From Paenibacillus sp. OV219 (lineage in GTDB: Bacteria > Bacillota > Bacilli > Paenibacillales > Paenibacillaceae), in the NCBI RefSeq assembly GCF_900110075.1, contig NZ_FOCJ01000002.1, forward strand, positions 496,001-560,000: DNA of 64,000 nucleotides, read 5' to 3'. Below, in pieces: positions 1 through 64,000 of this stretch. Numbering within the stretch: position 1 is the stretch's first letter; each line of letters starts with the position of its first letter. A program made the position numbers and the translations under genes. The notes under the pieces are model-generated. The model saw only the letters and a list, made by a program, of their open reading frames with translations, had not been told where the DNA came from and made no database searches.

Positions 1-1071
1 TTGAATTTTCAATTGCATCGTAGACAGAAAGGGCATGGCCGCGGCCGCCGGATGCAAATTGAGAAGGATACCGCGAATATCGTCGGCGGAGTACGTCACG
101 GGAAGACGACAGGAGCGCCAGTCGCGCTTATCGTTGAGAACAATGACTGGAAGCACTGGACGACCGTAATGAATATTGAGCCAATTGAAGGCAGTGACGA
201 AGAGAAGCGCCGTGTGCACCGTCCGCGCCCAGGTCATGCAGACCTGAACGGCGGATTGAAATATAACTTGAAAGATCTGCGTAACGTGCTTGAGCGCTCC
301 AGCGCCCGTGAAACAGCAGCGCGTGTAGCTGTTGGTGCGGTAGCAAGACAATTCCTTGCTGCATTCGGCATCAAAGTTGGCGGACAAGTCATTCGTATCG
401 GCGAGATCGAAGCGCCAGCGAACAATTTGCCGCTTGAAGAGCTGATCCGTCTGACGGAAGAATCGCCGGTACGTGTTGTTGATAAAGAGACAGAAGAGAA
501 GATGACGGCTTATATCGACCTGATTAAAGCAGAAGGCGATTCCATTGGCGGCATCGTAGAATGTATCGTTGAAGGCGTGCCGATTGGTCTTGGAAGTCAC
601 GTGCAGTTCGACCGTAAGCTGGATGGACGTATCGCGCAAGCGGTTGTATCCATTAATGCGTTCAAAGGCTGCGAGATTGGCATCGGCTTTGAAGCGGGCA
701 CAATTCGCGGCTCTCAAGTACATGACGAAATTCTGTACACCGAGGAACGCGGCTACCACCGTAGAACGAACCGTCTGGGCGGCTTCGAGGGCGGCATGAC
801 AAATGGCGAGCAGATCGTCGTACGCGGCGTAATGAAGCCCATTCCTACATTGTACAAACCGCTGCAAAGCGTTGATATTGATACGAAAGAACCGTTTACG
901 GCACAAGTGGAACGTTCAGACAGCTGCGCAGTTCCAGCTGCGAGCGTTGTTATGGAGCATGTCGTGGCATGGGAAGTTGCGAAGGCGTTCCTCGAGAAAT
1001 TCGGCGGTGATTCCATGGAAGAGATTACGTCGAACTACAACAACTACTTGGCGCAGCTGGAGAGCTACTAA
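1..1071 (+). CDS. aroC: Chorismate synthase, 5'-truncated by window edge
   Basis: Converts 5-enolpyruvylshikimate-3-phosphate to chorismate with reduced FMN, the last shared step of aromatic biosynthesis in the cytoplasm. The visible 356 residues carry family motifs: the [10 protein letters not shown] segment near the start, the region around [13 protein letters not shown], and the C-terminal part with [11 protein letters not shown]. Chorismate synthases begin with about 35 more residues, so the TTG at base 1 is an internal Leu codon and the true start lies upstream of the window. The stop codon overlaps the aroB start (TAATG), which points to co-translation. In B. subtilis this gene is called aroF and heads the same supraoperon. 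Confidence 0.96.
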
Positions 1072-2177
1072 TGAGCGGCCATCGTGAGCTGACCGTCGAG
1101 CTTGGCGAGCGGTCCTACCCGATCTATATCGGGGAAGGACTGCTTGACAAGGCGGGGGAATTGTTCGAGCGTCATGGCATCAGCAAGAAGTCGCCGCTTA
1201 TGATCGTTACAGATGCGAATGTGGCAGAGCGGCATCTAGCTCACTTGGAATCTGTTCTGCAAACGGCTGGCTTTACGCTGATGAGTGCCATTATCCCGGC
1301 TGGCGAGACGTCGAAGTCGCTGAATGAGCTGGGGCGGCTGACCGGCTTAGCGCTTGAGAATGGGCTAGACCGGAAGTCGACCATAGTCGCGCTTGGCGGC
1401 GGCGTAGTCGGCGATCTGGCAGGCTTCGTTGCAGCATCTTATATGCGCGGCATTAAGTTCGTGCAAGTGCCGACGACGATTCTGGCGCATGACAGCAGTG
1501 TCGGCGGTAAAGTTGCGGTCAACCATCCGCTTGCTAAAAATATTATCGGCGCTTTCCATCAGCCTGAGCTCGTTCTGTACGATTTGCTTACTTTGCAAAC
1601 GCTACCGGAGCGTCAAGTGAAGGCCGGCTTGTCCGAAGTGGTGAAACATGGACTCATCTGGGATGCTGAATTCGTTGACTGGTGCGATGAGAATGCGGGT
1701 AAGCTGCTAGCGCTAGATTCAGATGCGCTTGGCTATGCGCTATTCAAAGGCTGCAGCGTGAAAGCCGCAGTAGTGTCCAAGGATGAGCGCGAGAATGATC
1801 TGCGTGCCATTCTGAATCTGGGCCATACGATCGGACACGCGCTGGAAGCAGTTGCGGGTTACAATGAGCTGCTGCACGGTGAAGCGATTGCGATCGGCAT
1901 GGTTGGCTCGGCTAAGCTTGCAGTGCAGCTCGGTGCTCCCGAGGAGGTCTACCATGTGACGAAGCGTGTGCTGTCGCGGGTAGGGCTGCCTGTTCGTTTG
2001 CCTGAGAGTCTGGATACAGATGAAATTATGCGTGCAATGATGCATGATAAGAAATTCCAGGAAGGCACGATGGTGTTCATCGTTCCAACCGCAATTGGCA
2101 TCGTGGAGATTAATAAATCAGTATCATCTGCACTCGTTCGTGAAATCATAGAGCAATTGAAACAGGAGGCTGTTTAA
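1071..2177 (+). CDS. aroB: 3-dehydroquinate synthase
   Basis: Cyclises DAHP to 3-dehydroquinate, the second shikimate-pathway step, using NAD+ and a divalent metal. At 368 residues it has the usual length. The nucleotide-binding stretch GGGVVGDLAGFVA lies near residue 110, followed by the PTT segment and metal-ligand region (GLSEVVKHG, about residue 190; NLGHTIGHALE, about residue 250). The ATG overlaps the aroC stop by one base. aroH follows after 2 nt, so aroC-aroB-aroH form one transcription unit as in B. subtilis. Confidence 0.97.
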   Translation: MSGHRELTVELGERSYPIYIGEGLLDKAGELFERHGISKKSPLMIVTDANVAERHLAHLESVLQTAGFTLMSAIIPAGETSKSLNELGRLTGLALENGLDRKSTIVALGGGVVGDLAGFVAASYMRGIKFVQVPTTILAHDSSVGGKVAVNHPLAKNIIGAFHQPELVLYDLLTLQTLPERQVKAGLSEVVKHGLIWDAEFVDWCDENAGKLLALDSDALGYALFKGCSVKAAVVSKDERENDLRAILNLGHTIGHALEAVAGYNELLHGEAIAIGMVGSAKLAVQLGAPEEVYHVTKRVLSRVGLPVRLPESLDTDEIMRAMMHDKKFQEGTMVFIVPTAIGIVEINKSVSSALVREIIEQLKQEAV

Positions 2178-2179
2178 AG

Positions 2180-2548
2180 ATGAGTGTTCGGGGAATTCGC
2201 GGAGCAATTACGGTAGAAGTGAATGAGGAGCAGCCAATTCTGCAAGCGACGGCAGAAATGCTTAACCTTATCGTGAGTGCCAATCAAGTATCGCCTGAAG
2301 ACATTGCCAGCGTGTTCGTCACGGTAACTGGGGACCTCGATGCAACTTTCCCTGCACGTGCGATCCGGGCGATGGCAGGCTGGGAGCTTGTCCCCTTAAT
2401 GTGTGCGCTTGAAGTGCCAGTGAAGGGCAGCCTAGCGATGTGCATTCGTCTTATGGTTCTAGTTAACACGGATAAATCGCAACAAGAGATTGAGCATGTC
2501 TACTTAGGCGGTGCGAAGGCGCTGCGTCCTGACTTGAGCAAAGCTTAA
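2180..2548 (+). CDS. aroH: Monofunctional chorismate mutase, AroH type
   Basis: Rearranges chorismate to prephenate, committing flux to Phe and Tyr. The 122-residue protein matches the B. subtilis AroH class (trimeric pseudo-alpha/beta-barrel) and not the all-helical AroQ class. Visible family features are VRGIRGAITVE at the N-terminus, an internal CALEVPVKGSL segment, and a C-terminal YLGGAKALRPDL. GGAGG 10-15 nt upstream serves as ribosome-binding site. No terminator separates it from the trp leader, so read-through from the aro promoter into the trp attenuator is expected. Confidence 0.96.
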   Translation: MSVRGIRGAITVEVNEEQPILQATAEMLNLIVSANQVSPEDIASVFVTVTGDLDATFPARAIRAMAGWELVPLMCALEVPVKGSLAMCIRLMVLVNTDKSQQEIEHVYLGGAKALRPDLSKA

Positions 2549-2585
2549 GCTAGCTAATAAGTGTATGCACGCGAGATAAAGTTCA

Positions 2586-2615
2586 TTGACGGATCTGATT
2601 GCACTAGTGTATAGT
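2586..2615 (+). promoter_or_regulatory. Sigma-A promoter of the trp operon
   Basis: TTGACG (2586-2591), 18-nt spacer, TATAGT (2610-2615). It lies just after aroH and just before the GAG/TAG repeats, so transcription would start near 2622, a few bases upstream of the first triplet. This is the arrangement of the internal trp promoter in the B. subtilis supraoperon. Confidence 0.8.
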
Positions 2616-2634
2616 GATTTCATACTTGAAGAAT

Positions 2635-2733
2635 GAGCAGAGCATAGTTTGAGATGAGCAGTACGAGATGGTTTTTAGAAGAGATGAGCAGAGCTGAGCC
2701 TAGAGCTTTAAGAGTTGAGACGAGTAGATTGAG
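2635..2733 (+). promoter_or_regulatory. TRAP (MtrB) RNA-binding site, GAG/TAG repeat tract
   Basis: A row of GAG or TAG triplets begins at 2635, 2640, 2645, 2651, 2656, 2665, 2676, 2681, 2686, 2691, 2696, 2701, 2712, 2717, 2722 and 2731. Most are separated by exactly 2 nt, as in the RNA target of the tryptophan-activated 11-subunit protein TRAP. The six from 2676 to 2703 are perfectly periodic. It sits in the trpE leader, between a promoter and an intrinsic terminator, so the expected mechanism is Trp-dependent attenuation. The mtrB gene is not in the window. Confidence 0.9.
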
Positions 2734-2868
2734 AAGTGGATCGTAGCTGTTTAACCTTATTTTGTCGTACCCTTTTTCGTTACATTTAGAATGGGGCACA
2801 TAATAGGTGGGCTGACGTCATTTCACTACATTCGAATCAATGCTCCTTATTATCTTCTGACACTAACA

Positions 2869-2893
2869 CTCCTGCTGCGGCAGGAGTTTTTTT
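2869..2893 (+). terminator. trp leader attenuator terminator
   Basis: A perfect 7-bp stem (CTCCTGC, 2869-2875, with GCAGGAG, 2880-2886), a 4-nt loop and seven T residues (2887-2893). It lies between the TRAP repeats and trpE, only 28 nt before the start codon. This fits the TRAP-controlled terminator. I could not identify the competing antiterminator with certainty. Confidence 0.88.
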
Positions 2894-2920
2894 ATTTTTC
2901 CTACAGGGGAGAGATTGAAG

Positions 2921-4468
2921 ATGAATCAGGAACTTCAAGAAATCATTCGGTTGGCAGGCACTTATAATTTGATTCCAATTGTACGTAATGTGATGGCAGA
3001 TACCGAAACGCCAATTCGGATCTTCCAGCATTTCTATAAAGAACGCCGCGCGTTTCTGCTTGAGAGCGTTGAGGGTGGTGTGAAATGGGCGCGGTATTCC
3101 TTTATCGGCACAGATCCATTCATGCTGATCCGTGGCAAGAACGGCGAGATGGTCATTGAGAAGAACGGCGAGGAGACTATTCTTCGCGATAAGCCGATCG
3201 AGCTGCTTAAAGCCCATCTGCGCGCATACCGCAGTCCATCCATCACGGGGTTGCCACCTTTTACAGGCGGGGCGATCGGATTCTTCGGCTACGATCTGCT
3301 GCAGTACTATGAGAAGCTTCCTGCACACCGCATCGATGATTTGAACATGAACGATTTGCAGTTCATGTTCTGCGATCAAATTATCGTCTTCGATCATTTT
3401 AAGCAGCAGGTGCAAGTGATTGGCAACATACATATCCCGCATGGAGCGACAGACCGGGATATCGAAGCGGTATACCTGCAGACGGTCAGCAAGATCGAGG
3501 CGACAATCGAACGGCTGCAACAGCCGCTGCAATCGGCTCTCGCAGGCGGCACTGTGCCGGCAGATCCAGACCTTGGCGATGTGCAATCGAATCTGACCAA
3601 AGAGCAGTTTCTTGCGAACGTTGAGAAGTCGAAGGAATTCATTCGCGCAGGCGATATATTCCAAGTGGTGCTCTCCCAGCGGTTCAGCATCGAGACGGAA
3701 GTCGATCCGCTTCATGTATACCGCGTACTGCGCACGATGAACCCATCACCGTACATGTACTTTTTGAAAATGGATGATGAAGTCATTGTCGGCACTTCGC
3801 CGGAAGCGCTGGTGAAGGTTGACGGCGAACGCGTGGAGACGCGTCCGATTGCCGGAACACGGCCTCGCGGCAAGACCCCCGAGCAGGATCTGCTGCTTGA
3901 GAAAGAGCTGCTCGCTGACGAGAAGGAACGTGCAGAGCATCTCATGCTCGTCGACTTGGGACGCAATGACATCGGCCGTGTATCTGAATTTGGTTCCGTT
4001 CGCTGTGATTCGTACATGGAAATTGAGCGTTATTCGCACGTTATGCATATTGTGTCCAACGTTTCCGGCAAGCTGCGTGAGGACAAAGATTTCTTCGACG
4101 CTTTCGTCTCCTGCATGCCGGCAGGTACTGTCTCTGGCGCACCGAAGCTTCGCGCAATGGAGATTATTGCAGAGCTTGAGAATGAAGCGCGTGGCGCTTA
4201 TGCTGGTGCGATCGGTTATCTCGGCTTCGGCGGCAGCTTGAATACATGCATAACGATTCGGACGCTGATTTTCAAGAATGGCAAAGCCTATGTACAGGCA
4301 GGGGCCGGCATCGTATGGGATTCCATACCGGAGAATGAGTATATGGAAACTGTGAATAAAGCGATGGCGATGCTAAAGGCGGTTCGCGCGGCAGAAGAGA
4401 TCTTCGCAGAACCGAAGCGAGGCGTGAACATGATTAATATGGACTATTATGCGGGTGCGAAAGGGTGA
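2921..4468 (+). CDS. trpE: Anthranilate synthase component I
   Basis: Makes anthranilate from chorismate with ammonia delivered by a TrpG/PabA glutaminase. The 515-residue protein has the chorismate-binding C-terminal half, including GTSPEALVKV, RPIAGTRPRG and the PAGTVSGAPK region. I chose ATG 2921 over the in-frame TTG at 2915 because AGGGGAGAG (2905-2913) is then correctly spaced. No glutamine amidotransferase domain or trpG gene follows, as in B. subtilis, where pabA in the folate operon serves both enzymes. Expression should depend on the TRAP leader upstream. Confidence 0.97.
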   Translation: MNQELQEIIRLAGTYNLIPIVRNVMADTETPIRIFQHFYKERRAFLLESVEGGVKWARYSFIGTDPFMLIRGKNGEMVIEKNGEETILRDKPIELLKAHLRAYRSPSITGLPPFTGGAIGFFGYDLLQYYEKLPAHRIDDLNMNDLQFMFCDQIIVFDHFKQQVQVIGNIHIPHGATDRDIEAVYLQTVSKIEATIERLQQPLQSALAGGTVPADPDLGDVQSNLTKEQFLANVEKSKEFIRAGDIFQVVLSQRFSIETEVDPLHVYRVLRTMNPSPYMYFLKMDDEVIVGTSPEALVKVDGERVETRPIAGTRPRGKTPEQDLLLEKELLADEKERAEHLMLVDLGRNDIGRVSEFGSVRCDSYMEIERYSHVMHIVSNVSGKLREDKDFFDAFVSCMPAGTVSGAPKLRAMEIIAELENEARGAYAGAIGYLGFGGSLNTCITIRTLIFKNGKAYVQAGAGIVWDSIPENEYMETVNKAMAMLKAVRAAEEIFAEPKRGVNMINMDYYAGAKG

Positions 4469-4473
4469 GGAGT

Positions 4474-5526
4474 ATGACAGTAACGAGCGAATTGATTACG
4501 ATGCAGCAGGCGTTGACGACGCTAATCGGCGGCACGAGCTTGACGCGTGAGGAAGCACGCGGCGTAATGGAGTTAATCATGAAAGGCGAAGCTACTGGCG
4601 CACAGATCGGCTCCGTAGCCACTGCACTCCGCATGAAAGGCGAGACGAAGGACGAGATTACGGGTTTTGCAGAAGCAATGCGCGCGCATTCCCATCACGT
4701 GCATACAGAGCGCGGCGGGCTGCTGGACACTTGTGGTACAGGCGGCTCCGGCGTGCATAAATTCAATATTTCCACGGCTTCGGCGATTATCGCGTCTGCA
4801 GCGGGTATCCGTGTTGCGAAGCACGGCAATCGGGCGATGTCAGGCAAATCCGGCAGTGCGGATACGCTCGAAGCGCTTGGCGTGAATATTACACTAAGCG
4901 CAGAGCAAGCATCTCGCTGCCTGGATGCAATCGGAATTTGCTTTATGTTTGCGCAGTTGTATCATCCTTCCTTGAAACACGCTGCTGCACCGCGTCGGGA
5001 GCTTGGTTTCCGCACCATCTTCAATATGCTCGGTCCACTGACGAACCCTGCGAATGCAGATCGTCAGCTGATCGGCATCTATGATCGCTCACGTACGGAC
5101 ACGATCGCAGCTGTGCTCAGTGAACTCGGTCTCAATCGGGCGATGGTTGTGAGCAGCTATGATGGACTGGATGAAATCAGCATTTCATCACCGACCCAAC
5201 TTTCGGAGCTGCTGAATGGCGATTTGAGAACGTACACGATTACTCCGGAAGAGCTTGGCCTAACAACGCGCTCGCTATCCGATATCATCGGCGGCGATGC
5301 AGCGGAGAACGCACGTATTATCCGAACGATCTTCAGCGGTGAGGAGCAGGGCGCCTACCGTGATATCGTGCTGGCGAACGCCGGAGCTTGCATCTATGTG
5401 GGTGGCAAAGCAGACTCTTTGCAAGACGGAGTAGCTGTCGCGAAGGGCATCATTGATTCCGGCAAAGCAGCAGTTAAGCTGCAGCAGCTGATTGAAACGA
5501 CAGGAGCGTTGAGCCATGTTTCTTGA
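4474..5526 (+). CDS. trpD: Anthranilate phosphoribosyltransferase
   Basis: Transfers the phosphoribosyl group of PRPP to anthranilate. The 350 residues include the PRPP-binding DTCGTGGSGVHKFNIST motif near residue 80 and KHGNRAMSGKSGSAD about 30 residues later. ATG 4474 is taken as start because the sequence from AAAGGGTGAGG serves as ribosome-binding site; GTG 4465, three codons upstream and overlapping the trpE stop, is an alternative. Its end overlaps trpC by 11 nt, so the trp genes appear translationally coupled. Confidence 0.96.
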   Translation: MTVTSELITMQQALTTLIGGTSLTREEARGVMELIMKGEATGAQIGSVATALRMKGETKDEITGFAEAMRAHSHHVHTERGGLLDTCGTGGSGVHKFNISTASAIIASAAGIRVAKHGNRAMSGKSGSADTLEALGVNITLSAEQASRCLDAIGICFMFAQLYHPSLKHAAAPRRELGFRTIFNMLGPLTNPANADRQLIGIYDRSRTDTIAAVLSELGLNRAMVVSSYDGLDEISISSPTQLSELLNGDLRTYTITPEELGLTTRSLSDIIGGDAAENARIIRTIFSGEEQGAYRDIVLANAGACIYVGGKADSLQDGVAVAKGIIDSGKAAVKLQQLIETTGALSHVS

Positions 5527-6310
5527 TAAAATCGTAGCAACAAAGCGCAAAGAAGTAGAATCACTTGCCGCGCAGTTCGATTTGGCTGCAGTGGAACGCC
5601 AAATAGCAGCGCTGCCTGCCTGCCGAGGCTTCGAGAACGCGATAACCGTGAAGCGGAATCGCCCGCTTGGCTTGATCGCAGAAGTGAAGAAAGCCTCGCC
5701 TTCCAAAGGACTCATTCGCGCCGACTTTGATCCTGTTACGCTGGCGCGGATTTATGAAGAAGCGGGAGCGGACTGCATTTCGGTCTTGACGGACGTTGAT
5801 TATTTTCAAGGTCAGAATGAGTACTTAACGGCAGTATCGCAAGCTGTTAGCCTGCCTCTGCTGCGCAAGGACTTCACGATCGACTACCGCCAAGTCTATG
5901 AAGCACGGCTAATCGGTGCCGATGCGATTCTGCTCATTGCCGCAATTCTGAAGCCTGCCGAGCTGTCGGAGCTTTATGATATTGCGAGGTCAATTGGCCT
6001 TGATGTGCTGGTTGAAGTGCATGACGAGCAGGAGATGGAAGCGGTGCTGGAGCTGGATAAAGCGACGCTTGTCGGTATCAATAACCGCAATCTGCACACG
6101 TTCGTTACGGATATTAAGACGACGGAACGGTTGATTAGCTTAGTTCCTCCGGGCATTACAGTAATTAGCGAGAGCTCCTTGGCCTCGCAAGAAGATATTG
6201 ATTTTGTCCAATCGGTTGGAGCTAAAGGGGTACTTATCGGCGAATGCTTCATGCGTCAGCCGGATGTCGGCACTGCCGTCGCACACTTGATGGGACCGGT
6301 GAAGGTATAA
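5516..6310 (+). CDS. trpC: Indole-3-glycerol phosphate synthase
   Basis: Closes the pyrrole ring to give indole-3-glycerol phosphate from CdRP. At 264 residues it is a monofunctional (beta/alpha)8 enzyme. Landmarks: LIAEVKKASPSKG near residue 50, the LLRKDF catalytic-lysine segment, VGINNRNL and ISESSL in the C-terminal half. The first 11 nt overlap trpD, and the stop overlaps the trpF start by one base. Confidence 0.97.
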   Translation: MFLDKIVATKRKEVESLAAQFDLAAVERQIAALPACRGFENAITVKRNRPLGLIAEVKKASPSKGLIRADFDPVTLARIYEEAGADCISVLTDVDYFQGQNEYLTAVSQAVSLPLLRKDFTIDYRQVYEARLIGADAILLIAAILKPAELSELYDIARSIGLDVLVEVHDEQEMEAVLELDKATLVGINNRNLHTFVTDIKTTERLISLVPPGITVISESSLASQEDIDFVQSVGAKGVLIGECFMRQPDVGTAVAHLMGPVKV

Positions 6311-6987
6311 TGACGCGTGTCAAAATATGCGGTTTGCGCGACAGCGAGACCGTTCGTGCGATGGACGGTTTGCCTGTGGACGAGATAGGCTTCGTCTTCG
6401 CGAAGAGCAAGCGGCAAGTGTCGCCGGCGCTTGCTGGCGAACTGATCGGCGAGGTGCGGAAGCTCCGTACGCCGTCTGGTTCGGCGCCACAATCAGTCGG
6501 CGTCTTCGTGAATCCGACGATTGATGAACTGCGCAAAGTTCTCGCAGAGGCGCCGCTGGACGTTGTTCAGCTGCATGGTGAAGAAACGCCTGCGTTCTGC
6601 GCAGAAGTACGGAATCTTCTTGAAGTGAAGGTATGGAAGGTGTTCTCGGTATTGGCTGAAGACAGTGAGGGAGATGCTGAGGCGTCATCAGCCGGGCCTG
6701 ATCGCCTGGCGGCTTTTGCCGGCGTCATAGACGGTTTCCTCATTGATACAGCCGGTGGCGGTACAGGCGTTACTTTCGCGTGGCATGTCATTGACCGGTA
6801 TGCGTCAGTTGCCGAGCGGATCGGAGTTCCGCTCTATGTAGCAGGCGGCCTGCACCCTGATAATGTCGGGAATCTGCTCAGCAGCTATTCGCCAAGCGGG
6901 GTGGACGTGTCCAGCGGTGTAGAGACGGGTGGCGTGAAAGATATTCAGAAAATTCGATTGTTTGCAGAAAGGGTGAATGGTGTATGA
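6310..6987 (+). CDS. trpF: Phosphoribosylanthranilate isomerase
   Basis: Amadori rearrangement of phosphoribosylanthranilate to CdRP. ATG 6310 overlaps the trpC stop and gives 225 residues. The protein opens with [10 protein letters not shown], the family signature carrying the catalytic cysteine. The aspartate region [13 protein letters not shown] and the phosphate-binding [11 protein letters not shown] lie in the C-terminal half. A polar stretch rich in Asp, Glu, Ser and Ala (about residues 117-132) is a lineage insertion and is less conserved. It overlaps trpB by 4 nt. Confidence 0.96.
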
Positions 6988-8192
6988 TCGAAGTCCCAGA
7001 TTTGAATGGCCGTTTCGGCAAGTTCGGCGGTCGGTATGTACCGGAAACGTTGATGAACGCACTGCTTGAGCTGGAGGAAGCGTACAAGCACTATTCGAAG
7101 GATCCTGAATTTCTTGCGGAAATCCGCAACTTGCTGCATAAATACTCCGGTCGTCCTACGTCGTTGTATCATGCCCAGCACTTGTCTGAGAAGCTTGGCG
7201 GTGCGCAAATTTACTTGAAGCGTGAAGATTTGAACCATACCGGCGCACATAAGATCAACAACACCATCGGCCAAGGCATTCTCGCGAAGCGGATGGGCAA
7301 AACGAAGATTATCGCCGAAACCGGCGCAGGCCAGCATGGCGTAGCTTCTGCAACCGTCGCAGCGCTGCTCGGCCTTGAATGCAAAGTGTTCATGGGCGAG
7401 GAAGATATGAAGCGTCAAGAGCTGAACGTGTTCCGGATGCAGCTGCTCGGCGCAGAAGTGGTGCCAGTTACTTCCGGTACGCGCACGCTGAAGGATGCTT
7501 GTAACGAGACGCTTCGTTACTGGGTCAGCCATGTCGATGATACGTACTATATTCTCGGTTCGGCAACCGGTCCGCATCCGTATCCGATGATTGTTCGCGA
7601 CTTCCAGCGTATTATCGGAGACGAGACGAGAGAGCAAATTGTGAAAGAAGCTGGTCGTCTGCCGGATTATGTTCTGGCGGCTGTCGGCGGCGGCAGCAAC
7701 GCGATCGGCATGTTCTATCCGTTCATCGGTGATGACAGCGTGAAGCTGATCGGCGTTGAAGCAGCTGGTCGCGGCATAGATACTGAAGAGCATGCAGCGA
7801 CCATGACGAAGGGTCGTCATGGTGTATTCCAAGGCTCGCTCAGCTACGTGCTGCAGGATGACCATGGTCAAGTATTGCCGGCGCATTCGATCTCGGCAGG
7901 ACTCGATTATCCGGGTATTGGTCCAGAGCACTCCTATTTGAAGGATATTAACCGCGCGACTTATGTGCCAATTACCGACGCAGAGGCGCTTGATGCGCTT
8001 CAATTATTGTCTCGTACGGAAGGCATTATTCCTGCGCTCGAATCGGCGCATGCGATTGCGGAAGTTGTGAAGCTCGCTCCGACACTTAGCCGTGAGGAGA
8101 TTGTTGTTGTTTGCCTCTCCGGCCGCGGTGATAAAGACGTGCAAGCGATTATGGGCTACTTGAACGGAGGAGGGGATAGCAATGGCCATTAA
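6984..8192 (+). CDS. trpB: Tryptophan synthase beta chain
   Basis: Condenses indole with serine through pyridoxal phosphate; partner of TrpA in the alpha2-beta2 complex with an indole tunnel. At 402 residues the length is typical. The PLP lysine lies in [14 protein letters not shown] (about residue 90), and the phosphate loop is [10 protein letters not shown] (about residue 235). The start overlaps trpF (ATGA) and the end overlaps trpA by 11 nt. A long antisense frame over this gene (6945-8003) is a codon-usage shadow. Confidence 0.98.
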
Positions 8193-9003
8193 TGCAATTG
8201 ATGCAGCATTCCAGCGGCTCCGTGAGGAAGGCCGTACGGCACTTATTCCTTTTGTAACCATTGGCGATCCCGACTTGGCAACGTCAGTCGATATTATTCA
8301 AACCTTAGAGCAAGCCGGTGCAGATATGGTCGAGCTAGGTGTACCTTACTCCGACCCGCTTGCAGACGGTCCAGTCATTCAGCGTGCATCGGAGCGGGCG
8401 CTCTCGAACGCTCGTGTTACACTTGCGGACGTAATCGAGGTAGCCGATCAAGCGAGAACTGCTGGCGTGAAGCTGCCGTTTATTCTATTCTCCTACTACA
8501 ATCCCATTCTTCAATTTGGTTTGGAGCGGTTCTTTGACCTTATCATTACTAAAGGCATCAGCGGCCTTATCATTCCGGATTTGCCGCTTGAAGAGGATGC
8601 AGAGGTTCGTGCAATGGCAGAAAATGCCGACATTCATCTTATTCCACTCGTGGCACCGACGTCGAATGATCGTGTCACACGAATCGCTGCGAAGGCTCGC
8701 GGCTTCGTTTATTGCGTATCGTCACTCGGTGTTACAGGCGTGCGTGCGGACTTCCACAAGGGCATTGACGAGTTCCTCGCGACTGTCCGCAGCGCGACAA
8801 CGACGCCGATCGCAGTGGGCTTCGGCATCTCGAACCGCGAGCAGGTCGAGCGCTTCAGCAAGCAAGCGGATGGCGTTATCGTCGGCAGTGCGATCGTGCG
8901 CAAGATCGAGGAGGTTGTCCCGCTGCTCAAGTCGCCGGATACGAAGCAGGACGGACTTAATCAAATTCGCCAGTTCGTGAGTGAGCTGAGCGGCCGTGCT
9001 TAA
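8182..9003 (+). CDS. trpA: Tryptophan synthase alpha chain
   Basis: Cleaves indole-3-glycerol phosphate to indole and glyceraldehyde-3-phosphate for TrpB. The 273 residues form a TIM barrel. The catalytic Glu lies in [16 protein letters not shown] (about residue 50) and the catalytic Asp in [11 protein letters not shown] (about residue 130). VGFGIS and the phosphate-binding GVIVGSAIV follow near the C-terminus. It is the last trp gene; a hairpin follows 14 nt after the stop. Confidence 0.97.
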
Positions 9004-9016
9004 TTGAATACCATAC

Positions 9017-9054
9017 AGCCCTCTAGCTCGCGCTTAGCGCGGCAAGAGGGCTTT
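9017..9054 (+). terminator. Probable terminator or processing hairpin after trpA
   Basis: AGCCCTCT (9017-9024) pairs with AGAGGGCT (9045-9052), and the interior contains a second self-complementary GCGC..GCGC segment. The T-tract is short and interrupted, so termination may be partial. It would set trp apart from hisC-tyrA. No convincing promoter was found in the remaining 150 nt before hisC. Confidence 0.6.
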
Positions 9055-9204
9055 ACTATTTCACATAGATGCTTCTGTGCATAAAAGCTTAAAAGCGTGA
9101 AAGAAAATATCAGGTGCACTCTTTTAAATGAAAGCAACTTATGAGACAATGTTGAAATAAAGTTTGTTCCCTATTCTACGCCACTATTTATGAGGTGATT
9201 ATTC

Positions 9205-10302
9205 ATGCAACCAAAACAAAGTATTGTGCATTTGCCTGTGTACCAACCTGGTAAACCAATTGAAGAAGTGAAGAGAGAACTCGGTCTGAAGGAAGTAATC
9301 AAGCTTGCTTCCAATGAGAATCCATTTGGCAGCTCTGAGCATGCCAAAGCGGCTATTCAGAACGAACTGTCGAACGTTAGCCTCTATCCAGACGGCGGCA
9401 GCGTAGAGCTGACGAAAGACCTGGCAGCCTATCTTGGCGTGACGCCGAAGCAGATTATTTTTGGCGCTGGCTCTGATGAAGTAATTCTTATGCTGGCTCG
9501 CGCTTATTTGACGCCTGGCGACGAGACGATTATGGCGGATGAAACATTCCCGCAATATAAGCACAACTGTGAGATTGAAGGCGCAACAATTATCGAAGTT
9601 CCGCTGAATGACGGAACGCATGATCTGACAGCGATGCTGGCGAAAGTGACAGATCGCACGAAGATTATTTGGGTATGTAATCCGAACAATCCAACAGGTA
9701 CAATTGTGCGTAAAGCTGAGCTCGAAGCGTTCATCCGCCAAGTGCCTTCGAATGTTCTCGTTGTCCTTGACGAGGCATACTTCGAATATGTGCTCGATGC
9801 GGAGTATCCAGATGGCATTACGCTGCTTCCGGAATTCAAGAACGTAATCGTACTGCGCACGTTCTCCAAAGTGTACGGACTTGCTTCGTTACGAATCGGT
9901 TATGGCGTCGGACACGAAGATGTGATCCGTTCCATAAATCAGGTTCGCGAGCCGTTCAACACTTCCCGTTTCGGACAGGCTGCAGCGAAGGCTTCGCTTG
10001 CAGATCTTGAGTTCTTGAACAACTGCAAGACGCGTAACGCTGAGGGCATTGCGTATATGAATGAGCAATTCGACCGTCTCGGCTTGAGCTACTTCGAGGC
10101 TCACGGCAACTTCGTCATGGTCGACGTGAAGCTTCCTTCGCAGCAGGTATTTGACGGTTTGCTCCGCAAAGGGATCATCTCACGTGCACGCTGGTCCTAC
10201 TACCCGACTCATATTCGGATTACAGTTGGCAGCCGCGAGCAGAACGAAGCGTTCATCCGCGCATTGGAAGAAGTACTTCAGGAAGCGGCGGTGCTAGGTT
10301 AA
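9205..10302 (+). CDS. hisC: Histidinol-phosphate aminotransferase (also aromatic aminotransferase role likely)
   Basis: PLP-dependent class I/II aminotransferase for histidinol phosphate. In B. subtilis the hisC of this locus also transaminates phenylpyruvate and hydroxyphenylpyruvate, which explains its place beside tyrA. The 365 residues show KLASNENPFGSS near the N-terminus, CNPNNPTGT mid-protein, the VLDEAYFEY Asp and the PLP lysine in RTFSKVYGLASLRIGYG. AGGTGATT upstream is the ribosome-binding site. tyrA starts 5 nt after the stop. Dual substrate use here is inferred from context. Confidence 0.94.
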   Translation: MQPKQSIVHLPVYQPGKPIEEVKRELGLKEVIKLASNENPFGSSEHAKAAIQNELSNVSLYPDGGSVELTKDLAAYLGVTPKQIIFGAGSDEVILMLARAYLTPGDETIMADETFPQYKHNCEIEGATIIEVPLNDGTHDLTAMLAKVTDRTKIIWVCNPNNPTGTIVRKAELEAFIRQVPSNVLVVLDEAYFEYVLDAEYPDGITLLPEFKNVIVLRTFSKVYGLASLRIGYGVGHEDVIRSINQVREPFNTSRFGQAAAKASLADLEFLNNCKTRNAEGIAYMNEQFDRLGLSYFEAHGNFVMVDVKLPSQQVFDGLLRKGIISRARWSYYPTHIRITVGSREQNEAFIRALEEVLQEAAVLG

Positions 10303-10306
10303 CATC

Positions 10307-11398
10307 ATGACAAAAATCGCGATATTCGGCGTCGGACTGATCGGCGGCTCGCTCGCGCTTTGCTTCAAGGGCAAACCGGGCTTAACCGTTGTCGGTCATT
10401 CCGTACGTGAATCATCCGTTGCCAAGTACCTCGAGAGGGGCGTCGTCGATCATGCGACGACGTCGCTTCGCGAGGCAGCAGAAGGCGCGGATTTTATTTT
10501 TCTATGTGTGCCTGTCGGCTCGCTCGCGCAATATGTGGACGAGCTTAGCCAGCTCGAGCTAAAGCCGGGCTGCATCATTACGGATGTAGGCAGCACCAAA
10601 GCATCTGTCGCTGCATCAGCGCGGAATGCGAAGCTTGGCGATGCTGTATTCATCGGCGGCCATCCAATGGCAGGCTCCGAACGCTCAGGCGTAGAGGCGG
10701 CGTCCTTGTATCTGTTCGAGAATGCCTTCTACGTGTTGACACCAGAACCGTTGACAGCTCAATGCGATGTAGACCGTCTGACCGAGCTACTCACTTATAC
10801 AAAAGCACATATCGTTCACGTTCACCCTGAGGAGCATGATGAGATCGTCGGCGCAATCAGCCATCTGCCTCATATTATCGCAGTCGCGCTTGTAAACCTT
10901 GTACGCGGCTACAACGAAGGCAATTCGCTGTACAGTCAGCTAGCAGCGGGAGGCTTCCGAGACATTACGCGGATTGGATCTAGCGATCCGGTAGTATGGC
11001 GCGATATTCTTGTGAACAACCGCACAGTACTTCTAAAGCTGCTGCAAGAGTGGCAAGCGGGTACGATGGCCTTCATTGAAATGCTGCAAAGCGAAGACGG
11101 CGAAGGGATCGAGACTGCGTTCAGGAAGTCGGGCCAGTTCCGCAGTACGCTGCCGGAGCGTCGCAAAGGAATGATTCATTCCGTATTCGAATGCTACATT
11201 GATGTGCCGGATCATCCGGGCATTATCGGCAAAGTGGCGACAGAGCTGGGCAACAGCGAGATCAACCTTAGCAATGTTCAGATTATTGAGAGTAGAGAAG
11301 ATGTGCCAGGCGTACTGCGTCTAAGTTTCCGAACACAAGAGGATTTGGACAGGGCTGTCCAAAAACTGGGTGAAATTGGTTATTCTGTTCATTTTTAA
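10307..11398 (+). CDS. tyrA: Prephenate dehydrogenase with ACT domain
   Basis: Oxidatively decarboxylates prephenate to 4-hydroxyphenylpyruvate for tyrosine synthesis. The 363-residue protein begins with a dinucleotide-binding FGVGLIGGSLAL fingerprint. The catalytic region has IGGHPMAGSERSG, and the ISHLPHIIA helix follows. The last ~75 residues (from YIDVPDHPGIIGKVA) form an ACT domain, the usual site of feedback control by tyrosine. In B. subtilis aroE follows tyrA; here it does not. Confidence 0.96.
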   Translation: MTKIAIFGVGLIGGSLALCFKGKPGLTVVGHSVRESSVAKYLERGVVDHATTSLREAAEGADFIFLCVPVGSLAQYVDELSQLELKPGCIITDVGSTKASVAASARNAKLGDAVFIGGHPMAGSERSGVEAASLYLFENAFYVLTPEPLTAQCDVDRLTELLTYTKAHIVHVHPEEHDEIVGAISHLPHIIAVALVNLVRGYNEGNSLYSQLAAGGFRDITRIGSSDPVVWRDILVNNRTVLLKLLQEWQAGTMAFIEMLQSEDGEGIETAFRKSGQFRSTLPERRKGMIHSVFECYIDVPDHPGIIGKVATELGNSEINLSNVQIIESREDVPGVLRLSFRTQEDLDRAVQKLGEIGYSVHF

Positions 11399-11427
11399 GT
11401 TGTTTGTTACGAAAATGAAAACGCTTA

Positions 11428-11456
11428 TTGACAGAATGAAAACGTATACATATAAT
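11428..11456 (+). promoter_or_regulatory. Perfect-consensus sigma-A promoter
   Basis: TTGACA (11428-11433), exactly 17 nt, TATAAT (11451-11456). It starts about 30 nt after the tyrA stop and points into a short stretch that ends in a strong terminator at 11540, with no reading frame between. It is therefore read as the promoter of a small RNA. Confidence 0.82.
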
Positions 11457-11462
11457 AAAAGT

Positions 11463-11540
11463 ACAGTATGGTTTCTCTCCACTCCTATCCAATCCATCGC
11501 AGAATTTGCGGGGCCGCCCTAATAGGGCGGCCTTTTTTTT
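11463..11540 (+). ncRNA. Candidate small RNA (~78 nt) downstream of tyrA
   Basis: The interval is defined by a perfect-consensus promoter and a strong intrinsic terminator. The predicted transcript starts near 11463, has a pyrimidine-rich unpaired stretch (about 11472-11490, with CTCTCC and CTCCTATCC) and ends in the terminator hairpin and eight T residues. C/U-rich single-stranded stretches of this kind are used by Gram-positive trans-acting sRNAs to cover Shine-Dalgarno sequences. No family was recognised. The 5' end is inferred from promoter spacing. Confidence 0.55.
11512..11540 (+). terminator. Strong intrinsic terminator
   Basis: A 9-bp perfect stem, GGCCGCCCT (11512-11520) with AGGGCGGCC (11524-11532), a 3-nt loop and eight T residues (11533-11540). 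It ends both tyrA read-through and the small-RNA candidate started at 11463. Confidence 0.92.
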
Positions 11541-11700
11541 GGCGGAATTGGAACATTTCAATCGTTTCATCCGTTTATTGTTGTGGGTAATGAGAATACG
11601 GTGCGTTTGCGGCACAAAGCTTTGAAAAAAATTTATCCTTACTGAAAAGGTTTCATGATACAATTGGCGTGTTGATTGTAAAAAAATGGGGACGACTTTC

Positions 11701-11766
11701 ATGTCGAAAGAAGCAGGATTTTGGACTCATTTCACGAATTTAATAGTGATCTTTAGAATGAATTAA
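11701..11766 (+). CDS. Candidate 21-residue peptide
   Basis: An ATG at 11701 is preceded by TGGGGA (11687-11692) at 8-nt spacing and opens a 21-codon frame ending in TAA at 11764. The peptide is short, with a polar start (SKEAG) and an aromatic/hydrophobic body (FWTHFTNLIVIF) suited to membrane contact. It occupies an otherwise gene-free interval between the small-RNA candidate and the sigma-factor promoter. No function or family is recognised. Conservation in related genomes would decide whether it is real. Confidence 0.35.
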   Translation: MSKEAGFWTHFTNLIVIFRMN

Positions 11767-11786
11767 TTTTTTGTTTAGGATCGCGC

Positions 11787-11810
11787 AACTTTTCACTCTC
11801 GTTTCGGTAC
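11787..11810 (+). promoter_or_regulatory. Candidate ECF-type promoter upstream of the sigma gene
   Basis: AACTTTT (11787-11793) followed after 11 nt by CGGTAC (11805-11810). The spacing and the AAC / CG signature resemble promoters read by ECF sigma factors of the SigW/SigX/SigM kind, which commonly autoregulate. The -10 region is also the left arm of an inverted repeat (CGGTA, 11805-11809, with TACCG, 11818-11822). Confidence 0.45.
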
Positions 11811-11861
11811 AATGTTATACCGAACCGGGAGCACTCCTAAGGCCAAGGAGGGTCGCCCGCG

Positions 11862-12458
11862 ATGACGGATTCCCAGCTTATACGCGAAATCAAAGATGGA
11901 AACATACAGCTATATTCGGAATTGATGCGGCGCTACCAACGTAAAATCCTTGCCTTCATCTACCACATGTTAAAGAGTGCGAAGCTTGAATTGTTGGCAG
12001 AGGATCTATGCTCTGAGACGTTTTACAAGGCGTATCGTAGCCTGCATTCATTCCGGGAAGTCGATGCTTCCTTCTCTACCTGGTTGTACACCATTGCAAG
12101 AAATACGGTACTAAGCGAACTGCGCAAGCAAAAAGCAGGCAGCGTGTCCTTCGATGAAGTCGGATTCATTCCGATTGCTCCGCCAGATGCAGTGCCGGAA
12201 CACCGGCTGCTGCAGAACGAACGGATGTCGATGGTTCGTGAAGCGATAAACAGTTTGCCGGAGAAACAGCGTTCCGCGCTTATTTTACGGGAGTATGACC
12301 AGCTGGATTATCAAGAGATTGCCAGCATTCTAGGTCAGACGGTTAGCTCCGTCAAGTCGCTTCTGTTTCGAGCACGCAGCAGTGTTAAAGTACAGCTTGA
12401 GCCGTATTTCGGGGAGTCGCCGATGCTGGAGGAATACGAGGGGATGAAAATGCGATGA
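11862..12458 (+). CDS. RNA polymerase sigma factor, ECF (sigma-70 family)
   Basis: Directs core RNA polymerase to alternative promoters. The 198 residues contain region 2 (about 10-80, with the aromatic-rich FSTWLYTIARNTVLSELRK) and region 4 (about 125-180, with LPEKQRSALILREYDQLDYQEIASIL and the SVKSLLFRAR recognition helix), without region 1 or 3. AAGGAGGG sits 9 nt before ATG. The gene overlaps the downstream anti-sigma gene by 4 nt, so the two are translationally coupled. The inducing signal is unknown. Confidence 0.93.
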   Translation: MTDSQLIREIKDGNIQLYSELMRRYQRKILAFIYHMLKSAKLELLAEDLCSETFYKAYRSLHSFREVDASFSTWLYTIARNTVLSELRKQKAGSVSFDEVGFIPIAPPDAVPEHRLLQNERMSMVREAINSLPEKQRSALILREYDQLDYQEIASILGQTVSSVKSLLFRARSSVKVQLEPYFGESPMLEEYEGMKMR

Positions 12459-13057
12459 AATGCCTTGAAGCCGGGCAATTATTTGGTGTCTACTGGGATT
12501 TGCCGGAGGACGACATCGAACGCAAGTCCGTCGATGAACATCTCCTAACCTGTGCAGCATGCAGGGAGGAGTTTCAAATTTGGGAAGAGAGCGAACAGCT
12601 AATTCGCGTCTTCTCAGAAGATTCAGATGAAATCGGTGCGATTGACCATGTGAATTTTGGCGTCATGGACCGTATATATAACGAACAATCCTGGTACATG
12701 CCTGTACCGAACCGGAGTTACCAGTTCACGAGATCATTCCGCAGAAACGTTACCTTAATTATCGCTTGTTTCATGGCTATGTTCGTATGTGGCTTGTTTT
12801 ACTTGTTGACGGGGACGAATGATGCTTCATCTGCCCAAGTGGCCAAGCTGACTGGTCTTCTGGAGACTGCGAATGCGGCTACAGACAGCACCGTTATAAG
12901 CGCTGACTTCTACGCGGACGTACCGGTAGCGAGCATCAGTGATCCAATTGTACTGAATATTGTACCAACGGTTCCGCAATACTATGTGGCGTTGTCGCTG
13001 CTAGGAATCATAGTCACGCTGCTCATTCTTAACTGGTTCTCACGTACTCGGAATTAA
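12455..13057 (+). CDS. Membrane anti-sigma factor with zinc-finger-like N-terminus
   Basis: Likely holds the upstream sigma factor inactive. The N-terminal ~50 residues contain the H-x3-C-x2-C signature of ZAS anti-sigma domains (HLLTCAAC, about residues 29-36). A membrane segment follows (about residues 100-122, IIACFMAMFVCGLFYLL), then an extracytoplasmic stretch of ~45 residues and a second C-terminal membrane segment (about 173-193). Two membrane spans are unusual for the simplest anti-sigma factors. Role inferred from domain and coupling with the sigma gene. Confidence 0.85.
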   Translation: MKCLEAGQLFGVYWDLPEDDIERKSVDEHLLTCAACREEFQIWEESEQLIRVFSEDSDEIGAIDHVNFGVMDRIYNEQSWYMPVPNRSYQFTRSFRRNVTLIIACFMAMFVCGLFYLLTGTNDASSAQVAKLTGLLETANAATDSTVISADFYADVPVASISDPIVLNIVPTVPQYYVALSLLGIIVTLLILNWFSRTRN

Positions 13058-13112
13058 GCTGGATTTCCAACATACATATCTTTCAGACTGTCATGAAAAG
13101 GGGAGCGAAAGC

Positions 13113-13700
13113 TTGAGAATCGGATTGATTCGGCACGGCAAGACAGATTGGAATGCACTTGGCAGAATACAAGGTCAAACCGATATCCCGCTCAATAATG
13201 AAGGTATCCGTCAAGCTCACGCGCTCGCTTATCGTCTTCAGCACGAAGCGATGCAATGGGACGCTATCATCTCAAGCGACTTGTCTAGAGCCATCGAGAC
13301 AGCAGCCGTTATTTCGAAGGCGCTTCAAATTCCTCTTCTACCGCCTGATCCAAGGCTTCGGGAGCGTTTCTACGGCGAGATAGAAGGAACGACAGAAGCG
13401 GAGAGGCTGAATCGTTGGGGTCCGGAATGGAAGAGATGCGACTGCGGACAGGAAGGCGATGCTTCTGTACGCGAGAGATCGCTCGCTTTCGTCGAAGAGA
13501 CGGCTGCAGCGAACGAGGCGCGGAACATTCTTGTTGTTACACATGGCAGCTTGCTAGCCCAGCTGCTTAAGGCGATGTGCACGGAGCTTGCTGATAAGCC
13601 GATTCACAATTTGTCCTTCTCTATTATGGAACGTATCGATTCAAACTGGAATCCGCTTCTCCATAATTGCACGCTTCATTTGGAACAGTTACAGAACTAA
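13113..13700 (+). CDS. Histidine phosphatase family protein (phosphoglycerate mutase-like)
   Basis: The 195-residue cytoplasmic protein opens with LIRHGKTDWN, the phosphohistidine motif of the branch 2 of the histidine phosphatase superfamily. LRERFYGEIEG supplies the acidic residue and VVTHGSLL the second catalytic His. Members of similar size include CobC/alpha-ribazole phosphatase and broad phosphatases such as PhoE; the substrate cannot be told. The start is TTG 13113, chosen for AAAAGGGGAG upstream. It follows the anti-sigma gene at 55 nt. Confidence 0.88.
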   Translation: MRIGLIRHGKTDWNALGRIQGQTDIPLNNEGIRQAHALAYRLQHEAMQWDAIISSDLSRAIETAAVISKALQIPLLPPDPRLRERFYGEIEGTTEAERLNRWGPEWKRCDCGQEGDASVRERSLAFVEETAAANEARNILVVTHGSLLAQLLKAMCTELADKPIHNLSFSIMERIDSNWNPLLHNCTLHLEQLQN

Positions 13701-13714
13701 CTAATATATAGAGC

Positions 13715-13758
13715 AGCCGTCAATCCTCGAATTTCTAAGAGGGTGGACGGCTTTTTTT
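13715..13758 (+). terminator. Intrinsic terminator
   Basis: AGCCGTC (13715-13721) pairs with GACGGCT (13746-13752); an inner CCTC/GAGG pairing extends the stem. A run of seven T residues follows. It closes the sigma/anti-sigma/phosphatase unit. Confidence 0.9.
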
Positions 13759-13836
13759 ATTGCTCTGGTTATAATTTTCGTCAATGTTCCCATAATGGTA
13801 GTAAACCTGTGAGGCGCTTGGAACGGAGGGCTGTAT

Positions 13837-15075
13837 ATGAATTTAGCAGATATGCTTAGCTATGCGGATATTGGACAGCTAAGTCGGATTGCGACGACCT
13901 ATCAATGTGAGTGCAACGGGAATTCGAAGAATGATCTCATCCAGTCGATTCTGTCTACTGTGAATCGAAGAGATGTATTTGAAGCACAGATTGGCGCGAT
14001 GAAGCTGGAGGATCTGCGATTTATCAATTCGCTTCTTTTTGATGCCAGAGATGCGTTCAGCTTGGAAGAGCTAGTAGCACGTGTACAGCAGAGCCGGTTT
14101 GTAAGTTCTGCGGAAGAAGCGAAACAAGGCGAAGATGATGGAAGCAAGGCATTACCAGTCTCAAAGAAAACCGAAACCGCAAAGAACAAAGCTGCTAAAC
14201 TATCAAACAAAAGCCGGGCATCAAAAGAGAAGCAAGTGCAGGAGGATGGCCCGCGCGATACGATCTCCAGGTTCAAACAATACGGTTGGCTATTCAATGG
14301 TTATGCTGGACCCGATCGTTATTTGTTCCAAGTGCCTGCAGACTTGAAGGAAAGATTCAAAGAAACGATGGAACGCAGACTTGTCTCCCAAGTCGTATAT
14401 ACGGGCGATGAACCACATGCTTATCGCGATGAACAGATGCTGATGGGCGAAGATGTCGCACAACTGCTCACCTACGTTCACCTCAATGAAATTCCGCTTA
14501 CGAGCGAAGGCTTTATGTACAAGCGGAACGTCTTACAGCTATTGGAGCTGTTCGGGGTGAAGGAGCAATTGCCTGTCAAGGGAGAATGGCGCTTCGGATA
14601 TGGCAGAAGAATGAAGGAATATCCGAACCGACTCTCGCTCCTCTACGACTATTGCTTCTATAAAGGATGGATAACGGAAACGAGCACCGGACTCGAATTG
14701 ACAGCTGCGGGTAAAGAGCGACAAGAGCTTCGCACACCAGAGGCGTCGGACAAGCTATATCAATTTTGGCTGCGGCTGTACAAAGGGCCAATTCCGAATA
14801 TCAGATCGATTGTTCACTGGATTGATAAGCTCGGAAGAAGCTGGGTCAGTGCAGATACGATGCACAGTACGTTGAAACCTTACATCAAACCGTTCTACTA
14901 CGACCAACCGGAAACGATTCTCGAGCAGCGATTAATTAGTATGTTGATGCATCTTGGCCTTCTGCGCATTGGCGATCATCACGAGCATGGACAAGTCATT
15001 CGGATGACACCGCTTGGCCGCACGATGGTTGCGGGACTGAGCATTGATGATGAAGCGATTATTTTGAACAGCTGA
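13837..15075 (+). CDS. Uncharacterised 412-residue protein
   Basis: No family was recognised with certainty. The N-terminal ~90 residues are helical and leucine-rich (MNLADMLSYADIGQLSRIA). Residues ~105-140 form a low-complexity Lys/Ala/Ser linker (KKTETAKNKAAKLSNKSRA). The C-terminal ~270 residues look like a series of small winged-helix-type units (for example GRSWVSADTMHSTLKPY). The arrangement recalls the helicase-associated winged-helix proteins common in Gram-positives, but that is only an impression. It occupies the place of B. subtilis ypiA (a TPR protein) yet shows no TPRs. GGAGGG precedes the ATG. Confidence 0.85.
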   Translation: MNLADMLSYADIGQLSRIATTYQCECNGNSKNDLIQSILSTVNRRDVFEAQIGAMKLEDLRFINSLLFDARDAFSLEELVARVQQSRFVSSAEEAKQGEDDGSKALPVSKKTETAKNKAAKLSNKSRASKEKQVQEDGPRDTISRFKQYGWLFNGYAGPDRYLFQVPADLKERFKETMERRLVSQVVYTGDEPHAYRDEQMLMGEDVAQLLTYVHLNEIPLTSEGFMYKRNVLQLLELFGVKEQLPVKGEWRFGYGRRMKEYPNRLSLLYDYCFYKGWITETSTGLELTAAGKERQELRTPEASDKLYQFWLRLYKGPIPNIRSIVHWIDKLGRSWVSADTMHSTLKPYIKPFYYDQPETILEQRLISMLMHLGLLRIGDHHEHGQVIRMTPLGRTMVAGLSIDDEAIILNS

Positions 15076-15344
15076 CGAGAAAGAGTAGATCAGATTAGAT
15101 CAGTCAAATCTGGGCATCAGCACATTCGTGCATGCGAGAGGGCCATCGTCCTTAGCGGTGGCTGGCAAGATGAATATGATAACGTACAGCCGGTTTGTAT
15201 TAGTAAAGGGTAACAGACAGATGGTACCCACCTATATGCTTTCACTTATTCGCCTGCGGGAGTCGTCACAGATCGGATGGAAAGCTATTGGCGCCTAAGG
15301 AAGGATTATAGGATCTCTTAAACGCGGTGTTGGAGGTGTATCCT
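15076..15344 (+). other. Intergenic stretch, possible structured RNA or gene remnant
   Basis: No convincing gene. A 42-codon frame (15170-15298) has a weak ribosome-binding site. Possible pairings include GGGTA (15208-15212) with TACCC, and GCTTTC with GAAAGC about 40 nt later, suggesting structure. An adjacent frame around 15130-15210 reads RAIVLSGGW, loosely like the UPF0302 segment of B. subtilis YpiB; this may be chance. Confidence 0.25.
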
Positions 15345-15527
15345 ATGGACAAAATGAAAGTATCGTACGAAGTGATGCTTGGGCTCGCTGCAGAAATGTT
15401 ACTCGATGAAGCTGTACTCAAATTCCGTAGGGATAAGCTTTATCAAGCCATTGATGAGGCGCTTGCATCAGGCGATCGAGATACGTTCCGTCGTTTGACT
15501 GACGAGCTGAAATCACTATACGTATAA
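15345..15527 (+). CDS. IDEAL-domain small protein (YpiB C-terminal domain only)
   Basis: A 60-residue protein that is nearly all IDEAL domain: LDEAVLKFRRDKLYQAIDEALASGDRDTFRRL matches the short helical domain found at the C-terminus of B. subtilis YpiB and in other Bacillales proteins. YpiB has about 180 residues, with an N-terminal UPF0302 domain that is absent here. GGAGGTG gives correct spacing to ATG 15345. Its place before the DUF2487 gene and qcrA matches ypiB-ypiF-qcrA in B. subtilis. YpiB/YpiF have been linked to the life cycle of QcrA; a similar role here is inference. Confidence 0.85.
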   Translation: MDKMKVSYEVMLGLAAEMLLDEAVLKFRRDKLYQAIDEALASGDRDTFRRLTDELKSLYV

Positions 15528-15559
15528 TGAACGCGGATATGAACATCCGCATAGGCTAT

Positions 15560-15626
15560 AGCCTGCATAATCGTCCTTTCACGAAATGAAAAATTTCGTA
15601 AGGTCGTGAGGTGCAGGCTGTTTTTT
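15560..15626 (+). terminator. Long-stem terminator
   Basis: Outer stem AGCCTGCA (15560-15567) with TGCAGGCT (15612-15619); inner stem ACGAAAT (15581-15587) with ATTTCGT (15593-15599). A run of T residues follows. It separates the IDEAL gene from the DUF2487 gene. Confidence 0.85.
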
Positions 15627-15708
15627 GTGTTCCGAAAATGTGGTAGGATGGTAGAGAAGTGTTGAAATTCGACACTTGTTTACATAATGAAGGACTGGTG
15701 AATACTCA

Positions 15709-16134
15709 ATGAAATTTAGCGACTTAAGTGCAGACGGTTGGGCAGAGCTTGCCCCTTATCTGGACACGGCGGTTCTGCCTGTAACCGGTCTGCAAGGAAC
15801 AGAGATGCCGCATGAGGCGACGACGGCACTCGAACGACTGCGGGATGTGCTCGATCTGATCGAGATTCCGTTCAAAGGAAGAATCGTTACCTACCCAGCT
15901 TGCCAATATGGCGCATGGTCGCCAGAACTTATGAGACAATTGCAAATATTAACCGGTAATCTGCGTCAAGTAGGCTTTAAATACGTGATTATCGTAATGA
16001 ATACTCCAGCACCTGCTGAATCACACGCGGAGACAGGTGCAGACCTCGTCATCAGCCTTGATGAACAAGGAGAATTGCCTGTAGCTGAGAGCGTGAATGA
16101 TGCCGTTCGACAGCTTTGGCTCGGACGAGCGTAG
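15709..16134 (+). CDS. ypiF: DUF2487 family protein (YpiF-like)
   Basis: A 141-residue soluble protein beginning MKFSDLSADGWAELAPYLDTAVLPV. It has the character of the DUF2487 family of Bacillales, encoded just before qcrA. The protein resembles a small alpha/beta fold; no catalytic motif is evident. It stands between the IDEAL-domain gene and qcrABC exactly as ypiF does in B. subtilis, where the product has been implicated in Rieske-protein homeostasis. Identification rests on position and overall sequence character. Confidence 0.82.
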   Translation: MKFSDLSADGWAELAPYLDTAVLPVTGLQGTEMPHEATTALERLRDVLDLIEIPFKGRIVTYPACQYGAWSPELMRQLQILTGNLRQVGFKYVIIVMNTPAPAESHAETGADLVISLDEQGELPVAESVNDAVRQLWLGRA

Positions 16135-16279
16135 GGGTAGGAAGATGTGCGTGGCAGAATACGCATAAGGTGACAGCGGTTGGGGAAAAACATAGCCAGA
16201 GACAAGGTTAAATGTGACAAAATGACAACAAAATGAAGACGGCTTCTTGAACAGATGAGCAAAAACGCCTGCCATATTC

Positions 16280-16308
16280 TTGACGCTCTATATGACCTAG
16301 GCTATTAT
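16280..16308 (+). promoter_or_regulatory. Sigma-A promoter of qcrABC
   Basis: TTGACG (16280-16285), 17-nt spacer, TATTAT (16303-16308), about 80 nt before qcrA. It has the same hexamers and spacing as the promoter at 39171. Confidence 0.78.
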
Positions 16309-16390
16309 AGGTAATGTCCAAGTTCAACGTATGTTTTGCCTACTCCGGCAGAACACAAGATATGGCTCAGCAAAGGGGGTAGAACAGAAG

Positions 16391-16921
16391 ATGAGTAACC
16401 ATGGAAAACATGATAAAGCGGATAGCACGGCTAAACGTGGCATATCACGACGTCAATTTTTGTCGTATACGCTCGGCGGCGCAGGCGCATTCATGGCTGC
16501 AGGCATGTCACTACCGATGATCCGTTTCGCGGTTGATCCAATTCTGCAAAAGAAAGCAGCCGGAACGTGGATTAAAGTAGTTGAAGCAAGCAAACTTACG
16601 AACGAACCTCAAGAGTTCAAGTTCAAAATTCACCAAGTGGACGGCTGGTATGTCAGCGATCCAGAATTGACAGCTTGGATCTCCAAGGATGACAGCGGAA
16701 AAGCATTCGCTTTGTCCCCGGTATGTAAGCACTTGGGTTGTACAATTGGCTGGAACACGGAGAAGAACAACGAGTACGTTTGTCCGTGCCATGGAGCACA
16801 TTACACCAAGGACGGTAAAAACTTGGTTGTAGCTCCGAAGCCGCTCGATGAATATGACTTGAAGATTGAGAATGAATGGGTGTATCTTGGCCCAGTTAAA
16901 GCAAACACACGGGTGAAATAA
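16391..16921 (+). CDS. qcrA: Menaquinol:cytochrome c reductase, Rieske iron-sulfur subunit
   Basis: Accepts electrons from menaquinol through a [2Fe-2S] cluster in the bc complex at the membrane. The N-terminus carries a twin-arginine sequence (SRRQFLSY, about residues 17-24) followed by a hydrophobic anchor, so Tat export is expected. Cluster ligands lie in CKHLGC and CPCHGAHY (about residues 115-140). ATG 16391 follows AAAGGGGG; the frame stays open further upstream but that part is non-coding. qcrB starts 17 nt after the stop. Confidence 0.97.
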   Translation: MSNHGKHDKADSTAKRGISRRQFLSYTLGGAGAFMAAGMSLPMIRFAVDPILQKKAAGTWIKVVEASKLTNEPQEFKFKIHQVDGWYVSDPELTAWISKDDSGKAFALSPVCKHLGCTIGWNTEKNNEYVCPCHGAHYTKDGKNLVVAPKPLDEYDLKIENEWVYLGPVKANTRVK

Positions 16922-16937
16922 GGAGGCGTAAGCTCAG

Positions 16938-17609
16938 ATGATGAAAGGTGTATACAACTGGATTGATGAACGTCTTGATATTACGCCGATGTGGAGGGAC
17001 GTTGCGGACCACGAAGTTCCGGAGCACGTAAACCCTGCGCATCACTTCTCTGCATTCGTGTATTGCTTCGGCGGATTGACGTTTTTCATCACTGTAATTC
17101 AAATTTTGTCGGGTATGTTCCTGACGATGTACTTCGTTCCAGATATCATTAATGCTTACAAGTCGGTCGACTATCTCCAGCATAAAGTTGCATTCGGCGG
17201 TATCGTTCGTGGCATGCATCACTGGGGCGCGAGTCTTGTAATCGTAATGATGTTCCTACACACGCTTCGCGTATTCTTTACGGGTTCCTATAAGGCACCT
17301 CGCGAAATGAACTGGGTTGTCGGTATGTTGATTTTCTTCATCATGCTCGGACTTGGTTTCACAGGCTACCTGCTTCCGTGGGATAACAAAGCTTACTTCG
17401 CGACGAAGGTCGGTATTCAAATCGCTGAATCCGTGCCGTATATCGGTACATATATCAAAGAACTGATGCAAGGCGGAGAGATCGTAGGCGCTGAAACGTT
17501 AACTCGCTTCTTCGCAATTCACGTTTTCTTCCTGCCAGGTGCGCTTCTTGCGCTTCTTGCGGCACACTTCTTTATGATCCGGAAGCAAGGTATTTCGGGA
17601 CCACTATAA
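16938..17609 (+). CDS. qcrB: Menaquinol:cytochrome c reductase, cytochrome b subunit
   Basis: Membrane cytochrome b6-type subunit of 223-224 residues with four predicted spans and two b hemes. Heme-ligating histidines lie in GMHHWGASLVIVMMFLHTLRVF (split here as GMHHWGAS and FLHTLRVF) and in the later helix with FAIHVFFLPG / AAHFFMIR. The PEWY-type quinol site is not in this half, as in b6f-like split enzymes. ATG at 16938 and 16941 are both possible; GGAGG upstream fits either. Confidence 0.97.
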   Translation: MMKGVYNWIDERLDITPMWRDVADHEVPEHVNPAHHFSAFVYCFGGLTFFITVIQILSGMFLTMYFVPDIINAYKSVDYLQHKVAFGGIVRGMHHWGASLVIVMMFLHTLRVFFTGSYKAPREMNWVVGMLIFFIMLGLGFTGYLLPWDNKAYFATKVGIQIAESVPYIGTYIKELMQGGEIVGAETLTRFFAIHVFFLPGALLALLAAHFFMIRKQGISGPL

Positions 17610-17631
17610 GCCGAAGGGAGGCATATTGCGA

Positions 17632-18510
17632 ATGGCACACGGTCACAAATCGAACGAAAAAGTCGTATTCGTTGGTGATTCGCGGGTTCGTAAAAGAACG
17701 AAGACAGGTCCGTCTATCCCTCCTGACTATTCTTCCTACCCAGGCAAATCGGAAGCATTCATTCCGAACTTCCTGCTGAAAGAATGGATGGTAGGTGTTG
17801 TTGTTCTCGTCGGATTTCTAGTTCTGACGATTGCAGAACCGGCTCCGCTTGGTTACCCTGCAGATCCTACGAATGCTGCGTTTATTCCGATGCCGGACTG
17901 GTACTTCCTGTTCCTGTATCAATTTTTGAAATTGCAATACGTATCGAAGGACTACGTCGTTCTCGGTACGGTCGGTATTCCTGGCATAGCTTTCGGCGCG
18001 CTTCTACTGGTTCCATTCCTGGATACTGGCAAAGAGCGTCGTTTCTACAGACGTCCAATTACTGCGCTTCTGATGTTTATGTCGCTGATCTCTGTCTTCT
18101 ACCTGACAAGACAATCGTGGGCTCACTATGAGCACGAGCTGCAGCTGACGAACACGGTTCCAGAGCATATCATTCGTGAAGAGAAAGCCGAGGAAGCTGC
18201 TAAGAAGGCAGCTGCATCCGGCGGTGGCGGCGAAGCAGCTGCTGTTGAAGTTCCACTCGTGGATAAAGACGATCCTGCTGTTCAAATTACACAGAAAGCG
18301 CAATGCGTGGCATGTCACGGCGCGGACCTTAAAGGTAATGAAAGTGCAGGTATTCCATCGTTCCACGGAATCGGCGATGAATTCTCCAAAGAAGAGCTTG
18401 TTGATATCGTAACGAACGGTAAAAACAACATGCCTTCATTCAAAGACAAGCTCAGCCCTGAGGAAATCGATCAGCTGACGACTTGGCTTGCTAAGCAGAA
18501 AAAAGCATAA
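17632..18510 (+). CDS. qcrC: Menaquinol:cytochrome c reductase, subunit IV/cytochrome c fusion
   Basis: The 292-residue protein joins a subunit IV-like membrane part (three spans, with MPDWYFLF near residue 85 carrying the quinol-oxidation PDWY) to a C-terminal cytochrome c domain with one CVACH heme site (about residue 225) and MPSF methionine ligand. The two are linked by an Ala/Gly/Glu-rich segment. This b-c fusion is the known design of the Bacillus bc complex. ATG 17632 follows AAGGGAGG; an in-frame TTG lies two codons upstream. Confidence 0.97.
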   Translation: MAHGHKSNEKVVFVGDSRVRKRTKTGPSIPPDYSSYPGKSEAFIPNFLLKEWMVGVVVLVGFLVLTIAEPAPLGYPADPTNAAFIPMPDWYFLFLYQFLKLQYVSKDYVVLGTVGIPGIAFGALLLVPFLDTGKERRFYRRPITALLMFMSLISVFYLTRQSWAHYEHELQLTNTVPEHIIREEKAEEAAKKAAASGGGGEAAAVEVPLVDKDDPAVQITQKAQCVACHGADLKGNESAGIPSFHGIGDEFSKEELVDIVTNGKNNMPSFKDKLSPEEIDQLTTWLAKQKKA

Positions 18511-18527
18511 CTTATAGCATAAACTAA

Positions 18528-18559
18528 AACCTGATCGTTCTAAGCGATCAGGTTTTTTT
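18528..18559 (+). terminator. Intrinsic terminator after qcrC
   Basis: A 10-bp perfect stem, AACCTGATCG (18528-18537) with CGATCAGGTT (18545-18554), then T residues. Confidence 0.93.
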
Positions 18560-18584
18560 CAAATTGTTAAAGGGGTTGTTCGAC

Positions 18585-19220
18585 GTGAATGCTGCAAGTG
18601 CATTGGTAAGCCGAGAGCTGCTCACGAGCCGGCTCATGCTTTGGACGCTGTTCTGGATTAACGCGGCAGGTACGATATACGGATACATATGGTATGGCCA
18701 GCAAATTGAATATACGATTCAGAACCAGTCGCTATGGCAGGTTATTTTCGTGCCGGACAGTCCGACAGCAAGCTTGTTTTTCACCTTATCGTTACTGTTT
18801 CTGCTCTACCCTCGGCTATCGAAGCCGACTCCGATTTATATTGGTGCTCGGACCATTATTGAAGCGCTAGGCGTCGTAACCTCGATCAAATACGGATTTT
18901 GGGCGGTCACAATGATCTTGGCAGGTGGGGCACAAGGCGATCAGCTGCAATGGGAGCATTATATGCTCATCGTTTCACACCTCGGGATGGCAATTGAAGC
19001 GCTGCTGTTCATCCGTTTCTTCATTTTTGGCCGCTTTGCTGCTTTTCTGGCGCTTGTGTGGCTGCTGCTCAATGATTCGATTGATTACACTTACTTTGTA
19101 TTTCCGTGGCTTCCGGACGAGCTGGAGAACAATATCGGAGCGATTCAATCGTTTACGATGGGTCTCTCTGTTATAAGCTTACTGCTGACGTGGCTGTTTA
19201 TATCGTTTAGAAAGGTCTAA
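18585..19220 (+). CDS. ypjA: DUF1405 integral membrane protein (YpjA-like)
   Basis: A 211-residue membrane protein with about six hydrophobic spans, for example LMLWTLFWINAAGTIYGYIWYG, LFFTLSLLFLLYPRL and SVISLLLTWLFI. It corresponds to YpjA at the same place in B. subtilis (DUF1405). GTG 18585 is preferred, since AAAGGGG ends 10 nt upstream; the frame extends to TTG 18564 inside the terminator T-tract. Function unknown. ypjB follows 41 nt downstream. Confidence 0.85.
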   Translation: MNAASALVSRELLTSRLMLWTLFWINAAGTIYGYIWYGQQIEYTIQNQSLWQVIFVPDSPTASLFFTLSLLFLLYPRLSKPTPIYIGARTIIEALGVVTSIKYGFWAVTMILAGGAQGDQLQWEHYMLIVSHLGMAIEALLFIRFFIFGRFAAFLALVWLLLNDSIDYTYFVFPWLPDELENNIGAIQSFTMGLSVISLLLTWLFISFRKV

Positions 19221-19261
19221 GATTGGACATCCCCCCATAAATTATTAGGGGAGGGATGAGC

Positions 19262-20182
19262 ATGAGAGCATCATCGTTGTTCGCGCTGCTCTGCAGTGCA
19301 GTGATAATAGGAGTATTTGCGATGGGTGGCTTCGCTTCGCAAGCTGCAGCTGCGGCACCAACTCCCGCTGTTGAGAATACGGCGTCGGACAAGCTGGGCA
19401 GCAGCCCGCTATCGAAGCTGAGTCAGCTGATGGATCAGCTGTATACGGCTGCAAACGATGCTAACCGTCAAGTCGTGTACACGCTGTTACAGCGGATCGA
19501 AGGGCTGAGCGCAAACGAAGCTGTCCGTAAAAATGGAACAGAAGCGGGCTGGGCTGCATTCGATCAAACCGTGAAGCAGATGAAGCAAAGGGTCTCTGAG
19601 AAAGGGGCGAGTCAGCAATGGTATCTCGAGGCAGCGAAACTCAAGCTCGCGAGTGATGCGCTCTATCGTCCGACAGTACCACTATGGCTGCAATATGAAG
19701 GCGTGCTGAAGGATGATGAGAACCGTATTAAAGTTGCTTGGCAATCCCAGATCGAAGGCCATGTAGCAGCGGCTAAAGTGAACCTGGATATCTATCGCGA
19801 TCATATGGATCGTTTCGAAATAGCAGCACTTATGCAGCGCGATGAGGCTCAGATTCAAGCGGTGAAGGCTCAAATTACGTACACGGAGCGGATCTTGGCA
19901 GCAGTGGATGGGAGAACGGTGAAGCCGCAAGAGGTGATATACGCGCTGAATGGGCTTGATTCTGCTGCGAGCCGGCTGTTCCGGCTATCGGATGGCCAAC
20001 CTGCCTTGGCCGAAGCGATAACGCCGGGTATGACAATTGGCGAATATCGCAGAGGCAGCGGTCAGATTGTTGAAATGTTCATCGCGGCTTTCGTAATGGG
20101 CATTCTTGGCTTTGCGGGCTGGCGCAAATATAGCATCTACCGTGATGAGGGAGAATCGGTGTCCCGCAATAAGTTTAAATAA
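19262..20182 (+). CDS. ypjB: Sporulation protein YpjB-like, exported
   Basis: 306 residues with an N-terminal signal peptide (LFALLCSAVIIGVFAMGGFASQAAAAA), a mostly helical extracytoplasmic domain and a C-terminal membrane anchor (about 275-295, IVEMFIAAFVMGILGFAGW) followed by a basic tail. This layout and the position after the DUF1405 gene match YpjB of B. subtilis, annotated as a sporulation protein. ATG 19262 is chosen over 19256 because AGGGGAGGG then has normal spacing. Biochemical role unknown. Confidence 0.82.
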   Translation: MRASSLFALLCSAVIIGVFAMGGFASQAAAAAPTPAVENTASDKLGSSPLSKLSQLMDQLYTAANDANRQVVYTLLQRIEGLSANEAVRKNGTEAGWAAFDQTVKQMKQRVSEKGASQQWYLEAAKLKLASDALYRPTVPLWLQYEGVLKDDENRIKVAWQSQIEGHVAAAKVNLDIYRDHMDRFEIAALMQRDEAQIQAVKAQITYTERILAAVDGRTVKPQEVIYALNGLDSAASRLFRLSDGQPALAEAITPGMTIGEYRRGSGQIVEMFIAAFVMGILGFAGWRKYSIYRDEGESVSRNKFK

Positions 20183-20218
20183 GCGGATTTTGGTGATGCG
20201 ATGGACGGAGAGGAGCGG

Positions 20219-21085
20219 CTATTCTTCCTTGAAGCCTTCTCCGAGCACTTCGTGTACGTCGGTAATAATGATAAAAGCAAGTGGGTCGATACTGCGAACA
20301 ATCGTTTTGAGCTGCCGGATTTCATGGCGGGCAACGACGCAGTATACGACCTCTTTTTGTTTGCCGGAATAGGCTCCCCTAGCCGGATAGAGCGTGACGC
20401 CGCGGTCCATCGTTTCGTTAATAAGCTTACCCATTTCTTCGCCATGATCCGTTACAACGGAGAAGGCTTTAGCTGCATATGCGCCTTCTTGAATGAAGTC
20501 AATTAGCTTGGACGCGATAAAGACGGCCACGAGCGTGTACAACACTTTCTCCTTCGGGATATAGAGCAGGGAGAGTCCAATCACGATGATATCGGACACG
20601 AGGATCACTTGTCCCATGCTCCAGCCTTTCTTTTTAGTTGCAATCCGAGCGATAATATCAACGCCGCCAGTCGTTCCGCCATATCGGAAGACGATACCAA
20701 GGCCGCTGCCCAGCGTCACTCCGGCATACAGTACAGCAAGTATGTAATCGTTTGAAGTGCGGAACGGCTCCATCCAACCGGAGGAAATGAGTTTCTCCAT
20801 TAAAGCAAGAAATACGGAGAGCGATACGGATCCGAATATCGTATAGCCGATATGCGATCGTCCGAGCACTTTCCACCCGAGAAAGTACAGCGGAATATTA
20901 AGCACGAGTGTAGTGATGGATAACGGCCAGCCGAGCGCGTAGTTTAGCAAAATCCCGACGCCCGTTACGCCGCCTTCCATGAGTTGATTAGGTATAACGA
21001 AGTACTGTAAGCCAAAAGCATAGATGGCTGTCCCCAACATGACTAGCGGAAGTGTGCGCAGGAGCTGAGAGAGATTGGTTTTCAT
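20219..21085 (-). CDS. YitT family membrane protein
   Basis: 288 residues: five to six N-terminal membrane spans (YitT domain, from LRTLPLVMLGTAIYAFGL) and a C-terminal DUF2179-type soluble domain (from KAFSVVTDHGEEM onward). The motif RYGGTTGGVDIIA is typical of the family. The gene sits where B. subtilis has ypjC, but on the opposite strand to its neighbours. Members are suggested to be transporters or stress-related membrane proteins; the substrate is unknown. A consensus promoter lies just upstream on the minus strand. Confidence 0.9.
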   Translation of the reverse strand: MKTNLSQLLRTLPLVMLGTAIYAFGLQYFVIPNQLMEGGVTGVGILLNYALGWPLSITTLVLNIPLYFLGWKVLGRSHIGYTIFGSVSLSVFLALMEKLISSGWMEPFRTSNDYILAVLYAGVTLGSGLGIVFRYGGTTGGVDIIARIATKKKGWSMGQVILVSDIIVIGLSLLYIPKEKVLYTLVAVFIASKLIDFIQEGAYAAKAFSVVTDHGEEMGKLINETMDRGVTLYPARGAYSGKQKEVVYCVVARHEIRQLKTIVRSIDPLAFIIITDVHEVLGEGFKEE

Positions 21086-21134
21086 CTAAGATGCTACTCC
21101 TTTCAAATGGTTGCAAAATGATAAAGGCTATAAC

Positions 21135-21163
21135 ATAGTATGTCTCTTTGTAGGGATTGTCAA
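21135..21163 (-). promoter_or_regulatory. Sigma-A promoter of the yitT-family gene
   Basis: Read on the minus strand: TTGACA (21163-21158), 17 nt, TACTAT (21140-21135). It points to the start codon at 21085. Confidence 0.78.
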
Positions 21164-21218
21164 AAGCATTGTTTTCAAAAGCGCTTTGATATAACATATG
21201 GGAAGAGAAGTTGGTTGT

Positions 21219-21296
21219 CCAAGTGAAAACGGCTGTCGCCCTCCTTTGGAGGCAAAAGCTTACGTTTCGCGGAGACATGATAGAAATTTGTACAAG
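21219..21296 (+). repeat. Structured dispersed element, copy A
   Basis: A 78-nt sequence that recurs in opposite orientation at 24287-24362. Outside the central loop the copies differ at about five positions. It can fold as AACGGCT with AGC..CGTT enclosing a hairpin GCCTCC-TTT-GGAGGC. Copy B has a different central hairpin (GCCG..CGGC), so pairing is kept while sequence changes. It lies between the yitT promoter and the mazG-like gene and overlaps no gene. It may be a mobile repeat or a structured RNA. Confidence 0.8.
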
Positions 21297-21339
21297 TAAA
21301 GCATGTAAATTCTATTATGTCAAGAAAGGATGTTACACG

Positions 21340-21675
21340 TTGTCTGAGAAATCGATGGCAGACCTGCAGCGCGAGGTTGACGACTATATTTCGCAGTTTA
21401 AGGAAGGTTACTTCAGCCCATTATCAATGCTTGCGAGAATGAGCGAGGAAGTAGGCGAGCTTGCGCGCGAAGTGAACCATCATTATGGCGAGAAGCCGAA
21501 GAAAGCGGATGAAGCTGATAATTCCATCGAGATGGAGCTCGGCGATATACTATTTATCGTCATTTGCTTCGCAAATTCTTTAGGCATCGATCTTGCGGAA
21601 GCGCATGACCGCGTTATGAATAAGTTTAATACTCGGGATGCGGATCGTTGGACGCGAAAAAACGTCGAACAGTAA
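21340..21675 (+). CDS. MazG-like nucleotide pyrophosphohydrolase
   Basis: A 111-residue all-alpha NTP pyrophosphatase of the MazG/dUTPase superfamily, corresponding to ypjD at this locus in B. subtilis. Metal-binding residues lie in SEEVGELAREV and in MELGDILFIV. TTG 21340 is chosen as start because AGAAAGGAT ends 8 nt before it; the frame stays open upstream through the repeat element, which is not coding. Likely hydrolyses canonical or damaged nucleoside triphosphates; the substrate is not determinable. A TPR gene follows. Confidence 0.88.
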   Translation: MSEKSMADLQREVDDYISQFKEGYFSPLSMLARMSEEVGELAREVNHHYGEKPKKADEADNSIEMELGDILFIVICFANSLGIDLAEAHDRVMNKFNTRDADRWTRKNVEQ

Positions 21676-21729
21676 CTCACCTCCTTACATATGCTGTACC
21701 ATCAACCTGTGTACAAGGAGGATGGGCGG

Positions 21730-22278
21730 ATGGACGGAGATAGCAGCAGCATTAAGAAAGCTTACGAAGCCATCCTAAGCGGCGATTTTGAACAGGCAAT
21801 CCTACACTTCGAAGAGGCGATTGCGCTGGAACCAACGAATGGAGCGGCGTATTACAAATGCTCCATCACTTGCGCCCGCAGCGGAAAATGGCAGAAATCG
21901 CTTACGCTTGCAGAGCAGGCCGTACGCTTGAATCCGGAACAAATGGAATACCAGTTTCATCTGGAAAATGTAAAAGCAAAAGCACTCGTAATTGAAGCGG
22001 AGAGCATCTTGTCGAACAGTCCGGCGCGCACCGAAGATGCGCTGGAACTGTTACACGAAGCTTCAAGGCTGGACCCACTTAATATAGAAGCGCTGCTCAT
22101 GCTTGGCGCTGCGTATGCGACGCTTAGCCGCTACGATGAAGCGGCCGCTTGCGCACGTGATGCAGTTCGGCTCGAGCCGGAGCATTCCGCAGCCCGGAGG
22201 CTGTTTGCAGATATGAACCGCCAGAGTCGGACACTGCGAGCGAAGAGTGGGCGAACTAAACGGAGAAGGAACAGGTGA
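21730..22278 (+). CDS. TPR-repeat protein
   Basis: 182 residues with about three to four tetratricopeptide repeats (AYEAILSGDFEQAILHFEEAI; a second from AAYYKCSITCARSGKWQKSL; a last one near residue 130). It ends in a very basic tail (KSGRTKRRRNR). TPRs mediate protein contacts; partner unknown. ATG 21730 follows AAGGAGG at good spacing. The end overlaps dapB (GTGA). The basic tail could bind nucleic acid or membrane, but that is speculation. Confidence 0.85.
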   Translation: MDGDSSSIKKAYEAILSGDFEQAILHFEEAIALEPTNGAAYYKCSITCARSGKWQKSLTLAEQAVRLNPEQMEYQFHLENVKAKALVIEAESILSNSPARTEDALELLHEASRLDPLNIEALLMLGAAYATLSRYDEAAACARDAVRLEPEHSAARRLFADMNRQSRTLRAKSGRTKRRRNR

Positions 22279-23090
22279 AACTTGTGTCAAATGAACAAAT
22301 TCGCGTTGCAGTAGTTGGAGCAAGCGGCCGAATGGGCAGAGAAGTTGTGAAAATGGTACTACAAGACGAAATGCTGACACTGGCTGCAGCGGTATCACCT
22401 TCCGCTGGTCCGATCGATGCAGGCACATTGGTCGGACTCCAGCCATGCGGAGTAACGGTAAGCGCTGATCTTGAAGCGGCGCTTGCAGAGGCGAACGCTG
22501 ACGTGCTCGTTGATTTCACTGTCCCACATGCTGCTTATGGCAATACTAGAACGGCAATCGCTCATGGCGTTCGCCCAATTATGGGTACAACGGGCTTCAC
22601 GCCGGAGCAGATCACTGAGCTGGACGAGCTATGTAAGGAGAAGGGAATCGGCGGCTTGATCGCACCGAACTTCTCTATTGGCGCCATTCTAATGATGCAA
22701 TTCGCGGCGCAAGCTGCCAAATATATGCCTCATGTTGAAATTATCGAATATCATGGCGATCAGAAGCTTGATGCGCCATCGGGTACGTCAATCAAGACCG
22801 CTGAGCTGATCTCGGCGTCGCGTCAAGAGCTCCGTCAAGGCAATCCGAAGGAAGAAGAAGTTATCGAAGGCGCACGTGGCGGCTATTATAATGGATTCCG
22901 TATACATAGTGTTCGTTTGCCAGGCGTATTTGCACAGCAAGAAGTGGTGTTTGGAGGATACGGCCAAACATTGAAGATCCGTCATGATTCCTATGAGCGT
23001 GCCGGATATATGCCGGGCGTGAGTGTAGCATGCAAGAAAGTAATGACTTATACGGGACTTATTTATGGATTCGAGCATTTAATGGACTAA
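22275..23090 (+). CDS. dapB: 4-hydroxy-tetrahydrodipicolinate reductase
   Basis: NAD(P)H-dependent reductase of the lysine/DAP pathway, which also supplies dipicolinate for spores. Residues 9-20 form the dinucleotide fold (VAVVGASGRMGRE). The substrate motif reads EYHGDQKLDAPSGTS near residue 160. Most bacterial DapB proteins have two consecutive His here (HH); the first, the catalytic one, is kept, but the second is Gly. GTG 22275 overlaps the preceding stop; GTG 22284 is an alternative. mgsA follows, as in B. subtilis. Confidence 0.95.
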   Translation: MKLVSNEQIRVAVVGASGRMGREVVKMVLQDEMLTLAAAVSPSAGPIDAGTLVGLQPCGVTVSADLEAALAEANADVLVDFTVPHAAYGNTRTAIAHGVRPIMGTTGFTPEQITELDELCKEKGIGGLIAPNFSIGAILMMQFAAQAAKYMPHVEIIEYHGDQKLDAPSGTSIKTAELISASRQELRQGNPKEEEVIEGARGGYYNGFRIHSVRLPGVFAQQEVVFGGYGQTLKIRHDSYERAGYMPGVSVACKKVMTYTGLIYGFEHLMD

Positions 23091-23153
23091 CAGCTTCCCT
23101 CTTGGCAAGCTGCTATAGAGAGAAACCGCGGATACGAGAGAGGTGCTTAGAGA

Positions 23154-23570
23154 ATGAATATCGCGTTTATTGCCCACGATCGAAAGAAAGATGAAATGGT
23201 CAATTTCGTAACGGCCTATGAGCATGTGTTTCATGGACATACCTTATATTCGACTGGTACGACCGGTACCCGCATTATGGAACAGACAAAGCTGTCCCTC
23301 CACCGCTTTATGTCAGGGCCGCTTGGCGGCGACCAGCAGATCGGCGCACTCGTTGCGCAGAACGAAATGGACCTTATTATTTTCTTGCGAGATCCATTGA
23401 TGGCACAGCCGCATGAGCCGGATATTATTGCACTGCTTCGCCTTTGCGATGTGCAGGGCATTCCGGTGGCGACTAACGTAGCAACAGCCGAGCTGCTCGT
23501 GCGCGCATTGCAGCGCGGCGACTTTGCATGGCGGGAACTCGTCCACAAATATAAGCCGGGTGAGAATTGA
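23154..23570 (+). CDS. mgsA: Methylglyoxal synthase
   Basis: Converts dihydroxyacetone phosphate to methylglyoxal and phosphate, a bypass that relieves sugar-phosphate stress. The 138-residue length is typical. Motifs: [11 protein letters not shown] near the start, the phosphate-binding STGTTGTRI (about residues 42-50) and [13 protein letters not shown] with a catalytic Asp. In Bacillus, methylglyoxal is detoxified through bacillithiol, and the two bacillithiol genes follow directly; the stop overlaps bshB1. Confidence 0.96.
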
Positions 23571-24265
23571 TGAGCACGATTGATATATTAGCATTTGGCG
23601 CGCATCCCGACGATGTTGAGATTGGCATGGGCGGTACCATTGCCAAGCATGTGCAAGCTGGCTACAAAGTAGCCATATGTGACTTAACAGAAGCGGAGAT
23701 GTCTTCGAACGGCACCGTGGAGACGAGGCGGCAGGAAGCAGCCGAAGCTTCTGCGGTGCTTGGTCTATCCGATCGCTCCGTGCTCAGACTGCCGGACCGG
23801 GGCTTAACAGGCTCATCGGAGCAGCTCGCTGCAATCGTCACCGAAATCCGCCGGGTTCGTCCGCGTCTCGTGTTCGCGCCGTATTGGTCGGACCGTCACC
23901 CGGACCATGTCATCTGCAGCCGGCTGATCGAAGAGGCGGTCTTCAACGCGAAGCTTCGTAATTACTTGCCGGAGCTGCCGCCAGTACAAGTCGAGCATCT
24001 GTACTTCTATTACATCAATGACCAGAACGATGTCAGCTTGATTACGGACATTAGTGAGCATATGGAAACGAAGATTCGTGCGCTGCAAGCATACCGCTCG
24101 CAATTCGCGCCGCCAGCGGAAGGCGAAGACCGTGTGCGGACCCCGCTGACAGATCGCTATATCCAGCGCGTTGAAGCAAGAGATATGCTGCTTGGACAGA
24201 TGAGAGGGTTCGGATACGGCGAAGGATTTGCAATTAGGCGCCCGCATGCGGTAACTTTATTTTAA
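23570..24265 (+). CDS. bshB1: Bacillithiol biosynthesis deacetylase
   Basis: Zinc-dependent deacetylase that makes GlcN-malate from GlcNAc-malate, step two of bacillithiol synthesis. The 231-residue LmbE-like protein has the metal motif GAHPDDVEIGMGGT at residues 9-22 and SDRHPDHVICS later. ATG 23570 overlaps the mgsA stop. bshA follows after an intergenic gap that holds copy B of the structured repeat and a promoter, so bshA may be separately transcribed. Confidence 0.95.
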   Translation: MSTIDILAFGAHPDDVEIGMGGTIAKHVQAGYKVAICDLTEAEMSSNGTVETRRQEAAEASAVLGLSDRSVLRLPDRGLTGSSEQLAAIVTEIRRVRPRLVFAPYWSDRHPDHVICSRLIEEAVFNAKLRNYLPELPPVQVEHLYFYYINDQNDVSLITDISEHMETKIRALQAYRSQFAPPAEGEDRVRTPLTDRYIQRVEARDMLLGQMRGFGYGEGFAIRRPHAVTLF

Positions 24266-24286
24266 CATTTTTTAATTTTTAAGTTT

Positions 24287-24362
24287 CTCGTACAAATTTC
24301 AATAATGTCTCCGCGAAACGTAGGCTTTTGCCGAAAGAACGGCGACAGCCGTTTACACTTGG
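24287..24362 (-). repeat. Structured dispersed element, copy B (inverted)
   Basis: Reverse-strand counterpart of the element at 21219-21296 (76 nt). The central hairpin is GCCG-TTCTTT-CGGC, in place of the six-base-pair hairpin of copy A. The flanks AACGGCTGTC and GCAAAAGC-YTACGTTTCGCGG are conserved. The two copies enclose mazG-like, TPR, dapB, mgsA and bshB1 as a 3-kb inverted pair. Confidence 0.8.
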
Positions 24363-24378
24363 TAAGCTTGTTCTATTT

Positions 24379-24406
24379 TTGAATGTAAAGCTGAATTATT
24401 TATTAT
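24379..24406 (+). promoter_or_regulatory. Likely promoter of bshA
   Basis: TTGAAT (24379-24384), 16-nt spacer, TATTAT (24401-24406), 47 nt upstream of the bshA start. One -35 mismatch group and a slightly short spacer make it moderate. Confidence 0.5.
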
Positions 24407-24453
24407 TGGCATATACATAGGCAGTAGCGTTGTAACAACAGGGGGTGTGAAGC

Positions 24454-25614
24454 ATGGCTAAACGCTTAAAAATCGGCATTACATGTTATCCGACATTAGG
24501 CGGTTCAGGCGTTGTCGCAACGGAGCTGGGGAAGCTTCTTGCAGAGAAGGGGCACGAAATTCATTTTATTACGCACAGCGTGCCGTTCCGTTTGGGGCAA
24601 TTCCAGAAAAATATATTTTACCATGAGGTTGAAGTTAACGATTACTATGTCTTCCGTTATCCGCCCTACGATCTTTCACTAGCAAGCAAAATGGCTCAGG
24701 TTGCGAAGATGCAGAAGCTCGATCTGCTGCATGTGCATTACGCGGTACCGCATGCGGTATGCGCGTATTTGGCGAAACAGATGGTTGGCGACGAGCTGCG
24801 GACAGTCACGACGCTGCATGGCACAGATATTACGGTGCTTGCGCAGGATGAATCGCTGAAGGACCTCATTCGCATGGGTATTAACAAGAGCGATGCCGTT
24901 ACGGCTGTTTCGAACGATCTGATTAAAGAAACGCGCGAGCTGCTCGATATTGATAAGCCGATTGAATTGACGTATAACTTTGTTGATAAACGAGTCTACT
25001 ATCCGCGTGAATGCAGCTCGCTTCGCAGTGATTTTGCGAGCAAGGATGAGAAGATTCTGATGCATATCTCGAACTTCCGTCCGGTTAAACGGCTAAACGA
25101 TGTCATTGATATATTCGCAAAAGTCGTGAAAGAAGTGCCGAGCCGCCTGCTTCTCGTCGGTGAAGGACCGGATCTGCCGAAAGTGCAGATGCGCATTAAT
25201 CAGCTTGGCTTGCAGGACCGTGTTCATTTCCTCGGCAAGCAGGATGATGTTGCACAGGTCATCTCGATTGCGGATGTGATGCTGCTCCCTTCGGAGAAGG
25301 AAAGCTTCGGCCTTGTTGCGCTAGAAGCGATGGCATGCGGCGTTCCGACGATCGGCTCGATCGCTGGGGGTATTCCGGAGCTAGTCACACATGGTGAAAC
25401 CGGCTTCCTGTCTCCGATTGGCGATACCGACGATATGGCATATAACGCCATTAAACTGTTGCGCAGCGAAGGGATGTACGCGAAAATCCGCGAGGCGTGC
25501 CTCAATCGTGCTCGCCGCCAATTCTGCAATGATCTGATAACGGCAGAATACGAGCGAATCTATTACAAGGTGCTTGGAATCGAAGCTGATATTCCTGTAC
25601 CTGTCTGTGAATAA
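24454..25614 (+). CDS. bshA: N-acetyl-alpha-D-glucosaminyl L-malate synthase
   Basis: GT4 glycosyltransferase that joins UDP-GlcNAc to L-malate, first step of bacillithiol synthesis. The 386 residues show the N-terminal GITCYPTLGGSGVVATELGK, the VGEGPDLPKV region, and the EX7E motif in LPSEKESFGLVALEAMACG near residue 285. The length is typical. GGGGGTG precedes ATG. bshC is not in the window. Confidence 0.96.
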   Translation: MAKRLKIGITCYPTLGGSGVVATELGKLLAEKGHEIHFITHSVPFRLGQFQKNIFYHEVEVNDYYVFRYPPYDLSLASKMAQVAKMQKLDLLHVHYAVPHAVCAYLAKQMVGDELRTVTTLHGTDITVLAQDESLKDLIRMGINKSDAVTAVSNDLIKETRELLDIDKPIELTYNFVDKRVYYPRECSSLRSDFASKDEKILMHISNFRPVKRLNDVIDIFAKVVKEVPSRLLLVGEGPDLPKVQMRINQLGLQDRVHFLGKQDDVAQVISIADVMLLPSEKESFGLVALEAMACGVPTIGSIAGGIPELVTHGETGFLSPIGDTDDMAYNAIKLLRSEGMYAKIREACLNRARRQFCNDLITAEYERIYYKVLGIEADIPVPVCE

Positions 25615-25644
25615 GAAGGTTGGTCAAAAAGGAGGGAGAGCCTG

Positions 25645-27060
25645 ATGTCATGGAGTGATGCGCTGACGAAGGCTCTCCCTCTATTGCATGTGCTGGAGGA
25701 GCGCGGCTTTGAAGCGGTGTTCGTCGGCGGCTGTGTTCGTGACACCCTGCTCGGCAAAGCGCTGAAGGACGTCGATATCGCGACGTCAGCGGCACCGGAG
25801 GAAGTGATCGCGGCGTTCCCGCATACGATTCCGACGGGGCTTCAACATGGCACGGTAACGGTCGTTCATGATGGGGAAACGTACGAGATTACGACGTTTC
25901 GGACGGAATCTGCATATGAACAGTTCCGGCGGCCGACGCAGGTTCAGTTCGTGACAAGTCTTGAAGCGGATTTACTGCGGAGAGACTTTACGATAAATAG
26001 CATGGCGATGCGTGCGGATGGCACCGTCGTTGATCCGTTCGGCGGGCTCGCGGATTTGCGCCGCGGGGTGCTCCGCTGTGTTGGCGATGCAGATGCGAGG
26101 CTGCAGGAGGATGCGCTGCGCATCGTGAGAGCCGTTCGTTTCGCAGCCGCGTATAAGCTGCGGATTGCGCATGGTACTTGGCGAGCGATACTGCGGCATC
26201 GCGGGCTGCTCGTGCATATTGCGATGGAGCGTATCGGGCTCGAGCTGGACAAGATGATCGGCGGAAGCGGGCCGCAGCACGCAGCAGCATTGCTTGCTGT
26301 TAGCGAGCTGCTCGTATACACGAAGGTGCAGCTGCCTGAGCCGCTCACTGCTGCCGCAGCGCGTTATCGTGCGGACAAGCTAGGTGCGCCACGTACGCGG
26401 CACACGGGCGAACCTAGCTCTGCGACGCAGCATACGCAGCAGGTTGCTATTCGAGCACTGATTGAGCTAGCGCAGCCAGAAGATCGCTGGGCTGCACTAG
26501 GTATAGCGCTCCTGTTCACAGAGGAGCAAGGGGCGGAGCTGTTCGCCACCTTGAAGTATGCGACAGCCCGCAGCGCACAGCTTGCGGCTGTCATTGGACT
26601 GCATCGCAAGCTGACGAGCTGCTGCGATACATTATCACGGGAGCAGCTAAGTGACCAGTGGGTCCGGCTGATCGTAGGCAAGTATGGTATCGCAGCTGCC
26701 CGCAGCTGTCTGCGCATTATGAGGGCGATAGCTGTGCTAATGCCATCGCTAATGCCGTTGTCTTCATCGCGCTCTAGCTCGCAGTCGCCGAAAGCGACTA
26801 CTGGCGAAGAGCTGCTAGCTGAGCTGGAACTTCGCATGGACAAGCTTCCCGCTGTTGTACTGAAGGACTTAGCTGTAAGAGGCAGCGACGTGCAAGCTCT
26901 CCAGAAGGGCCGCCCTGCAGGACCATGGCTTGGCCAAACGATGAATGAACTGCTGCTCGCCGCCGCTCTTGGCGAGGTGCAGAATGAGAAGCAGCCGTTG
27001 CTTAATTATGCTGCCCAAATCGTTGCGATTGGGTTTGCTGCTAATGAGGAGCCGTTATGA
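25645..27060 (+). CDS. cca: CCA tRNA nucleotidyltransferase
   Basis: Adds or repairs the 3'-CCA of tRNA. The nucleotidyltransferase head has VFVGGCVRDTLLG and the metal DxD within LKDVDIAT (about residues 27-50), then the RRDFTINSMAM and ALRIVRAVRF motifs. At 471 residues it is longer than the ~400 usual in Bacillus. The extra length lies in an Ala/Ser/Arg-rich C-terminal half of weaker conservation (for example a serine-rich stretch about residue 375). It overlaps birA by 4 nt (ATGA), as in B. subtilis. Confidence 0.95.
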   Translation: MSWSDALTKALPLLHVLEERGFEAVFVGGCVRDTLLGKALKDVDIATSAAPEEVIAAFPHTIPTGLQHGTVTVVHDGETYEITTFRTESAYEQFRRPTQVQFVTSLEADLLRRDFTINSMAMRADGTVVDPFGGLADLRRGVLRCVGDADARLQEDALRIVRAVRFAAAYKLRIAHGTWRAILRHRGLLVHIAMERIGLELDKMIGGSGPQHAAALLAVSELLVYTKVQLPEPLTAAAARYRADKLGAPRTRHTGEPSSATQHTQQVAIRALIELAQPEDRWAALGIALLFTEEQGAELFATLKYATARSAQLAAVIGLHRKLTSCCDTLSREQLSDQWVRLIVGKYGIAAARSCLRIMRAIAVLMPSLMPLSSSRSSSQSPKATTGEELLAELELRMDKLPAVVLKDLAVRGSDVQALQKGRPAGPWLGQTMNELLLAAALGEVQNEKQPLLNYAAQIVAIGFAANEEPL

Positions 27061-28040
27061 ATAATCGAATTTTACAGATGCTTGAGCAGCAGACGGAAGG
27101 TTATATATCTGGAGAGCTGCTCAGCCAAGAGCTGCATATTAGCCGCACGGCAGTGTGGAAGCATATTAAGAAGCTTGAGTCCGAAGGGTATTTAATCGAA
27201 GCTTCACGCAGGCTGGGATATAAGCTGATTGGCCGTCCCTCCAAGCTGACCATATCGGAACTCATGCATCAGCTCCAAGACAAAGGCGTATCGCTTGTGC
27301 AGAACGTCAAGCTGTTCGATTCCGTCGACTCGACTCAGAATATCGTACAGCGGCTAGCTGAAGACGGTGCTCCAGAAGGAACGCTTGTCATCGCTGAGCA
27401 ACAGACGAGCGGTCGGGGCCGAATGGGACGCAAATGGGTGTCGCCATCAAGCAAAGGCATCTATATGAGCTATGTTCTGCGTCCAGGCATTCCGCTGCAG
27501 TTCGCGCCGCAGCTAACTCTGCTCACTGCAGTCGCGCTATGTCGAGCGCTAAGAAGCGTTGCAGCGCCACTCGACATCGGCATTAAATGGCCGAATGACC
27601 TGCTCATCGGCGGCAAGAAGATTAGCGGTATTCTACTTGAGTCGATCGCAGAAGACGAGCGGCTGCGCTACGTGGTCACAGGAATCGGCATCAGCGTCAA
27701 CTTGACGCGTGACGATTATCCGCCTGAGCTGCATGATATAGCGACATCGCTTGCGATTGAGCTGGGGCGGACACTCGACCGAGCGGAGATTATCGCTGCC
27801 TTCTTCGCACAGTTCCAACAGCTATATGCAATCTTCTTGAAGGATGGCTTCGCTCCGATCAAGACACTTTGGGAGGCACTGTCGGTTACGCTGCATAAAC
27901 CGCGTAAACTGTTAGTTGCTGGCGGTGAAATTACCGCAACGCCGGTTGGTTTGAGCGACCAAGGCGCATTGCTGGTGGAGAAAGAAGATGGGACGATTAT
28001 CCCGATATTTTCTGCCGAACAAGTGCCTGGGCAGGGGTAA
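27057..28040 (+). CDS. birA: Biotin-protein ligase / biotin operon repressor
   Basis: Activates biotin and attaches it to carboxylases; also a DNA-binding repressor. The N-terminal ~60 residues form a winged helix (LSQELHISRTAVWKHIKKLESEGY). The ligase domain has GRGRMGRKWVSP near residue 120 and KWPNDLLIGGKKISGIL near 185. The C-terminal SH3-like domain follows. 327 residues, full length. Position between cca and panB as in B. subtilis. Confidence 0.96.
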   Translation: MNNRILQMLEQQTEGYISGELLSQELHISRTAVWKHIKKLESEGYLIEASRRLGYKLIGRPSKLTISELMHQLQDKGVSLVQNVKLFDSVDSTQNIVQRLAEDGAPEGTLVIAEQQTSGRGRMGRKWVSPSSKGIYMSYVLRPGIPLQFAPQLTLLTAVALCRALRSVAAPLDIGIKWPNDLLIGGKKISGILLESIAEDERLRYVVTGIGISVNLTRDDYPPELHDIATSLAIELGRTLDRAEIIAAFFAQFQQLYAIFLKDGFAPIKTLWEALSVTLHKPRKLLVAGGEITATPVGLSDQGALLVEKEDGTIIPIFSAEQVPGQG

Positions 28041-28047
28041 GCGTTCA

Positions 28048-28076
28048 TAGACGCGGAACCATTTTTTTGGTATACT
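28048..28076 (+). promoter_or_regulatory. Promoter of the panB leader
   Basis: TAGACG (28048-28053), 17-nt spacer, TATACT (28071-28076). It starts just after birA and reads into the ~320-nt leader of panB. The -35 differs from consensus at one core base. Confidence 0.62.
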
Positions 28077-28082
28077 CGCCTT

Positions 28083-28304
28083 ACTAGTCATGCTCCGTTT
28101 AAGGGCGGTATCGCTACTTTATAGTGAACTGCACCAACAAGTGGGGTTTTCAGCATGCGGCAATGTAACTTGCGTCAATTCACGTCACGCATTCTGCTCT
28201 GAGCCGTAGGGACCGAGACAGAAGGAAGCTATATGAGTATATGGCAGCAACACGTTCCTTTATGGATTGGAACCTTTTTAGCGGCGGCTAGAAGGTTTTT
28301 TTGT
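28083..28304 (+). ncRNA. Structured leader RNA upstream of panBCD, candidate riboswitch
   Basis: A ~220-nt non-coding stretch between promoter and terminator. Pairings seen: CATGCT (about 28088) with AGCATG about 60 nt later, enclosing CGCTA/TAGTG; and GTTCC (28254-28258) with GGAAC (28269-28273). The last hairpin shares bases with the 5' arm of the terminator at 28271-28297, so the two are mutually exclusive, as in a riboswitch expression platform. The location upstream of panB is where the reported pan RNA motif occurs, but I could not match its consensus. No TPP, SAM, cobalamin or T-box signature was seen. Confidence 0.55.
28271..28302 (+). terminator. Attenuator-type terminator upstream of panB
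   Basis: AACCTTTTTAGC (28271-28282) pairs with GCTAGAAGGTT (28287-28297) with one internal mismatch; a T-run follows (28296-28302). It lies 104 nt before the panB start, inside the leader. Confidence 0.8.
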
Positions 28305-28318
28305 GTTGATCACATAGG

Positions 28319-28372
28319 ACTCCTTACGATCGTGAAAGCTTTAGTTAGGCATTCGCGTCAATCGCTCGGAGT
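28319..28372 (+). promoter_or_regulatory. Second hairpin in the panB leader
   Basis: ACTCC (28319-28323) pairs with GGAGT (28368-28372), and within it GTGAA (28332-28336) with TTCGC (28352-28356). It sits between the terminator and the panB ribosome-binding site (AAGGAGG). Bulged stems of this kind are described for the pan motif; the match was not verified. Confidence 0.35.
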
Positions 28373-28405
28373 TCGTCAAATCCAATCTGTAAGGAGGACG
28401 GAGCA

Positions 28406-29320
28406 ATGAAACAACCGTTGACTATTACGAAGCTGAAAAAAATGAAGCAAAGCGGCGAGCCAATTTCCATGCTAACCGCCTATGATTACCCAGCAGCAAA
28501 GATCGCCGAGGAGGCCGGTATTGATGTCATTCTGGTCGGTGATTCGCTCGGCAACGTCGTACTCGGGTACGATACGACAATTCCAGTCACACTGGACGAT
28601 ATGGTTTACCACACACGAGCGGTAGCTCGTGGTGCTGCACATACATTTATTATCACAGACCTGCCGTTCATGACGTATCATCTCGGCAAGGAGACGACAC
28701 TTCGCAATGCAGCAAGACTTCTGCAAGAAGGCGGCGCGCATGCCGTCAAGATGGAAGGCGGCGCAGAGATCGCGGACGAAGTGGCGGCTTGTGTCAGAGC
28801 CGGCATTCCGGTTATGGGGCATATCGGCTTAACGCCGCAATCCGTGCATCAGCTTGGCGGCTACAAGGTACAAGGGAAGCTTGAAGCCGAAGCGCAGAAG
28901 CTCATTGAAGATGCGAAGGCGCTTGAAGCGGCTGGCGCATTCTCCATCGTGCTAGAGCTTGTAACAGAGCCGCTTGCCGAAGCTATTACGTCGGCACTGT
29001 CGATTCCGACCATTGGAATAGGCGCGGGCCGTGGATGTGACGGGCAAGTACTCGTGTATCATGATATTTTGCAATATGCATCTCCTTATCAGGCAAAGCG
29101 CATGGTGAAGACGTACGCGGACATTGGCACGACGATTCGGAACGCGATCGGTTCGTATGTCAAAGATGTGAAAGAGCGGGAGTTTCCGCAGCAAGAGCAT
29201 GCATTCCCGATGGAGCAAGAGATTCTGCATAATCTGTATGGCAGCGGCAGCGCGAGTAAAGTAGCGGCGACAAGCGACCAAGAACAGCAGCAGCCTACCA
29301 AAGGAGGCGGCGTATCATGA
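28406..29320 (+). CDS. panB: 3-methyl-2-oxobutanoate hydroxymethyltransferase
   Basis: Transfers a hydroxymethyl group from methylene-THF to ketoisovalerate, first step to pantoate. The 304-residue TIM-barrel protein shows MLTAYDYPAAKIAEEAG, VGDSLGNVVLGYDTT (metal-binding Asp), MEGG and GIGAGRGCDGQVLV (usual GIGAG). The last ~25 residues are a Gln/Ser-rich tail beyond the core. It overlaps panC by 4 nt. Confidence 0.97.
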   Translation: MKQPLTITKLKKMKQSGEPISMLTAYDYPAAKIAEEAGIDVILVGDSLGNVVLGYDTTIPVTLDDMVYHTRAVARGAAHTFIITDLPFMTYHLGKETTLRNAARLLQEGGAHAVKMEGGAEIADEVAACVRAGIPVMGHIGLTPQSVHQLGGYKVQGKLEAEAQKLIEDAKALEAAGAFSIVLELVTEPLAEAITSALSIPTIGIGAGRGCDGQVLVYHDILQYASPYQAKRMVKTYADIGTTIRNAIGSYVKDVKEREFPQQEHAFPMEQEILHNLYGSGSASKVAATSDQEQQQPTKGGGVS

Positions 29321-30273
29321 TTCGTTGTACTTCGATTGGAGAGCTGCGACAGCGCCTAGCCGAACAGCGCAAGCAGTCGCCGGATGGCCGAATTGGGCTC
29401 GTGCCGACGATGGGCTTCCTGCATGAAGGTCATGCTAGTCTCATGAGGCGCGCTGACGAAGAGTGCGATTTCAATGTATTGTCCGTATTCGTTAACCCGC
29501 TTCAATTCGGGCCGAATGAAGATTTTGACCGGTATCCAAGGGATATTGAGCGAGATGCGGCAATTGCAGAGAAGAACGGTATAGATATTCTATTTATGCC
29601 ATCGGTTCAGGAAATGTATCCGACAAAACCGCTAACACGAGTGCTGATCAGCGATGTGACGGACCGACTGTGCGGCGCTTCAAGACCAGGACATTTTGAC
29701 GGAGTAGGAACGGTTGTCAGTAAGCTGTTCAATCTCGTCCAGCCTACCCATGCTTACTTCGGAATGAAGGATGCCCAGCAGGTTGCCGTTGTTGAACAAA
29801 TGGTGCATGATTTGAACATTCAAGTAGAGATCGTCCGCTGTGAAACGGTACGCGAAGCAGATGGACTTGCGATGAGCTCGCGAAACATGTACTTGAACGA
29901 GGATCAGCGGCAGCAAGCAGTCATCTTATCCCAAACGTTACGTGAGGCTGGTTCGTGGCTCCAAGAGGCAGGAATGTCAACACAAGAGCTTACGAGACGA
30001 ATTCAGTCATCCATTGAGACAGCACCGTTAGCCGTAATTGATTATGCCGAAGTTTTGACTTATCCATCCTTATCCAGCATTGCTATGAATCAGGACTTAT
30101 CCCAATTCTCAGGTACTCTTATAATCGCGCTTGCTGTCAAATTCGGCAGCACTCGCTTAATTGATAACCGTGTATTCGAACTGCAAGGAGGTGGCGTACA
30201 TGTTCAGAACGATGATGAAATCGAAGCTGCACAGAGCAACAGTAACAGAGGCGAACCTCAATTATGTGGGTAG
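29317..30273 (+). CDS. panC: Pantothenate synthetase, C-terminally extended
   Basis: ATP-dependent ligation of pantoate and beta-alanine. The nucleotide-binding [14 protein letters not shown] is at residues ~26-39, YFGMKDAQQ near 147 and the KMSKS-like MSSRNMYL near 188. The core ends at TRLIDNRV near residue 285, about where B. subtilis PanC (286 residues) stops, but here the frame continues 30 more codons. The last 74 nt overlap panD in another frame, and the panD ribosome-binding site lies within panC codons. The extension is probably a loss of the original stop. Confidence 0.95.
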
Positions 30274-30583
30274 TATCACCATTGATGAAGACCTGATGGA
30301 GCTTGCCGATCTATTGCCGAACGAGAAAGTGCAAATTGTAAACAACAACAACGGCGCCAGACTGGAAACTTACGTCATTACAGGTCCGCGCGGCTCAGGT
30401 GTCATCTGCTTAAACGGCGCTGCAGCGCGCCTTGTTCAGCCTGGCGACAATGTCATTATTATCGCATACAGCATGATGACCGATGAGCAAGCACGTTCTT
30501 ATAAGCCGAAGGTTGTTATTCTTGATGCAGCGAATAAGCCGTCTCAAGTGCTTGGCGAAGAAATCCACGCAACAATTATGTAA
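30200..30583 (+). CDS. panD: Aspartate 1-decarboxylase proenzyme
   Basis: Makes beta-alanine from aspartate with a self-generated pyruvoyl group. The 127-residue protein starts [21 protein letters not shown] (first residues shown only as [18 protein letters not shown]) and has the self-cleavage Gly-Ser in NYVGSITID (Ser about residue 25). [16 protein letters not shown] is the conserved segment near 75. AAGGAGGTGG upstream fixes ATG 30200, which lies inside the 3' end of panC. Third gene of the pantothenate operon. Confidence 0.97.
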
Positions 30584-30718
30584 TCCCATCCGCCCTCCCT
30601 TCATGCCAGTGTTGTGAAACGGTTGGGCACGAGTATGAAAAGACGCGCCGGCGCAAAGAATGAGCATAACAATTCACTCTTTATGACCACCAATACGGCG
30701 TGAGGGCGGGTGCGTACT

Positions 30719-31543
30719 ATGATTAAGCACGTATTTGCTACAATGCAGGAAATGCTCCAAGATATTATTATTCATTATCCAAGTGCAAATAACACGCAGC
30801 GCAAGCAGATGGATGAAAAGCTCGCAACACTTAAGCAATTCAGCGATGATTTCATTGAGCAATGGCTTCAGTTTGAAGAAAAAATGGCAGATTCTCGCGA
30901 GATGCAGCAGGTAGCGCAAGCTCAGTCACAATCGCAATCACAAGCACATGCGCACAAGAATGACCTTGCAGCTCCACCGCATGCGCTTGGCTATCCGAAA
31001 ACCATTTCACAGCCACCAGCGGCTATCAAACGCACTGTTGCCAGCATGAAGCAAACACCGATGCCTCCGGCACCACTACAATCAGCTTCGAATGCTGCTG
31101 CAAACGCCGATGCATATGCCGATGGGTACGACGAAGCAGCCATTGATTTGTGCCAGTCGATGTCAAAGGGGCAAGGCTACTTTAAACTGTTTATGTTCCG
31201 TGAAGCGTCAACCCACTTTGAGGAAGCGGTGCGATTGGCGCCTGATGACAACCGGGCAAGGCTGTTCCTCGGGATGACTTATATGCATATGCAGGAATGG
31301 AATGAAGCGCAGCGCCACTTTACGCTGCTCGTGGAAGTGACGGAGCATCCGAAGTGGAGGGCACTTAGCCTTAACGCATTAGGGTGTATCCAGGCGGTTC
31401 GCATGAACTTGGAACAGGCGACGAGGTATTTCGAAAAGGCGCATGAGGCCGATCCGAACTTTACAGATCCGCTGTCCAATATGAAATCATGCGAGCAGCA
31501 CAGCGGGCATTTATCCTTATATTTCGGGAGCGGCCAGCTTTAG
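30719..31543 (+). CDS. TPR protein with Gln/Ala-rich linker
   Basis: About 275 residues. The N-terminal ~65 residues are helical (TMIKHVFATMQEMLQDIIIH). Residues ~65-130 are a low-complexity linker rich in Gln, Ala, Ser and Pro. The C-terminal ~120 residues carry two to three TPR units (YFKLFMFREASTHFEEAVRLAPDD; a last one at NLEQATRYFEKAHEADPNF). ATG 30719 is chosen over GTG 30710 because of GAGGG spacing. The function is unknown. It lies between panD and dinG. Confidence 0.78.
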   Translation: MIKHVFATMQEMLQDIIIHYPSANNTQRKQMDEKLATLKQFSDDFIEQWLQFEEKMADSREMQQVAQAQSQSQSQAHAHKNDLAAPPHALGYPKTISQPPAAIKRTVASMKQTPMPPAPLQSASNAAANADAYADGYDEAAIDLCQSMSKGQGYFKLFMFREASTHFEEAVRLAPDDNRARLFLGMTYMHMQEWNEAQRHFTLLVEVTEHPKWRALSLNALGCIQAVRMNLEQATRYFEKAHEADPNFTDPLSNMKSCEQHSGHLSLYFGSGQL

Positions 31544-31574
31544 TTTTAGTTTGGATGAGAGGAAACTTATTCGG

Positions 31575-34481
31575 ATGAATTATGCCGTACTGGATTTGGA
31601 AACGACCGGACATGGAACCGGCGATGAAATGATACAGGTTGGTCTAGTGCTGCTGGATGAACAAATGACGGTCACTCGAACGTACAGCACATTTGTGAAG
31701 CCTACAATTCCGATACCGCCGTTTATTACACAGTTGACTGGCATCGATGAAACGATGGTGCAGGATGCTCCTGAGCTTGAAGAGGTGCTGCTCGAATTGA
31801 TACCGTTGCTCGATGATGCGGTGCTTGTCGCGCACAACGTCAGCTTCGATGCCGGTTTTCTGAATGCTGCGCTAGATCGCTCAGGGTATATGCCTTTTGA
31901 TGGCAGACGGCTTGATACGATTGACCTGCTGCGCATTCTTTATCCGACCTTAACGACCTACCAGCTCGGCGCTGTAACAGAGCTGTTCGGCATCGAGCAT
32001 GAGTCACATCACCGCGCAGACAGCGATGCATTAGCTACGGCAGAACTGTTCGCCGAATGCTATCGCAAGCTTGAAGGCATGCCGCTACTTACGTTACAGC
32101 GGCTTGCCGGCTTGCTTGGCGATGAAATCGACGACCTGGGTTGGTTTATCGGGCTCGTGGCGCAGCGCAAAGAATTGGTAACGTCCATAGATATGGATGC
32201 TTACCATTATTTCCGGCAGTTTGCGATGAAAGCAGGCGATTGGACGGAAGAAGAGCATCCGCGAACGGATGAAGACAACCAATCGGTCGCGAATTGGACC
32301 TTCCCACAATTTCTAGCACATATTAAAGCAGAGATATCCGCTATTATTCCGGGTTATGAAGAGCGCGAGCCGCAGAACATGATGTTCCAGGAAGTCATTG
32401 ATGCCCTAGATGAAGAACGTCATCTGCTCATTGAAGCAGGAACTGGTACCGGTAAATCTCTCGGCTATTTGATTCCAGCATTATACTATGGTGTCCAGCA
32501 CAATAAGAAGATAGTCGTCAGCACACATACGATTAACTTACAGGAACAGCTTCGGGCTCGTGATCTTCCACTCCTTGCTGCTGTAATGCCATATCCGTTC
32601 AAAGCCGCCATCTTCAAAGGACGCGGCAATTACTTATGCCTGCGCAAGTTTGAAGGTAAAGTAAACATGCGCGACTTTACTTCACCTGCAGAGGATCGGA
32701 TTACCGCGTCCCAAATGGTCGTTTGGCTCAGTGAGTCACAGCATGGCGATCAAGAGGAGCTTAATTTCGGCAATCGCGGTGCGGATTTCTGGGGGGCGGT
32801 CGCAAGTGATGCGGATTCCTGCCTGAATCGCAGCTGTCCTTGGTTCAAGCGTTGTTATTATCATCGTGCGAAGCAAGAAGCGAACATCGCCGATGTCGTC
32901 ATTACGAACCATTCGATGCTGTTCACAGACATTCGCGCAGACCATCGCTTGCTACCCGGTTATGAGCATCTCATTCTCGATGAAGCTCATCACATGGAAG
33001 AGGTTGCAGGCAAACATCTAGGTACGCAAGTCTCATACTACTCCGTGCAGCATCCCGTGCTTCGACTTTGCAAGGATGCCCGGAACGGTCAGTTGATACA
33101 CCTCAAAAGCAGACTGGCTAGCGAGAACATTGAGAAAACGCAAAAGTGGCGCGAGGAGATCGATGAAGTCGTGCCGGTATTCGGCGATTTGCGAGATGAG
33201 TGGGACAGGCTGTTCGAAATGCTCTACTCCATGATGGGAACAGGCAACGGTAACGCTTCTAAGAGCACCGCGCTTGACAGCGGTGGATCTGAATCCGGCC
33301 AATATGTACTGCGATTGCGAGGAGGGAAGCTTCCTGCAGCATGGTCCGACGCTCAGCTCGTTGAAGAGGCGATTAACGGCTACTTGAGCCAAATTGTGCG
33401 ACCGCTCGATAAAGTATTCACAGCGATCAAGGATGAGATGGACGATCCGGGTATTGCAGCACTTGTCACCGACCTTAGTGGTACGATTAAAGATTTGGCG
33501 AGAGCGAGAGATGATCTGCGTCAATTTATGAAAGCGGACAAATCCGATACGGTTTACTGGATGGAAGGCAATAGCAACTCTCGTGCCAAGTCGGTTCAGC
33601 TATATTCCGTTCCGGCAGATGTGAGCAGCCAGCTTCGGACTTATTTCTTCGAAGTGAAGAAAAGCGTCATTCTGACGTCTGCTACATTATCGGTTCAGAA
33701 GTCATTCCAGTATGCATGCGAGCAGCTTGGATTAACAGCAGATGAACGTGAAGGTAAACTAAAGACGGTACAACTGCCATCGCCATTTAACTACCGGGAG
33801 CAAGCGCTTGTCATCATTCCGCGCAATTTCCCAGTTCTCAAGGGCGCTTCTGGTGATCCTCTTTTTAACGAAATGCTTGTGAAATCTTTAACAGAGACTG
33901 CGATTGAGACGAAAGGTCGGATGCTCGTACTATTCACCTCGTATCGGATGCTGAAGCAGGTGTATGATCCGTTGAAGGAAGCACTTACCGCTTACAGCAT
34001 TCAAGTGCTTGGTCAAGGGATTGACAGCAGCAACCGCAGCAAATTGACCAGAAGGTTTACGCAGCAGGATGCGTCCGTACTGCTTGGTACAAGCAGCTTC
34101 TGGGAAGGCGTCGATATTCCTGGTGATGCGCTCACGACACTGGCGATTGTACGGTTACCGTTCCAGCCGCCAAACCATCCGCTCGTGGAAGCGAAGTCGG
34201 AGCTGCTGCAGGAGCAGAACCAGAATCCATTCATGAAGCTGTCTATTCCACAAGCCGTTATCCGGTTCAAGCAAGGCTTCGGCCGACTTGTCCGGACAGG
34301 GAACGATCGTGGAATCGTACTTATTTACGATACTCGTATTATTGATACGTATTACGGTAAATATTTCTTGTACTCGCTGCCAGGACCGAAGATTGAGACG
34401 ATGCATCAGGATCAAATCGTGCCGAGAATACGGGAATGGCTCGCCAAAGGTGAAGAAGGGATCCAGGAGGTTACGCCATGA
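31575..34481 (+). CDS. dinG: DinG-family helicase with N-terminal DnaQ-like exonuclease
   Basis: 968 residues. An N-terminal DEDD exonuclease (YAVLDLETTG at 3-12; HRADSDALATAEL near 150) is fused to an XPD-like superfamily 2 helicase: Walker A EAGTGTGKS (about 295), DEAH in LDEAHHMEE (about 465), and C-terminal helicase motifs (GTSSFWEGVDIPG; IRFKQGFGRLVR). Four Cys at about residues 355, 416, 421 and 427 have the C-(n)-C-x4-C-x5-C pattern of XPD/DinG iron-sulfur clusters. ATG 31575 starts the exonuclease fold; TTG 31551 is possible. It overlaps rex by 4 nt. Confidence 0.95.
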   Translation: MNYAVLDLETTGHGTGDEMIQVGLVLLDEQMTVTRTYSTFVKPTIPIPPFITQLTGIDETMVQDAPELEEVLLELIPLLDDAVLVAHNVSFDAGFLNAALDRSGYMPFDGRRLDTIDLLRILYPTLTTYQLGAVTELFGIEHESHHRADSDALATAELFAECYRKLEGMPLLTLQRLAGLLGDEIDDLGWFIGLVAQRKELVTSIDMDAYHYFRQFAMKAGDWTEEEHPRTDEDNQSVANWTFPQFLAHIKAEISAIIPGYEEREPQNMMFQEVIDALDEERHLLIEAGTGTGKSLGYLIPALYYGVQHNKKIVVSTHTINLQEQLRARDLPLLAAVMPYPFKAAIFKGRGNYLCLRKFEGKVNMRDFTSPAEDRITASQMVVWLSESQHGDQEELNFGNRGADFWGAVASDADSCLNRSCPWFKRCYYHRAKQEANIADVVITNHSMLFTDIRADHRLLPGYEHLILDEAHHMEEVAGKHLGTQVSYYSVQHPVLRLCKDARNGQLIHLKSRLASENIEKTQKWREEIDEVVPVFGDLRDEWDRLFEMLYSMMGTGNGNASKSTALDSGGSESGQYVLRLRGGKLPAAWSDAQLVEEAINGYLSQIVRPLDKVFTAIKDEMDDPGIAALVTDLSGTIKDLARARDDLRQFMKADKSDTVYWMEGNSNSRAKSVQLYSVPADVSSQLRTYFFEVKKSVILTSATLSVQKSFQYACEQLGLTADEREGKLKTVQLPSPFNYREQALVIIPRNFPVLKGASGDPLFNEMLVKSLTETAIETKGRMLVLFTSYRMLKQVYDPLKEALTAYSIQVLGQGIDSSNRSKLTRRFTQQDASVLLGTSSFWEGVDIPGDALTTLAIVRLPFQPPNHPLVEAKSELLQEQNQNPFMKLSIPQAVIRFKQGFGRLVRTGNDRGIVLIYDTRIIDTYYGKYFLYSLPGPKIETMHQDQIVPRIREWLAKGEEGIQEVTP

Positions 34482-35137
34482 AGCCGATGAAAATATCCGA
34501 AGCGGTCGTTCGCAGACTACCAGTTTACTTGCAAGTGCTGAACGACCTCACAATGCGCGATGTGCAGACGGTATCCTCACAGGAGCTCGGAAGCAAGCTT
34601 GATCTGAACCCTGCACAAATTCGCAAGGATCTAGCATATTTCGGCGATTTCGGCCGCAAAGGGATCGGCTATGATGTGTCGTATCTTATTGACAAAATCC
34701 GTCAAATTCTGAAGCTCGACCAACCGCTGAACGTTGGTTTGGTCGGCGCCGGAAACCTTGGCAGAGCGCTGTGCAATTATAATACGTATTTGAAGGATAA
34801 TATGAAGATTACGGCTGTGTTCGACGTCCATCCTTCGATGGTTGGGGCGTCGATTAACGGGCTGACCGTGCTTCCGATGGAGAAGCTCAAGGAGACGATT
34901 GCAGAGCGGAATATCCGAATCGGCATCATAACTGTACCGGCGCCGGAAGCGCAGAACGTTGCGGATAAGTTCGTCGAAGCAGGCGTTGACGGGATATTGA
35001 ATTTTGCGCCGACCATTCTGCGAGTGCAGGAGCGTGTACGCATACATTATGCGAACTTTACAACGGAGCTCATGAGCCTTGCTTATTATTTGGACGAAGA
35101 AGGGGACAAGGAAAACGATGAAACGATTGTGGATTGA
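34478..35137 (+). CDS. rex: Redox-sensing transcriptional repressor Rex
   Basis: NADH/NAD+-responsive repressor of fermentative and respiratory genes. The 219-residue protein has an N-terminal winged helix (ISEAVVRRLPVYLQVL; SSQELGSKLDLNPAQIRKDL) and a Rossmann domain beginning NVGLVGAGNLGRAL (about residue 86). A C-terminal domain-swapped helix follows (LMSLAYYLDEE). It overlaps the dinG end and the next gene by 20 nt. No Rex operator pair was found with confidence in the window. Confidence 0.96.
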   Translation: MKPMKISEAVVRRLPVYLQVLNDLTMRDVQTVSSQELGSKLDLNPAQIRKDLAYFGDFGRKGIGYDVSYLIDKIRQILKLDQPLNVGLVGAGNLGRALCNYNTYLKDNMKITAVFDVHPSMVGASINGLTVLPMEKLKETIAERNIRIGIITVPAPEAQNVADKFVEAGVDGILNFAPTILRVQERVRIHYANFTTELMSLAYYLDEEGDKENDETIVD

Positions 35138-36419
35138 GAATGGCAGTTTCGTCACGATGGACGAGCAGCGTCCTGTGTTGAAAGGCCATATGGTCATCGA
35201 AGGCGATACGATTCTTTATTTGAGCGAGCAGGCTCCGGATCCAGAACCGGAAGGCGCAGAGCGGATAAATGGTAAAGGTCTAGTGTTCATGCCTGGCCTT
35301 ATAAACACGCATGGTCATGCAGCGATGTCGCTGCTTCGTGGCTATTCGGATGATGAGAATCTGCAAGTGTGGTTAGAGCAGAAGATGTGGCCGATGGAAG
35401 GCAAATATACCGATGAAGATTGCCGCTGGGGAACAGCGCTTGCCGTTACGGAGATGCTGAAGTCCGGTACGACGACATTTGTCGATATGTACGACCGGAT
35501 GCACATCGTCGCTGAAGTCGTTGAGCAATCCGGTATGCGCGGGCTGCTGACTCGCGGTGTCATTGGGCTATGCCCGCCGGATGTGCAGGAAGCGAAGCTG
35601 AATGAAGCGAAACAGTTCGTTCAGGACTGGAACGGCCGAGCTAATGGACGGATCCGCACGATGCTGTCCCCACACGCGCCGTACACATGCCCGCCGGATT
35701 ACATTAAACGTATCGTAGAAGCCGCAAATGAGCTTGATGTGCCGCTTCATACGCATATGTCGGAATCTGCTGCTGAAGTGCAGCAGAACGTGAATGATTA
35801 CGGATGCCGTCCAGTCGAGCATCTGGACAAGCTCGGCTTCTTCTCACGTCAGTCCCTTGTCGCACATGCGGTGCACCTGACGGATGAAGAAATTGCGCTG
35901 CTTGCTGAACGCGGCGTAAGCGTATCGCATAATCCAGCAAGCAACTTGAAGCTGGCGAGCGGCATTGCCCGTGTGCCTGATATGCTGAAAGCCGGCATTA
36001 CCGTATCGCTTGGTACAGACAGCGCAGCAAGCAACAATAATCTCGATCTATTCGATGAGATCCGCCTCGCAGCGCTTATTCACAAAGGCATCTCTGGCGA
36101 TCCTACAGCAGTTCCGGCTTGGGAAGCGCTCAAGCTTGGCACAGTTTATGGTGCTCGCGCGATATGGCAAGAAGAGCGGATCGGGATGCTGAAGGAAGGC
36201 ATGAAAGCTGACTTTATCGGAATTAATATCGAGCAGCCCCATTTCTATCCGCAGACGGAAATAATCTCGCACCTTGTCTACTCCGGATCAGGTCGCGACG
36301 TTGTGCATGTCTGGGTAGACGGCGTTCAAGTCGTGAAGAATGGAGATTGCGTATTGTTAGACGAAGTACAAATCCGTTCTGAAGCGCAAGCCTGCTTCGA
36401 AAGGCTGTTATCGAGCTAA
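35118..36419 (+). CDS. mtaD: 5'-methylthioadenosine/S-adenosylhomocysteine deaminase-like amidohydrolase
   Basis: A 433-residue metal-dependent amidohydrolase. Metal ligands lie in NTHGHAAMSLLRG (about residues 63-75), HTHMSES (about 212), VAHAVHLTDEEI and GTDSAASNNNLDLFDE (about 300). This set and the WLEQKMWPME segment are typical of MTA/SAH deaminases and their relatives; chlorohydrolase-like activity is less likely. ATG 35118, inside the rex 3' end, has GGGGACAAGGA upstream. It ends overlapping the tseB start (TAATG). Confidence 0.88.
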   Translation: MKRLWIENGSFVTMDEQRPVLKGHMVIEGDTILYLSEQAPDPEPEGAERINGKGLVFMPGLINTHGHAAMSLLRGYSDDENLQVWLEQKMWPMEGKYTDEDCRWGTALAVTEMLKSGTTTFVDMYDRMHIVAEVVEQSGMRGLLTRGVIGLCPPDVQEAKLNEAKQFVQDWNGRANGRIRTMLSPHAPYTCPPDYIKRIVEAANELDVPLHTHMSESAAEVQQNVNDYGCRPVEHLDKLGFFSRQSLVAHAVHLTDEEIALLAERGVSVSHNPASNLKLASGIARVPDMLKAGITVSLGTDSAASNNNLDLFDEIRLAALIHKGISGDPTAVPAWEALKLGTVYGARAIWQEERIGMLKEGMKADFIGINIEQPHFYPQTEIISHLVYSGSGRDVVHVWVDGVQVVKNGDCVLLDEVQIRSEAQACFERLLSS

Positions 36420-36940
36420 TGCGTGCAAATCGATCAAGACGACCGTCAGTCATGACGCCGTGGCGCTGGGTTCTACTCGTGTCGCTCTCGATTATTGTTA
36501 TCTTAACTGCGCTTAACGTCTATTACCGTTCTGTTCAGTCTCCGGTATGGGAAGAGGAGCGGAATGCGGAAGACCAAGCGATGCAGGTTGGCAGTCTGAG
36601 CGGTGTGGACAGCTCTTATCACTATGTGTGGGATGAGCCGGTGTGGGTGGTCAAAGGCAAAGACCATAACAACGACATTACATACGTCTGGCTGAAGAAT
36701 GAGGAATCTATTACACTCCGCGCAGATCAAGGCAAGACGAAAGCGGAGATCAAGGATAGCTTCATGCAAAGCAAACCGGATGCGTTAATTGAACATATTA
36801 AGCTCGGTTTGTTCGGCGGCGAGCCGGTATGGGAAGTTTTCTACGAGCGTAATCAAGCGGGCGAAGAGACACATTTCTATGAATTTTACCGGTTCAGAGA
36901 CGGTTCCTTCGTCGTATCGTACAAGCTGCCGACACGTTAA
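36419..36940 (+). CDS. tseB: Cell-wall elongation regulator TseB-like (YpmB), DUF5590
   Basis: 173 residues: a basic N-terminus, one membrane span (about 15-35, WVLLVSLSIIVILTALNVYY) and an extracytoplasmic domain of PepSY-like character (for example VWVVKGKDHNNDITYVWL and EPVWEVFYE). It matches YpmB/TseB of B. subtilis, which lies between dinG and asnS and works with penicillin-binding protein 2A in wall elongation. The start overlaps the deaminase stop by one base. Confidence 0.84.
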   Translation: MRANRSRRPSVMTPWRWVLLVSLSIIVILTALNVYYRSVQSPVWEEERNAEDQAMQVGSLSGVDSSYHYVWDEPVWVVKGKDHNNDITYVWLKNEESITLRADQGKTKAEIKDSFMQSKPDALIEHIKLGLFGGEPVWEVFYERNQAGEETHFYEFYRFRDGSFVVSYKLPTR

Positions 36941-37028
36941 TTGCCATCACTGTAAGCAAGCAGCAGTGTCAGCAAGTTAAGCCATAGTTCCCTATTATTA
37001 CACGCCCCCAGGTTAAACAGGTTGTGAT

Positions 37029-37065
37029 ATACTTTCGTATAGCAGTTAACGATAGACGAAAGTAT
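37029..37065. promoter_or_regulatory. Perfect 10-bp inverted repeat upstream of the FtsH-like unit
   Basis: ATACTTTCGT (37029-37038) and ACGAAAGTAT (37056-37065), separated by 17 nt. It lies 34 nt before the start codon at 37099. It may be an operator or an RNA hairpin; there is no T-run directly after, so it is not a plain terminator. No known regulator consensus was recognised. Confidence 0.6.
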
Positions 37066-37098
37066 TGCAATCAGTTGAAGCAAAGGGGGCTTTTTGCC

Positions 37099-37635
37099 AT
37101 GAAAATCCGTTTGATGCCTGCAGTCCTGACCGCTGTTATTTCGGCTAGTGTGTTAGTTGGCGGCTGGTTTACCTATCACAGCGTGGCAGCTGTAAAGCCG
37201 CTAGAACGAATTGTTGCAGGGACGCCTGGCGTTATTGAATCGACACCTGTTATTAACCGGAACACCGTTACGATAGATATGAAGCTAGAACGAGATGCTA
37301 ACATTCGCGATGTATATGATCATATTGCATCTGAGGGCGAGAACATTATTGGTGACCGTGAATTGAAGCTGAATATCGGCGATTCGAAGCCATCCAAGCA
37401 GCTAGAAGACGTATGGGCGACGATGTTGTTCGATGTCGCGCAAGCAATGGATCACCGTGAGTATGGTTCGATCCCGCAAGCGATTGAGGAAGCCCACACG
37501 AAGTTCCCGGCCGTTACTGCGACTTCGGAGATGGATGATTCCAATGTATATATTACACTGAAGGACGATACATCCGTGAAGTATGTTGTTCTACCTCGCA
37601 CACCGAACAAGATGGGAGCGTGGCCTAATGTTTAA
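37099..37635 (+). CDS. Membrane-anchored extracytoplasmic protein, coupled to an FtsH-like protease
   Basis: 178 residues with one N-terminal hydrophobic segment (about 8-30, VLTAVISASVLVGGWFTY), then an extracytoplasmic domain of about 145 residues of alternating beta/alpha character. No family was recognised. The last 8 nt overlap the FtsH-like gene, so the two are translationally coupled, which suggests a joint complex. AAAGGGGG precedes ATG 37099; the frame remains open upstream through the inverted repeat, so the real start is the ATG. Confidence 0.85.
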   Translation: MKIRLMPAVLTAVISASVLVGGWFTYHSVAAVKPLERIVAGTPGVIESTPVINRNTVTIDMKLERDANIRDVYDHIASEGENIIGDRELKLNIGDSKPSKQLEDVWATMLFDVAQAMDHREYGSIPQAIEEAHTKFPAVTATSEMDDSNVYITLKDDTSVKYVVLPRTPNKMGAWPNV

Positions 37636-39124
37636 ACAGTATGGCAAGGAAATCGTGATCGGCTTCGTGCCGGTCTTTCTCCTATTTCTGCAGTTTATAA
37701 TGGGCGTGAATACGATACCGATTGTGCTGCTAGGCGCGATTGTAGGCGGTTTGCTGTTTATGGCAAGATCGCGCGGCCATTTGGCGACCGTTGGTGGCGA
37801 ACGCAAAACGAAATCGCGGCCAGTGAAGCCGATGTCGTTCGATCAGATCGGCGGGCAAGAACGAGCGAAGCAGGAGCTTGTCGAAGCGCTTGATTTTCTC
37901 GTGAAGGTTGATCAGATTTCGAAGTTCGGCATTCGTCCGATGAAAGGCATTCTGCTTACTGGCCCTCCGGGAACAGGCAAGACGCTGCTTGCGAAGGCGG
38001 CGGCACAATACACGGATTCCATCTACCTTGGTGCATCCGGATCTGAATTTGTAGAGATGTATGTCGGTGTCGGCGCAAGCCGTATCCGTGATCTGTTCAA
38101 GGAAGCAAGGCAGAAAGCAGCGAAGCAGAACAAGAGCAGTGCGGTTATCTTCATCGACGAAATTGATGTTATTGGCGGTAAGCGTGACGGTGGCCAACAG
38201 CGCGAGTATGACCAGACGCTGAACCAGCTGCTTACTGAGCTTGACGGCATTCATACGTCGGATACGCCGCGTATTCTGCTTATTGGTGCAACGAACCGCA
38301 AAGAAATGCTCGATAGCGCGCTGCTTCGTCCCGGCCGGTTCGACCGTCATATTTCGGTAGACTTGCCGGATAAGAAAGGCCGCTCACATATCTTGAACAT
38401 TCATGCGAAGAATAAGCCGCTTGATTCTACGGAAGTGAACTTGGAAAAGATTGCGGAAGAGTCGTTCGGCTTCTCCGGCGCGCAGCTTGAGAGTGTCATG
38501 AACGAAGCGGCGATCTATGCGATGCGTGAAGACAGTGAGGCGATCAGCCAGCGTCATCTATCGATGGCGATCGATAAAGTGATGATGGGTGAGCGCACAG
38601 ACCGTGAAGCGACGAAGGAAGAGCGCGAGCGCGTTGCGCTGCATGAGCTTGGACATGCGATTGCGGCGGAGCTTGTCCGTCCGGGCAGTGTATCACAGGT
38701 TGCATTATTACCTCGCGGACAGGCACTCGGTTATGTGCGCCACAATCCGCAGGATGATAAGTATCTGTATACGAAAGAGTTTCTGGAAGGCCAAATAATG
38801 ATTGCGCTTGGCGGCGCAGCGGCGGAAGAAATGTTCTATGGCGATCGCAGCACGGGCTCGCGCAGCGACTTCGACCAAGCGATGAACATTGTGCGTTCGA
38901 TGGTCGAGTGTGGACTCACCGAGCTTGGCATTATCGAATCGTCGATGATGACGCCGGACAAATGGGCATCCATCACGCGCACCATTTTAGACGAGTTGAT
39001 GATCCGCGTAAAAGAGCTGCTTGAGAGCAATCGTGAAGTGTTCACAGCATCGCTCGATGTGCTTACGATCGAGGAAACGCTAAGCGGCGATCGCTTCCGT
39101 CAATTGCTTGCTGAAGCGGCGTAA
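37628..39124 (+). CDS. FtsH-family ATP-dependent metalloprotease lacking the extracytoplasmic domain
   Basis: 498 residues. Two adjacent hydrophobic segments at the N-terminus (about 9-26 and 30-46) have almost no loop between them, whereas FtsH has an ~70-residue extracytoplasmic domain there. The AAA+ module has GPPGTGKT (about residue 118), FIDEID and the second-region-of-homology RPGRFDR. The protease has HELGH (FtsH consensus HEAGH) and a downstream acidic residue in SRSDFDQA. It should degrade membrane or soluble proteins. A second, standard FtsH is presumably elsewhere. Confidence 0.92.
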
Positions 39125-39170
39125 TCAATCTCGACACTCGGGATGCTGTAATCATTTTCAAAAATAACCG

Positions 39171-39199
39171 TTGACGCCCAACTACACGCATGATATTAT
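39171..39199 (+). promoter_or_regulatory. Sigma-A promoter of the sulfatase/transporter leader
   Basis: TTGACG (39171-39176), 17-nt spacer, TATTAT (39194-39199). It is 46 nt after the FtsH-like gene. I see no other good promoter before the first transporter gene, so this should drive the island through two terminator hairpins. Confidence 0.78.
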
Positions 39200-39257
39200 G
39201 AGTCACATAATAACTAAGTAAACTCATCGGAATTATAATACTATCTACCGGACCACC

Positions 39258-39297
39258 GGAGACCAGTGCCTATACAGGTGCTGAGTCTCCTTTTTTT
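39258..39297 (+). terminator. Leader terminator 1
   Basis: GGAGACCAGTGCC (39258-39270) pairs with GGTGCTGAGTCTCC (39277-39290) with one bulged A and two G-T pairs. Seven T residues follow (39291-39297). It would end a ~92-nt transcript from the promoter at 39171, and also any read-through from the FtsH-like gene. Confidence 0.88.
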
Positions 39298-39390
39298 ATG
39301 GAAACCGCCTGGTTGACCAGAGGTTCTTACTAAGGCTTCGGAGATATCCCATTGTAATCAAGATGAATAAAGCGTCGACTGGTTATCCAG

Positions 39391-39424
39391 AGACACAACA
39401 TGAACGACTATGTTGTGTCTTTTA
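39391..39424 (+). terminator. Leader terminator 2
   Basis: A perfect 11-bp stem, AGACACAACAT (39391-39401) with ATGTTGTGTCT (39410-39420), an 8-nt loop and a T-rich tail. It ends only 28 nt before the first transporter start codon. Confidence 0.86.
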
Positions 39425-39451
39425 TTATTTCAGGGGAAGGGAGCCTCTAAG

Positions 39452-40426
39452 ATGGAATTCGTTGACACCGAGCCTGCGCTCAAAGAGGTGGCAGTTCGAC
39501 CGCCGGTTCGCGTTCGCAAGAGAGCAAGTCTGCTAAGATACATCTGGTTCAACCGTTACCTGTATTTCATGCTGGTACCGGCGCTGGTATACTACTTGAT
39601 TTTCCACTACATCCCGATGTACGGTGCGGTCGTTGCGTTTAAGGATTTCAGCATTACAAAAGGAATTCTGGGCAGCGATTGGGCAGGCTTTAAGTATTTC
39701 GAGTACTTATTCTCGCAGGATAAATTTTGGCAGGTCATCAAAAACACCGTTGTCATCTCGCTGTACCGGCTTACATTTGGATTTCCCGCTCCGATTATCG
39801 CAGCATTGCTGTTGAACGAGGTCAGGGTAAAGATGTTCAAGCAGACGATACAGACCGTGATCTACCTACCGCATTTTATTTCTTGGGTCATTCTGGGAGG
39901 CATCCTAATCAATTTGCTCTCCACAGACAGTGGTGTAGTGAACAACATCATTAAGCTGTTTGGAGGCTCGCCGATTGGATTTCTAAGCGAAGAATCCTAT
40001 TTCCGCAGCACGCTTGTTTTCTCGATGATCTGGAAGGAGTTCGGCTGGAACACAATCATCTACATAGCGGCTTTGTCCGGAATCAGTCCACATCTGTACG
40101 AAGCGGCGGTTATCGACGGGGCTAATCGCTTTCAGCGGCTACTGTATCTCACGATTCCGCTGATCAGGGGCACCATCGTGCTCATTCTCATTCTTCGGAT
40201 GGGCGGCATTATGGAAGCGGGCTTCGAACAAATTTTCGTGCTCTATCATCCTGGTGTATATCGCGTCTCGGATATTATCGACACCTATGTGTACCGGATT
40301 GGCTTGACGGATGGGAGGTTCAGTCTTGCGGCGGCGGTTGGATTGTTTAAATCCTTGATCAATTTCACGCTGCTCGTTCTGGCAAATTGGCTTTCCAGGA
40401 GGATGGGAGAACAAGGTGTTTACTGA
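39452..40426 (+). CDS. ABC sugar-type permease, LplB family
   Basis: 324-residue inner-membrane permease of a CUT1-type importer, with six hydrophobic segments and the EAA loop (YEAAVIDGANRFQRLLYLTIPLI, shown in part as EAAVIDGANRFQ) that contacts the ATPase. An N-terminal basic stretch precedes the first span. The family handles oligosaccharides, often plant or host glycans. ATG 39452 follows AGGGGAAGGGAG. It is the first gene of the accessory island. No ATPase gene is nearby, as is usual for this class, which shares an MsmX-type ATPase. Confidence 0.94.
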   Translation: MEFVDTEPALKEVAVRPPVRVRKRASLLRYIWFNRYLYFMLVPALVYYLIFHYIPMYGAVVAFKDFSITKGILGSDWAGFKYFEYLFSQDKFWQVIKNTVVISLYRLTFGFPAPIIAALLLNEVRVKMFKQTIQTVIYLPHFISWVILGGILINLLSTDSGVVNNIIKLFGGSPIGFLSEESYFRSTLVFSMIWKEFGWNTIIYIAALSGISPHLYEAAVIDGANRFQRLLYLTIPLIRGTIVLILILRMGGIMEAGFEQIFVLYHPGVYRVSDIIDTYVYRIGLTDGRFSLAAAVGLFKSLINFTLLVLANWLSRRMGEQGVY

Positions 40427-40441
40427 TACGGGAGGGAGATT

Positions 40442-41308
40442 ATGCATTTCACAAGCAGAGTAGGGAAGCTATTCGACTCGTTCAATATTGGCTTCCTGGC
40501 GATTGTAGCAATCGTTACGATATATCCATTCTGGGATACGTTCGTTGTATCCATCATTCCACTGGATGAGTACCTCGGATCAAGTATTCATCTGTTTCCT
40601 AAACAAGTCACCTTCGAGGCTTATACCTACTTGTTCTCGATGAGTGAGCTTTGGACGTCTTACGGCGTGACGCTGTTCGTCACGATTGTGGGTACGGCGC
40701 TGAATATGATCCTTACGGTGATGGCGGCCTATGCGCTTTCCAGACCCGGGTTGAAAGGAAGCCGCGTAATTATGTTTCTCTTCGTGTTTACGATGATGTT
40801 CAGCGGCGGCATCATTCCGACCTACCTGTTGGTCAAAAACCTCGGCATGATGAACTCGGTGTGGGCATTGATTATCCCGAGCGCGCTCAACACCTATAAC
40901 TTGATCATTATGAAAAACTTCTTCACAGCGCTGCCTGACGGCTTGGTCGAAGCGGCACGAATTGACGGCTGTAATGACCTAGGGATCTTGTACAAGATTG
41001 TGATCCCCTTATCGATGCCGGCCATTTCCACCATCACACTCTTTTATGCTGTTACCCGGTGGAACGAGTTTTTCAACGCGATCTTCTTCATCAGCGACAA
41101 GGAGCTTTGGCCATTGCAGCTTTTCTTACGAAGTATGCTGTTCGAGAACGAATCCTCGTACTCGGGGGGTGGCGACAGCGTGTTTCTCCTCGGACCTTCG
41201 ATCAAGATGGCGACGGTCATGGCAGCATCCATTCCGGTCATGCTCATTTATCCGTTTTTCCAGAAGTATTTCACCAATGGCGTGTTGATTGGCGCGGTTA
41301 AGGAGTAA
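40442..41308 (+). CDS. ABC sugar-type permease, YtcP/MalG-like
   Basis: Second permease of the importer, 288 residues with six spans, and the EAA motif in VEAARIDGCNDLGILYKIVIP (part shown: EAARIDGCNDLG). It has the conserved C-terminal PFFQKYFTNGVLIGAVKE ending of this subfamily. It follows the first permease by 15 nt with a strong GGGAGGGAG ribosome-binding site. It forms the translocation pore together with the preceding protein. Confidence 0.95.
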   Translation: MHFTSRVGKLFDSFNIGFLAIVAIVTIYPFWDTFVVSIIPLDEYLGSSIHLFPKQVTFEAYTYLFSMSELWTSYGVTLFVTIVGTALNMILTVMAAYALSRPGLKGSRVIMFLFVFTMMFSGGIIPTYLLVKNLGMMNSVWALIIPSALNTYNLIIMKNFFTALPDGLVEAARIDGCNDLGILYKIVIPLSMPAISTITLFYAVTRWNEFFNAIFFISDKELWPLQLFLRSMLFENESSYSGGGDSVFLLGPSIKMATVMAASIPVMLIYPFFQKYFTNGVLIGAVKE

Positions 41309-41346
41309 TTCCTTCACTATAAAAAAATCAAGCAGGAGGCAAAGAA

Positions 41347-42945
41347 ATGATGTATCTGAGAGAGAAATCAATAAAAAAATGGGTGGTCTTGGCAGTAGCA
41401 GCAGCGCTAATCATAACGACAGGATGCTCGAATAAGCCGGACGCAACAAATGCAAAGGAAGCCAGCAGTAACGCAGCTGATTCCAATACCGCTTCCAATT
41501 CCGGTTCCACCTCCGAAGAGCCGTATGAGCTTGTTTATTTGACAACGGGCGACCAAGGGGCGAAGCCGCTAGTGCCGAACGATCGTATTATTGCCGAGAT
41601 TAACAAGCGACTGAACATCAAGCTGACGATCAAGATCGCGCCTGAGTTCTCGTACGACAAGATTAACGTAGCTATTGCAAGCGGAGATCTTCCTGACGTT
41701 GTGACGACGCAGTATCCTTCTTCCTCTGTCTCCCAGTGGATCAAGGAAGGCATTCTGCTTCCACTGAATGATTACTTTGACAAAATCCCAACGATTAAAG
41801 CAAAGCTCGATAATGGCCTGCAGTGGACAGCGGTTGACGGAAAGTATTACGGATATCCCTTCGTGAGCGGAATGGAGAAGTCGAATTACACGGTTCAATT
41901 CCGCAAGGACTGGCTGGATAAGCTAGGCCTGCAGTATCCGAAAACATTGGATGAATTTGAAGATACGCTGAAAGCCGTTGTGGAGAAGGACCCTGACGGC
42001 AACGGCAAGGCTGATACATTCGGCTACATCACGAACAAGCCTACTCCCGGCGACGCTCTAACTGCATTCGATTTCGTCCTTTATGCGTACGGTCTTCCTG
42101 ATGCGGACTATGTGCTGAACGATAAAGGAGAGATCATTCCACGTTTCGAGCACCCGGCCTTCAAGGCAGGCATTGAGGAGCTTCGCAAATGGTACAACGA
42201 GAAATTGATCGATCCCGAATTTATTTTGTATGATCGACCAGCGAAGGAACAAAAGTTTTTCCAAGGTAAAGCGGGCGTCATGGATGGTCCATTATTCCGC
42301 CACGTGAGCCGCATTGAAGGAAGCTTAAAGCAGGTCAATCCGGATGGCGTGCTCGGGTACTCGCCACCACCAACTGGACCGGATGGCAAGCAAGGTATGG
42401 CTACTCGTCCCAAAACAGCTTTGTTCACGGCTGTTACCAATAAGGCCAAGAACCCCGAGAAGGCAGCGGAATTCATCGAATTCATGCTGTCCAAGGAAGG
42501 CCGCGAACTGCTTCAGCTGGGCATCGAAGGCATCCACTATACGAAGCAAGGGGATAAAATTACTTACAATGAGGCGGAACGGGAGAAAGACGGATTTGCC
42601 CCGAATGGCTGGGCTCATCCGCTTGCTTGGGGCAACGTGACTTGGCCGATCGATGAAGACTACTTGCCGCAGACGGAGCTGAATATTGATCGCGCCAAAG
42701 ATTCGGTTAAAGTGGCTTCGCAATATTTTGTGCCGAATCTCATTACCCGCAAGACGGATGCGGAGATCGAATACGGCAAAGCCGTCAATGAAGTCTATAA
42801 CCAATATTTCGTGGACCTCTTGAAGGGCAAGCTTGATGTCGATAAGGGGATCGCGGAGCTCGGTAAGCAGTGGCGCCAAGCAGGCGGCGAAGAGATTCTG
42901 AAGGCGGTCAATGAAGAGTACAAGAAGGAAGGCGCAAGCAAATAA
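41347..42945 (+). CDS. Extracellular solute-binding lipoprotein (LipO-like)
   Basis: A 532-residue substrate-binding protein for the upstream permeases. The N-terminus has a lipoprotein signal (VLAVAAALIITTGC; lipid Cys about residue 27), followed by a Ser/Asn/Ala-rich linker. The mature part begins near EEPYELVYLTTGDQ. FVSGMEKSNYTVQFRKDWLDKLGL is a typical segment of these large CUT1 binding proteins, here given only in part (FRKDWLDKLGLQYPKTLDEF). Ligand not deducible; sulfated sugar is a guess from context. Confidence 0.93.
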   Translation: MMYLREKSIKKWVVLAVAAALIITTGCSNKPDATNAKEASSNAADSNTASNSGSTSEEPYELVYLTTGDQGAKPLVPNDRIIAEINKRLNIKLTIKIAPEFSYDKINVAIASGDLPDVVTTQYPSSSVSQWIKEGILLPLNDYFDKIPTIKAKLDNGLQWTAVDGKYYGYPFVSGMEKSNYTVQFRKDWLDKLGLQYPKTLDEFEDTLKAVVEKDPDGNGKADTFGYITNKPTPGDALTAFDFVLYAYGLPDADYVLNDKGEIIPRFEHPAFKAGIEELRKWYNEKLIDPEFILYDRPAKEQKFFQGKAGVMDGPLFRHVSRIEGSLKQVNPDGVLGYSPPPTGPDGKQGMATRPKTALFTAVTNKAKNPEKAAEFIEFMLSKEGRELLQLGIEGIHYTKQGDKITYNEAEREKDGFAPNGWAHPLAWGNVTWPIDEDYLPQTELNIDRAKDSVKVASQYFVPNLITRKTDAEIEYGKAVNEVYNQYFVDLLKGKLDVDKGIAELGKQWRQAGGEEILKAVNEEYKKEGASK

Positions 42946-42968
42946 CGATAGAAATGGAAACAGGTGCT

Positions 42969-44297
42969 ATGAATAAAAGAAGTGATCGTCCGAATGTCAT
43001 CGTGTTTTTCACGGATCAGCAGCGTTGGGACACGACAGGTGTTCATGCCAATCCGCTCGATTTAACGCCGAATTTCGACCGCATGGCACGTTCGGGAACC
43101 GATGTGCATCAATCCTTTACGTGTCAGCCGGTTTGCGGTCCAGCGCGTTCTGCGATGCAAACCGGTTTGTATCCAACCACAACGGGGTGCTATCACAACG
43201 GAATTCCGCTACCGGAAGGAACTCAAACGTTAGCGCATCATTTTCGCGCCTCCGGTTATCGAACCGGTTATATCGGCAAATGGCATCTGGCCGGCGAAGA
43301 GCCCGTACCGGCAAACCAGAGAGGCGGCTACGAATATTGGCTTGCCTCAAACGGCTTGGAGCATGCGTCGGACTCTTATCGAACAGTCGTCTATGACGAG
43401 CAGAACAGGCCGGTTCGACTGCCGGGTTATCGAGTGGACGCGCTGACGGATGCGGCCATTCGATATATCGATCAGAACCAGGAAGATCCGTTCTATCTCT
43501 TCGTCTCCTATATTGAACCGCATCAGCAAAATCATCTCGACAATTATCCGGCGCCGGATGGTTATCGGGAACGTTATCGCGGAGCGCCGCTCCCTCCTGA
43601 TCTCGCTGCACTTGGCGGGACGGCGCATCGGCATTACGCAGGCTACTGCGGCATGGTGAAGCGGCTCGACGAAGCGCTTGGAAGGCTGCTGGACACCTTG
43701 AAGAGTTTGTCGCTGCAAGACAATACCATTGTCCTGTATACGTCGGATCACGGCTGTCATTTCCGGACGAGAAATCAGGAATATAAGCGTTCACCCCATG
43801 ACAGCTCCATACGAGTGCCGACCGCAATTCAGGGTCCCGGTTTTACGGGTGGCGGTCAAATTCGCCAGCCCGTCAGCTTGATCGATCTGCCACCAACGCT
43901 GCTTGATGCGGCTGGGCTGGCCGTTCCTCCCGAGATGCAAGGAAGATCCATACTCCCATTGCTGCATGGCGGCAAGATGGACTGGCCGGAGGAGGTTTTC
44001 GTTCAAATTAGCGAAGACCATGTCGGCCGCGCCATCCGCACAGACCGTTGGAAGTATGCGGTGACGGCGCCGGACAAGGATGGCTGGAAGCATGCCGGAT
44101 CGGACATCTATGTGGAGGAATTCCTATATGACCTGCACGCTGATCCTGATGAATTGTTCAATCTCGCCGGGATTCCCGTACACCATGGCGACGCTTCTCG
44201 ACTGAGAGAGCAGCTGCTGCGGAGAATCCGGGAGGCGGAAGGCCAGTCTCCCGTTATCATTCCCGCCCAAGAACGAGAATGGCCAAGAGGTTATTAA
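42969..44297 (+). CDS. Sulfatase, Cys-type (island sulfatase 1)
   Basis: Alkaline-phosphatase-superfamily type I sulfatase. The N-terminal metal motif is FFTDQQRWDTTG, and the formylglycine Cys is residue 56 in VCGPARSAMQTG (CxPxR). HKW-type metal residues include GKWHLAG (about residue 118), and the second metal Asp-His lies in TSDHGCHF (about residue 258). No signal peptide, so it should act in the cytoplasm on imported substrate. The start is uncertain: ATG 42954 is also in frame, and neither has a strong ribosome-binding site. 443 residues. Confidence 0.92.
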   Translation: MNKRSDRPNVIVFFTDQQRWDTTGVHANPLDLTPNFDRMARSGTDVHQSFTCQPVCGPARSAMQTGLYPTTTGCYHNGIPLPEGTQTLAHHFRASGYRTGYIGKWHLAGEEPVPANQRGGYEYWLASNGLEHASDSYRTVVYDEQNRPVRLPGYRVDALTDAAIRYIDQNQEDPFYLFVSYIEPHQQNHLDNYPAPDGYRERYRGAPLPPDLAALGGTAHRHYAGYCGMVKRLDEALGRLLDTLKSLSLQDNTIVLYTSDHGCHFRTRNQEYKRSPHDSSIRVPTAIQGPGFTGGGQIRQPVSLIDLPPTLLDAAGLAVPPEMQGRSILPLLHGGKMDWPEEVFVQISEDHVGRAIRTDRWKYAVTAPDKDGWKHAGSDIYVEEFLYDLHADPDELFNLAGIPVHHGDASRLREQLLRRIREAEGQSPVIIPAQEREWPRGY

Positions 44298-44347
44298 TAT
44301 CTACTTGTCCTTATATATTCATTATTAGAGAGTGAGGAGAATTTACT

Positions 44348-45274
44348 ATGACGAAAGCAATTGTATCCGAGGATCGTCCCCGTCAAATTCCGGATCGAGG
44401 CATAAGGGGAGGTCCTCGCATCATCAACCGGTTGCCGGAAGGAGTAGAGGAACAGCCGTACACGCTGTTTCAAGTCAAGCCTTATGGTCCACTGATCGGC
44501 GCGGAAATCGAAGGCATCGACCTTCGCACTCCCGTAACGCCAGAGCTCCAGAAGGAGTTGAATCGCGCGTTGCTGGAGTGGAAAGTGATTTTCTTCCGTG
44601 ATCAGGACATCACAAGCGAGCAGCATCAGTCGTTCGCCCGTCTGTGGGGAGAGCTTGAGACACATCCTTTCCTGCCCCAAGGAAAGTCGGATGAAGTCGT
44701 TCGTTTCGCCAAGGATGACAAAAAAGCCGGGTATGAAAACAACTGGCATTCAGACGTAAGCTGGCGGTTAACACCTGCGCTTGGAGCTGTCCTCCGCGTT
44801 ACTGAAGCACCTTCTTTTGGCGGGGAGACCTTATGGTCTGATCAAGGTGCCGCTTACGACAACCTGCCCGATGAGATTAAGGTGAGAATCGACGGACTGA
44901 CGGCGATTCATGATTTTACCCACGTCTTCGGCGTGCGGCTCTCCCCCGAGGAATTGCTGATCCGCCAGGAGGAGTTTCCGGCTGCGGAGCATCCGGTCGT
45001 GCGCACCCATCCAGAAACGGGGAGAAAAACGCTGTACGTCAATCCGAACTTTACCGTTCGAATCATCGGTCTGGAGCAAGAGGAAAGCGAAGAACTCCTC
45101 TCGTACCTGTTCCGCCATTCGCAGCTGCCCGAGTTTCAAGTCCGCTTCCGCTGGGAAGCGAACTCCATCGCCTTCTGGGATAATCGCGCCACACAGCATT
45201 ACGCGAATTCGGACTATTACCCGAACCGCCGCGTTGCGGAGCGAGTGGCGATCGTAGGCGATCGACCTTATTAA
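44348..45274 (+). CDS. TauD/TfdA-type Fe(II)/2-oxoglutarate dioxygenase
   Basis: 308 residues. The facial triad is in NWHSDVSW (His134, Asp136) and QHYANSD (His284); a basic segment (VAERVAIVGDR) at the end supplies 2-oxoglutarate-binding Arg. Relatives include TauD (taurine), AtsK (alkyl sulfate) and TfdA. Placed between sulfatases, oxidative release of sulfite or sulfate from a sulfonate or alkyl sulfate is the favoured guess, but family members also act on unrelated substrates. GAGTGAGGAG precedes ATG. Confidence 0.9.
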   Translation: MTKAIVSEDRPRQIPDRGIRGGPRIINRLPEGVEEQPYTLFQVKPYGPLIGAEIEGIDLRTPVTPELQKELNRALLEWKVIFFRDQDITSEQHQSFARLWGELETHPFLPQGKSDEVVRFAKDDKKAGYENNWHSDVSWRLTPALGAVLRVTEAPSFGGETLWSDQGAAYDNLPDEIKVRIDGLTAIHDFTHVFGVRLSPEELLIRQEEFPAAEHPVVRTHPETGRKTLYVNPNFTVRIIGLEQEESEELLSYLFRHSQLPEFQVRFRWEANSIAFWDNRATQHYANSDYYPNRRVAERVAIVGDRPY

Positions 45275-45282
45275 GCAAGAGA

Positions 45283-45309
45283 TGAGCCCGCGCGCTTTCG
45301 CGGGCTTTC
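45283..45309 (+). terminator. Terminator inside the sulfatase island
   Basis: AGCCCGCG (45283-45290) pairs with CGCGGGCT (45297-45304), then TTTCTTC. It may reduce transcription between the dioxygenase gene and the second sulfatase. No promoter was recognised in the 30 nt before that gene, so read-through seems needed. Confidence 0.75.
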
Positions 45310-45339
45310 TTCACGATTATAGATGAGAGGAAGAAGCAG

Positions 45340-46734
45340 ATGGGTCAACCGAAGAAGAAACCGAATTTGTTGTTTATCCTTATCGACGACATGGGCTGGA
45401 AGGACTTGGGCTGTTACGGCAGCACCTTTTATGAAACGCCTAATCTGGACCGTCTGGCAGCAGAGGGGATGCGGTTTACGGACGCCTATGCCGCTGCTCC
45501 TGTCTGTTCGCCGACCCGTGCCAGCATTATGAGCGGGAAATATCCGGCGAATGTCGGCGTGACCAACTGGATCGGCGGTCAGACGGCGGGAAAACTGATC
45601 GATGCGCCTTATATCAAGCATCTTCCGCTTCAAGAGAAAAGTGTGGCTTTTGCATTAAAGGAGCAAGGCTACCGGACTTGGCATGTGGGCAAATGGCATC
45701 TCGGAGGACAACAATATTATCCGGACAAACATGGCTTCGACTTCAATATTGGCGGCTGTAGCTGGGGGATGCCACTGAACGGATTCTTTAGCCCGTATGG
45801 AATTGAGACGCTCGAGGAGGGTCCGGATGGAGAATACTTGACCGACAGACTGACGGACGAGGCGATCCAGCTGATCCGGCAAAATGACGAGACTCCATTC
45901 TTCTTGAATTTGTGGCATTATGCGGTGCACATCCCGATCGAGGTCAGCGCAGAGCTTACCGATCGTTTCGCGGAGAAGGCTAGAGTGCTCGGTTTGGACC
46001 AGCTCGAAGCTTTTGTAGAAGGAGAACCCTTCCCGTGCGAACATAAACAACATCTGCGGGTGCAACGACGCATTCTGCAGTCCGATCCCGCATACGCGGC
46101 GATGATATATAATCTCGATTGGAATATCGGCCGATTAATAGAAGCCTTAGAAGAGACGGGGCAGCTGGAAGATACGGTGATTGTATTCACGTCAGACAAC
46201 GGCGGCTTGGCAACGGCGGAAGGATCGCCGACCTGCAACAGTCCGCTTCAAGAAGGCAAGGGTTGGATGTACGAAGGAGGCGTTCGGGAGCCGCTCATCG
46301 TTCGTTGGTCCGGCGTTGTAAAGTCGGGCAGCGTCAGCGAGATTCCCGTGACGAGTCCAGATTTCTATCCAACTCTGCTGGAAATGGCAGGAGTTGATCT
46401 GCTACCAGAGCAGCACGAGGATGGCGTCAGTCTGGTGCCCTTGTTAAAGGGAGCGGAGTCACTGGGCCGGGACAATTTATTCTGGCATTACCCTCATTAT
46501 GGGAATCAGGGAGGGACTCCGGGGTCGTCGGTGAGGGAAGGGGATTACAAGCTCATCGAGTTTTTCGAGGACGGTCGCTTGGAGCTATACAACTTGAGAA
46601 CGGATCTCTCGGAAGAGCACAATATCGCGAAGCAGCAGCCGGAACTTGCTGAGCGGCTGCACCAGAAGCTTCGTGGATGGCGCGAGCGGATTGAGGCCGA
46701 AATTCCGGTGGGCAATCCGGCGTTCAGCCGCTGA
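45340..46734 (+). CDS. Sulfatase, Cys-type (island sulfatase 2)
   Basis: 464 residues, arylsulfatase A-like. It begins with LLFILIDDMGWKDLGCYG (two metal Asp), and the formylglycine Cys is residue 56 in VCSPTRASIMSG, a consensus C-S-P-T-R site. GKWHLGG lies near residue 118 and TSDNGGLA near 285. The Asp-Asp-Met-Gly-Trp start is typical of the largest sulfatase group (S1_16/S1_20-like; subfamily not assigned). No signal peptide is visible. GAGAGGAAG precedes ATG. Confidence 0.94.
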   Translation: MGQPKKKPNLLFILIDDMGWKDLGCYGSTFYETPNLDRLAAEGMRFTDAYAAAPVCSPTRASIMSGKYPANVGVTNWIGGQTAGKLIDAPYIKHLPLQEKSVAFALKEQGYRTWHVGKWHLGGQQYYPDKHGFDFNIGGCSWGMPLNGFFSPYGIETLEEGPDGEYLTDRLTDEAIQLIRQNDETPFFLNLWHYAVHIPIEVSAELTDRFAEKARVLGLDQLEAFVEGEPFPCEHKQHLRVQRRILQSDPAYAAMIYNLDWNIGRLIEALEETGQLEDTVIVFTSDNGGLATAEGSPTCNSPLQEGKGWMYEGGVREPLIVRWSGVVKSGSVSEIPVTSPDFYPTLLEMAGVDLLPEQHEDGVSLVPLLKGAESLGRDNLFWHYPHYGNQGGTPGSSVREGDYKLIEFFEDGRLELYNLRTDLSEEHNIAKQQPELAERLHQKLRGWRERIEAEIPVGNPAFSR

Positions 46735-46769
46735 GTGCCTCAACCTTTGTGCAGGAAGGAGGGTCATCT

Positions 46770-47738
46770 ATGAATGAAACAGAACGCAGGCCGTCGTGCT
46801 GCAGCATGAGCCGCGAAACTTTGACGGTAACCGCAATAGTAGAAAACGATGCTCATCTGCACACGGTTGCAGGACACGCTGCAAAGGAAAGCATGATCCA
46901 TCTGCCCGGAGGTTCTTTTCTAATGGGAACCGAGGACGCAGAAGGATTTCCCGATGATGGTGAGGGTCCGATTCGAGAGGTGGAGCTCAGCCCGTTCTAT
47001 ATCGACAGCTGTACGGTGACCAATGCTGAATTTGCCGAATTCGTCAGCAGGACGGGTTATGTGACTGAGGCGGAACGCTTTGGCTGGTCGTACGTGTTTC
47101 ATCTGTTCGTGCCGGAGCGGGTGCGAGCGTCTGATTCCCGGCTGGTTCCCGGCTTGCCGTGGTGGCTTGTGGTGAATGGAGCGAGCTGGCACCGTCCGGA
47201 AGGCGCTGGCTCCTCCATTGAAGCGCGGCTAGATCATCCCGTCATCCATATCTCGTGGCATGATGCGCACCGATATGCGGAATGGTCGGGCAAAAGGTTG
47301 CCTACCGAAGCGGAGTGGGAATATGCGGCAAGAGGAGGCCTTGTGCAGAAAAGATATCCGTGGGGAGATCTGTTGAAGCCTGGGGGGGAGCATCGCTGCA
47401 ACATTTGGCAAGGGAAATTTCCCGACAAGGACAACGCTTCGGACGGCTATGCAGGGACGGCACCGGTCCGATCGTTTCCTCCGAATGGATACGGACTTTA
47501 CCAAACGGTAGGCAACGTATGGGAGTGGTGTTCAGACTTGTTTAGTAGAGTGCCCGCCGCTCCAGGAAGAGCGAAGAATCCGAAAGGGCCGCGAACCGGC
47601 AGCTCACGCGTCATGCGCGGCGGCTCTTATCTATGTCATACCTCCTATTGCAACCGGTACCGAGTTGCTGCCCGCAGCTCCAACACAGCGGACAGCTCGA
47701 CGGGAAATCTGGGCTTCCGCTGTGCTGCCGATGCTTAA
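46770..47738 (+). CDS. Formylglycine-generating enzyme (sulfatase maturase)
   Basis: Copper-dependent oxidase that converts the sulfatase active-site Cys to formylglycine using O2. The 322 residues include the FGE-sulfatase domain from MIHLPGGSFLMGTED, with TNAEFAEFV, GKRLPTEAEWEYAARGG, GNVWEWCSDLF and the catalytic pair in GGSYLCHTSYCNRYR (Cys289 and Cys294). The C-terminus NLGFRCAADA is standard. About 45 extra N-terminal residues carry a Cys-Cys pair (PSCCSMS). It lies among its four substrates and should act in the cytoplasm. Confidence 0.95.
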   Translation: MNETERRPSCCSMSRETLTVTAIVENDAHLHTVAGHAAKESMIHLPGGSFLMGTEDAEGFPDDGEGPIREVELSPFYIDSCTVTNAEFAEFVSRTGYVTEAERFGWSYVFHLFVPERVRASDSRLVPGLPWWLVVNGASWHRPEGAGSSIEARLDHPVIHISWHDAHRYAEWSGKRLPTEAEWEYAARGGLVQKRYPWGDLLKPGGEHRCNIWQGKFPDKDNASDGYAGTAPVRSFPPNGYGLYQTVGNVWEWCSDLFSRVPAAPGRAKNPKGPRTGSSRVMRGGSYLCHTSYCNRYRVAARSSNTADSSTGNLGFRCAADA

Positions 47739-47799
47739 TGCTATGGTGGTGTGTGTGCGGACGAACGTCTTCAAATCAGCTAAAGGAGTGCAGTAGCCT

Positions 47800-49311
47800 A
47801 TGAAGAGCAGGCCAAATGTATTGCTGATCACAAGCGATCAACAGCATTGGAATACGATTGGGGCGTTTAACTCTGAGATTTCGACGCCTAATCTGGATCG
47901 TCTGGTGAGTGAAGGCACGGCTTTCACAAGGGCGTACTGCCCGAACCCTACCTGTACGCCGACCCGGAGCTCCCTAATCACAGGGATGTATCCGAGTCAG
48001 CATGGGGCTTGGACCTTGGGCACCAAGCTGTCCGAGAAGGTGCGGACGGTTGGTGAAGATTTCCTCGAAGCGGGTTACGCTACGGCCTTGGTGGGGAAAG
48101 CTCACTTCCAACCGCTAGCCTCCACGCCTGAATACGCTTCGCTGGAGTCGTACCCAGTTCTTCAGGATTTGGACTTCTGGAGAGAGTTTGATGAGACATA
48201 CTACGGCTTCCGTCATGTGGAGCTGGCTCGAAATCATGCGAATGAAGCTCATGTCGGGCAGCATTACGCGATTTGGCTGGAGGAGAAGGGCTGCTCGAAC
48301 TGGAGAGATTACTTCGTGGCTCCGACCGGAACGATGGATAAATCAGCAGCCCACAAGTGGGACATCCCTGAGCAGTATCATTATGACGCATGGATAGCGG
48401 AACGGACGAATGCTCTGTTGGAACAATATGAACGGGAGGACACTCCTTTCTTCCTATGGTCCAGTTTCTTCGATCCTCATCCGCCTTATCTGGTTCCAGA
48501 GCCTTGGGATACGATGTATGATCCTAACAAGTTGACAATTCCAAGTGGCGCGGCCCATGAGCACGATGCCAACCCACCGCATTTCCGGCTGACGCAGGAA
48601 GAGAATCCGGATTTCAGCGGGTATAAAGAAACGGGCTTCGGCATTCACGGCATGCACTCGCATAGGTATCAGGAGGCTACGCTCCGGCGTGACATTGCGA
48701 CCTACTATGCCATGACGAGTCTGATGGACAAATACATTGGACGCATTCTCGACAAGCTGGATGAGCTTGGTCTTTCGGAGAATACGCTTGTCGTCTTCAC
48801 GTCCGATCATGGTCATTTCTTCGGTCATCATGGACTGACAGCGAAGGGACCGTTCCATTACGAGGATCTTATCCGAGTCCCGATGCTGGCACGTTATCCC
48901 GGGCATGTTCCTGCGGGCAAGGTGAGCGACTCGCTGCAATCTTTGGTTGACTTTGCGCCTACTTTTCTTGCGTTTGCCGGACTGAAGGTGCCGTACACGA
49001 TGTCCGGCAAGGATCAACACGAGGTTTGGAACGGTCGTCAGAACGCTGCTCGGGATCACATTCTATGTGAGAACCATCACGAGCCCACGACCATTCATCT
49101 GAAAACTTATGTCGATGAGCGCTATAAGCTGACCGTTTATTACAAGCAGGAATACGGGGAGCTATTTGACCTCGAAGCCGACAAAGAGGAGCGGCACAAT
49201 CGGTGGAACGATCCGGATTATGCAGCCATCAAGTCGAGCCTGCTGCTAAAGTATGCATGGGCCGGCCTGGAACAGGAGCCACTATTTATGCCGCGTATCG
49301 CGCATGCATAA
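47800..49311 (+). CDS. Sulfatase, Cys-type (island sulfatase 3)
   Basis: 503 residues. It begins with RPNVLLITSDQQHWNTIGAF; the formylglycine Cys is residue 52 in TCTPTRSSLITG. The metal Asp-His is in TSDHGHFFGHHGL (about residue 335). The SDQQHW start and GHHGLTAKGPFHYEDLIRVP segment resemble choline-sulfatase and sugar-sulfatase groups. No signal peptide. AAAGGAG precedes ATG. The C-terminal ~100 residues (LYDLEAD-type segment GELFDLEADKEERHN) are usual for bacterial sulfatases. Confidence 0.93.
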   Translation: MKSRPNVLLITSDQQHWNTIGAFNSEISTPNLDRLVSEGTAFTRAYCPNPTCTPTRSSLITGMYPSQHGAWTLGTKLSEKVRTVGEDFLEAGYATALVGKAHFQPLASTPEYASLESYPVLQDLDFWREFDETYYGFRHVELARNHANEAHVGQHYAIWLEEKGCSNWRDYFVAPTGTMDKSAAHKWDIPEQYHYDAWIAERTNALLEQYEREDTPFFLWSSFFDPHPPYLVPEPWDTMYDPNKLTIPSGAAHEHDANPPHFRLTQEENPDFSGYKETGFGIHGMHSHRYQEATLRRDIATYYAMTSLMDKYIGRILDKLDELGLSENTLVVFTSDHGHFFGHHGLTAKGPFHYEDLIRVPMLARYPGHVPAGKVSDSLQSLVDFAPTFLAFAGLKVPYTMSGKDQHEVWNGRQNAARDHILCENHHEPTTIHLKTYVDERYKLTVYYKQEYGELFDLEADKEERHNRWNDPDYAAIKSSLLLKYAWAGLEQEPLFMPRIAHA

Positions 49312-49377
49312 GTCGAAAGCAACGGTAATTATCCGGAAGCTAGAAGCGTCCGGCATAGAGAAAGGTGAGATCTCGCA

Positions 49378-50862
49378 ATGAAAGCCATTATGGTCATGTT
49401 CGATACATTGAACCGGCATATGCTGTCCCCTTATGGGGGGCCCGATTGGATCCATACCCCGAATTTTAAGCGCCTTGCGGAAAGGACGGCCGTGTTCGAC
49501 AACAGTTATGTTGGCAGCATGCCCTGTATGCCCGCCAGAAGAGAGCTCCATACGGGCCGGCATAATTTTTTACATCGCAGCTGGGGACCGCTCGAACCGT
49601 TCGACGACTCCGCCATAGAGTTGATGGGAGATGCCGGGGTGTATACGCATTTAGTCACCGATCATCAGCATTATTGGGAGGATGGCGGAGGGACTTATCA
49701 TACAAGGTACAACTCGTTTGAGCTTATTCGCGGGCAGGAGGGAGATCCGTGGAAAGGCGAAGTAAGAACCCCGGATGGCCCCCTTCTGGATCACCTGCAT
49801 CCAATTGCGAAGAAAATGGTTCGACAGGATCGCATCAACCGGAAATACATACGGGAACAGGAGCAATTTCCGCAAGCACGGACTTTCGCAGGCGGTCTCG
49901 AATTCATCGAATCCAATTATTTGGAAGATAATTGGTATCTTCAGATCGAAACCTTCGATCCGCATGAGCCCTTCTACAGCCCGGCTGAGTTTAAAGAGCG
50001 GTATTCGCATGATTACGAAGGGACGCTAGCGGATTGGCCGATTTACGGGCCCGTTACCGAAGAGCCGGAAGACATCCGGCATATGCGGTTCGAATATGCC
50101 GCGCTGCTCTCGATGTGCGATCACTATTTGGGACAAGTACTGGATACGATGGACCGACTGGACCTATGGCAGGATACCTTGCTAATCGTGAACACGGATC
50201 ACGGCTTCTTGCTCGGCGAGCATGATCAATGGGCGAAGTGCGTGCAGCCCTTCTATAATGAAGTCGCGCATACACCTCTGTTCATATGGGACCCGCGGAC
50301 GGGCATTCAGAACGAGCGGCGCCAAAGTCTGGTACAAATGATTGACCTGCCGGCTACATTGCTCGATTTCTTCGACATTGAGCGGCCGAAGGATATGCAG
50401 GGCAGATCCTTGCGCCGAACGATTGAGGCGGATGTGCCCATTCGGGAGGTAGCCTTGTTCGGCATACATGGCGGTCACATCAATGTAACGGACAAGAGAT
50501 ACGTTTACATGCGAGCGGCAGTGACTACAGACAACCAGCCGCTGTACGATTACACACTTATGCCGACTCATATGCGGAGCCGCTTCGCTCCAGAGGAATT
50601 GAAGCAGCTTGAGTTAGCGGAGCCTTTCACCTTCACCAAGCAGATCAAGCCGCTTCGCATTCCGGCTCAAACACGGGGCAATTTGCATGATTTCGCTACT
50701 CTCTTATTTGATCTAATCCATGATCCTGAGCAGGCTACCCCTTTGCATGATCCCGAGGTTGAAGCTCGGTTGGTCGAGCTAATGATCGAGCTAATGCAAG
50801 ATAACGATGCACCGAAGGAGCAATATGAGCGATTGGGGCTTGGCGTACCTAGTCTCCAATAA
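49378..50862 (+). CDS. Sulfatase, Cys-type (island sulfatase 4)
   Basis: 494 residues. It starts KAIMVMFDTLNRHMLSPYGG, and the formylglycine Cys is residue 50 in PCMPARRELHTG, a C-M-P-A-R site. The second metal motif is NTDHGFLLGEHDQWAK (about residue 280). The start FDTLNRHML and the PARRELHTGR segment set it apart from the other three, resembling the subgroup near phosphonate monoester hydrolases and some heparan-type sulfatases. No signal peptide. GAAAGGTGAG precedes ATG. It is the last island gene, followed by a strong terminator. Confidence 0.92.
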   Translation: MKAIMVMFDTLNRHMLSPYGGPDWIHTPNFKRLAERTAVFDNSYVGSMPCMPARRELHTGRHNFLHRSWGPLEPFDDSAIELMGDAGVYTHLVTDHQHYWEDGGGTYHTRYNSFELIRGQEGDPWKGEVRTPDGPLLDHLHPIAKKMVRQDRINRKYIREQEQFPQARTFAGGLEFIESNYLEDNWYLQIETFDPHEPFYSPAEFKERYSHDYEGTLADWPIYGPVTEEPEDIRHMRFEYAALLSMCDHYLGQVLDTMDRLDLWQDTLLIVNTDHGFLLGEHDQWAKCVQPFYNEVAHTPLFIWDPRTGIQNERRQSLVQMIDLPATLLDFFDIERPKDMQGRSLRRTIEADVPIREVALFGIHGGHINVTDKRYVYMRAAVTTDNQPLYDYTLMPTHMRSRFAPEELKQLELAEPFTFTKQIKPLRIPAQTRGNLHDFATLLFDLIHDPEQATPLHDPEVEARLVELMIELMQDNDAPKEQYERLGLGVPSLQ

Positions 50863-50867
50863 TCAAC

Positions 50868-50899
50868 AAACGGAGTTCGGGATTATCCGGACTCCGTTT
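50868..50899 (+). terminator. Terminator closing the sulfatase island
   Basis: Perfect 9-bp stem, AAACGGAGT (50868-50876) with ACTCCGTTT (50891-50899), 14-nt loop, six bases after the last sulfatase stop. Confidence 0.9.
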
Positions 50900-50956
50900 C
50901 TTTGCTTGCAGCTGTTATGATAGGTTTAGGTTATATCCAAACATTGGAGGAGTTGC

Positions 50957-51589
50957 ATGATGAAGAAAGTGCTGCTTACTGGTTTTGATCCGTTCGGCGG
51001 GGAAACGATCAATCCATCCTGGGAAGTGGCGAGCCGGCTTCACCAAAGAAAGCTCGAGGGGCTTGAGGTGGAAGCCAGACAGCTTCCTACCGTCTTCCAT
51101 AAGTCATTGAATCTACTCCGGCAGCTACTTCTGAATGTGAAGCCTGATGTGGTCATTTGCGTCGGTCAAGCCGGTGGCAGAAGCGATATTGCGATCGAAC
51201 GAGTGGCGGTTAATCTGAGCGATGCCCGAATCTCGGACAATGAAGAGAATAAGCCGATTGATGAACCCATCATCCCAGGCGGACCGGCGGCTTATTGGTC
51301 TACATTGCCTGTAAAAGCGATAGCGGCAGCTATTCGCCAGGACGGAATACCGGCGTCCGTCTCATACAGCGCAGGCACTTTTGTATGCAATCATTTATTT
51401 TATGGACTTCAGCATATGCTTGCATCAGATTATCCTTCAATGAAAAGCGGCTTTATTCATATTCCTTATCTGCCTGCCCAAACCGCCGAACGGCCTAATT
51501 TGCCAAGTATGAGCTTGGATGTCATGGAACGCGCGATCGAAATTGCCATAAAGACGAGCATACTTAGCGTGTGTGAGCCGGTTGCATGA
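50957..51589 (+). CDS. pcp: Pyrrolidone-carboxylate peptidase (pyroglutamyl peptidase I)
   Basis: Cysteine peptidase that removes N-terminal pyroglutamate. 210 residues, cytoplasmic. Start LLTGFDPFGGETINPSWE; catalytic Glu in GGRSDIAIERVAVN (about residue 80), Cys in AGTFVCNHLFYG (about 144) and His in GFIHIPYLP (about 168), matching the family triad. GGAGGAG precedes ATG 50957; ATG 50960 is equally possible. It is unrelated to the sulfatases and lies after their terminator. Confidence 0.95.
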   Translation: MMKKVLLTGFDPFGGETINPSWEVASRLHQRKLEGLEVEARQLPTVFHKSLNLLRQLLLNVKPDVVICVGQAGGRSDIAIERVAVNLSDARISDNEENKPIDEPIIPGGPAAYWSTLPVKAIAAAIRQDGIPASVSYSAGTFVCNHLFYGLQHMLASDYPSMKSGFIHIPYLPAQTAERPNLPSMSLDVMERAIEIAIKTSILSVCEPVA

Positions 51590-51598
51590 AGCAATATC

Positions 51599-51636
51599 GA
51601 AGGTCGGAGGGCTCCGGAGGAGTCCTTCTTATTTTT
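51599..51636 (+). terminator. Terminator after pcp
   Basis: GAAGG (51599-51603) with CCTTC (51624-51628), and inner GGCTCC with GGAGT; a T-rich segment follows. Confidence 0.72.
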
Positions 51637-51680
51637 GCTTAAAAACGGTATAATAACTACAGATCTATGGAGGTGGGAAG

Positions 51681-52556
51681 TTGACAGCAGTAAGGACAGT
51701 AGGCGTTGTTGGCGCCGGAACGATGGGTCAGGGCATTAGCGAGATGCTCGCCTTCAACGGGCTTGATGTCTACATGGTAGAACAAGACGAAGAAAGGCTA
51801 AATCAAGCGCTCAGCATGATCGAGCAAAGCTTAGATAAGCAAATGGAGCGGTGGGCGCTCACCTCTGCAGAGAAGAAGCTTGTGATGAACCGGATTCATA
51901 AAGTGGAGCATCTGAGTGCTCTATCGGAGTGCGAGCTCGTCATCGAGACGATTACCGAGGATTTGGACCGGAAGCTTGATATTTTCAAGCAGCTGGATGA
52001 TATTTGTGCGCCTGATGTTATTTTGGCGAGTAATACGTCAACACTGAGCTTAACGGAGCTTGCAAGTGTAACTGCTCATCCGGAGCGGGTTATTGGCATG
52101 CACTTCGTCTATCCGGTGATCAAGACGGATCTAGTTGAAATTGTGCGCGGCTTGAAGACGTCGGATGAGACGTTCAATCAGACGAAGTATTTTGTCGAGA
52201 ACACGATACATAAGAACGGAGTCATGGTCTTCGAATCGCCTGGCTTTGTAACGACACGGCTTATTTGTCTATTCATCAACGAAGCGATGCATGTTCTTGA
52301 AGAAGGCGTTGCATCGGTTAACGATATAGATAGCGCAATGCGGATCGGATATTCGTTCCAGCATGGACCGTTTGAGATGGCGGACCGTTTCGGACTGGAT
52401 GCGGTGCTTGCCGCGCTTGAGAGAATGTTCCGTGAATATGGCGAGCTGAAGTATCGGCCGTCGTTCATTCTAAAGAAGATGGTTCGCGGCGGGCAGCTCG
52501 GCGTGAAGAGCAGCGCAGGTTTCTTTAACTACGATAAGGACGGAGTCCGTGTATGA
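51681..52556 (+). CDS. hbd: 3-hydroxybutyryl-CoA dehydrogenase
   Basis: NAD-dependent 3-hydroxyacyl-CoA dehydrogenase, 291 residues. The dinucleotide fold is at VGVVGAGTMGQGISEML. The catalytic His lies in GMHFVYPVIKTDLVEIVRG (His about residue 141), and the C-terminal domain has ESPGFVTTRLICLFINEA. The typical motif is HFFNP; here it reads HFVYP. TTG 51681 is preceded by GGAGGTGGGAAG. It overlaps ackA (ATGA), which suggests joint expression of C4 or acyl-CoA metabolism with acetate formation. Confidence 0.92.
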   Translation: MTAVRTVGVVGAGTMGQGISEMLAFNGLDVYMVEQDEERLNQALSMIEQSLDKQMERWALTSAEKKLVMNRIHKVEHLSALSECELVIETITEDLDRKLDIFKQLDDICAPDVILASNTSTLSLTELASVTAHPERVIGMHFVYPVIKTDLVEIVRGLKTSDETFNQTKYFVENTIHKNGVMVFESPGFVTTRLICLFINEAMHVLEEGVASVNDIDSAMRIGYSFQHGPFEMADRFGLDAVLAALERMFREYGELKYRPSFILKKMVRGGQLGVKSSAGFFNYDKDGVRV

Positions 52557-53755
52557 TTATCCTAGTGATGAATGCGGGGAGTTCCTCGTTAAAATATCAG
52601 CTTTACAACATGGAGAGCGAGGCTGTTCTCGCAGTCGGTCGCGTTGAGCGTATCGGAATGGATGATTCGATTCTGACGCATGAGCCTACTGGCGGCATCG
52701 AAGTGAACCGCGTGAGCGAAATTCTCGATCATAATGAAGCGGTTCGCAAAGTCATTGATATACTGACGCACCGCGAGCATGGTGTGATGGCATCGATTTC
52801 CGAGATTAACGCGGTAGGCCATCGGGTTGTGCACGGTGGTGAGAGCTTCAAGCAATCGACGCTTGTCACGCAAGAGGTGAAGCAGGAGATCAGACGTTTG
52901 TTCGACCTCGCTCCTTTACATAATCCGCCTGCTATGATGGGCATTACCGGTGTGGAGCTGAATTTACCGGGCGTGCCGCAGGTTGTCGTGTTCGATACGG
53001 CGTTCCATCAGTCGATGCCGAAGGAATCATTCCTGTACCCGATTCCGATGGTGCTCTATCGTCGTCATAAGATCAGACGATATGGCTTTCACGGCACATC
53101 GCATGATTACGTGAGCAAGCAAGCGGCGAAAGCGCTCGGCAGACCGCTTGAGGAGCTGAAGCTCGTTACATGCCATATCGGTAACGGCGCCAGCTGCGCA
53201 GCGATTCTGCATGGCAAGACACTCGATACGAGCATGGGCTTAACGCCGCTCGAAGGGCTTATGATGGGTACGCGCAGCGGCGACCTCGACCCGGCCATCG
53301 TGCCATTCACGATGAACAAGGAAGAGCTGACGCTGAACGAAGTCAATTCCATGCTGAACAAGCACAGCGGATTACTAGCCATTAGCGGGATCAGCAGCGA
53401 TATGCGTGAGATCGTTCAGGCGATGAACGAAGGCGACAGCCATGCGAAGCTGGCATTCGATATGTATACCTACCGGCTCCGCAAGTATATCGGTGCATAT
53501 GCAGCGGCGATGGACGGCATTGATGCGGTTATTTTCACCGCGGGTGTGGGTGAGAATTCGTGGCCGGTTCGCAAGGCAATATGCGAGAAGCTGACGTTCC
53601 TTGGCATCGAGTTCGACGAAGAGCGCAACCTGGAGCGTTCCAAGGAAGCGCGTTACATTACGAAGGACGGCTCCCGTACGAGTGTGCTCGTTGTACCTAC
53701 GAATGAAGAGCTGCTCATCGCAAGAGCTACGTTTGAAATTGTGAAATCATCATAA
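52553..53755 (+). CDS. ackA: Acetate kinase
   Basis: Interconverts acetyl phosphate and acetate with ADP/ATP. The 400 residues show the N-terminal ILVMNAGSSSLKYQLYN, HRVVHGGESF, FDTAFHQSMP with the catalytic Asp, GFHGTSHDYV and ITFTAGVGENS-type segment near the C-terminus (VIFTAGVGENS). Length and motifs favour acetate over butyrate or propionate kinase. Translationally coupled to hbd. No pta gene is in the window. Confidence 0.95.
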   Translation: MIILVMNAGSSSLKYQLYNMESEAVLAVGRVERIGMDDSILTHEPTGGIEVNRVSEILDHNEAVRKVIDILTHREHGVMASISEINAVGHRVVHGGESFKQSTLVTQEVKQEIRRLFDLAPLHNPPAMMGITGVELNLPGVPQVVVFDTAFHQSMPKESFLYPIPMVLYRRHKIRRYGFHGTSHDYVSKQAAKALGRPLEELKLVTCHIGNGASCAAILHGKTLDTSMGLTPLEGLMMGTRSGDLDPAIVPFTMNKEELTLNEVNSMLNKHSGLLAISGISSDMREIVQAMNEGDSHAKLAFDMYTYRLRKYIGAYAAAMDGIDAVIFTAGVGENSWPVRKAICEKLTFLGIEFDEERNLERSKEARYITKDGSRTSVLVVPTNEELLIARATFEIVKSS

Positions 53756-53813
53756 ACCTAGAATGATAGAAGTAAATTGTAAAAGTTGAATACTAGTAAA
53801 GGCGGAATCGAAT

Positions 53814-55109
53814 ATGAAAACATTAACAACAATTAGCCAGCTAAAGGACAACGCTGGTCAATCGGTATGGATTGGATGCTGGGTAAACAACAAACGTTCC
53901 AGCGGCAAAATCCAATTCCTCCAGCTGCGTGATGGTACTGGCTATGTGCAGGGTGTCGTCGTGAAGAGCGAGATATCGGAAGAAATTTGGGCATCTGCGA
54001 AGGAATTGACGCAAGAGAGCTCGCTTTATGTGAAGGGCATTGTACGTGAGGAGCCGCGCAGTCAGTCTGGCTACGAGCTGACGGTTGAAGACATCGAGAT
54101 TATTCAAGTGACGCAGGAATATCCAATTACGCCAAAAGAGCATGGTGTCGACTTTTTGATGGACCGCCGTCACCTGTGGCTCCGTTCGCCGAAGCAGCGC
54201 GCAATTCTCGTTATTCGCGCCGAGATTATCCGTTCGATTCAGCAGTACTTCGATAACAACGGATTTACGCTTGTAGATCCGCCGATTCTGACGCCTTCTT
54301 CATGCGAAGGAACAACAAACCTATTCCATACGAAATATTTTGAAGAAGATGCGTACTTGACGCAAAGCGGTCAGCTGTACATGGAAGCAGCTGCGATGGC
54401 GCTGGGCAAAGTATACTCGTTCGGTCCGACCTTCCGTGCAGAGAAGTCGAAGACACGCCGCCACTTGATCGAATTCTGGATGATCGAGCCGGAGATGGCT
54501 TTCGTCGATCACGAAGAGAACCTGCGCGTACAAGAGCGTTTCGTTTCCTTCGTTGTGCAGAACGTTGTGAAGAACTGCCGCAAGGAGCTCGAAACGATCG
54601 GCCGCGATATTAGCAAGCTGGAGAACATCCAGGTGCCATTCCCTCGCATCACGTATGACGATGCCATTACGTTCTTGCAGGAGCAAGGCCAAGAAATCCA
54701 GTGGGGCGAAGACTTCGGTGCGCCGCATGAAACGGCAATTGCAGAGTCACACGATCGCCCGGTATTTATTACACACTACCCGGCATCGTTCAAGGCGTTC
54801 TACATGAAGCCGGACCCGAACCGTCCGGAAGTTGTGCTCTGTGCCGATATGATCGCGCCAGAGGGCTACGGGGAAATCATCGGCGGCTCGCAGCGGATCG
54901 ACGATCCGGAATTGCTGGCAGAACGCTTCGCTGAGCATGAGTTGTCGACGGAAGCGTACCAATGGTACCTTGATCTGCGCAAATACGGCACAGTGCCGCA
55001 TTCCGGCTTCGGGCTCGGCCTTGAGCGTACGGTCGCGTGGATCTGCGGTCTGGAACATGTTCGTGAGACGATTCCGTTCCCACGTTTACTGTACCGTTTA
55101 TATCCATAA
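53814..55109 (+). CDS. asnS: Asparaginyl-tRNA synthetase
   Basis: Class IIb synthetase, 431 residues. An N-terminal OB-fold anticodon-binding domain (about 1-105, [22 protein letters not shown]) is followed by the catalytic core: motif 2 near [19 protein letters not shown] and motif 3 at [15 protein letters not shown]. In B. subtilis asnS follows aspB; here ackA precedes it. The ATG follows AAAGGCGG. No T-box leader is present in the 58-nt upstream gap. Confidence 0.95.
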
Positions 55110-55129
55110 CAAGGGGAGAGGCATAACCG

Positions 55130-55831
55130 GTGAAAAATGAAATGTGGAAAGCTTACGCCAGAGGCATGGCGGCGGCAATGAACGGCGGCGGTGTCGTCGT
55201 TCCAGCCGGTCTGCTGCGTGCTTACCGCGGCGTTGGTTTATCCGACACCGAGATGATGCTGATGGTGCAGCTGATGATGTACCGTCAGCTCGAAGGTGTC
55301 GACTTTCCTACGCCGGAGCAGCTGGCGGAGCGCCTTGGCTTAATGCCGAAGGCGGCGCATCAGCTGCTAAGCCGTCTCATGAAGGAAGGTCTGCTCGCAA
55401 TTGATGATGAGATCGATTCGGAGAGCGGCATGCAGACAGAGCGTTATAACTGGAATGGCTTCGTCATCCGCTGCGCCGAATGGCTAGCGGACGAAGCGAA
55501 GCAGTCGTTCGAGACGGAGCGGGAGCTGCAGCAGCGCAGCAACACTGCTGCGGCCCAAGCTGCAACTTCGTCGGACTTGTTCTCCGTGTTCGAGCAGGAA
55601 TTCGGTCGACCGCTTTCCCCGATGGAATGTGAGACGATCAGCGCTTGGGTTGATCAGGACCGGTATCCGGATGAGCTGATCCGGTTCGCGCTGAAGGAAG
55701 CGGTATTTGCAGGGAAGCTGCATTTCCGCTACATTGACCGCATTCTGCTCGAGTGGAGCAGGAACCGGGTGACGAATATTGAAGAAGCGAAAGCACATAC
55801 ACAGAAGTTTCGCGGCGGCCGCGGGTCTTAA
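55130..55831 (+). CDS. dnaD: Replication initiation protein DnaD
   Basis: 233 residues. The N-terminal winged-helix domain (DDBH1, about 20-105) mediates oligomerisation, and the C-terminal DDBH2 domain (about 145-225) binds DNA, with the conserved YPDELIRFALKEAVFAGKL region (as YPDELIRFALKEAV). DnaD loads PriA-dependent and DnaA-dependent primosomes in low-GC Firmicutes. GTG 55130 follows AAGGGGAGAGG. nth, which follows dnaD in B. subtilis, is absent. Confidence 0.93.
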   Translation: MKNEMWKAYARGMAAAMNGGGVVVPAGLLRAYRGVGLSDTEMMLMVQLMMYRQLEGVDFPTPEQLAERLGLMPKAAHQLLSRLMKEGLLAIDDEIDSESGMQTERYNWNGFVIRCAEWLADEAKQSFETERELQQRSNTAAAQAATSSDLFSVFEQEFGRPLSPMECETISAWVDQDRYPDELIRFALKEAVFAGKLHFRYIDRILLEWSRNRVTNIEEAKAHTQKFRGGRGS

Positions 55832-55850
55832 TGACCCGGGCCGTTTTTTT
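55817..55850 (+). terminator. Terminator after dnaD
   Basis: GGCC..GGGTC (55817-55827) with GACCC..GGCC (55833-55842), loop TTAAT, seven T residues. The left arm overlaps the end of the dnaD coding region. Confidence 0.9.
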
Positions 55851-56064
55851 ATATGGAAGGACTTTTGAAATCGGTCGGGGGGATGCATCGGCGTAAAGAT
55901 ACTGCTGTATATTCAGGATTGTCAGGCGGTTTGCCGGATTAAAGCCCTACAGACTATCGAGTAAAATCAGTTGACGATAAAGACCTCGTCCTCTCCAAAA
56001 AGATATGCTAAACTAGTGGAAAGAACGGTTTGCCCGCACGTGGTAAGGGAAGGACGATAGGCTG

Positions 56065-56559
56065 ATGTCAGAACAGCAAGCACATGCACATACTCATCCG
56101 CACGAGCTTTCGGACTCGGCGGACTCGGGTGACAATAATCATGATCCTGTCAAGCAAATGATACAGGTGATGTCGAAGAACGGATGGCGCATTACGGATC
56201 AGCGACGTGAGCTAGCTGAAATATTCGCTCGGACGGACGGTTATTTGTCGCCAAAGGATGTCTACGACCAGATGACGGTTGCATATCCAAGCGTAAGCTT
56301 CGATACGGTGTACCGCAACCTGCGCTTGCTGAGTGAGATGGGCGCGCTGGAGCAGTTTTATTTTATGGAGGGCGGTTTGAAGTTTCGGACTAGCTGTCTA
56401 TCACACCATCATCATCACTTGATTTGCGTCAACTGCGAGAAGACGCTAACGTTTGAATATTGCCCGATGGAGCAATCGTTGGATTTGCCGGGCTCTTTCA
56501 AAATTATTAATCATCGCTTTGAAGTATATGGCGTGTGTGAAGCGTGCCAGAAGGAATAG
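56065..56559 (+). CDS. Fur-family transcriptional regulator, Zur-like
   Basis: 164 residues. The first ~22 residues are unusual: His/Asp-rich (HAHTHPHE then DSADSGDNNHD). Then come a winged helix (GWRITDQRRELAEIF; VSFDTVYRNLRLL) and a metal-binding dimerisation domain with SHHHHHLICVNC and CEACQKE, the two C-x2-C pairs of the structural zinc. The poly-His segment favours zinc-sensing Zur over Fur or PerR. No Zur box was recognised nearby. AAGGACGATAGG serves as ribosome-binding site. Confidence 0.88.
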   Translation: MSEQQAHAHTHPHELSDSADSGDNNHDPVKQMIQVMSKNGWRITDQRRELAEIFARTDGYLSPKDVYDQMTVAYPSVSFDTVYRNLRLLSEMGALEQFYFMEGGLKFRTSCLSHHHHHLICVNCEKTLTFEYCPMEQSLDLPGSFKIINHRFEVYGVCEACQKE

Positions 56560-56571
56560 ATGTTGGAACAT

Positions 56572-56606
56572 AAAGGGAGCTTTCGCCGCGATGCGAAGCT
56601 CCCTTT
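56572..56606. terminator. Bidirectional terminator
   Basis: Perfect 11-bp stem, AAAGGGAGCTT (56572-56582) with AAGCTCCCTTT (56596-56606). It lies between the convergent Zur-like and metallo-hydrolase genes and can serve both. Confidence 0.88.
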
Positions 56607-56613
56607 CGTGTTG

Positions 56614-57363
56614 TTATGTAGCTTGAATGAGTGATTGAATGCGGCTGTTCACGTCGTCACTCCGGTATAGCCCGCCGTGATAGCAGATTACCTGCTCGAT
56701 GTCATATGTGGTAAATTGTTGCAGCGACTTCGCTGCAGCCGCATTATCGTAGTTGAACTGGCCAAGCGTAAGCTCGCCGTCAATGATCATCAATGCGTCG
56801 GCGGCGATTAAGGTGCGACTTGGTGAATGGTAGAGACTGACGTGGCCAGGTGTATGTCCCGGCGTATCAATGACTGTGATGTCCTCGAACGGCTGCGCGT
56901 TCTCGCCGTATCCAACCAGCTGATCTACCTTGCCGGTCGGCGGATGCTCGAGCGCGTTACGGAATGCTTGCTTCTGACTCTCAGGCATCTCCTTCGGTAG
57001 TGAGGCAACTGCTTGGTCAATTCCAGCTTGAGTCACTTTGATGAGCATTCGCTCGCCTTGGATATAAGGCTTCTCGGTTGCAGACGCCCATACTTGAATC
57101 GGAGCAGCGCTTGCCTGGCATAGAGTAGACAGGCTACCTATATGGTCAATATCTTGATGGGTGATGATGATGTCGGTTAGTCGTTCGATCGACAAGCCTT
57201 CATGCTGAAGCGCTTCTTGGATTAGTGCGGCTTGTCCGGGATAGCCAGTGTCAATCAGGATAACTTGCTTCTCATTCCAGATGACGCTCGGATAAATGGA
57301 ATTCGCACGCCCCATAATGGTTGCTGTAATTTCTAACATCGCGATTCCTGCTTGAATTTGCAT
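56614..57363 (-). CDS. Metallo-beta-lactamase-fold hydrolase
   Basis: 249 residues from the ATG at 57363, which follows GGAGG on the minus strand; the frame is open for 21 further codons upstream but lacks a start signal there. Metal ligands are in THQDIDHIGSL (HxDxDH variant: H-x-D-x-D-H), DTPGHTPGHVSL and the later Asp. The family includes quinolinases, lactonases and glyoxalase II-like enzymes; the substrate is not clear. A perfect promoter overlapping a palindrome suggests regulation by a repressor. Confidence 0.9.
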   Translation of the reverse strand: MQIQAGIAMLEITATIMGRANSIYPSVIWNEKQVILIDTGYPGQAALIQEALQHEGLSIERLTDIIITHQDIDHIGSLSTLCQASAAPIQVWASATEKPYIQGERMLIKVTQAGIDQAVASLPKEMPESQKQAFRNALEHPPTGKVDQLVGYGENAQPFEDITVIDTPGHTPGHVSLYHSPSRTLIAADALMIIDGELTLGQFNYDNAAAAKSLQQFTTYDIEQVICYHGGLYRSDDVNSRIQSLIQAT

Positions 57364-57437
57364 CGTCCATAACCTCCGCTTGTTAAGTCTAACGACAATA
57401 ATAGCGGAATGAACAGTTTCGGTCAAATAAATATTTT

Positions 57438-57466
57438 ATTATACCACACAAATGTAAATTTGTCAA
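57438..57466 (-). promoter_or_regulatory. Perfect sigma-A promoter with palindromic operator in the spacer
   Basis: On the minus strand: TTGACA (57466-57461), 17 nt, TATAAT (57443-57438). The spacer and part of the -35 hold the palindrome ACAAAT-N4-ATTTGT (57448-57463). A perfect promoter occluded by a palindrome fits repression by a MarR- or TetR-like protein. Confidence 0.8.
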
Positions 57467-57552
57467 CATAATATTTTATGAAGTAACTTTTCGAACGTCA
57501 TTTCTCGGGCAGGAGGAGAATCATCGGAGGCGTTATCTAAGAACCTATAATA

Positions 57553-57592
57553 CCGCTTGTCGTGCGACTGATGCACGATAGCGGGTTTTTTC
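57553..57592 (+). terminator. Orphan terminator
   Basis: CCGCT..TCGTGC (57553-57565) pairs with GCACGA..AGCGG (57573-57584), followed by GTTTTTT. On the plus strand no gene or clear promoter precedes it within 190 nt, so its transcript is unknown. Confidence 0.75.
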
Positions 57593-57701
57593 TATTCTGC
57601 GCAAGTGCCGTATCCAATCTATGAACTCTAGCATATACAAAGAAAAGTAGATTGATAGATTTGATTCGGCTTATTGATTGACTGAGGGAGGTGGATATAA
57701 G

Positions 57702-58442
57702 ATGGACAGTTTTTTTGCAAAATTAGTCCCGATCGCCAGGCAGCTCTACTTGGAAGGTTCACCCATATATCCGTCTGTACGGCTTGCGCAGTGCTGGCTT
57801 GAGACTGGCGGTAATATACCGTATTGGAACAATCTAGCTGGTTATAAAGGTGGCTCCGGTGTCCCGAACGGCTATTGGAAGGGAGCTGTCGTGAACAAGC
57901 AGACGTGGGAAGTCATCAACGGTAGAAGGGTTGATGTCGTTGCGACATTCCGCGCCTACGACAGCATCTATGACTTCTTCAAGGATCAAGATTTGCTATT
58001 TGCTCGCAGCCGGTATACGCGGGTCCATGAAGCGAAGGGGCCATTCGAGCAAGCGCAAATGCTGCTGGAGTGCGGTTATGCGACCGACCCGGACTACGCG
58101 AAGCAGATCATTGCAATCATCAATGAGAGCGGGTTAACGCAATATGACAGCAAGAATGGAGGCGATGAACCGATGACGGCTGAGGAGAAGAAGGCTTTTC
58201 AAGACTTAATGGACCAGGTGAAACAGCTAAGCACTGCACTTAACGTTCAAACTGCGGCAGTTGCTTCGCTGCAAGTACAGGCTGCCCAGATGCTGAAGCA
58301 TGATCAGATGGATACGGTTCCGGCATGGGCGAAGGACGCAGTCGATGCAGCGGTCAAAGCCAAGCTGATCGATACGACAGTTGGCGGCAGCTATGATTTC
58401 TATCGGCTGCTGACCGTGCTGCACCGGAAGAAACTGATCTGA
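57702..58442 (+). CDS. Glucosaminidase-domain peptidoglycan hydrolase
   Basis: 246 residues with no signal peptide. The N-terminal ~150 residues form a glucosaminidase (GH73-like) domain: PSVRLAQCWLETGGNIPYWNNLAGYKG carries the catalytic Glu (excerpt LAQCWLETGG). A short coiled-coil (DLMDQVKQLSTALNVQT) leads to a C-terminal ~40-residue module (VPAWAKDAVDAAVKAKLIDT...DFYRLLTVLHRKKLI, quoted in part) often found in phage or spore lysins of Bacillales. GGGAGGTGG precedes ATG 57702. Export without a signal suggests a phage-type or mother-cell route. Confidence 0.88.
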   Translation: MDSFFAKLVPIARQLYLEGSPIYPSVRLAQCWLETGGNIPYWNNLAGYKGGSGVPNGYWKGAVVNKQTWEVINGRRVDVVATFRAYDSIYDFFKDQDLLFARSRYTRVHEAKGPFEQAQMLLECGYATDPDYAKQIIAIINESGLTQYDSKNGGDEPMTAEEKKAFQDLMDQVKQLSTALNVQTAAVASLQVQAAQMLKHDQMDTVPAWAKDAVDAAVKAKLIDTTVGGSYDFYRLLTVLHRKKLI

Positions 58443-58454
58443 TGAAGTGAACAA

Positions 58455-58492
58455 GAGAGGTTCGCTCTGACCATGAGCGGACTTCTTTCTTT
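58455..58492 (+). terminator. Terminator after the glucosaminidase gene
   Basis: GAGGTTCGCTC (58457-58467) with GAGCGGACTTC (58475-58485), one mismatch and one G-T pair, then a T-rich stretch. Confidence 0.75.
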
Positions 58493-58588
58493 TGTGCGCA
58501 GCCACATCCGCTTCCGTCCATGATTATGGTAAAGAGAGCCGAAAGAGGGAATCCTACGGACAACAATTCTCTAAAGGAGGACCAAGCC

Positions 58589-60496
58589 TTGATCCATCAC
58601 ATTCGCCTCATCGAAATCGTCCTTGTCATCATCGCTTTGTTCGTGATGTGGTACGCTGTCGTTAACTTCAGTACGTTTAAAAGAGTCGTCATCGGGCGTC
58701 CGATGCGCTCGCGAGAGCTACATGAGAAACATAACAAGCTGTTCTGGATGATTGCCCTGCCTATATTATCAGCTGATTTATATTCATCCGTTGCTTATGG
58801 TCCTGAAGCGGGCTTAACTGAGCTTGCGCATTTGGGCCGGTCGGGGCTATGGTTCGTACTGCCGATAACAGCGGCATCGGTCATTCTGTTGTTTATCTTA
58901 ATTCTCTCTTACATAATGGGCATCATCGCCTATCCAAGCGGCGGCGGTGCCTACTCCATTGCTAAAGATAATTTCAAGAAGCCATGGGCTTCGCTCGTAG
59001 CATCGAGCTCATTGCTCGTCGATTATGTTCTCACCGTTGCTGTATCCGTATCAGCTGGTATTCAAGCCGTTGCTTCGGCATATCCGGTCATCAAGCCATA
59101 CAGCAGCTCGCTTGCAATATGCTGTGTGCTGCTGCTCGTTATTGTAAATTTACGCGGTGTGGCGGAGTCGGCGACGATCTTCGCTTGGCCGACGTTTGTT
59201 TTTATGGGATGCATGATACTCATCATCTGCACTGGATTCATTGATGAATTTTCGCATGGCTTTGTGCAGCCGCAAACCCCTTCCTTCGGGACGATACCAG
59301 GAGGCATTACGATCCTTCTCATCCTTAAGGCGTTCAGCTCGGCTTGCTCGGCGCTTACCGGGATTGAGACGATCTCCAACGCTGTTCCCGTCTTCCGTGA
59401 GCCACAGCAGCGAAGCGCGATCAAGACTTATGTAGCTTTAGGCACTGTAACGGCAGTAACGCTGCTCGGATATGCGTATCATCTCTATGTGCGCGGTGTG
59501 GAGGTGCGGGAGGACAAGACGATGCTGTCTCAGCTGGCAGAGCAGTATTTTGGACATGGCATCGTGTATCAGATCATAATTTGGTCGACCTTCATCGTGC
59601 TCATTCTAGCGGCGAATTCAACCTTTACCGGCTTCTCGCAGCTGTCTGCCATCGTCGCTTCAGACAGCTTCCTTCCGAGGGCATTCACGAATCGAGGGGA
59701 TCGGCTGGGCTATTCGAACGGCATTATGTTTCTGGCAGGTGCAGCTGCACTGCTGATCGCGCTCTTCCAAGCACAGACGAACAGCCTTATTCCGCTCTAT
59801 GCAATCGGCGTGTTTCTGTCCTTCACCATCGCTCAGATTGGGCTGTGCAAGCGCTGGCTGAAGGTGAAGGGGCGCATGTGGAAGCTCAAGCTTGCGATCA
59901 ATCTGTTCGGCTTCTTCGTCACCGCGATTGTCACGGTTGTCGTCGCGTTTACGAAGTTTCTAGAAGGGGCATGGATTGTGCTTGTCATTCTGCCCATAAT
60001 GATCTCAATCTCGGTGATGGTCAAACGCCATTACGATATTATTGCAGCAGAGCTGCGAATCGACCCGAAGGAGACTCGGCCCGAGCCGCATGAGCTCGTG
60101 ACCATCGTGCTTGTGTCCGGTGTGCATCGCGCTGTGCTGCGCACGGTTTCTTTTGCCCAAAGCCTTGATAGCCGTGCGGTTGCCGTTTATGTTGGATTCG
60201 ATGATGAGTCCGTTGACAAAATGAAGCTGAAATGGGAGGAGTGGGGTGAGCCGTGCAAGCTCGTTACGCTTCGGGGAGAATTCCGCTCCATTCTAGCGCC
60301 GCTCAGCCGGTTCATCGACAGGCTGGAGGTCACAGAGTGCGAGCCAACGAACATTCACATCATCATGCCGCAGTTCGTAACGAAGAAATGGTGGCATAAT
60401 CTGCTGCATAACCAGAGTGCGCTGCTTATTCGCGCTTGGTTTCTGCGCAATAAGGACGTCGTTATAACGACGGTTCCGTATCATTTGCAGAAGTGA
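58589..60496 (+). CDS. APC-superfamily potassium transporter, KimA-like
   Basis: 635 residues: about 12 spans, then a cytoplasmic domain of ~150 residues (from LVTIVLVSGVHRAVLRTVSFAQ). Segments such as ALPILSADLYSSVAYGPEAG and AYPSGGGAYSIAKDNF closely follow B. subtilis KimA (YdaO), a K+/H+ symporter controlled by c-di-AMP. An extra N-terminal span (VLVIIALFVMWYAVV) precedes the core. TTG 58589 is the start, given AAAGGAGG 8 nt upstream. No ydaO-type riboswitch was recognised before it. Amino acid transport is the alternative. Confidence 0.84.
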   Translation: MIHHIRLIEIVLVIIALFVMWYAVVNFSTFKRVVIGRPMRSRELHEKHNKLFWMIALPILSADLYSSVAYGPEAGLTELAHLGRSGLWFVLPITAASVILLFILILSYIMGIIAYPSGGGAYSIAKDNFKKPWASLVASSSLLVDYVLTVAVSVSAGIQAVASAYPVIKPYSSSLAICCVLLLVIVNLRGVAESATIFAWPTFVFMGCMILIICTGFIDEFSHGFVQPQTPSFGTIPGGITILLILKAFSSACSALTGIETISNAVPVFREPQQRSAIKTYVALGTVTAVTLLGYAYHLYVRGVEVREDKTMLSQLAEQYFGHGIVYQIIIWSTFIVLILAANSTFTGFSQLSAIVASDSFLPRAFTNRGDRLGYSNGIMFLAGAAALLIALFQAQTNSLIPLYAIGVFLSFTIAQIGLCKRWLKVKGRMWKLKLAINLFGFFVTAIVTVVVAFTKFLEGAWIVLVILPIMISISVMVKRHYDIIAAELRIDPKETRPEPHELVTIVLVSGVHRAVLRTVSFAQSLDSRAVAVYVGFDDESVDKMKLKWEEWGEPCKLVTLRGEFRSILAPLSRFIDRLEVTECEPTNIHIIMPQFVTKKWWHNLLHNQSALLIRAWFLRNKDVVITTVPYHLQK

Positions 60497-60581
60497 TGGC
60501 GTGTGATGAGGAACGGTTAATAGATTTTTAAGAGAAATGAATTAAACTGGGAACCATAGAAAGTTGAGGTGCCAGTTTATT

Positions 60582-61190
60582 ATGAATAAGAAACTGAAAA
60601 CATGGCTTCCAGCGGCCGTTTTCCTTGCCGTTGCGTTAGCTCTTGTACTAATTAGCTTCGTTATACCTGAGCATCGAGAATTATATCGCCGAAGAGAAGT
60701 ATTCGACGGGATGTTTTCCACGCTTGGAACAATTGCCATTTATGTTGGAGCAGGTGGTTTCTCTTGGCAGTGGTTCAAGCGTAAGCAGAAGTCCCCGTCG
60801 GTGCTTGTGCGCAAGGCGAGAATGCTGTTCGATCTGGCCCATAAACCGCTCGGTTGGGTGACCTTGATCCTAGTCGTCGTACATGGCACCTATTTCCTGT
60901 TCACCAAACTGCACGATAATAAAATCTACAGCGGTCTAGCGGGGCTCGTGCTGCTTGCAGCCATTGTCGCCTACGGCTTATTCATCTACAAAATCCGTAA
61001 CAAATGGATGAGAACGGTTCATCGAACGCTTGGATTGCTGTGGATTCCGGTACTATGGCTTCACGCCGGCGGCTCAGCGATAATTGCCGTGATGTCAGCG
61101 CTTGCGGTAGGCGTTGTAGTATTCGTGCTAGAGAAGCGTGCGAGAGAGACAGAGCAGTCTGCATCAAACATGGGAAAAAAGCACCTGTAG
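60582..61190 (+). CDS. Small membrane protein with two H-x13-H helices (ferric reductase/cytochrome b-like)
   Basis: 202-203 residues and about six spans. Two successive hydrophobic helices each hold two His separated by 13 residues: HKPLGWVTLILVVVH and HRTLGLLWIPVLWLH. This spacing is that of bis-His heme ligation in ferric-reductase/NOX-type membrane domains, so two stacked b hemes are likely. There is no FAD/NAD domain, so a partner reductase would be needed. The C-terminus overlaps a terminator. ATG 60582 follows GAGGTG. Confidence 0.75.
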   Translation: MNKKLKTWLPAAVFLAVALALVLISFVIPEHRELYRRREVFDGMFSTLGTIAIYVGAGGFSWQWFKRKQKSPSVLVRKARMLFDLAHKPLGWVTLILVVVHGTYFLFTKLHDNKIYSGLAGLVLLAAIVAYGLFIYKIRNKWMRTVHRTLGLLWIPVLWLHAGGSAIIAVMSALAVGVVVFVLEKRARETEQSASNMGKKHL

Positions 61191-61204
61191 AGGGTGCTTT
61201 TTTT
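61179..61204 (+). terminator. Terminator overlapping the end of the membrane protein gene
   Basis: AAGCACC (61179-61185) pairs with GGTGCTT (61193-61199), then T residues. The 5' arm includes the last codons of the gene. Confidence 0.87.
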
Positions 61205-61228
61205 ATTGGGTGAATGGTTCTACGTTGA

Positions 61229-61257
61229 TTGACGGATAATGAAAATCAGGATATACT
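61229..61257 (+). promoter_or_regulatory. Sigma-A promoter of the DUF6530-like gene
   Basis: TTGACG (61229-61234), 17-nt spacer, TATACT (61252-61257). The predicted start near 61264 falls inside the repeated TTTAGT/ACTAAA block. Confidence 0.76.
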
Positions 61258-61258
61258 C

Positions 61259-61301
61259 GTTTAGTCATTTAGTAAATTAGTAAATAACTAAACAACTAAA
61301 T
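61259..61301. promoter_or_regulatory. Repeated TTTAGT/ACTAAA operator candidate
   Basis: Direct copies GTTTAGT (61259) and TTTAGT (61268), a TTAGT (61277), then inverted ACTAAA (61287) and ACTAAA (61295). They span the transcription start. Two half-site pairs in mirror order suggest cooperative repressor binding. No regulator identified. Confidence 0.55.
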
Positions 61302-61331
61302 AATAATGCACCACGAAAGGATCGTACAAAT

Positions 61332-61811
61332 ATGAAAATACCTACAACGTTAAAACATAAACCAGTCGTCGTTTCCGAGAATTACGAGCAAGTAGACGGG
61401 CGGCTAGCTGGGAAGACGGACGCGAAGGGTCTCTCGTTAGGGCTCGCGCAATGGAATGACCGCGGAAAGGTCGATATCTCGGCGAAAGTATGGCGATACA
61501 CGGGGGAGAAATGGTCCAGGCAGTCTGAGGAGCTCCCCCTGCACCGCGTGCTTGACCTCTCTATTCTCATTTGCCGATCGGTCGCTCACTTCCGCGAAGC
61601 TTACCGCTATGAGCATTTCTACGATGAAGAGAATCCGGTTATCGACCGAGTTGGTCTTCAAGGGGATGCTATGACTATTGCGGTGTGCACAGATAATGAC
61701 AAGATCAATGAAGATATTAAGCTGTTCAGCCAAGCATTAAGCGATGATGATGAGCTGATCGGAGAACGGCTGCGGACACTGTCGAGCATGCTGAAGGAAT
61801 TAGGTTATTAG
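61332..61811 (+). CDS. DUF6530 family protein
   Basis: 159 residues, soluble. The start is KIPTTLKHKPVVVSENYEQVDGR and the middle is VDISAKVWRYTGEKWSRQSEELPLHRVLDL (given in excerpts: AKVWRYTGEKWSRQSEELP). The family is, as far as I recall, an uncharacterised Bacillales group. The function is unknown. The gene has its own promoter and likely operator, and the GIY-YIG-like gene follows 20 nt after it, so they may share regulation. Confidence 0.75.
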   Translation: MKIPTTLKHKPVVVSENYEQVDGRLAGKTDAKGLSLGLAQWNDRGKVDISAKVWRYTGEKWSRQSEELPLHRVLDLSILICRSVAHFREAYRYEHFYDEENPVIDRVGLQGDAMTIAVCTDNDKINEDIKLFSQALSDDDELIGERLRTLSSMLKELGY

Positions 61812-61831
61812 TGGAATGAGGAGGGGAGCAG

Positions 61832-62185
61832 ATGGATAAGGAAAAGCGGAAAGAGCTGCTCGAAGTGTACAAGGAAATAAAGACGTTCATGGGCGTCGTA
61901 CAAATTACGAATAACGCAAACGGGAAGATGTACATTGACAGCTATCCCAATCTAAAGAACAAATGGATGACGATCAAAATGCAGTTGGATATGGGCAGGT
62001 TCGCTAACGCCCAGCTGCAGAAGGACTGGAAGGAGCAAGGGGAAGAAGCTTTCACCTTCGAGGAATTGGAACGCAAGGATGCAGCGGAAGTGAAGGATGT
62101 CCGCTGGGAGATGAAGATGATGAAGAAGCTGTGGCTCGAGAAGCTGCAGCCTTATGGAGAAAGAGGATACAACACGATTCAATAG
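61832..62185 (+). CDS. GIY-YIG nuclease-like protein
   Basis: 117 residues. The part GVVQITNNANGKMYIDSYPN near residues 21-40 recalls the GIY-YIG fold: G-V-V with K-M-Y-I-D-S replacing the usual GIY and YIG. RFANAQLQKDW supplies the conserved Arg region. The catalytic Tyr-rich signature is degraded, so activity is uncertain. GGAGGGGAG precedes ATG. It is known as a family in Bacillus, without a clear role. Confidence 0.78.
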   Translation: MDKEKRKELLEVYKEIKTFMGVVQITNNANGKMYIDSYPNLKNKWMTIKMQLDMGRFANAQLQKDWKEQGEEAFTFEELERKDAAEVKDVRWEMKMMKKLWLEKLQPYGERGYNTIQ

Positions 62186-62199
62186 CTGCTGCATACGCC

Positions 62200-62235
62200 G
62201 CCTTCATGAACGAATTCGTTCATGGAGGCTTTTTT
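62200..62235 (+). terminator. Terminator after the GIY-YIG-like gene
   Basis: GCCTTCATGAAC (62200-62211) with GTTCATGGAGGC (62218-62229), one mismatch, then six T residues. Confidence 0.9.
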
Positions 62236-62381
62236 CGCTCCTTTTGACACCGACATTCATCTTAATCATTTACACGACCATTAATTGGTATTAGTATAAA
62301 TATAATTTTATGGCTGGTTAGGAAATCCTTATACAGATCAACCTGGTACATACTGCACCCTGGAAAGGAAGTTGTCGCGCT

Positions 62382-64000
62382 TTGGAATTATTTCATGCTG
62401 TCCTACTCATGCTGCTCATGATCGGGTTCTCCCATGTCATTAGTCGGTTCATTCCTGCTATTCCATCCCCGCTGATCCTGATAGCGCTCGGAGCGATTGT
62501 CGCTTTGTTGCCGTCAGGCGTGCATCTGGAGATGGAGCCGGAGCTCTTCTTTATTCTGTTTATCGCACCACTGCTCTATAATGACGGCAAGCATACGCCT
62601 CGCAGAGAGCTGTGGCGGCTTCGCGCTCCGATTCTGCTCCTCGCGGTCGGGCTTGTGTTCATAACTGTGCTCGTCGCTGGCTACGCGATTCACTGGCTCA
62701 TTCCAACGATTCCGCTTCCTGCTGCGTTTGGGCTTGCCGCCATTCTATCGCCGACAGATGCTGTCGCCGTAGGCGCACTCGCGAAACGAATCCATATGCC
62801 GGAGACGTTGCTTCGTTTACTCGAGGGAGAGTCGCTAATGAACGACGCCTCGGGACTTGTCGCGTTCAACTTTGCAATCGCGGCAACTGTAACAGGTGTT
62901 TTCTCCATGACGCATGCCATCTTCAGCTTTCTTGTCATTGCCATTGGGGGCTTGCTGATAGGAGTCATTGTCGCTTTGCTCATCGTATGGCTTGGCGTCA
63001 CACTGCGCAGAAGCGGACTTGAGGACGTGACACTTCATATGCTGATTCAGATTCTGACACCGTTCCTGCTCTATCTGATTGCAGAGGAGATCGGCGTCTC
63101 TGGCATCTTGGCTGCAGTGGCTGGCGGGCTTGTCCATGCGATTGAACGGGACCGGGTCGATTCCGCCATGCTTCGTCTGAACATCGTCTCGAACAATACA
63201 TGGTCGGTGCTCCTATACGTGCTGAATGGACTCGTCTTTCTATTGCTCGGCTTGCAAATTCCGCATGTGACCAGCGTTGTGCTTCGCAATGCATCCATCG
63301 ACAATACACAGGTGTTCATTTACGCCTTTCTAATCTTCCTGCTGCTCGTGGTGCTGCGATTCGTCTGGACGTTTATTTTCACTCGCAATCAGAGACTGTT
63401 CGGAGTTGAGCAGAAGCAGGGGCAGGAGATGCCTGATTACAAAATGCTGCTGCTTACCTCACTCGGCGGCGTCCGCGGTGCAGTAACGTTGGCTGGTGCT
63501 TTCTCGATTCCTTACGTGCTTCGAAGCGGGGAGGCATTCCCGGAGCGTGACATGATGATCTTCATAGCAGCCATTGTCATCTTGATTTCTTTGGTGGTGT
63601 CAAGCGCATTGCTGCCTCTCCTTGCGAAGAGGAAGGAAGCGCCAGCCGAGCAGAATCGGTTGGAGCAGCATGCTCGGATTCGCGTGCTGCAAGCTGCGAT
63701 CGAAACGCTCAAGACGGAACAGAAACCAGAGAATGAAGCTGCCGCTATCTCTGTCATGACCGATTACCAGAAGTGGGTGCAAGAAGAGGCGTATCTCTCT
63801 CATACATCCGATTCGGGCCAGCCAAGATGCCGAGATACAGAAACAGAGCTGCGTATAAAGGCAATTGCAGCTGAACGCAGATGTATCGAAGCGATGGTGG
63901 AGGAAGGCAGTGCCGATGTGGAACAAGCGGCGAAGGTGACGGAGCTGCTCGATCAGATGGAGCTTGTGCTTACGAAGCGTACTCGCATCGGGCAAGTGCT
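62382..64000 (+). CDS. Na+/H+ antiporter, CPA1 (NhaP-like) family, 3'-truncated by window edge
   Basis: 539 codons are visible and the frame is open to the window end. The first ~400 residues hold 11-12 spans, with the ion-site motif AILSPTDAVAVGAL (about residue 130) and GESLMNDASGLVAF (about 160), which contain the conserved Asp-Asn and Asp residues of CPA1 exchangers. TSLGGVRGAVTLAGAF follows near 365. A cytoplasmic tail with a helical region begins around residue 415. TTG 62382 is likely the start, preceded by GGAAAGGAA. With KimA upstream it suggests ion homeostasis. Confidence 0.92.
   Translation, partial: MELFHAVLLMLLMIGFSHVISRFIPAIPSPLILIALGAIVALLPSGVHLEMEPELFFILFIAPLLYNDGKHTPRRELWRLRAPILLLAVGLVFITVLVAGYAIHWLIPTIPLPAAFGLAAILSPTDAVAVGALAKRIHMPETLLRLLEGESLMNDASGLVAFNFAIAATVTGVFSMTHAIFSFLVIAIGGLLIGVIVALLIVWLGVTLRRSGLEDVTLHMLIQILTPFLLYLIAEEIGVSGILAAVAGGLVHAIERDRVDSAMLRLNIVSNNTWSVLLYVLNGLVFLLLGLQIPHVTSVVLRNASIDNTQVFIYAFLIFLLLVVLRFVWTFIFTRNQRLFGVEQKQGQEMPDYKMLLLTSLGGVRGAVTLAGAFSIPYVLRSGEAFPERDMMIFIAAIVILISLVVSSALLPLLAKRKEAPAEQNRLEQHARIRVLQAAIETLKTEQKPENEAAAISVMTDYQKWVQEEAYLSHTSDSGQPRCRDTETELRIKAIAAERRCIEAMVEEGSADVEQAAKVTELLDQMELVLTKRTRIGQV

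Follow-up and report, generated by a model that had tools for sequence, protein, structure and literature searches.

The leader of a sulfatase and transporter operon in Paenibacillus sp. OV219 contains two terminators, each of which shares its 5′ arm with a 21-nt hairpin, and the same combination of hairpin and overlapping terminator recurs in many families of Bacilli, mostly in front of sulfur genes. An antitermination switch between the two structures is strongly supported. The hairpin appears to be an undescribed, widespread antiterminator RNA that marks a sulfur-scavenging regulon of Paenibacillus and other Bacilli, which includes many sulfonate and sulfate-ester enzymes. The anatomy of the leader, its conservation, compensatory change in the hairpin, the association with sulfur genes, and the co-occurrence and linkage with DUF2292 were all read directly from sequence.

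Anatomy and conservation of the leader

The leader lies in the window, by which we mean the whole 64,000-nt stretch of DNA analysed; its features are listed in Table 1. The promoter scored 10/12 in a consensus scan and was the best sigma-70-type (sigma-A-like) match on the forward strand. That scan found no second promoter between this one and the start codon, the interval from 39425 to 39451 included. The initial annotation had held that the only good promoter lies upstream of two complete terminators and that expression has to pass both; the scan and the position of T1 and T2, each 3′ of the promoter, confirmed this. Transcription would start near 39206. The operator candidate directly past the −10 element we tentatively assign to CymR. 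The spacing of the genes that follow suggests an operon ending at 50862.

Table 1. Features of the leader and of the putative operon behind it, in window positions
Feature	Position	Strand	Description	Evidence
Promoter	39171–39199	+	TTGACG-17-TATTAT, TG before −10	Consensus scan; kept in congeners L009–L013
CymR/Rrf2-like operator candidate	39213–39236	+	ACTAAGTAAACTCATCGGAATTAT, directly past −10	Conserved in alignment A2
Antiterminator hairpin 1	39243–39263	+	AUC-UA-CCGG-ACCA-CCGG-A-GAC	R1 34.8 bits, E 2.2e-9; 7/7 congeners
Terminator T1	39258–39297	+	Stem 39258–39291 plus U7; 3′ strand of hairpin 1 doubles as 5′ arm	7/7 congeners
Hairpin 2	39304–39324	+	ACC-GC-CUGG-UUGA-CCAG-A-GGU, without terminator	−7.2 kcal/mol, z −1.4 (weak alone)
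Antiterminator hairpin 3	39374–39394	+	GUC-GA-CUGG-UUAU-CCAG-A-GAC	R1 29.7 bits, E 1.4e-7; 7/7 congeners
Terminator T2	39389–39429	+	Stem 39389–39422 plus U-rich tail; 5′ arm common to hairpin 3	7/7 congeners
Putative controlled operon	39452–50862	+	Two LplB/YtcP-type permeases, solute-binding protein, sulfatase, TauD dioxygenase, sulfatase, sulfatase-modifying FGE, two sulfatases	Pfam

We aligned the window's leader with six congeneric leaders (alignment A2). Four blocks are conserved: the operator candidate by the −10 element, the two units of hairpin and terminator (1 with T1, 3 with T2), and the ribosome-binding site. The stretch between T1 and T2 is poorly conserved. Both terminators are kept in all seven leaders, so that the initial annotation's check on homologous leaders came out in its favor, the structure being present in the aligned congeners. 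The stems of T1 and T2 have folding energies of −22.1 kcal/mol (z −5.3) and −17.0 kcal/mol (z −7.0), respectively, and the fold of the whole leader gave z = −6.7. By number alone, terminator-like sites here do not exceed chance (3 vs 1.4 ± 1.4). The first fold of the whole leader suggested a long-range pairing of approximately 39232–39252 with approximately 39326–39356, which was set aside given the poor conservation between T1 and T2.

The hairpin unit comprises 21 nt: a 3-bp helix, an NA/A internal loop (two bases versus one), a 4-bp helix and a tetraloop. Hairpins 1 and 3 have folding energies of −7.7 and −6.9 kcal/mol, and the inner helix of hairpin 3 has 3 bp in L013 and L014. Both copies belong to the training set of the covariance model R1, and their R1 scores in Table 1 are to be read accordingly. 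Because the 3′ half of hairpins 1 and 3 is the 5′ arm of T1 and T2, each hairpin is an antiterminator; the stretch common to hairpin and terminator is CCGGAGAC or CCAGAGAC, and the two structures are mutually exclusive. A hairpin alone is 10–14 kcal/mol weaker than the terminator, so some helper must hold it. In hairpin 2 the outer helix ACC/GGU replaces GUC/GAC and the internal loop is GC/A; it is less conserved than the other two, is missing in L014, and might be one more binding site, or else a relic. The tandem GACCAG and CTGGTT segments, from which the initial annotation had drawn several exclusive folds, are copies of this 21-nt hairpin. The overlap between alternative folds is real, but the arrangement is simpler: three local hairpins, with the 5′ arms of T1 and T2 taken up by the first and the third.

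As had also been claimed, no known RNA class fits: against Rfam 15 the leader gave nothing at gathering scores and, at E ≤ 10, just three weak, chance-level matches far below them. No ATG, GTG or TTG occurs between the inferred start (39206) and hairpin 1, and hence there is no leader peptide, as attenuation through a short ORF with Cys/Met codons would need.

The genes from 39452 to 50862 place a carbohydrate-type ABC transporter, four sulfatases, FGE and a TauD dioxygenase in one gene run, which looks like sulfated-sugar scavenging for sulfur.

The hairpin family and its sulfur genes

First searches with DNA alone reached close congeners and short fragments in other families. The pattern KACYGGNNNNCYRGAGAC was found in 64 of 101 related genomes, far above a backwards-pattern control; in the fetched loci, 79 of 94 distinct sites have an overlapping terminator behind them, and the remaining 15 resemble chance matches in coding sequence. 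In the order, R1 had matches in 248 of 300 genomes at E ≤ 0.5, many of them weak; in a draw of 400 genomes across the class, 95 matched at E ≤ 0.01. A single genome had up to about 15 matches.

A sequence-blind scan, in which the geometry 3+2+4+4+4+1+3 and the terminator overlap were fixed and nothing else, returned 48 distinct hairpins versus 5 in reversed sequence. With other loop geometries no more than 2 hairpins appeared, except for (1,0) and (3,2), which seem to be the same motif in a shifted register. The NA/A loop emerged unasked: the second base was A in 48/48 hairpins and the 3′ base was A in 46/48. With the NA/A rule added, a scan over 1.55 Mb yielded 82 hairpins versus 3 in reversed sequence. 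All fetched DNA contained 155 sites with 124 distinct 21-mers, in which all seven pairs change on both sides; since the scan rule demands pairing, these pair counts describe variants and are no independent proof of covariation, and it is the reversed control and the unasked NA/A loop that carry weight. Covariation on set A1, which was selected by the pattern, is uninformative because the pattern fixes most pairs. Inner helices were CCGG/CCGG, CUGG/CCAG, UCGG/CCGA, UUGG/CCAA, CCAA/UUGG, CCGU/ACGG and CCAU/AUGG; outer helices were GUC/GAC, GCC/GGC, UCU/GGA, ACC/GGU and GGU/ACC. The terminator arm starts 15 bases past hairpin base 1 in 125 of the 155 sites. Tandem units of hairpin and terminator occur in the window and in L098, L124, L364 and L373.

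The genes downstream are mostly sulfur genes, namely ssuE, ssuA, ssuD, ssuC, sbp-cysT-cysW-cysA, luciferase-like (sulfonate) monooxygenases, TauD and sulfatases, joined by nitroreductase, a LysR regulator with cystine-type transporter genes, and MetN-type transporters. Most were named by their sequence starts, Pfam having been run on the window's genes only. The window's genome has at least two further copies of the hairpin, upstream of a nitroreductase gene (L004) and of sbp (L005). In keeping with the operator candidate, the motif [AT]NGGAAT was found no more than 60 nt upstream of the hairpin at 42/155 sites, compared to 13/524 nearby control pieces, and Rrf2 genes adjoin several ssu copies.

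Two variants were seen beside the main family. GCU-UA-CCRG-N4-CUGG-C-AGC followed by a terminator occurs at L218:535 (−) and L229:131 (+), with C and not A in the internal loop; in L218 it precedes a zinc alcohol dehydrogenase and an AMP-ligase. This is possibly a paralogous antiterminator of another regulon. Near position 1500 of L022, L023 and L033, leaders of sbp-like genes contain GACCGGACCACCGGA with neither GAC nor terminator, perhaps a translational or decayed version.

Candidate factors, and the DUF2292 protein YezD

BglG, LicT and SacY (RAT hairpin, CAT domain PF03123) likewise involve a short, protein-held hairpin with an internal loop over the 5′ arm of a terminator, but hairpin sequence and loops are different, and the genes there concern PTS sugars, here sulfur. 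CAT_RBD (PF03123) was rejected as the factor, since 12 of 24 motif-rich genomes lack it at E ≤ 0.001 (for example, G088, G205, G211 and G251). ANTAR proteins (NasR, EutV; PF03861) likewise pair tandem hairpins with terminator overlap in nutrient-operon leaders. An ANTAR element is defined by two hexaloop hairpins, the second overlapping the terminator, whereas each unit here has a single tetraloop hairpin; ANTAR was rejected by this arrangement and by its absence from motif-rich G088, G073, G081, G099, G072, G205 and G098. GlpP (PF04309) was rejected as well, since motif-positive G001, G019, G072, G134, G066, G640, G361 and G412 lack it. CAT_RBD, ANTAR and GlpP are each lacking in several genomes that are rich in the motif and nearly complete. 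LoaP, with the dfn leader hairpin, mediates read-through of intrinsic terminators in Bacillota, and that hairpin is UNCG-type (PMC12691694). LoaP was rejected by hairpin type: loops here are ACCA, UUGA and UUAU in the window and A-rich elsewhere, mostly A-Y-M-R and not UNCG, and the hairpin overlaps the terminator itself.

Our candidate factor is a DUF2292 protein (PF10055), YezD, a distant relative of OscA (NF033785). In small genomes with one ssu operon, a DUF2292 gene often stands directly before the hairpin with an Rrf2 regulator nearby, as identified by Pfam. DUF2292 was present in 44/45 motif-positive genomes versus 12/35 model-negative genomes, the latter divided into 3/22 outside the window's family and 9/13 inside. 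The Fisher value of 2e-10 is not corrected for relatedness and overstates significance, because the choice of genomes was partly motif-driven and the genomes are related. At least 7 of the 12 DUF2292-positive, model-negative genomes have variant hairpins that the first model missed, near DUF2292 or before sbp (L462, L463, L465, L466, L467, L469 and L364); the surroundings of DUF2292 in L464 and L468 showed no hairpin, and in L470 and L475 the DUF2292 gene was not located. The hairpin-terminator begins within 100 nt past the DUF2292 stop codon in 12 of 30 DUF2292 loci. In 80 named loci, nearly all from Paenibacillus, DUF2292 comes after cysW, cysA or the regulon's alpha/beta-hydrolase (neighbors read by eye, rule-matched for the cysA cases only). 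Upstream of luciferase-like monooxygenases in DUF2292-negative genomes, hairpins were found at 0/12 loci, most of these being distant homologs and not true SsuD. Clustering of 60 neighborhoods of sites in large genomes found no recurrent linked regulator; the DUF2292 link emerged only from the small genomes with a single ssu operon.

The yezD gene of the window's genome lies on a different contig, behind cysA and away from the leader of the sulfatase operon. This candidate of 77 aa (G000:C23:221355–221465) scored 65.3 bits against PF10055, above the Pfam cut-off of 22; against the OscA equivalog NF033785, a close relative (L379) reached 38.9 bits, below the cut-off of 85. YezD is OscA-like, a helix and a beta-hairpin with a basic tail. 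A structure search with a monomer model (pLDDT 72, pTM 0.46) matched no solved fold (best E 2.4), and its fold is none of those known to bind RNA. Among solved structures, no natural homolog was recognized; the one significant match was Scone-E, which appears to be a designed protein. At L364:1700–1900 and L373:1690–1880, yezD is followed by a hairpin-terminator, a new promoter, a second hairpin-terminator with a different inner helix, and ssuE. On a Niallia plasmid (NZ_CP137637.1, L461:5001–5300), GCC-GA-UCGG-ACCA-CCGA-A-GGC and a terminator stand right behind the YezD gene, which adjoins TauE/SafE and an Rrf2 remnant. Reading by eye revealed no obvious hairpin at a Priestia plasmid copy (L459) or a Novosphingobium copy (L460), the single proteobacterial copy covered.

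Chromate resistance of Pseudomonas corrugata depends on oscA, a gene linked there to the response to sulfur starvation (PMC2996968). In Pseudomonas the gene stands before sbp and has a tie to sulfur starvation (PMC2996968, PMC3596284), and oscA has been listed among sulfur genes (PMC8466066). The literature searched yielded no molecular function for OscA/DUF2292 and no paper linking DUF2292, YezD or OscA to RNA. Deletion of yezD in B. subtilis left deep-starvation survival unaffected, a test that did not address sulfur (PMC6385201). Distribution and linkage make YezD a somewhat better than even candidate for the hairpin binder; that DUF2292/YezD/OscA form an unrecognized family of sequence-specific RNA-binding antiterminators, with the NA/A hairpin as their site, has in our estimate an even chance of being right.

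A proposed two-key sulfur switch

The explanation we favor, at somewhat better than even odds, is a sulfur switch with two keys, a CymR-like repressor at the promoter and YezD-bound hairpins that permit read-through. RNA polymerase would initiate near 39206 once the repressor leaves the operator past the −10 element. Each terminator would then stop transcription unless the 21-nt hairpin 5′ of it remains folded, and YezD would be produced under sulfur limitation, bind the hairpins and allow read-through. Two switches in series would keep the sulfatase operon tightly off. We infer the binding of YezD to RNA, the direction (bound as on), the signal and the role of CymR as repressor.

The same switch between hairpin and terminator could instead be held by another factor, an unrecognized RNA-binding protein or a moonlighting enzyme, with YezD merely a member of the sulfur regulon. 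This is a tenable but less probable reading. Universal proteins are beyond the reach of exclusion by profiles, yezD is elsewhere in the window's genome and has no recognized RNA-binding fold, and DUF2292 and the hairpin could co-occur merely as fellow members of the regulon; however, no other regulator recurred in the 60 large-genome neighborhoods, and DUF2292 stands directly before the hairpin-terminator in many lineages and tracks the hairpin across genomes. A small sulfur metabolite bound by the hairpin directly, without a protein, seems improbable. Its conserved NA/A loop, fixed geometry and tandem copies would suit such a mini-riboswitch, but the internal loop alone is fixed while helices and tetraloop vary, and Rfam gave no match; a hairpin this short (21 nt), whose loop and helices vary, is more probably the binding site of a protein than an aptamer.

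We consider it very improbable that the terminators do no more than reduce expression or stop read-in from the AAA/M41 protease gene upstream, with the hairpins as parts of strong terminators. T1 and T2 are indeed good terminators, but the promoter is upstream of both, the register of hairpin and terminator arm is fixed in 125/155 sites, and the unpaired NA/A loop, which a terminator does not need, is kept. A sensor of sulfated glycan dedicated to the sulfatase island (the initial annotation had named sulfated glycan, sulfate or a metabolite as possible ligands) agrees with an operon of carbohydrate-type transporter and sulfatases. As a one-off it has been overtaken by the hairpin family, which precedes a variety of sulfur genes across numerous families of Bacilli: the same hairpin stands before sulfate uptake, sulfonate, taurine and nitroreductase operons, with the sbp and nitroreductase copies in the same genome. 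The regulon thus already largely refutes this sensor, to which we give almost no credence.

The link to YezD provides a testable role for a small family of unknown function and for OscA, whose sulfur-starvation phenotype has been without a mechanism since 2009. If the switch with YezD as its second key is true, DUF2292 proteins would play under sulfur starvation the part that BglG and ANTAR proteins play elsewhere and would gate sulfonate, sulfate-ester, taurine and sulfate uptake operons in Bacilli, and RNA binding by DUF2292 would explain the 2009 oscA phenotype.

In bacilli, Naville and Gautheret described in 2010 a terminator-associated element common to a sulfonate ABC operon and an unknown gene; their main text names no structure, regulon or protein for it (PMC2965389). 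As far as that description goes, their element may be an early sighting of the same hairpin.
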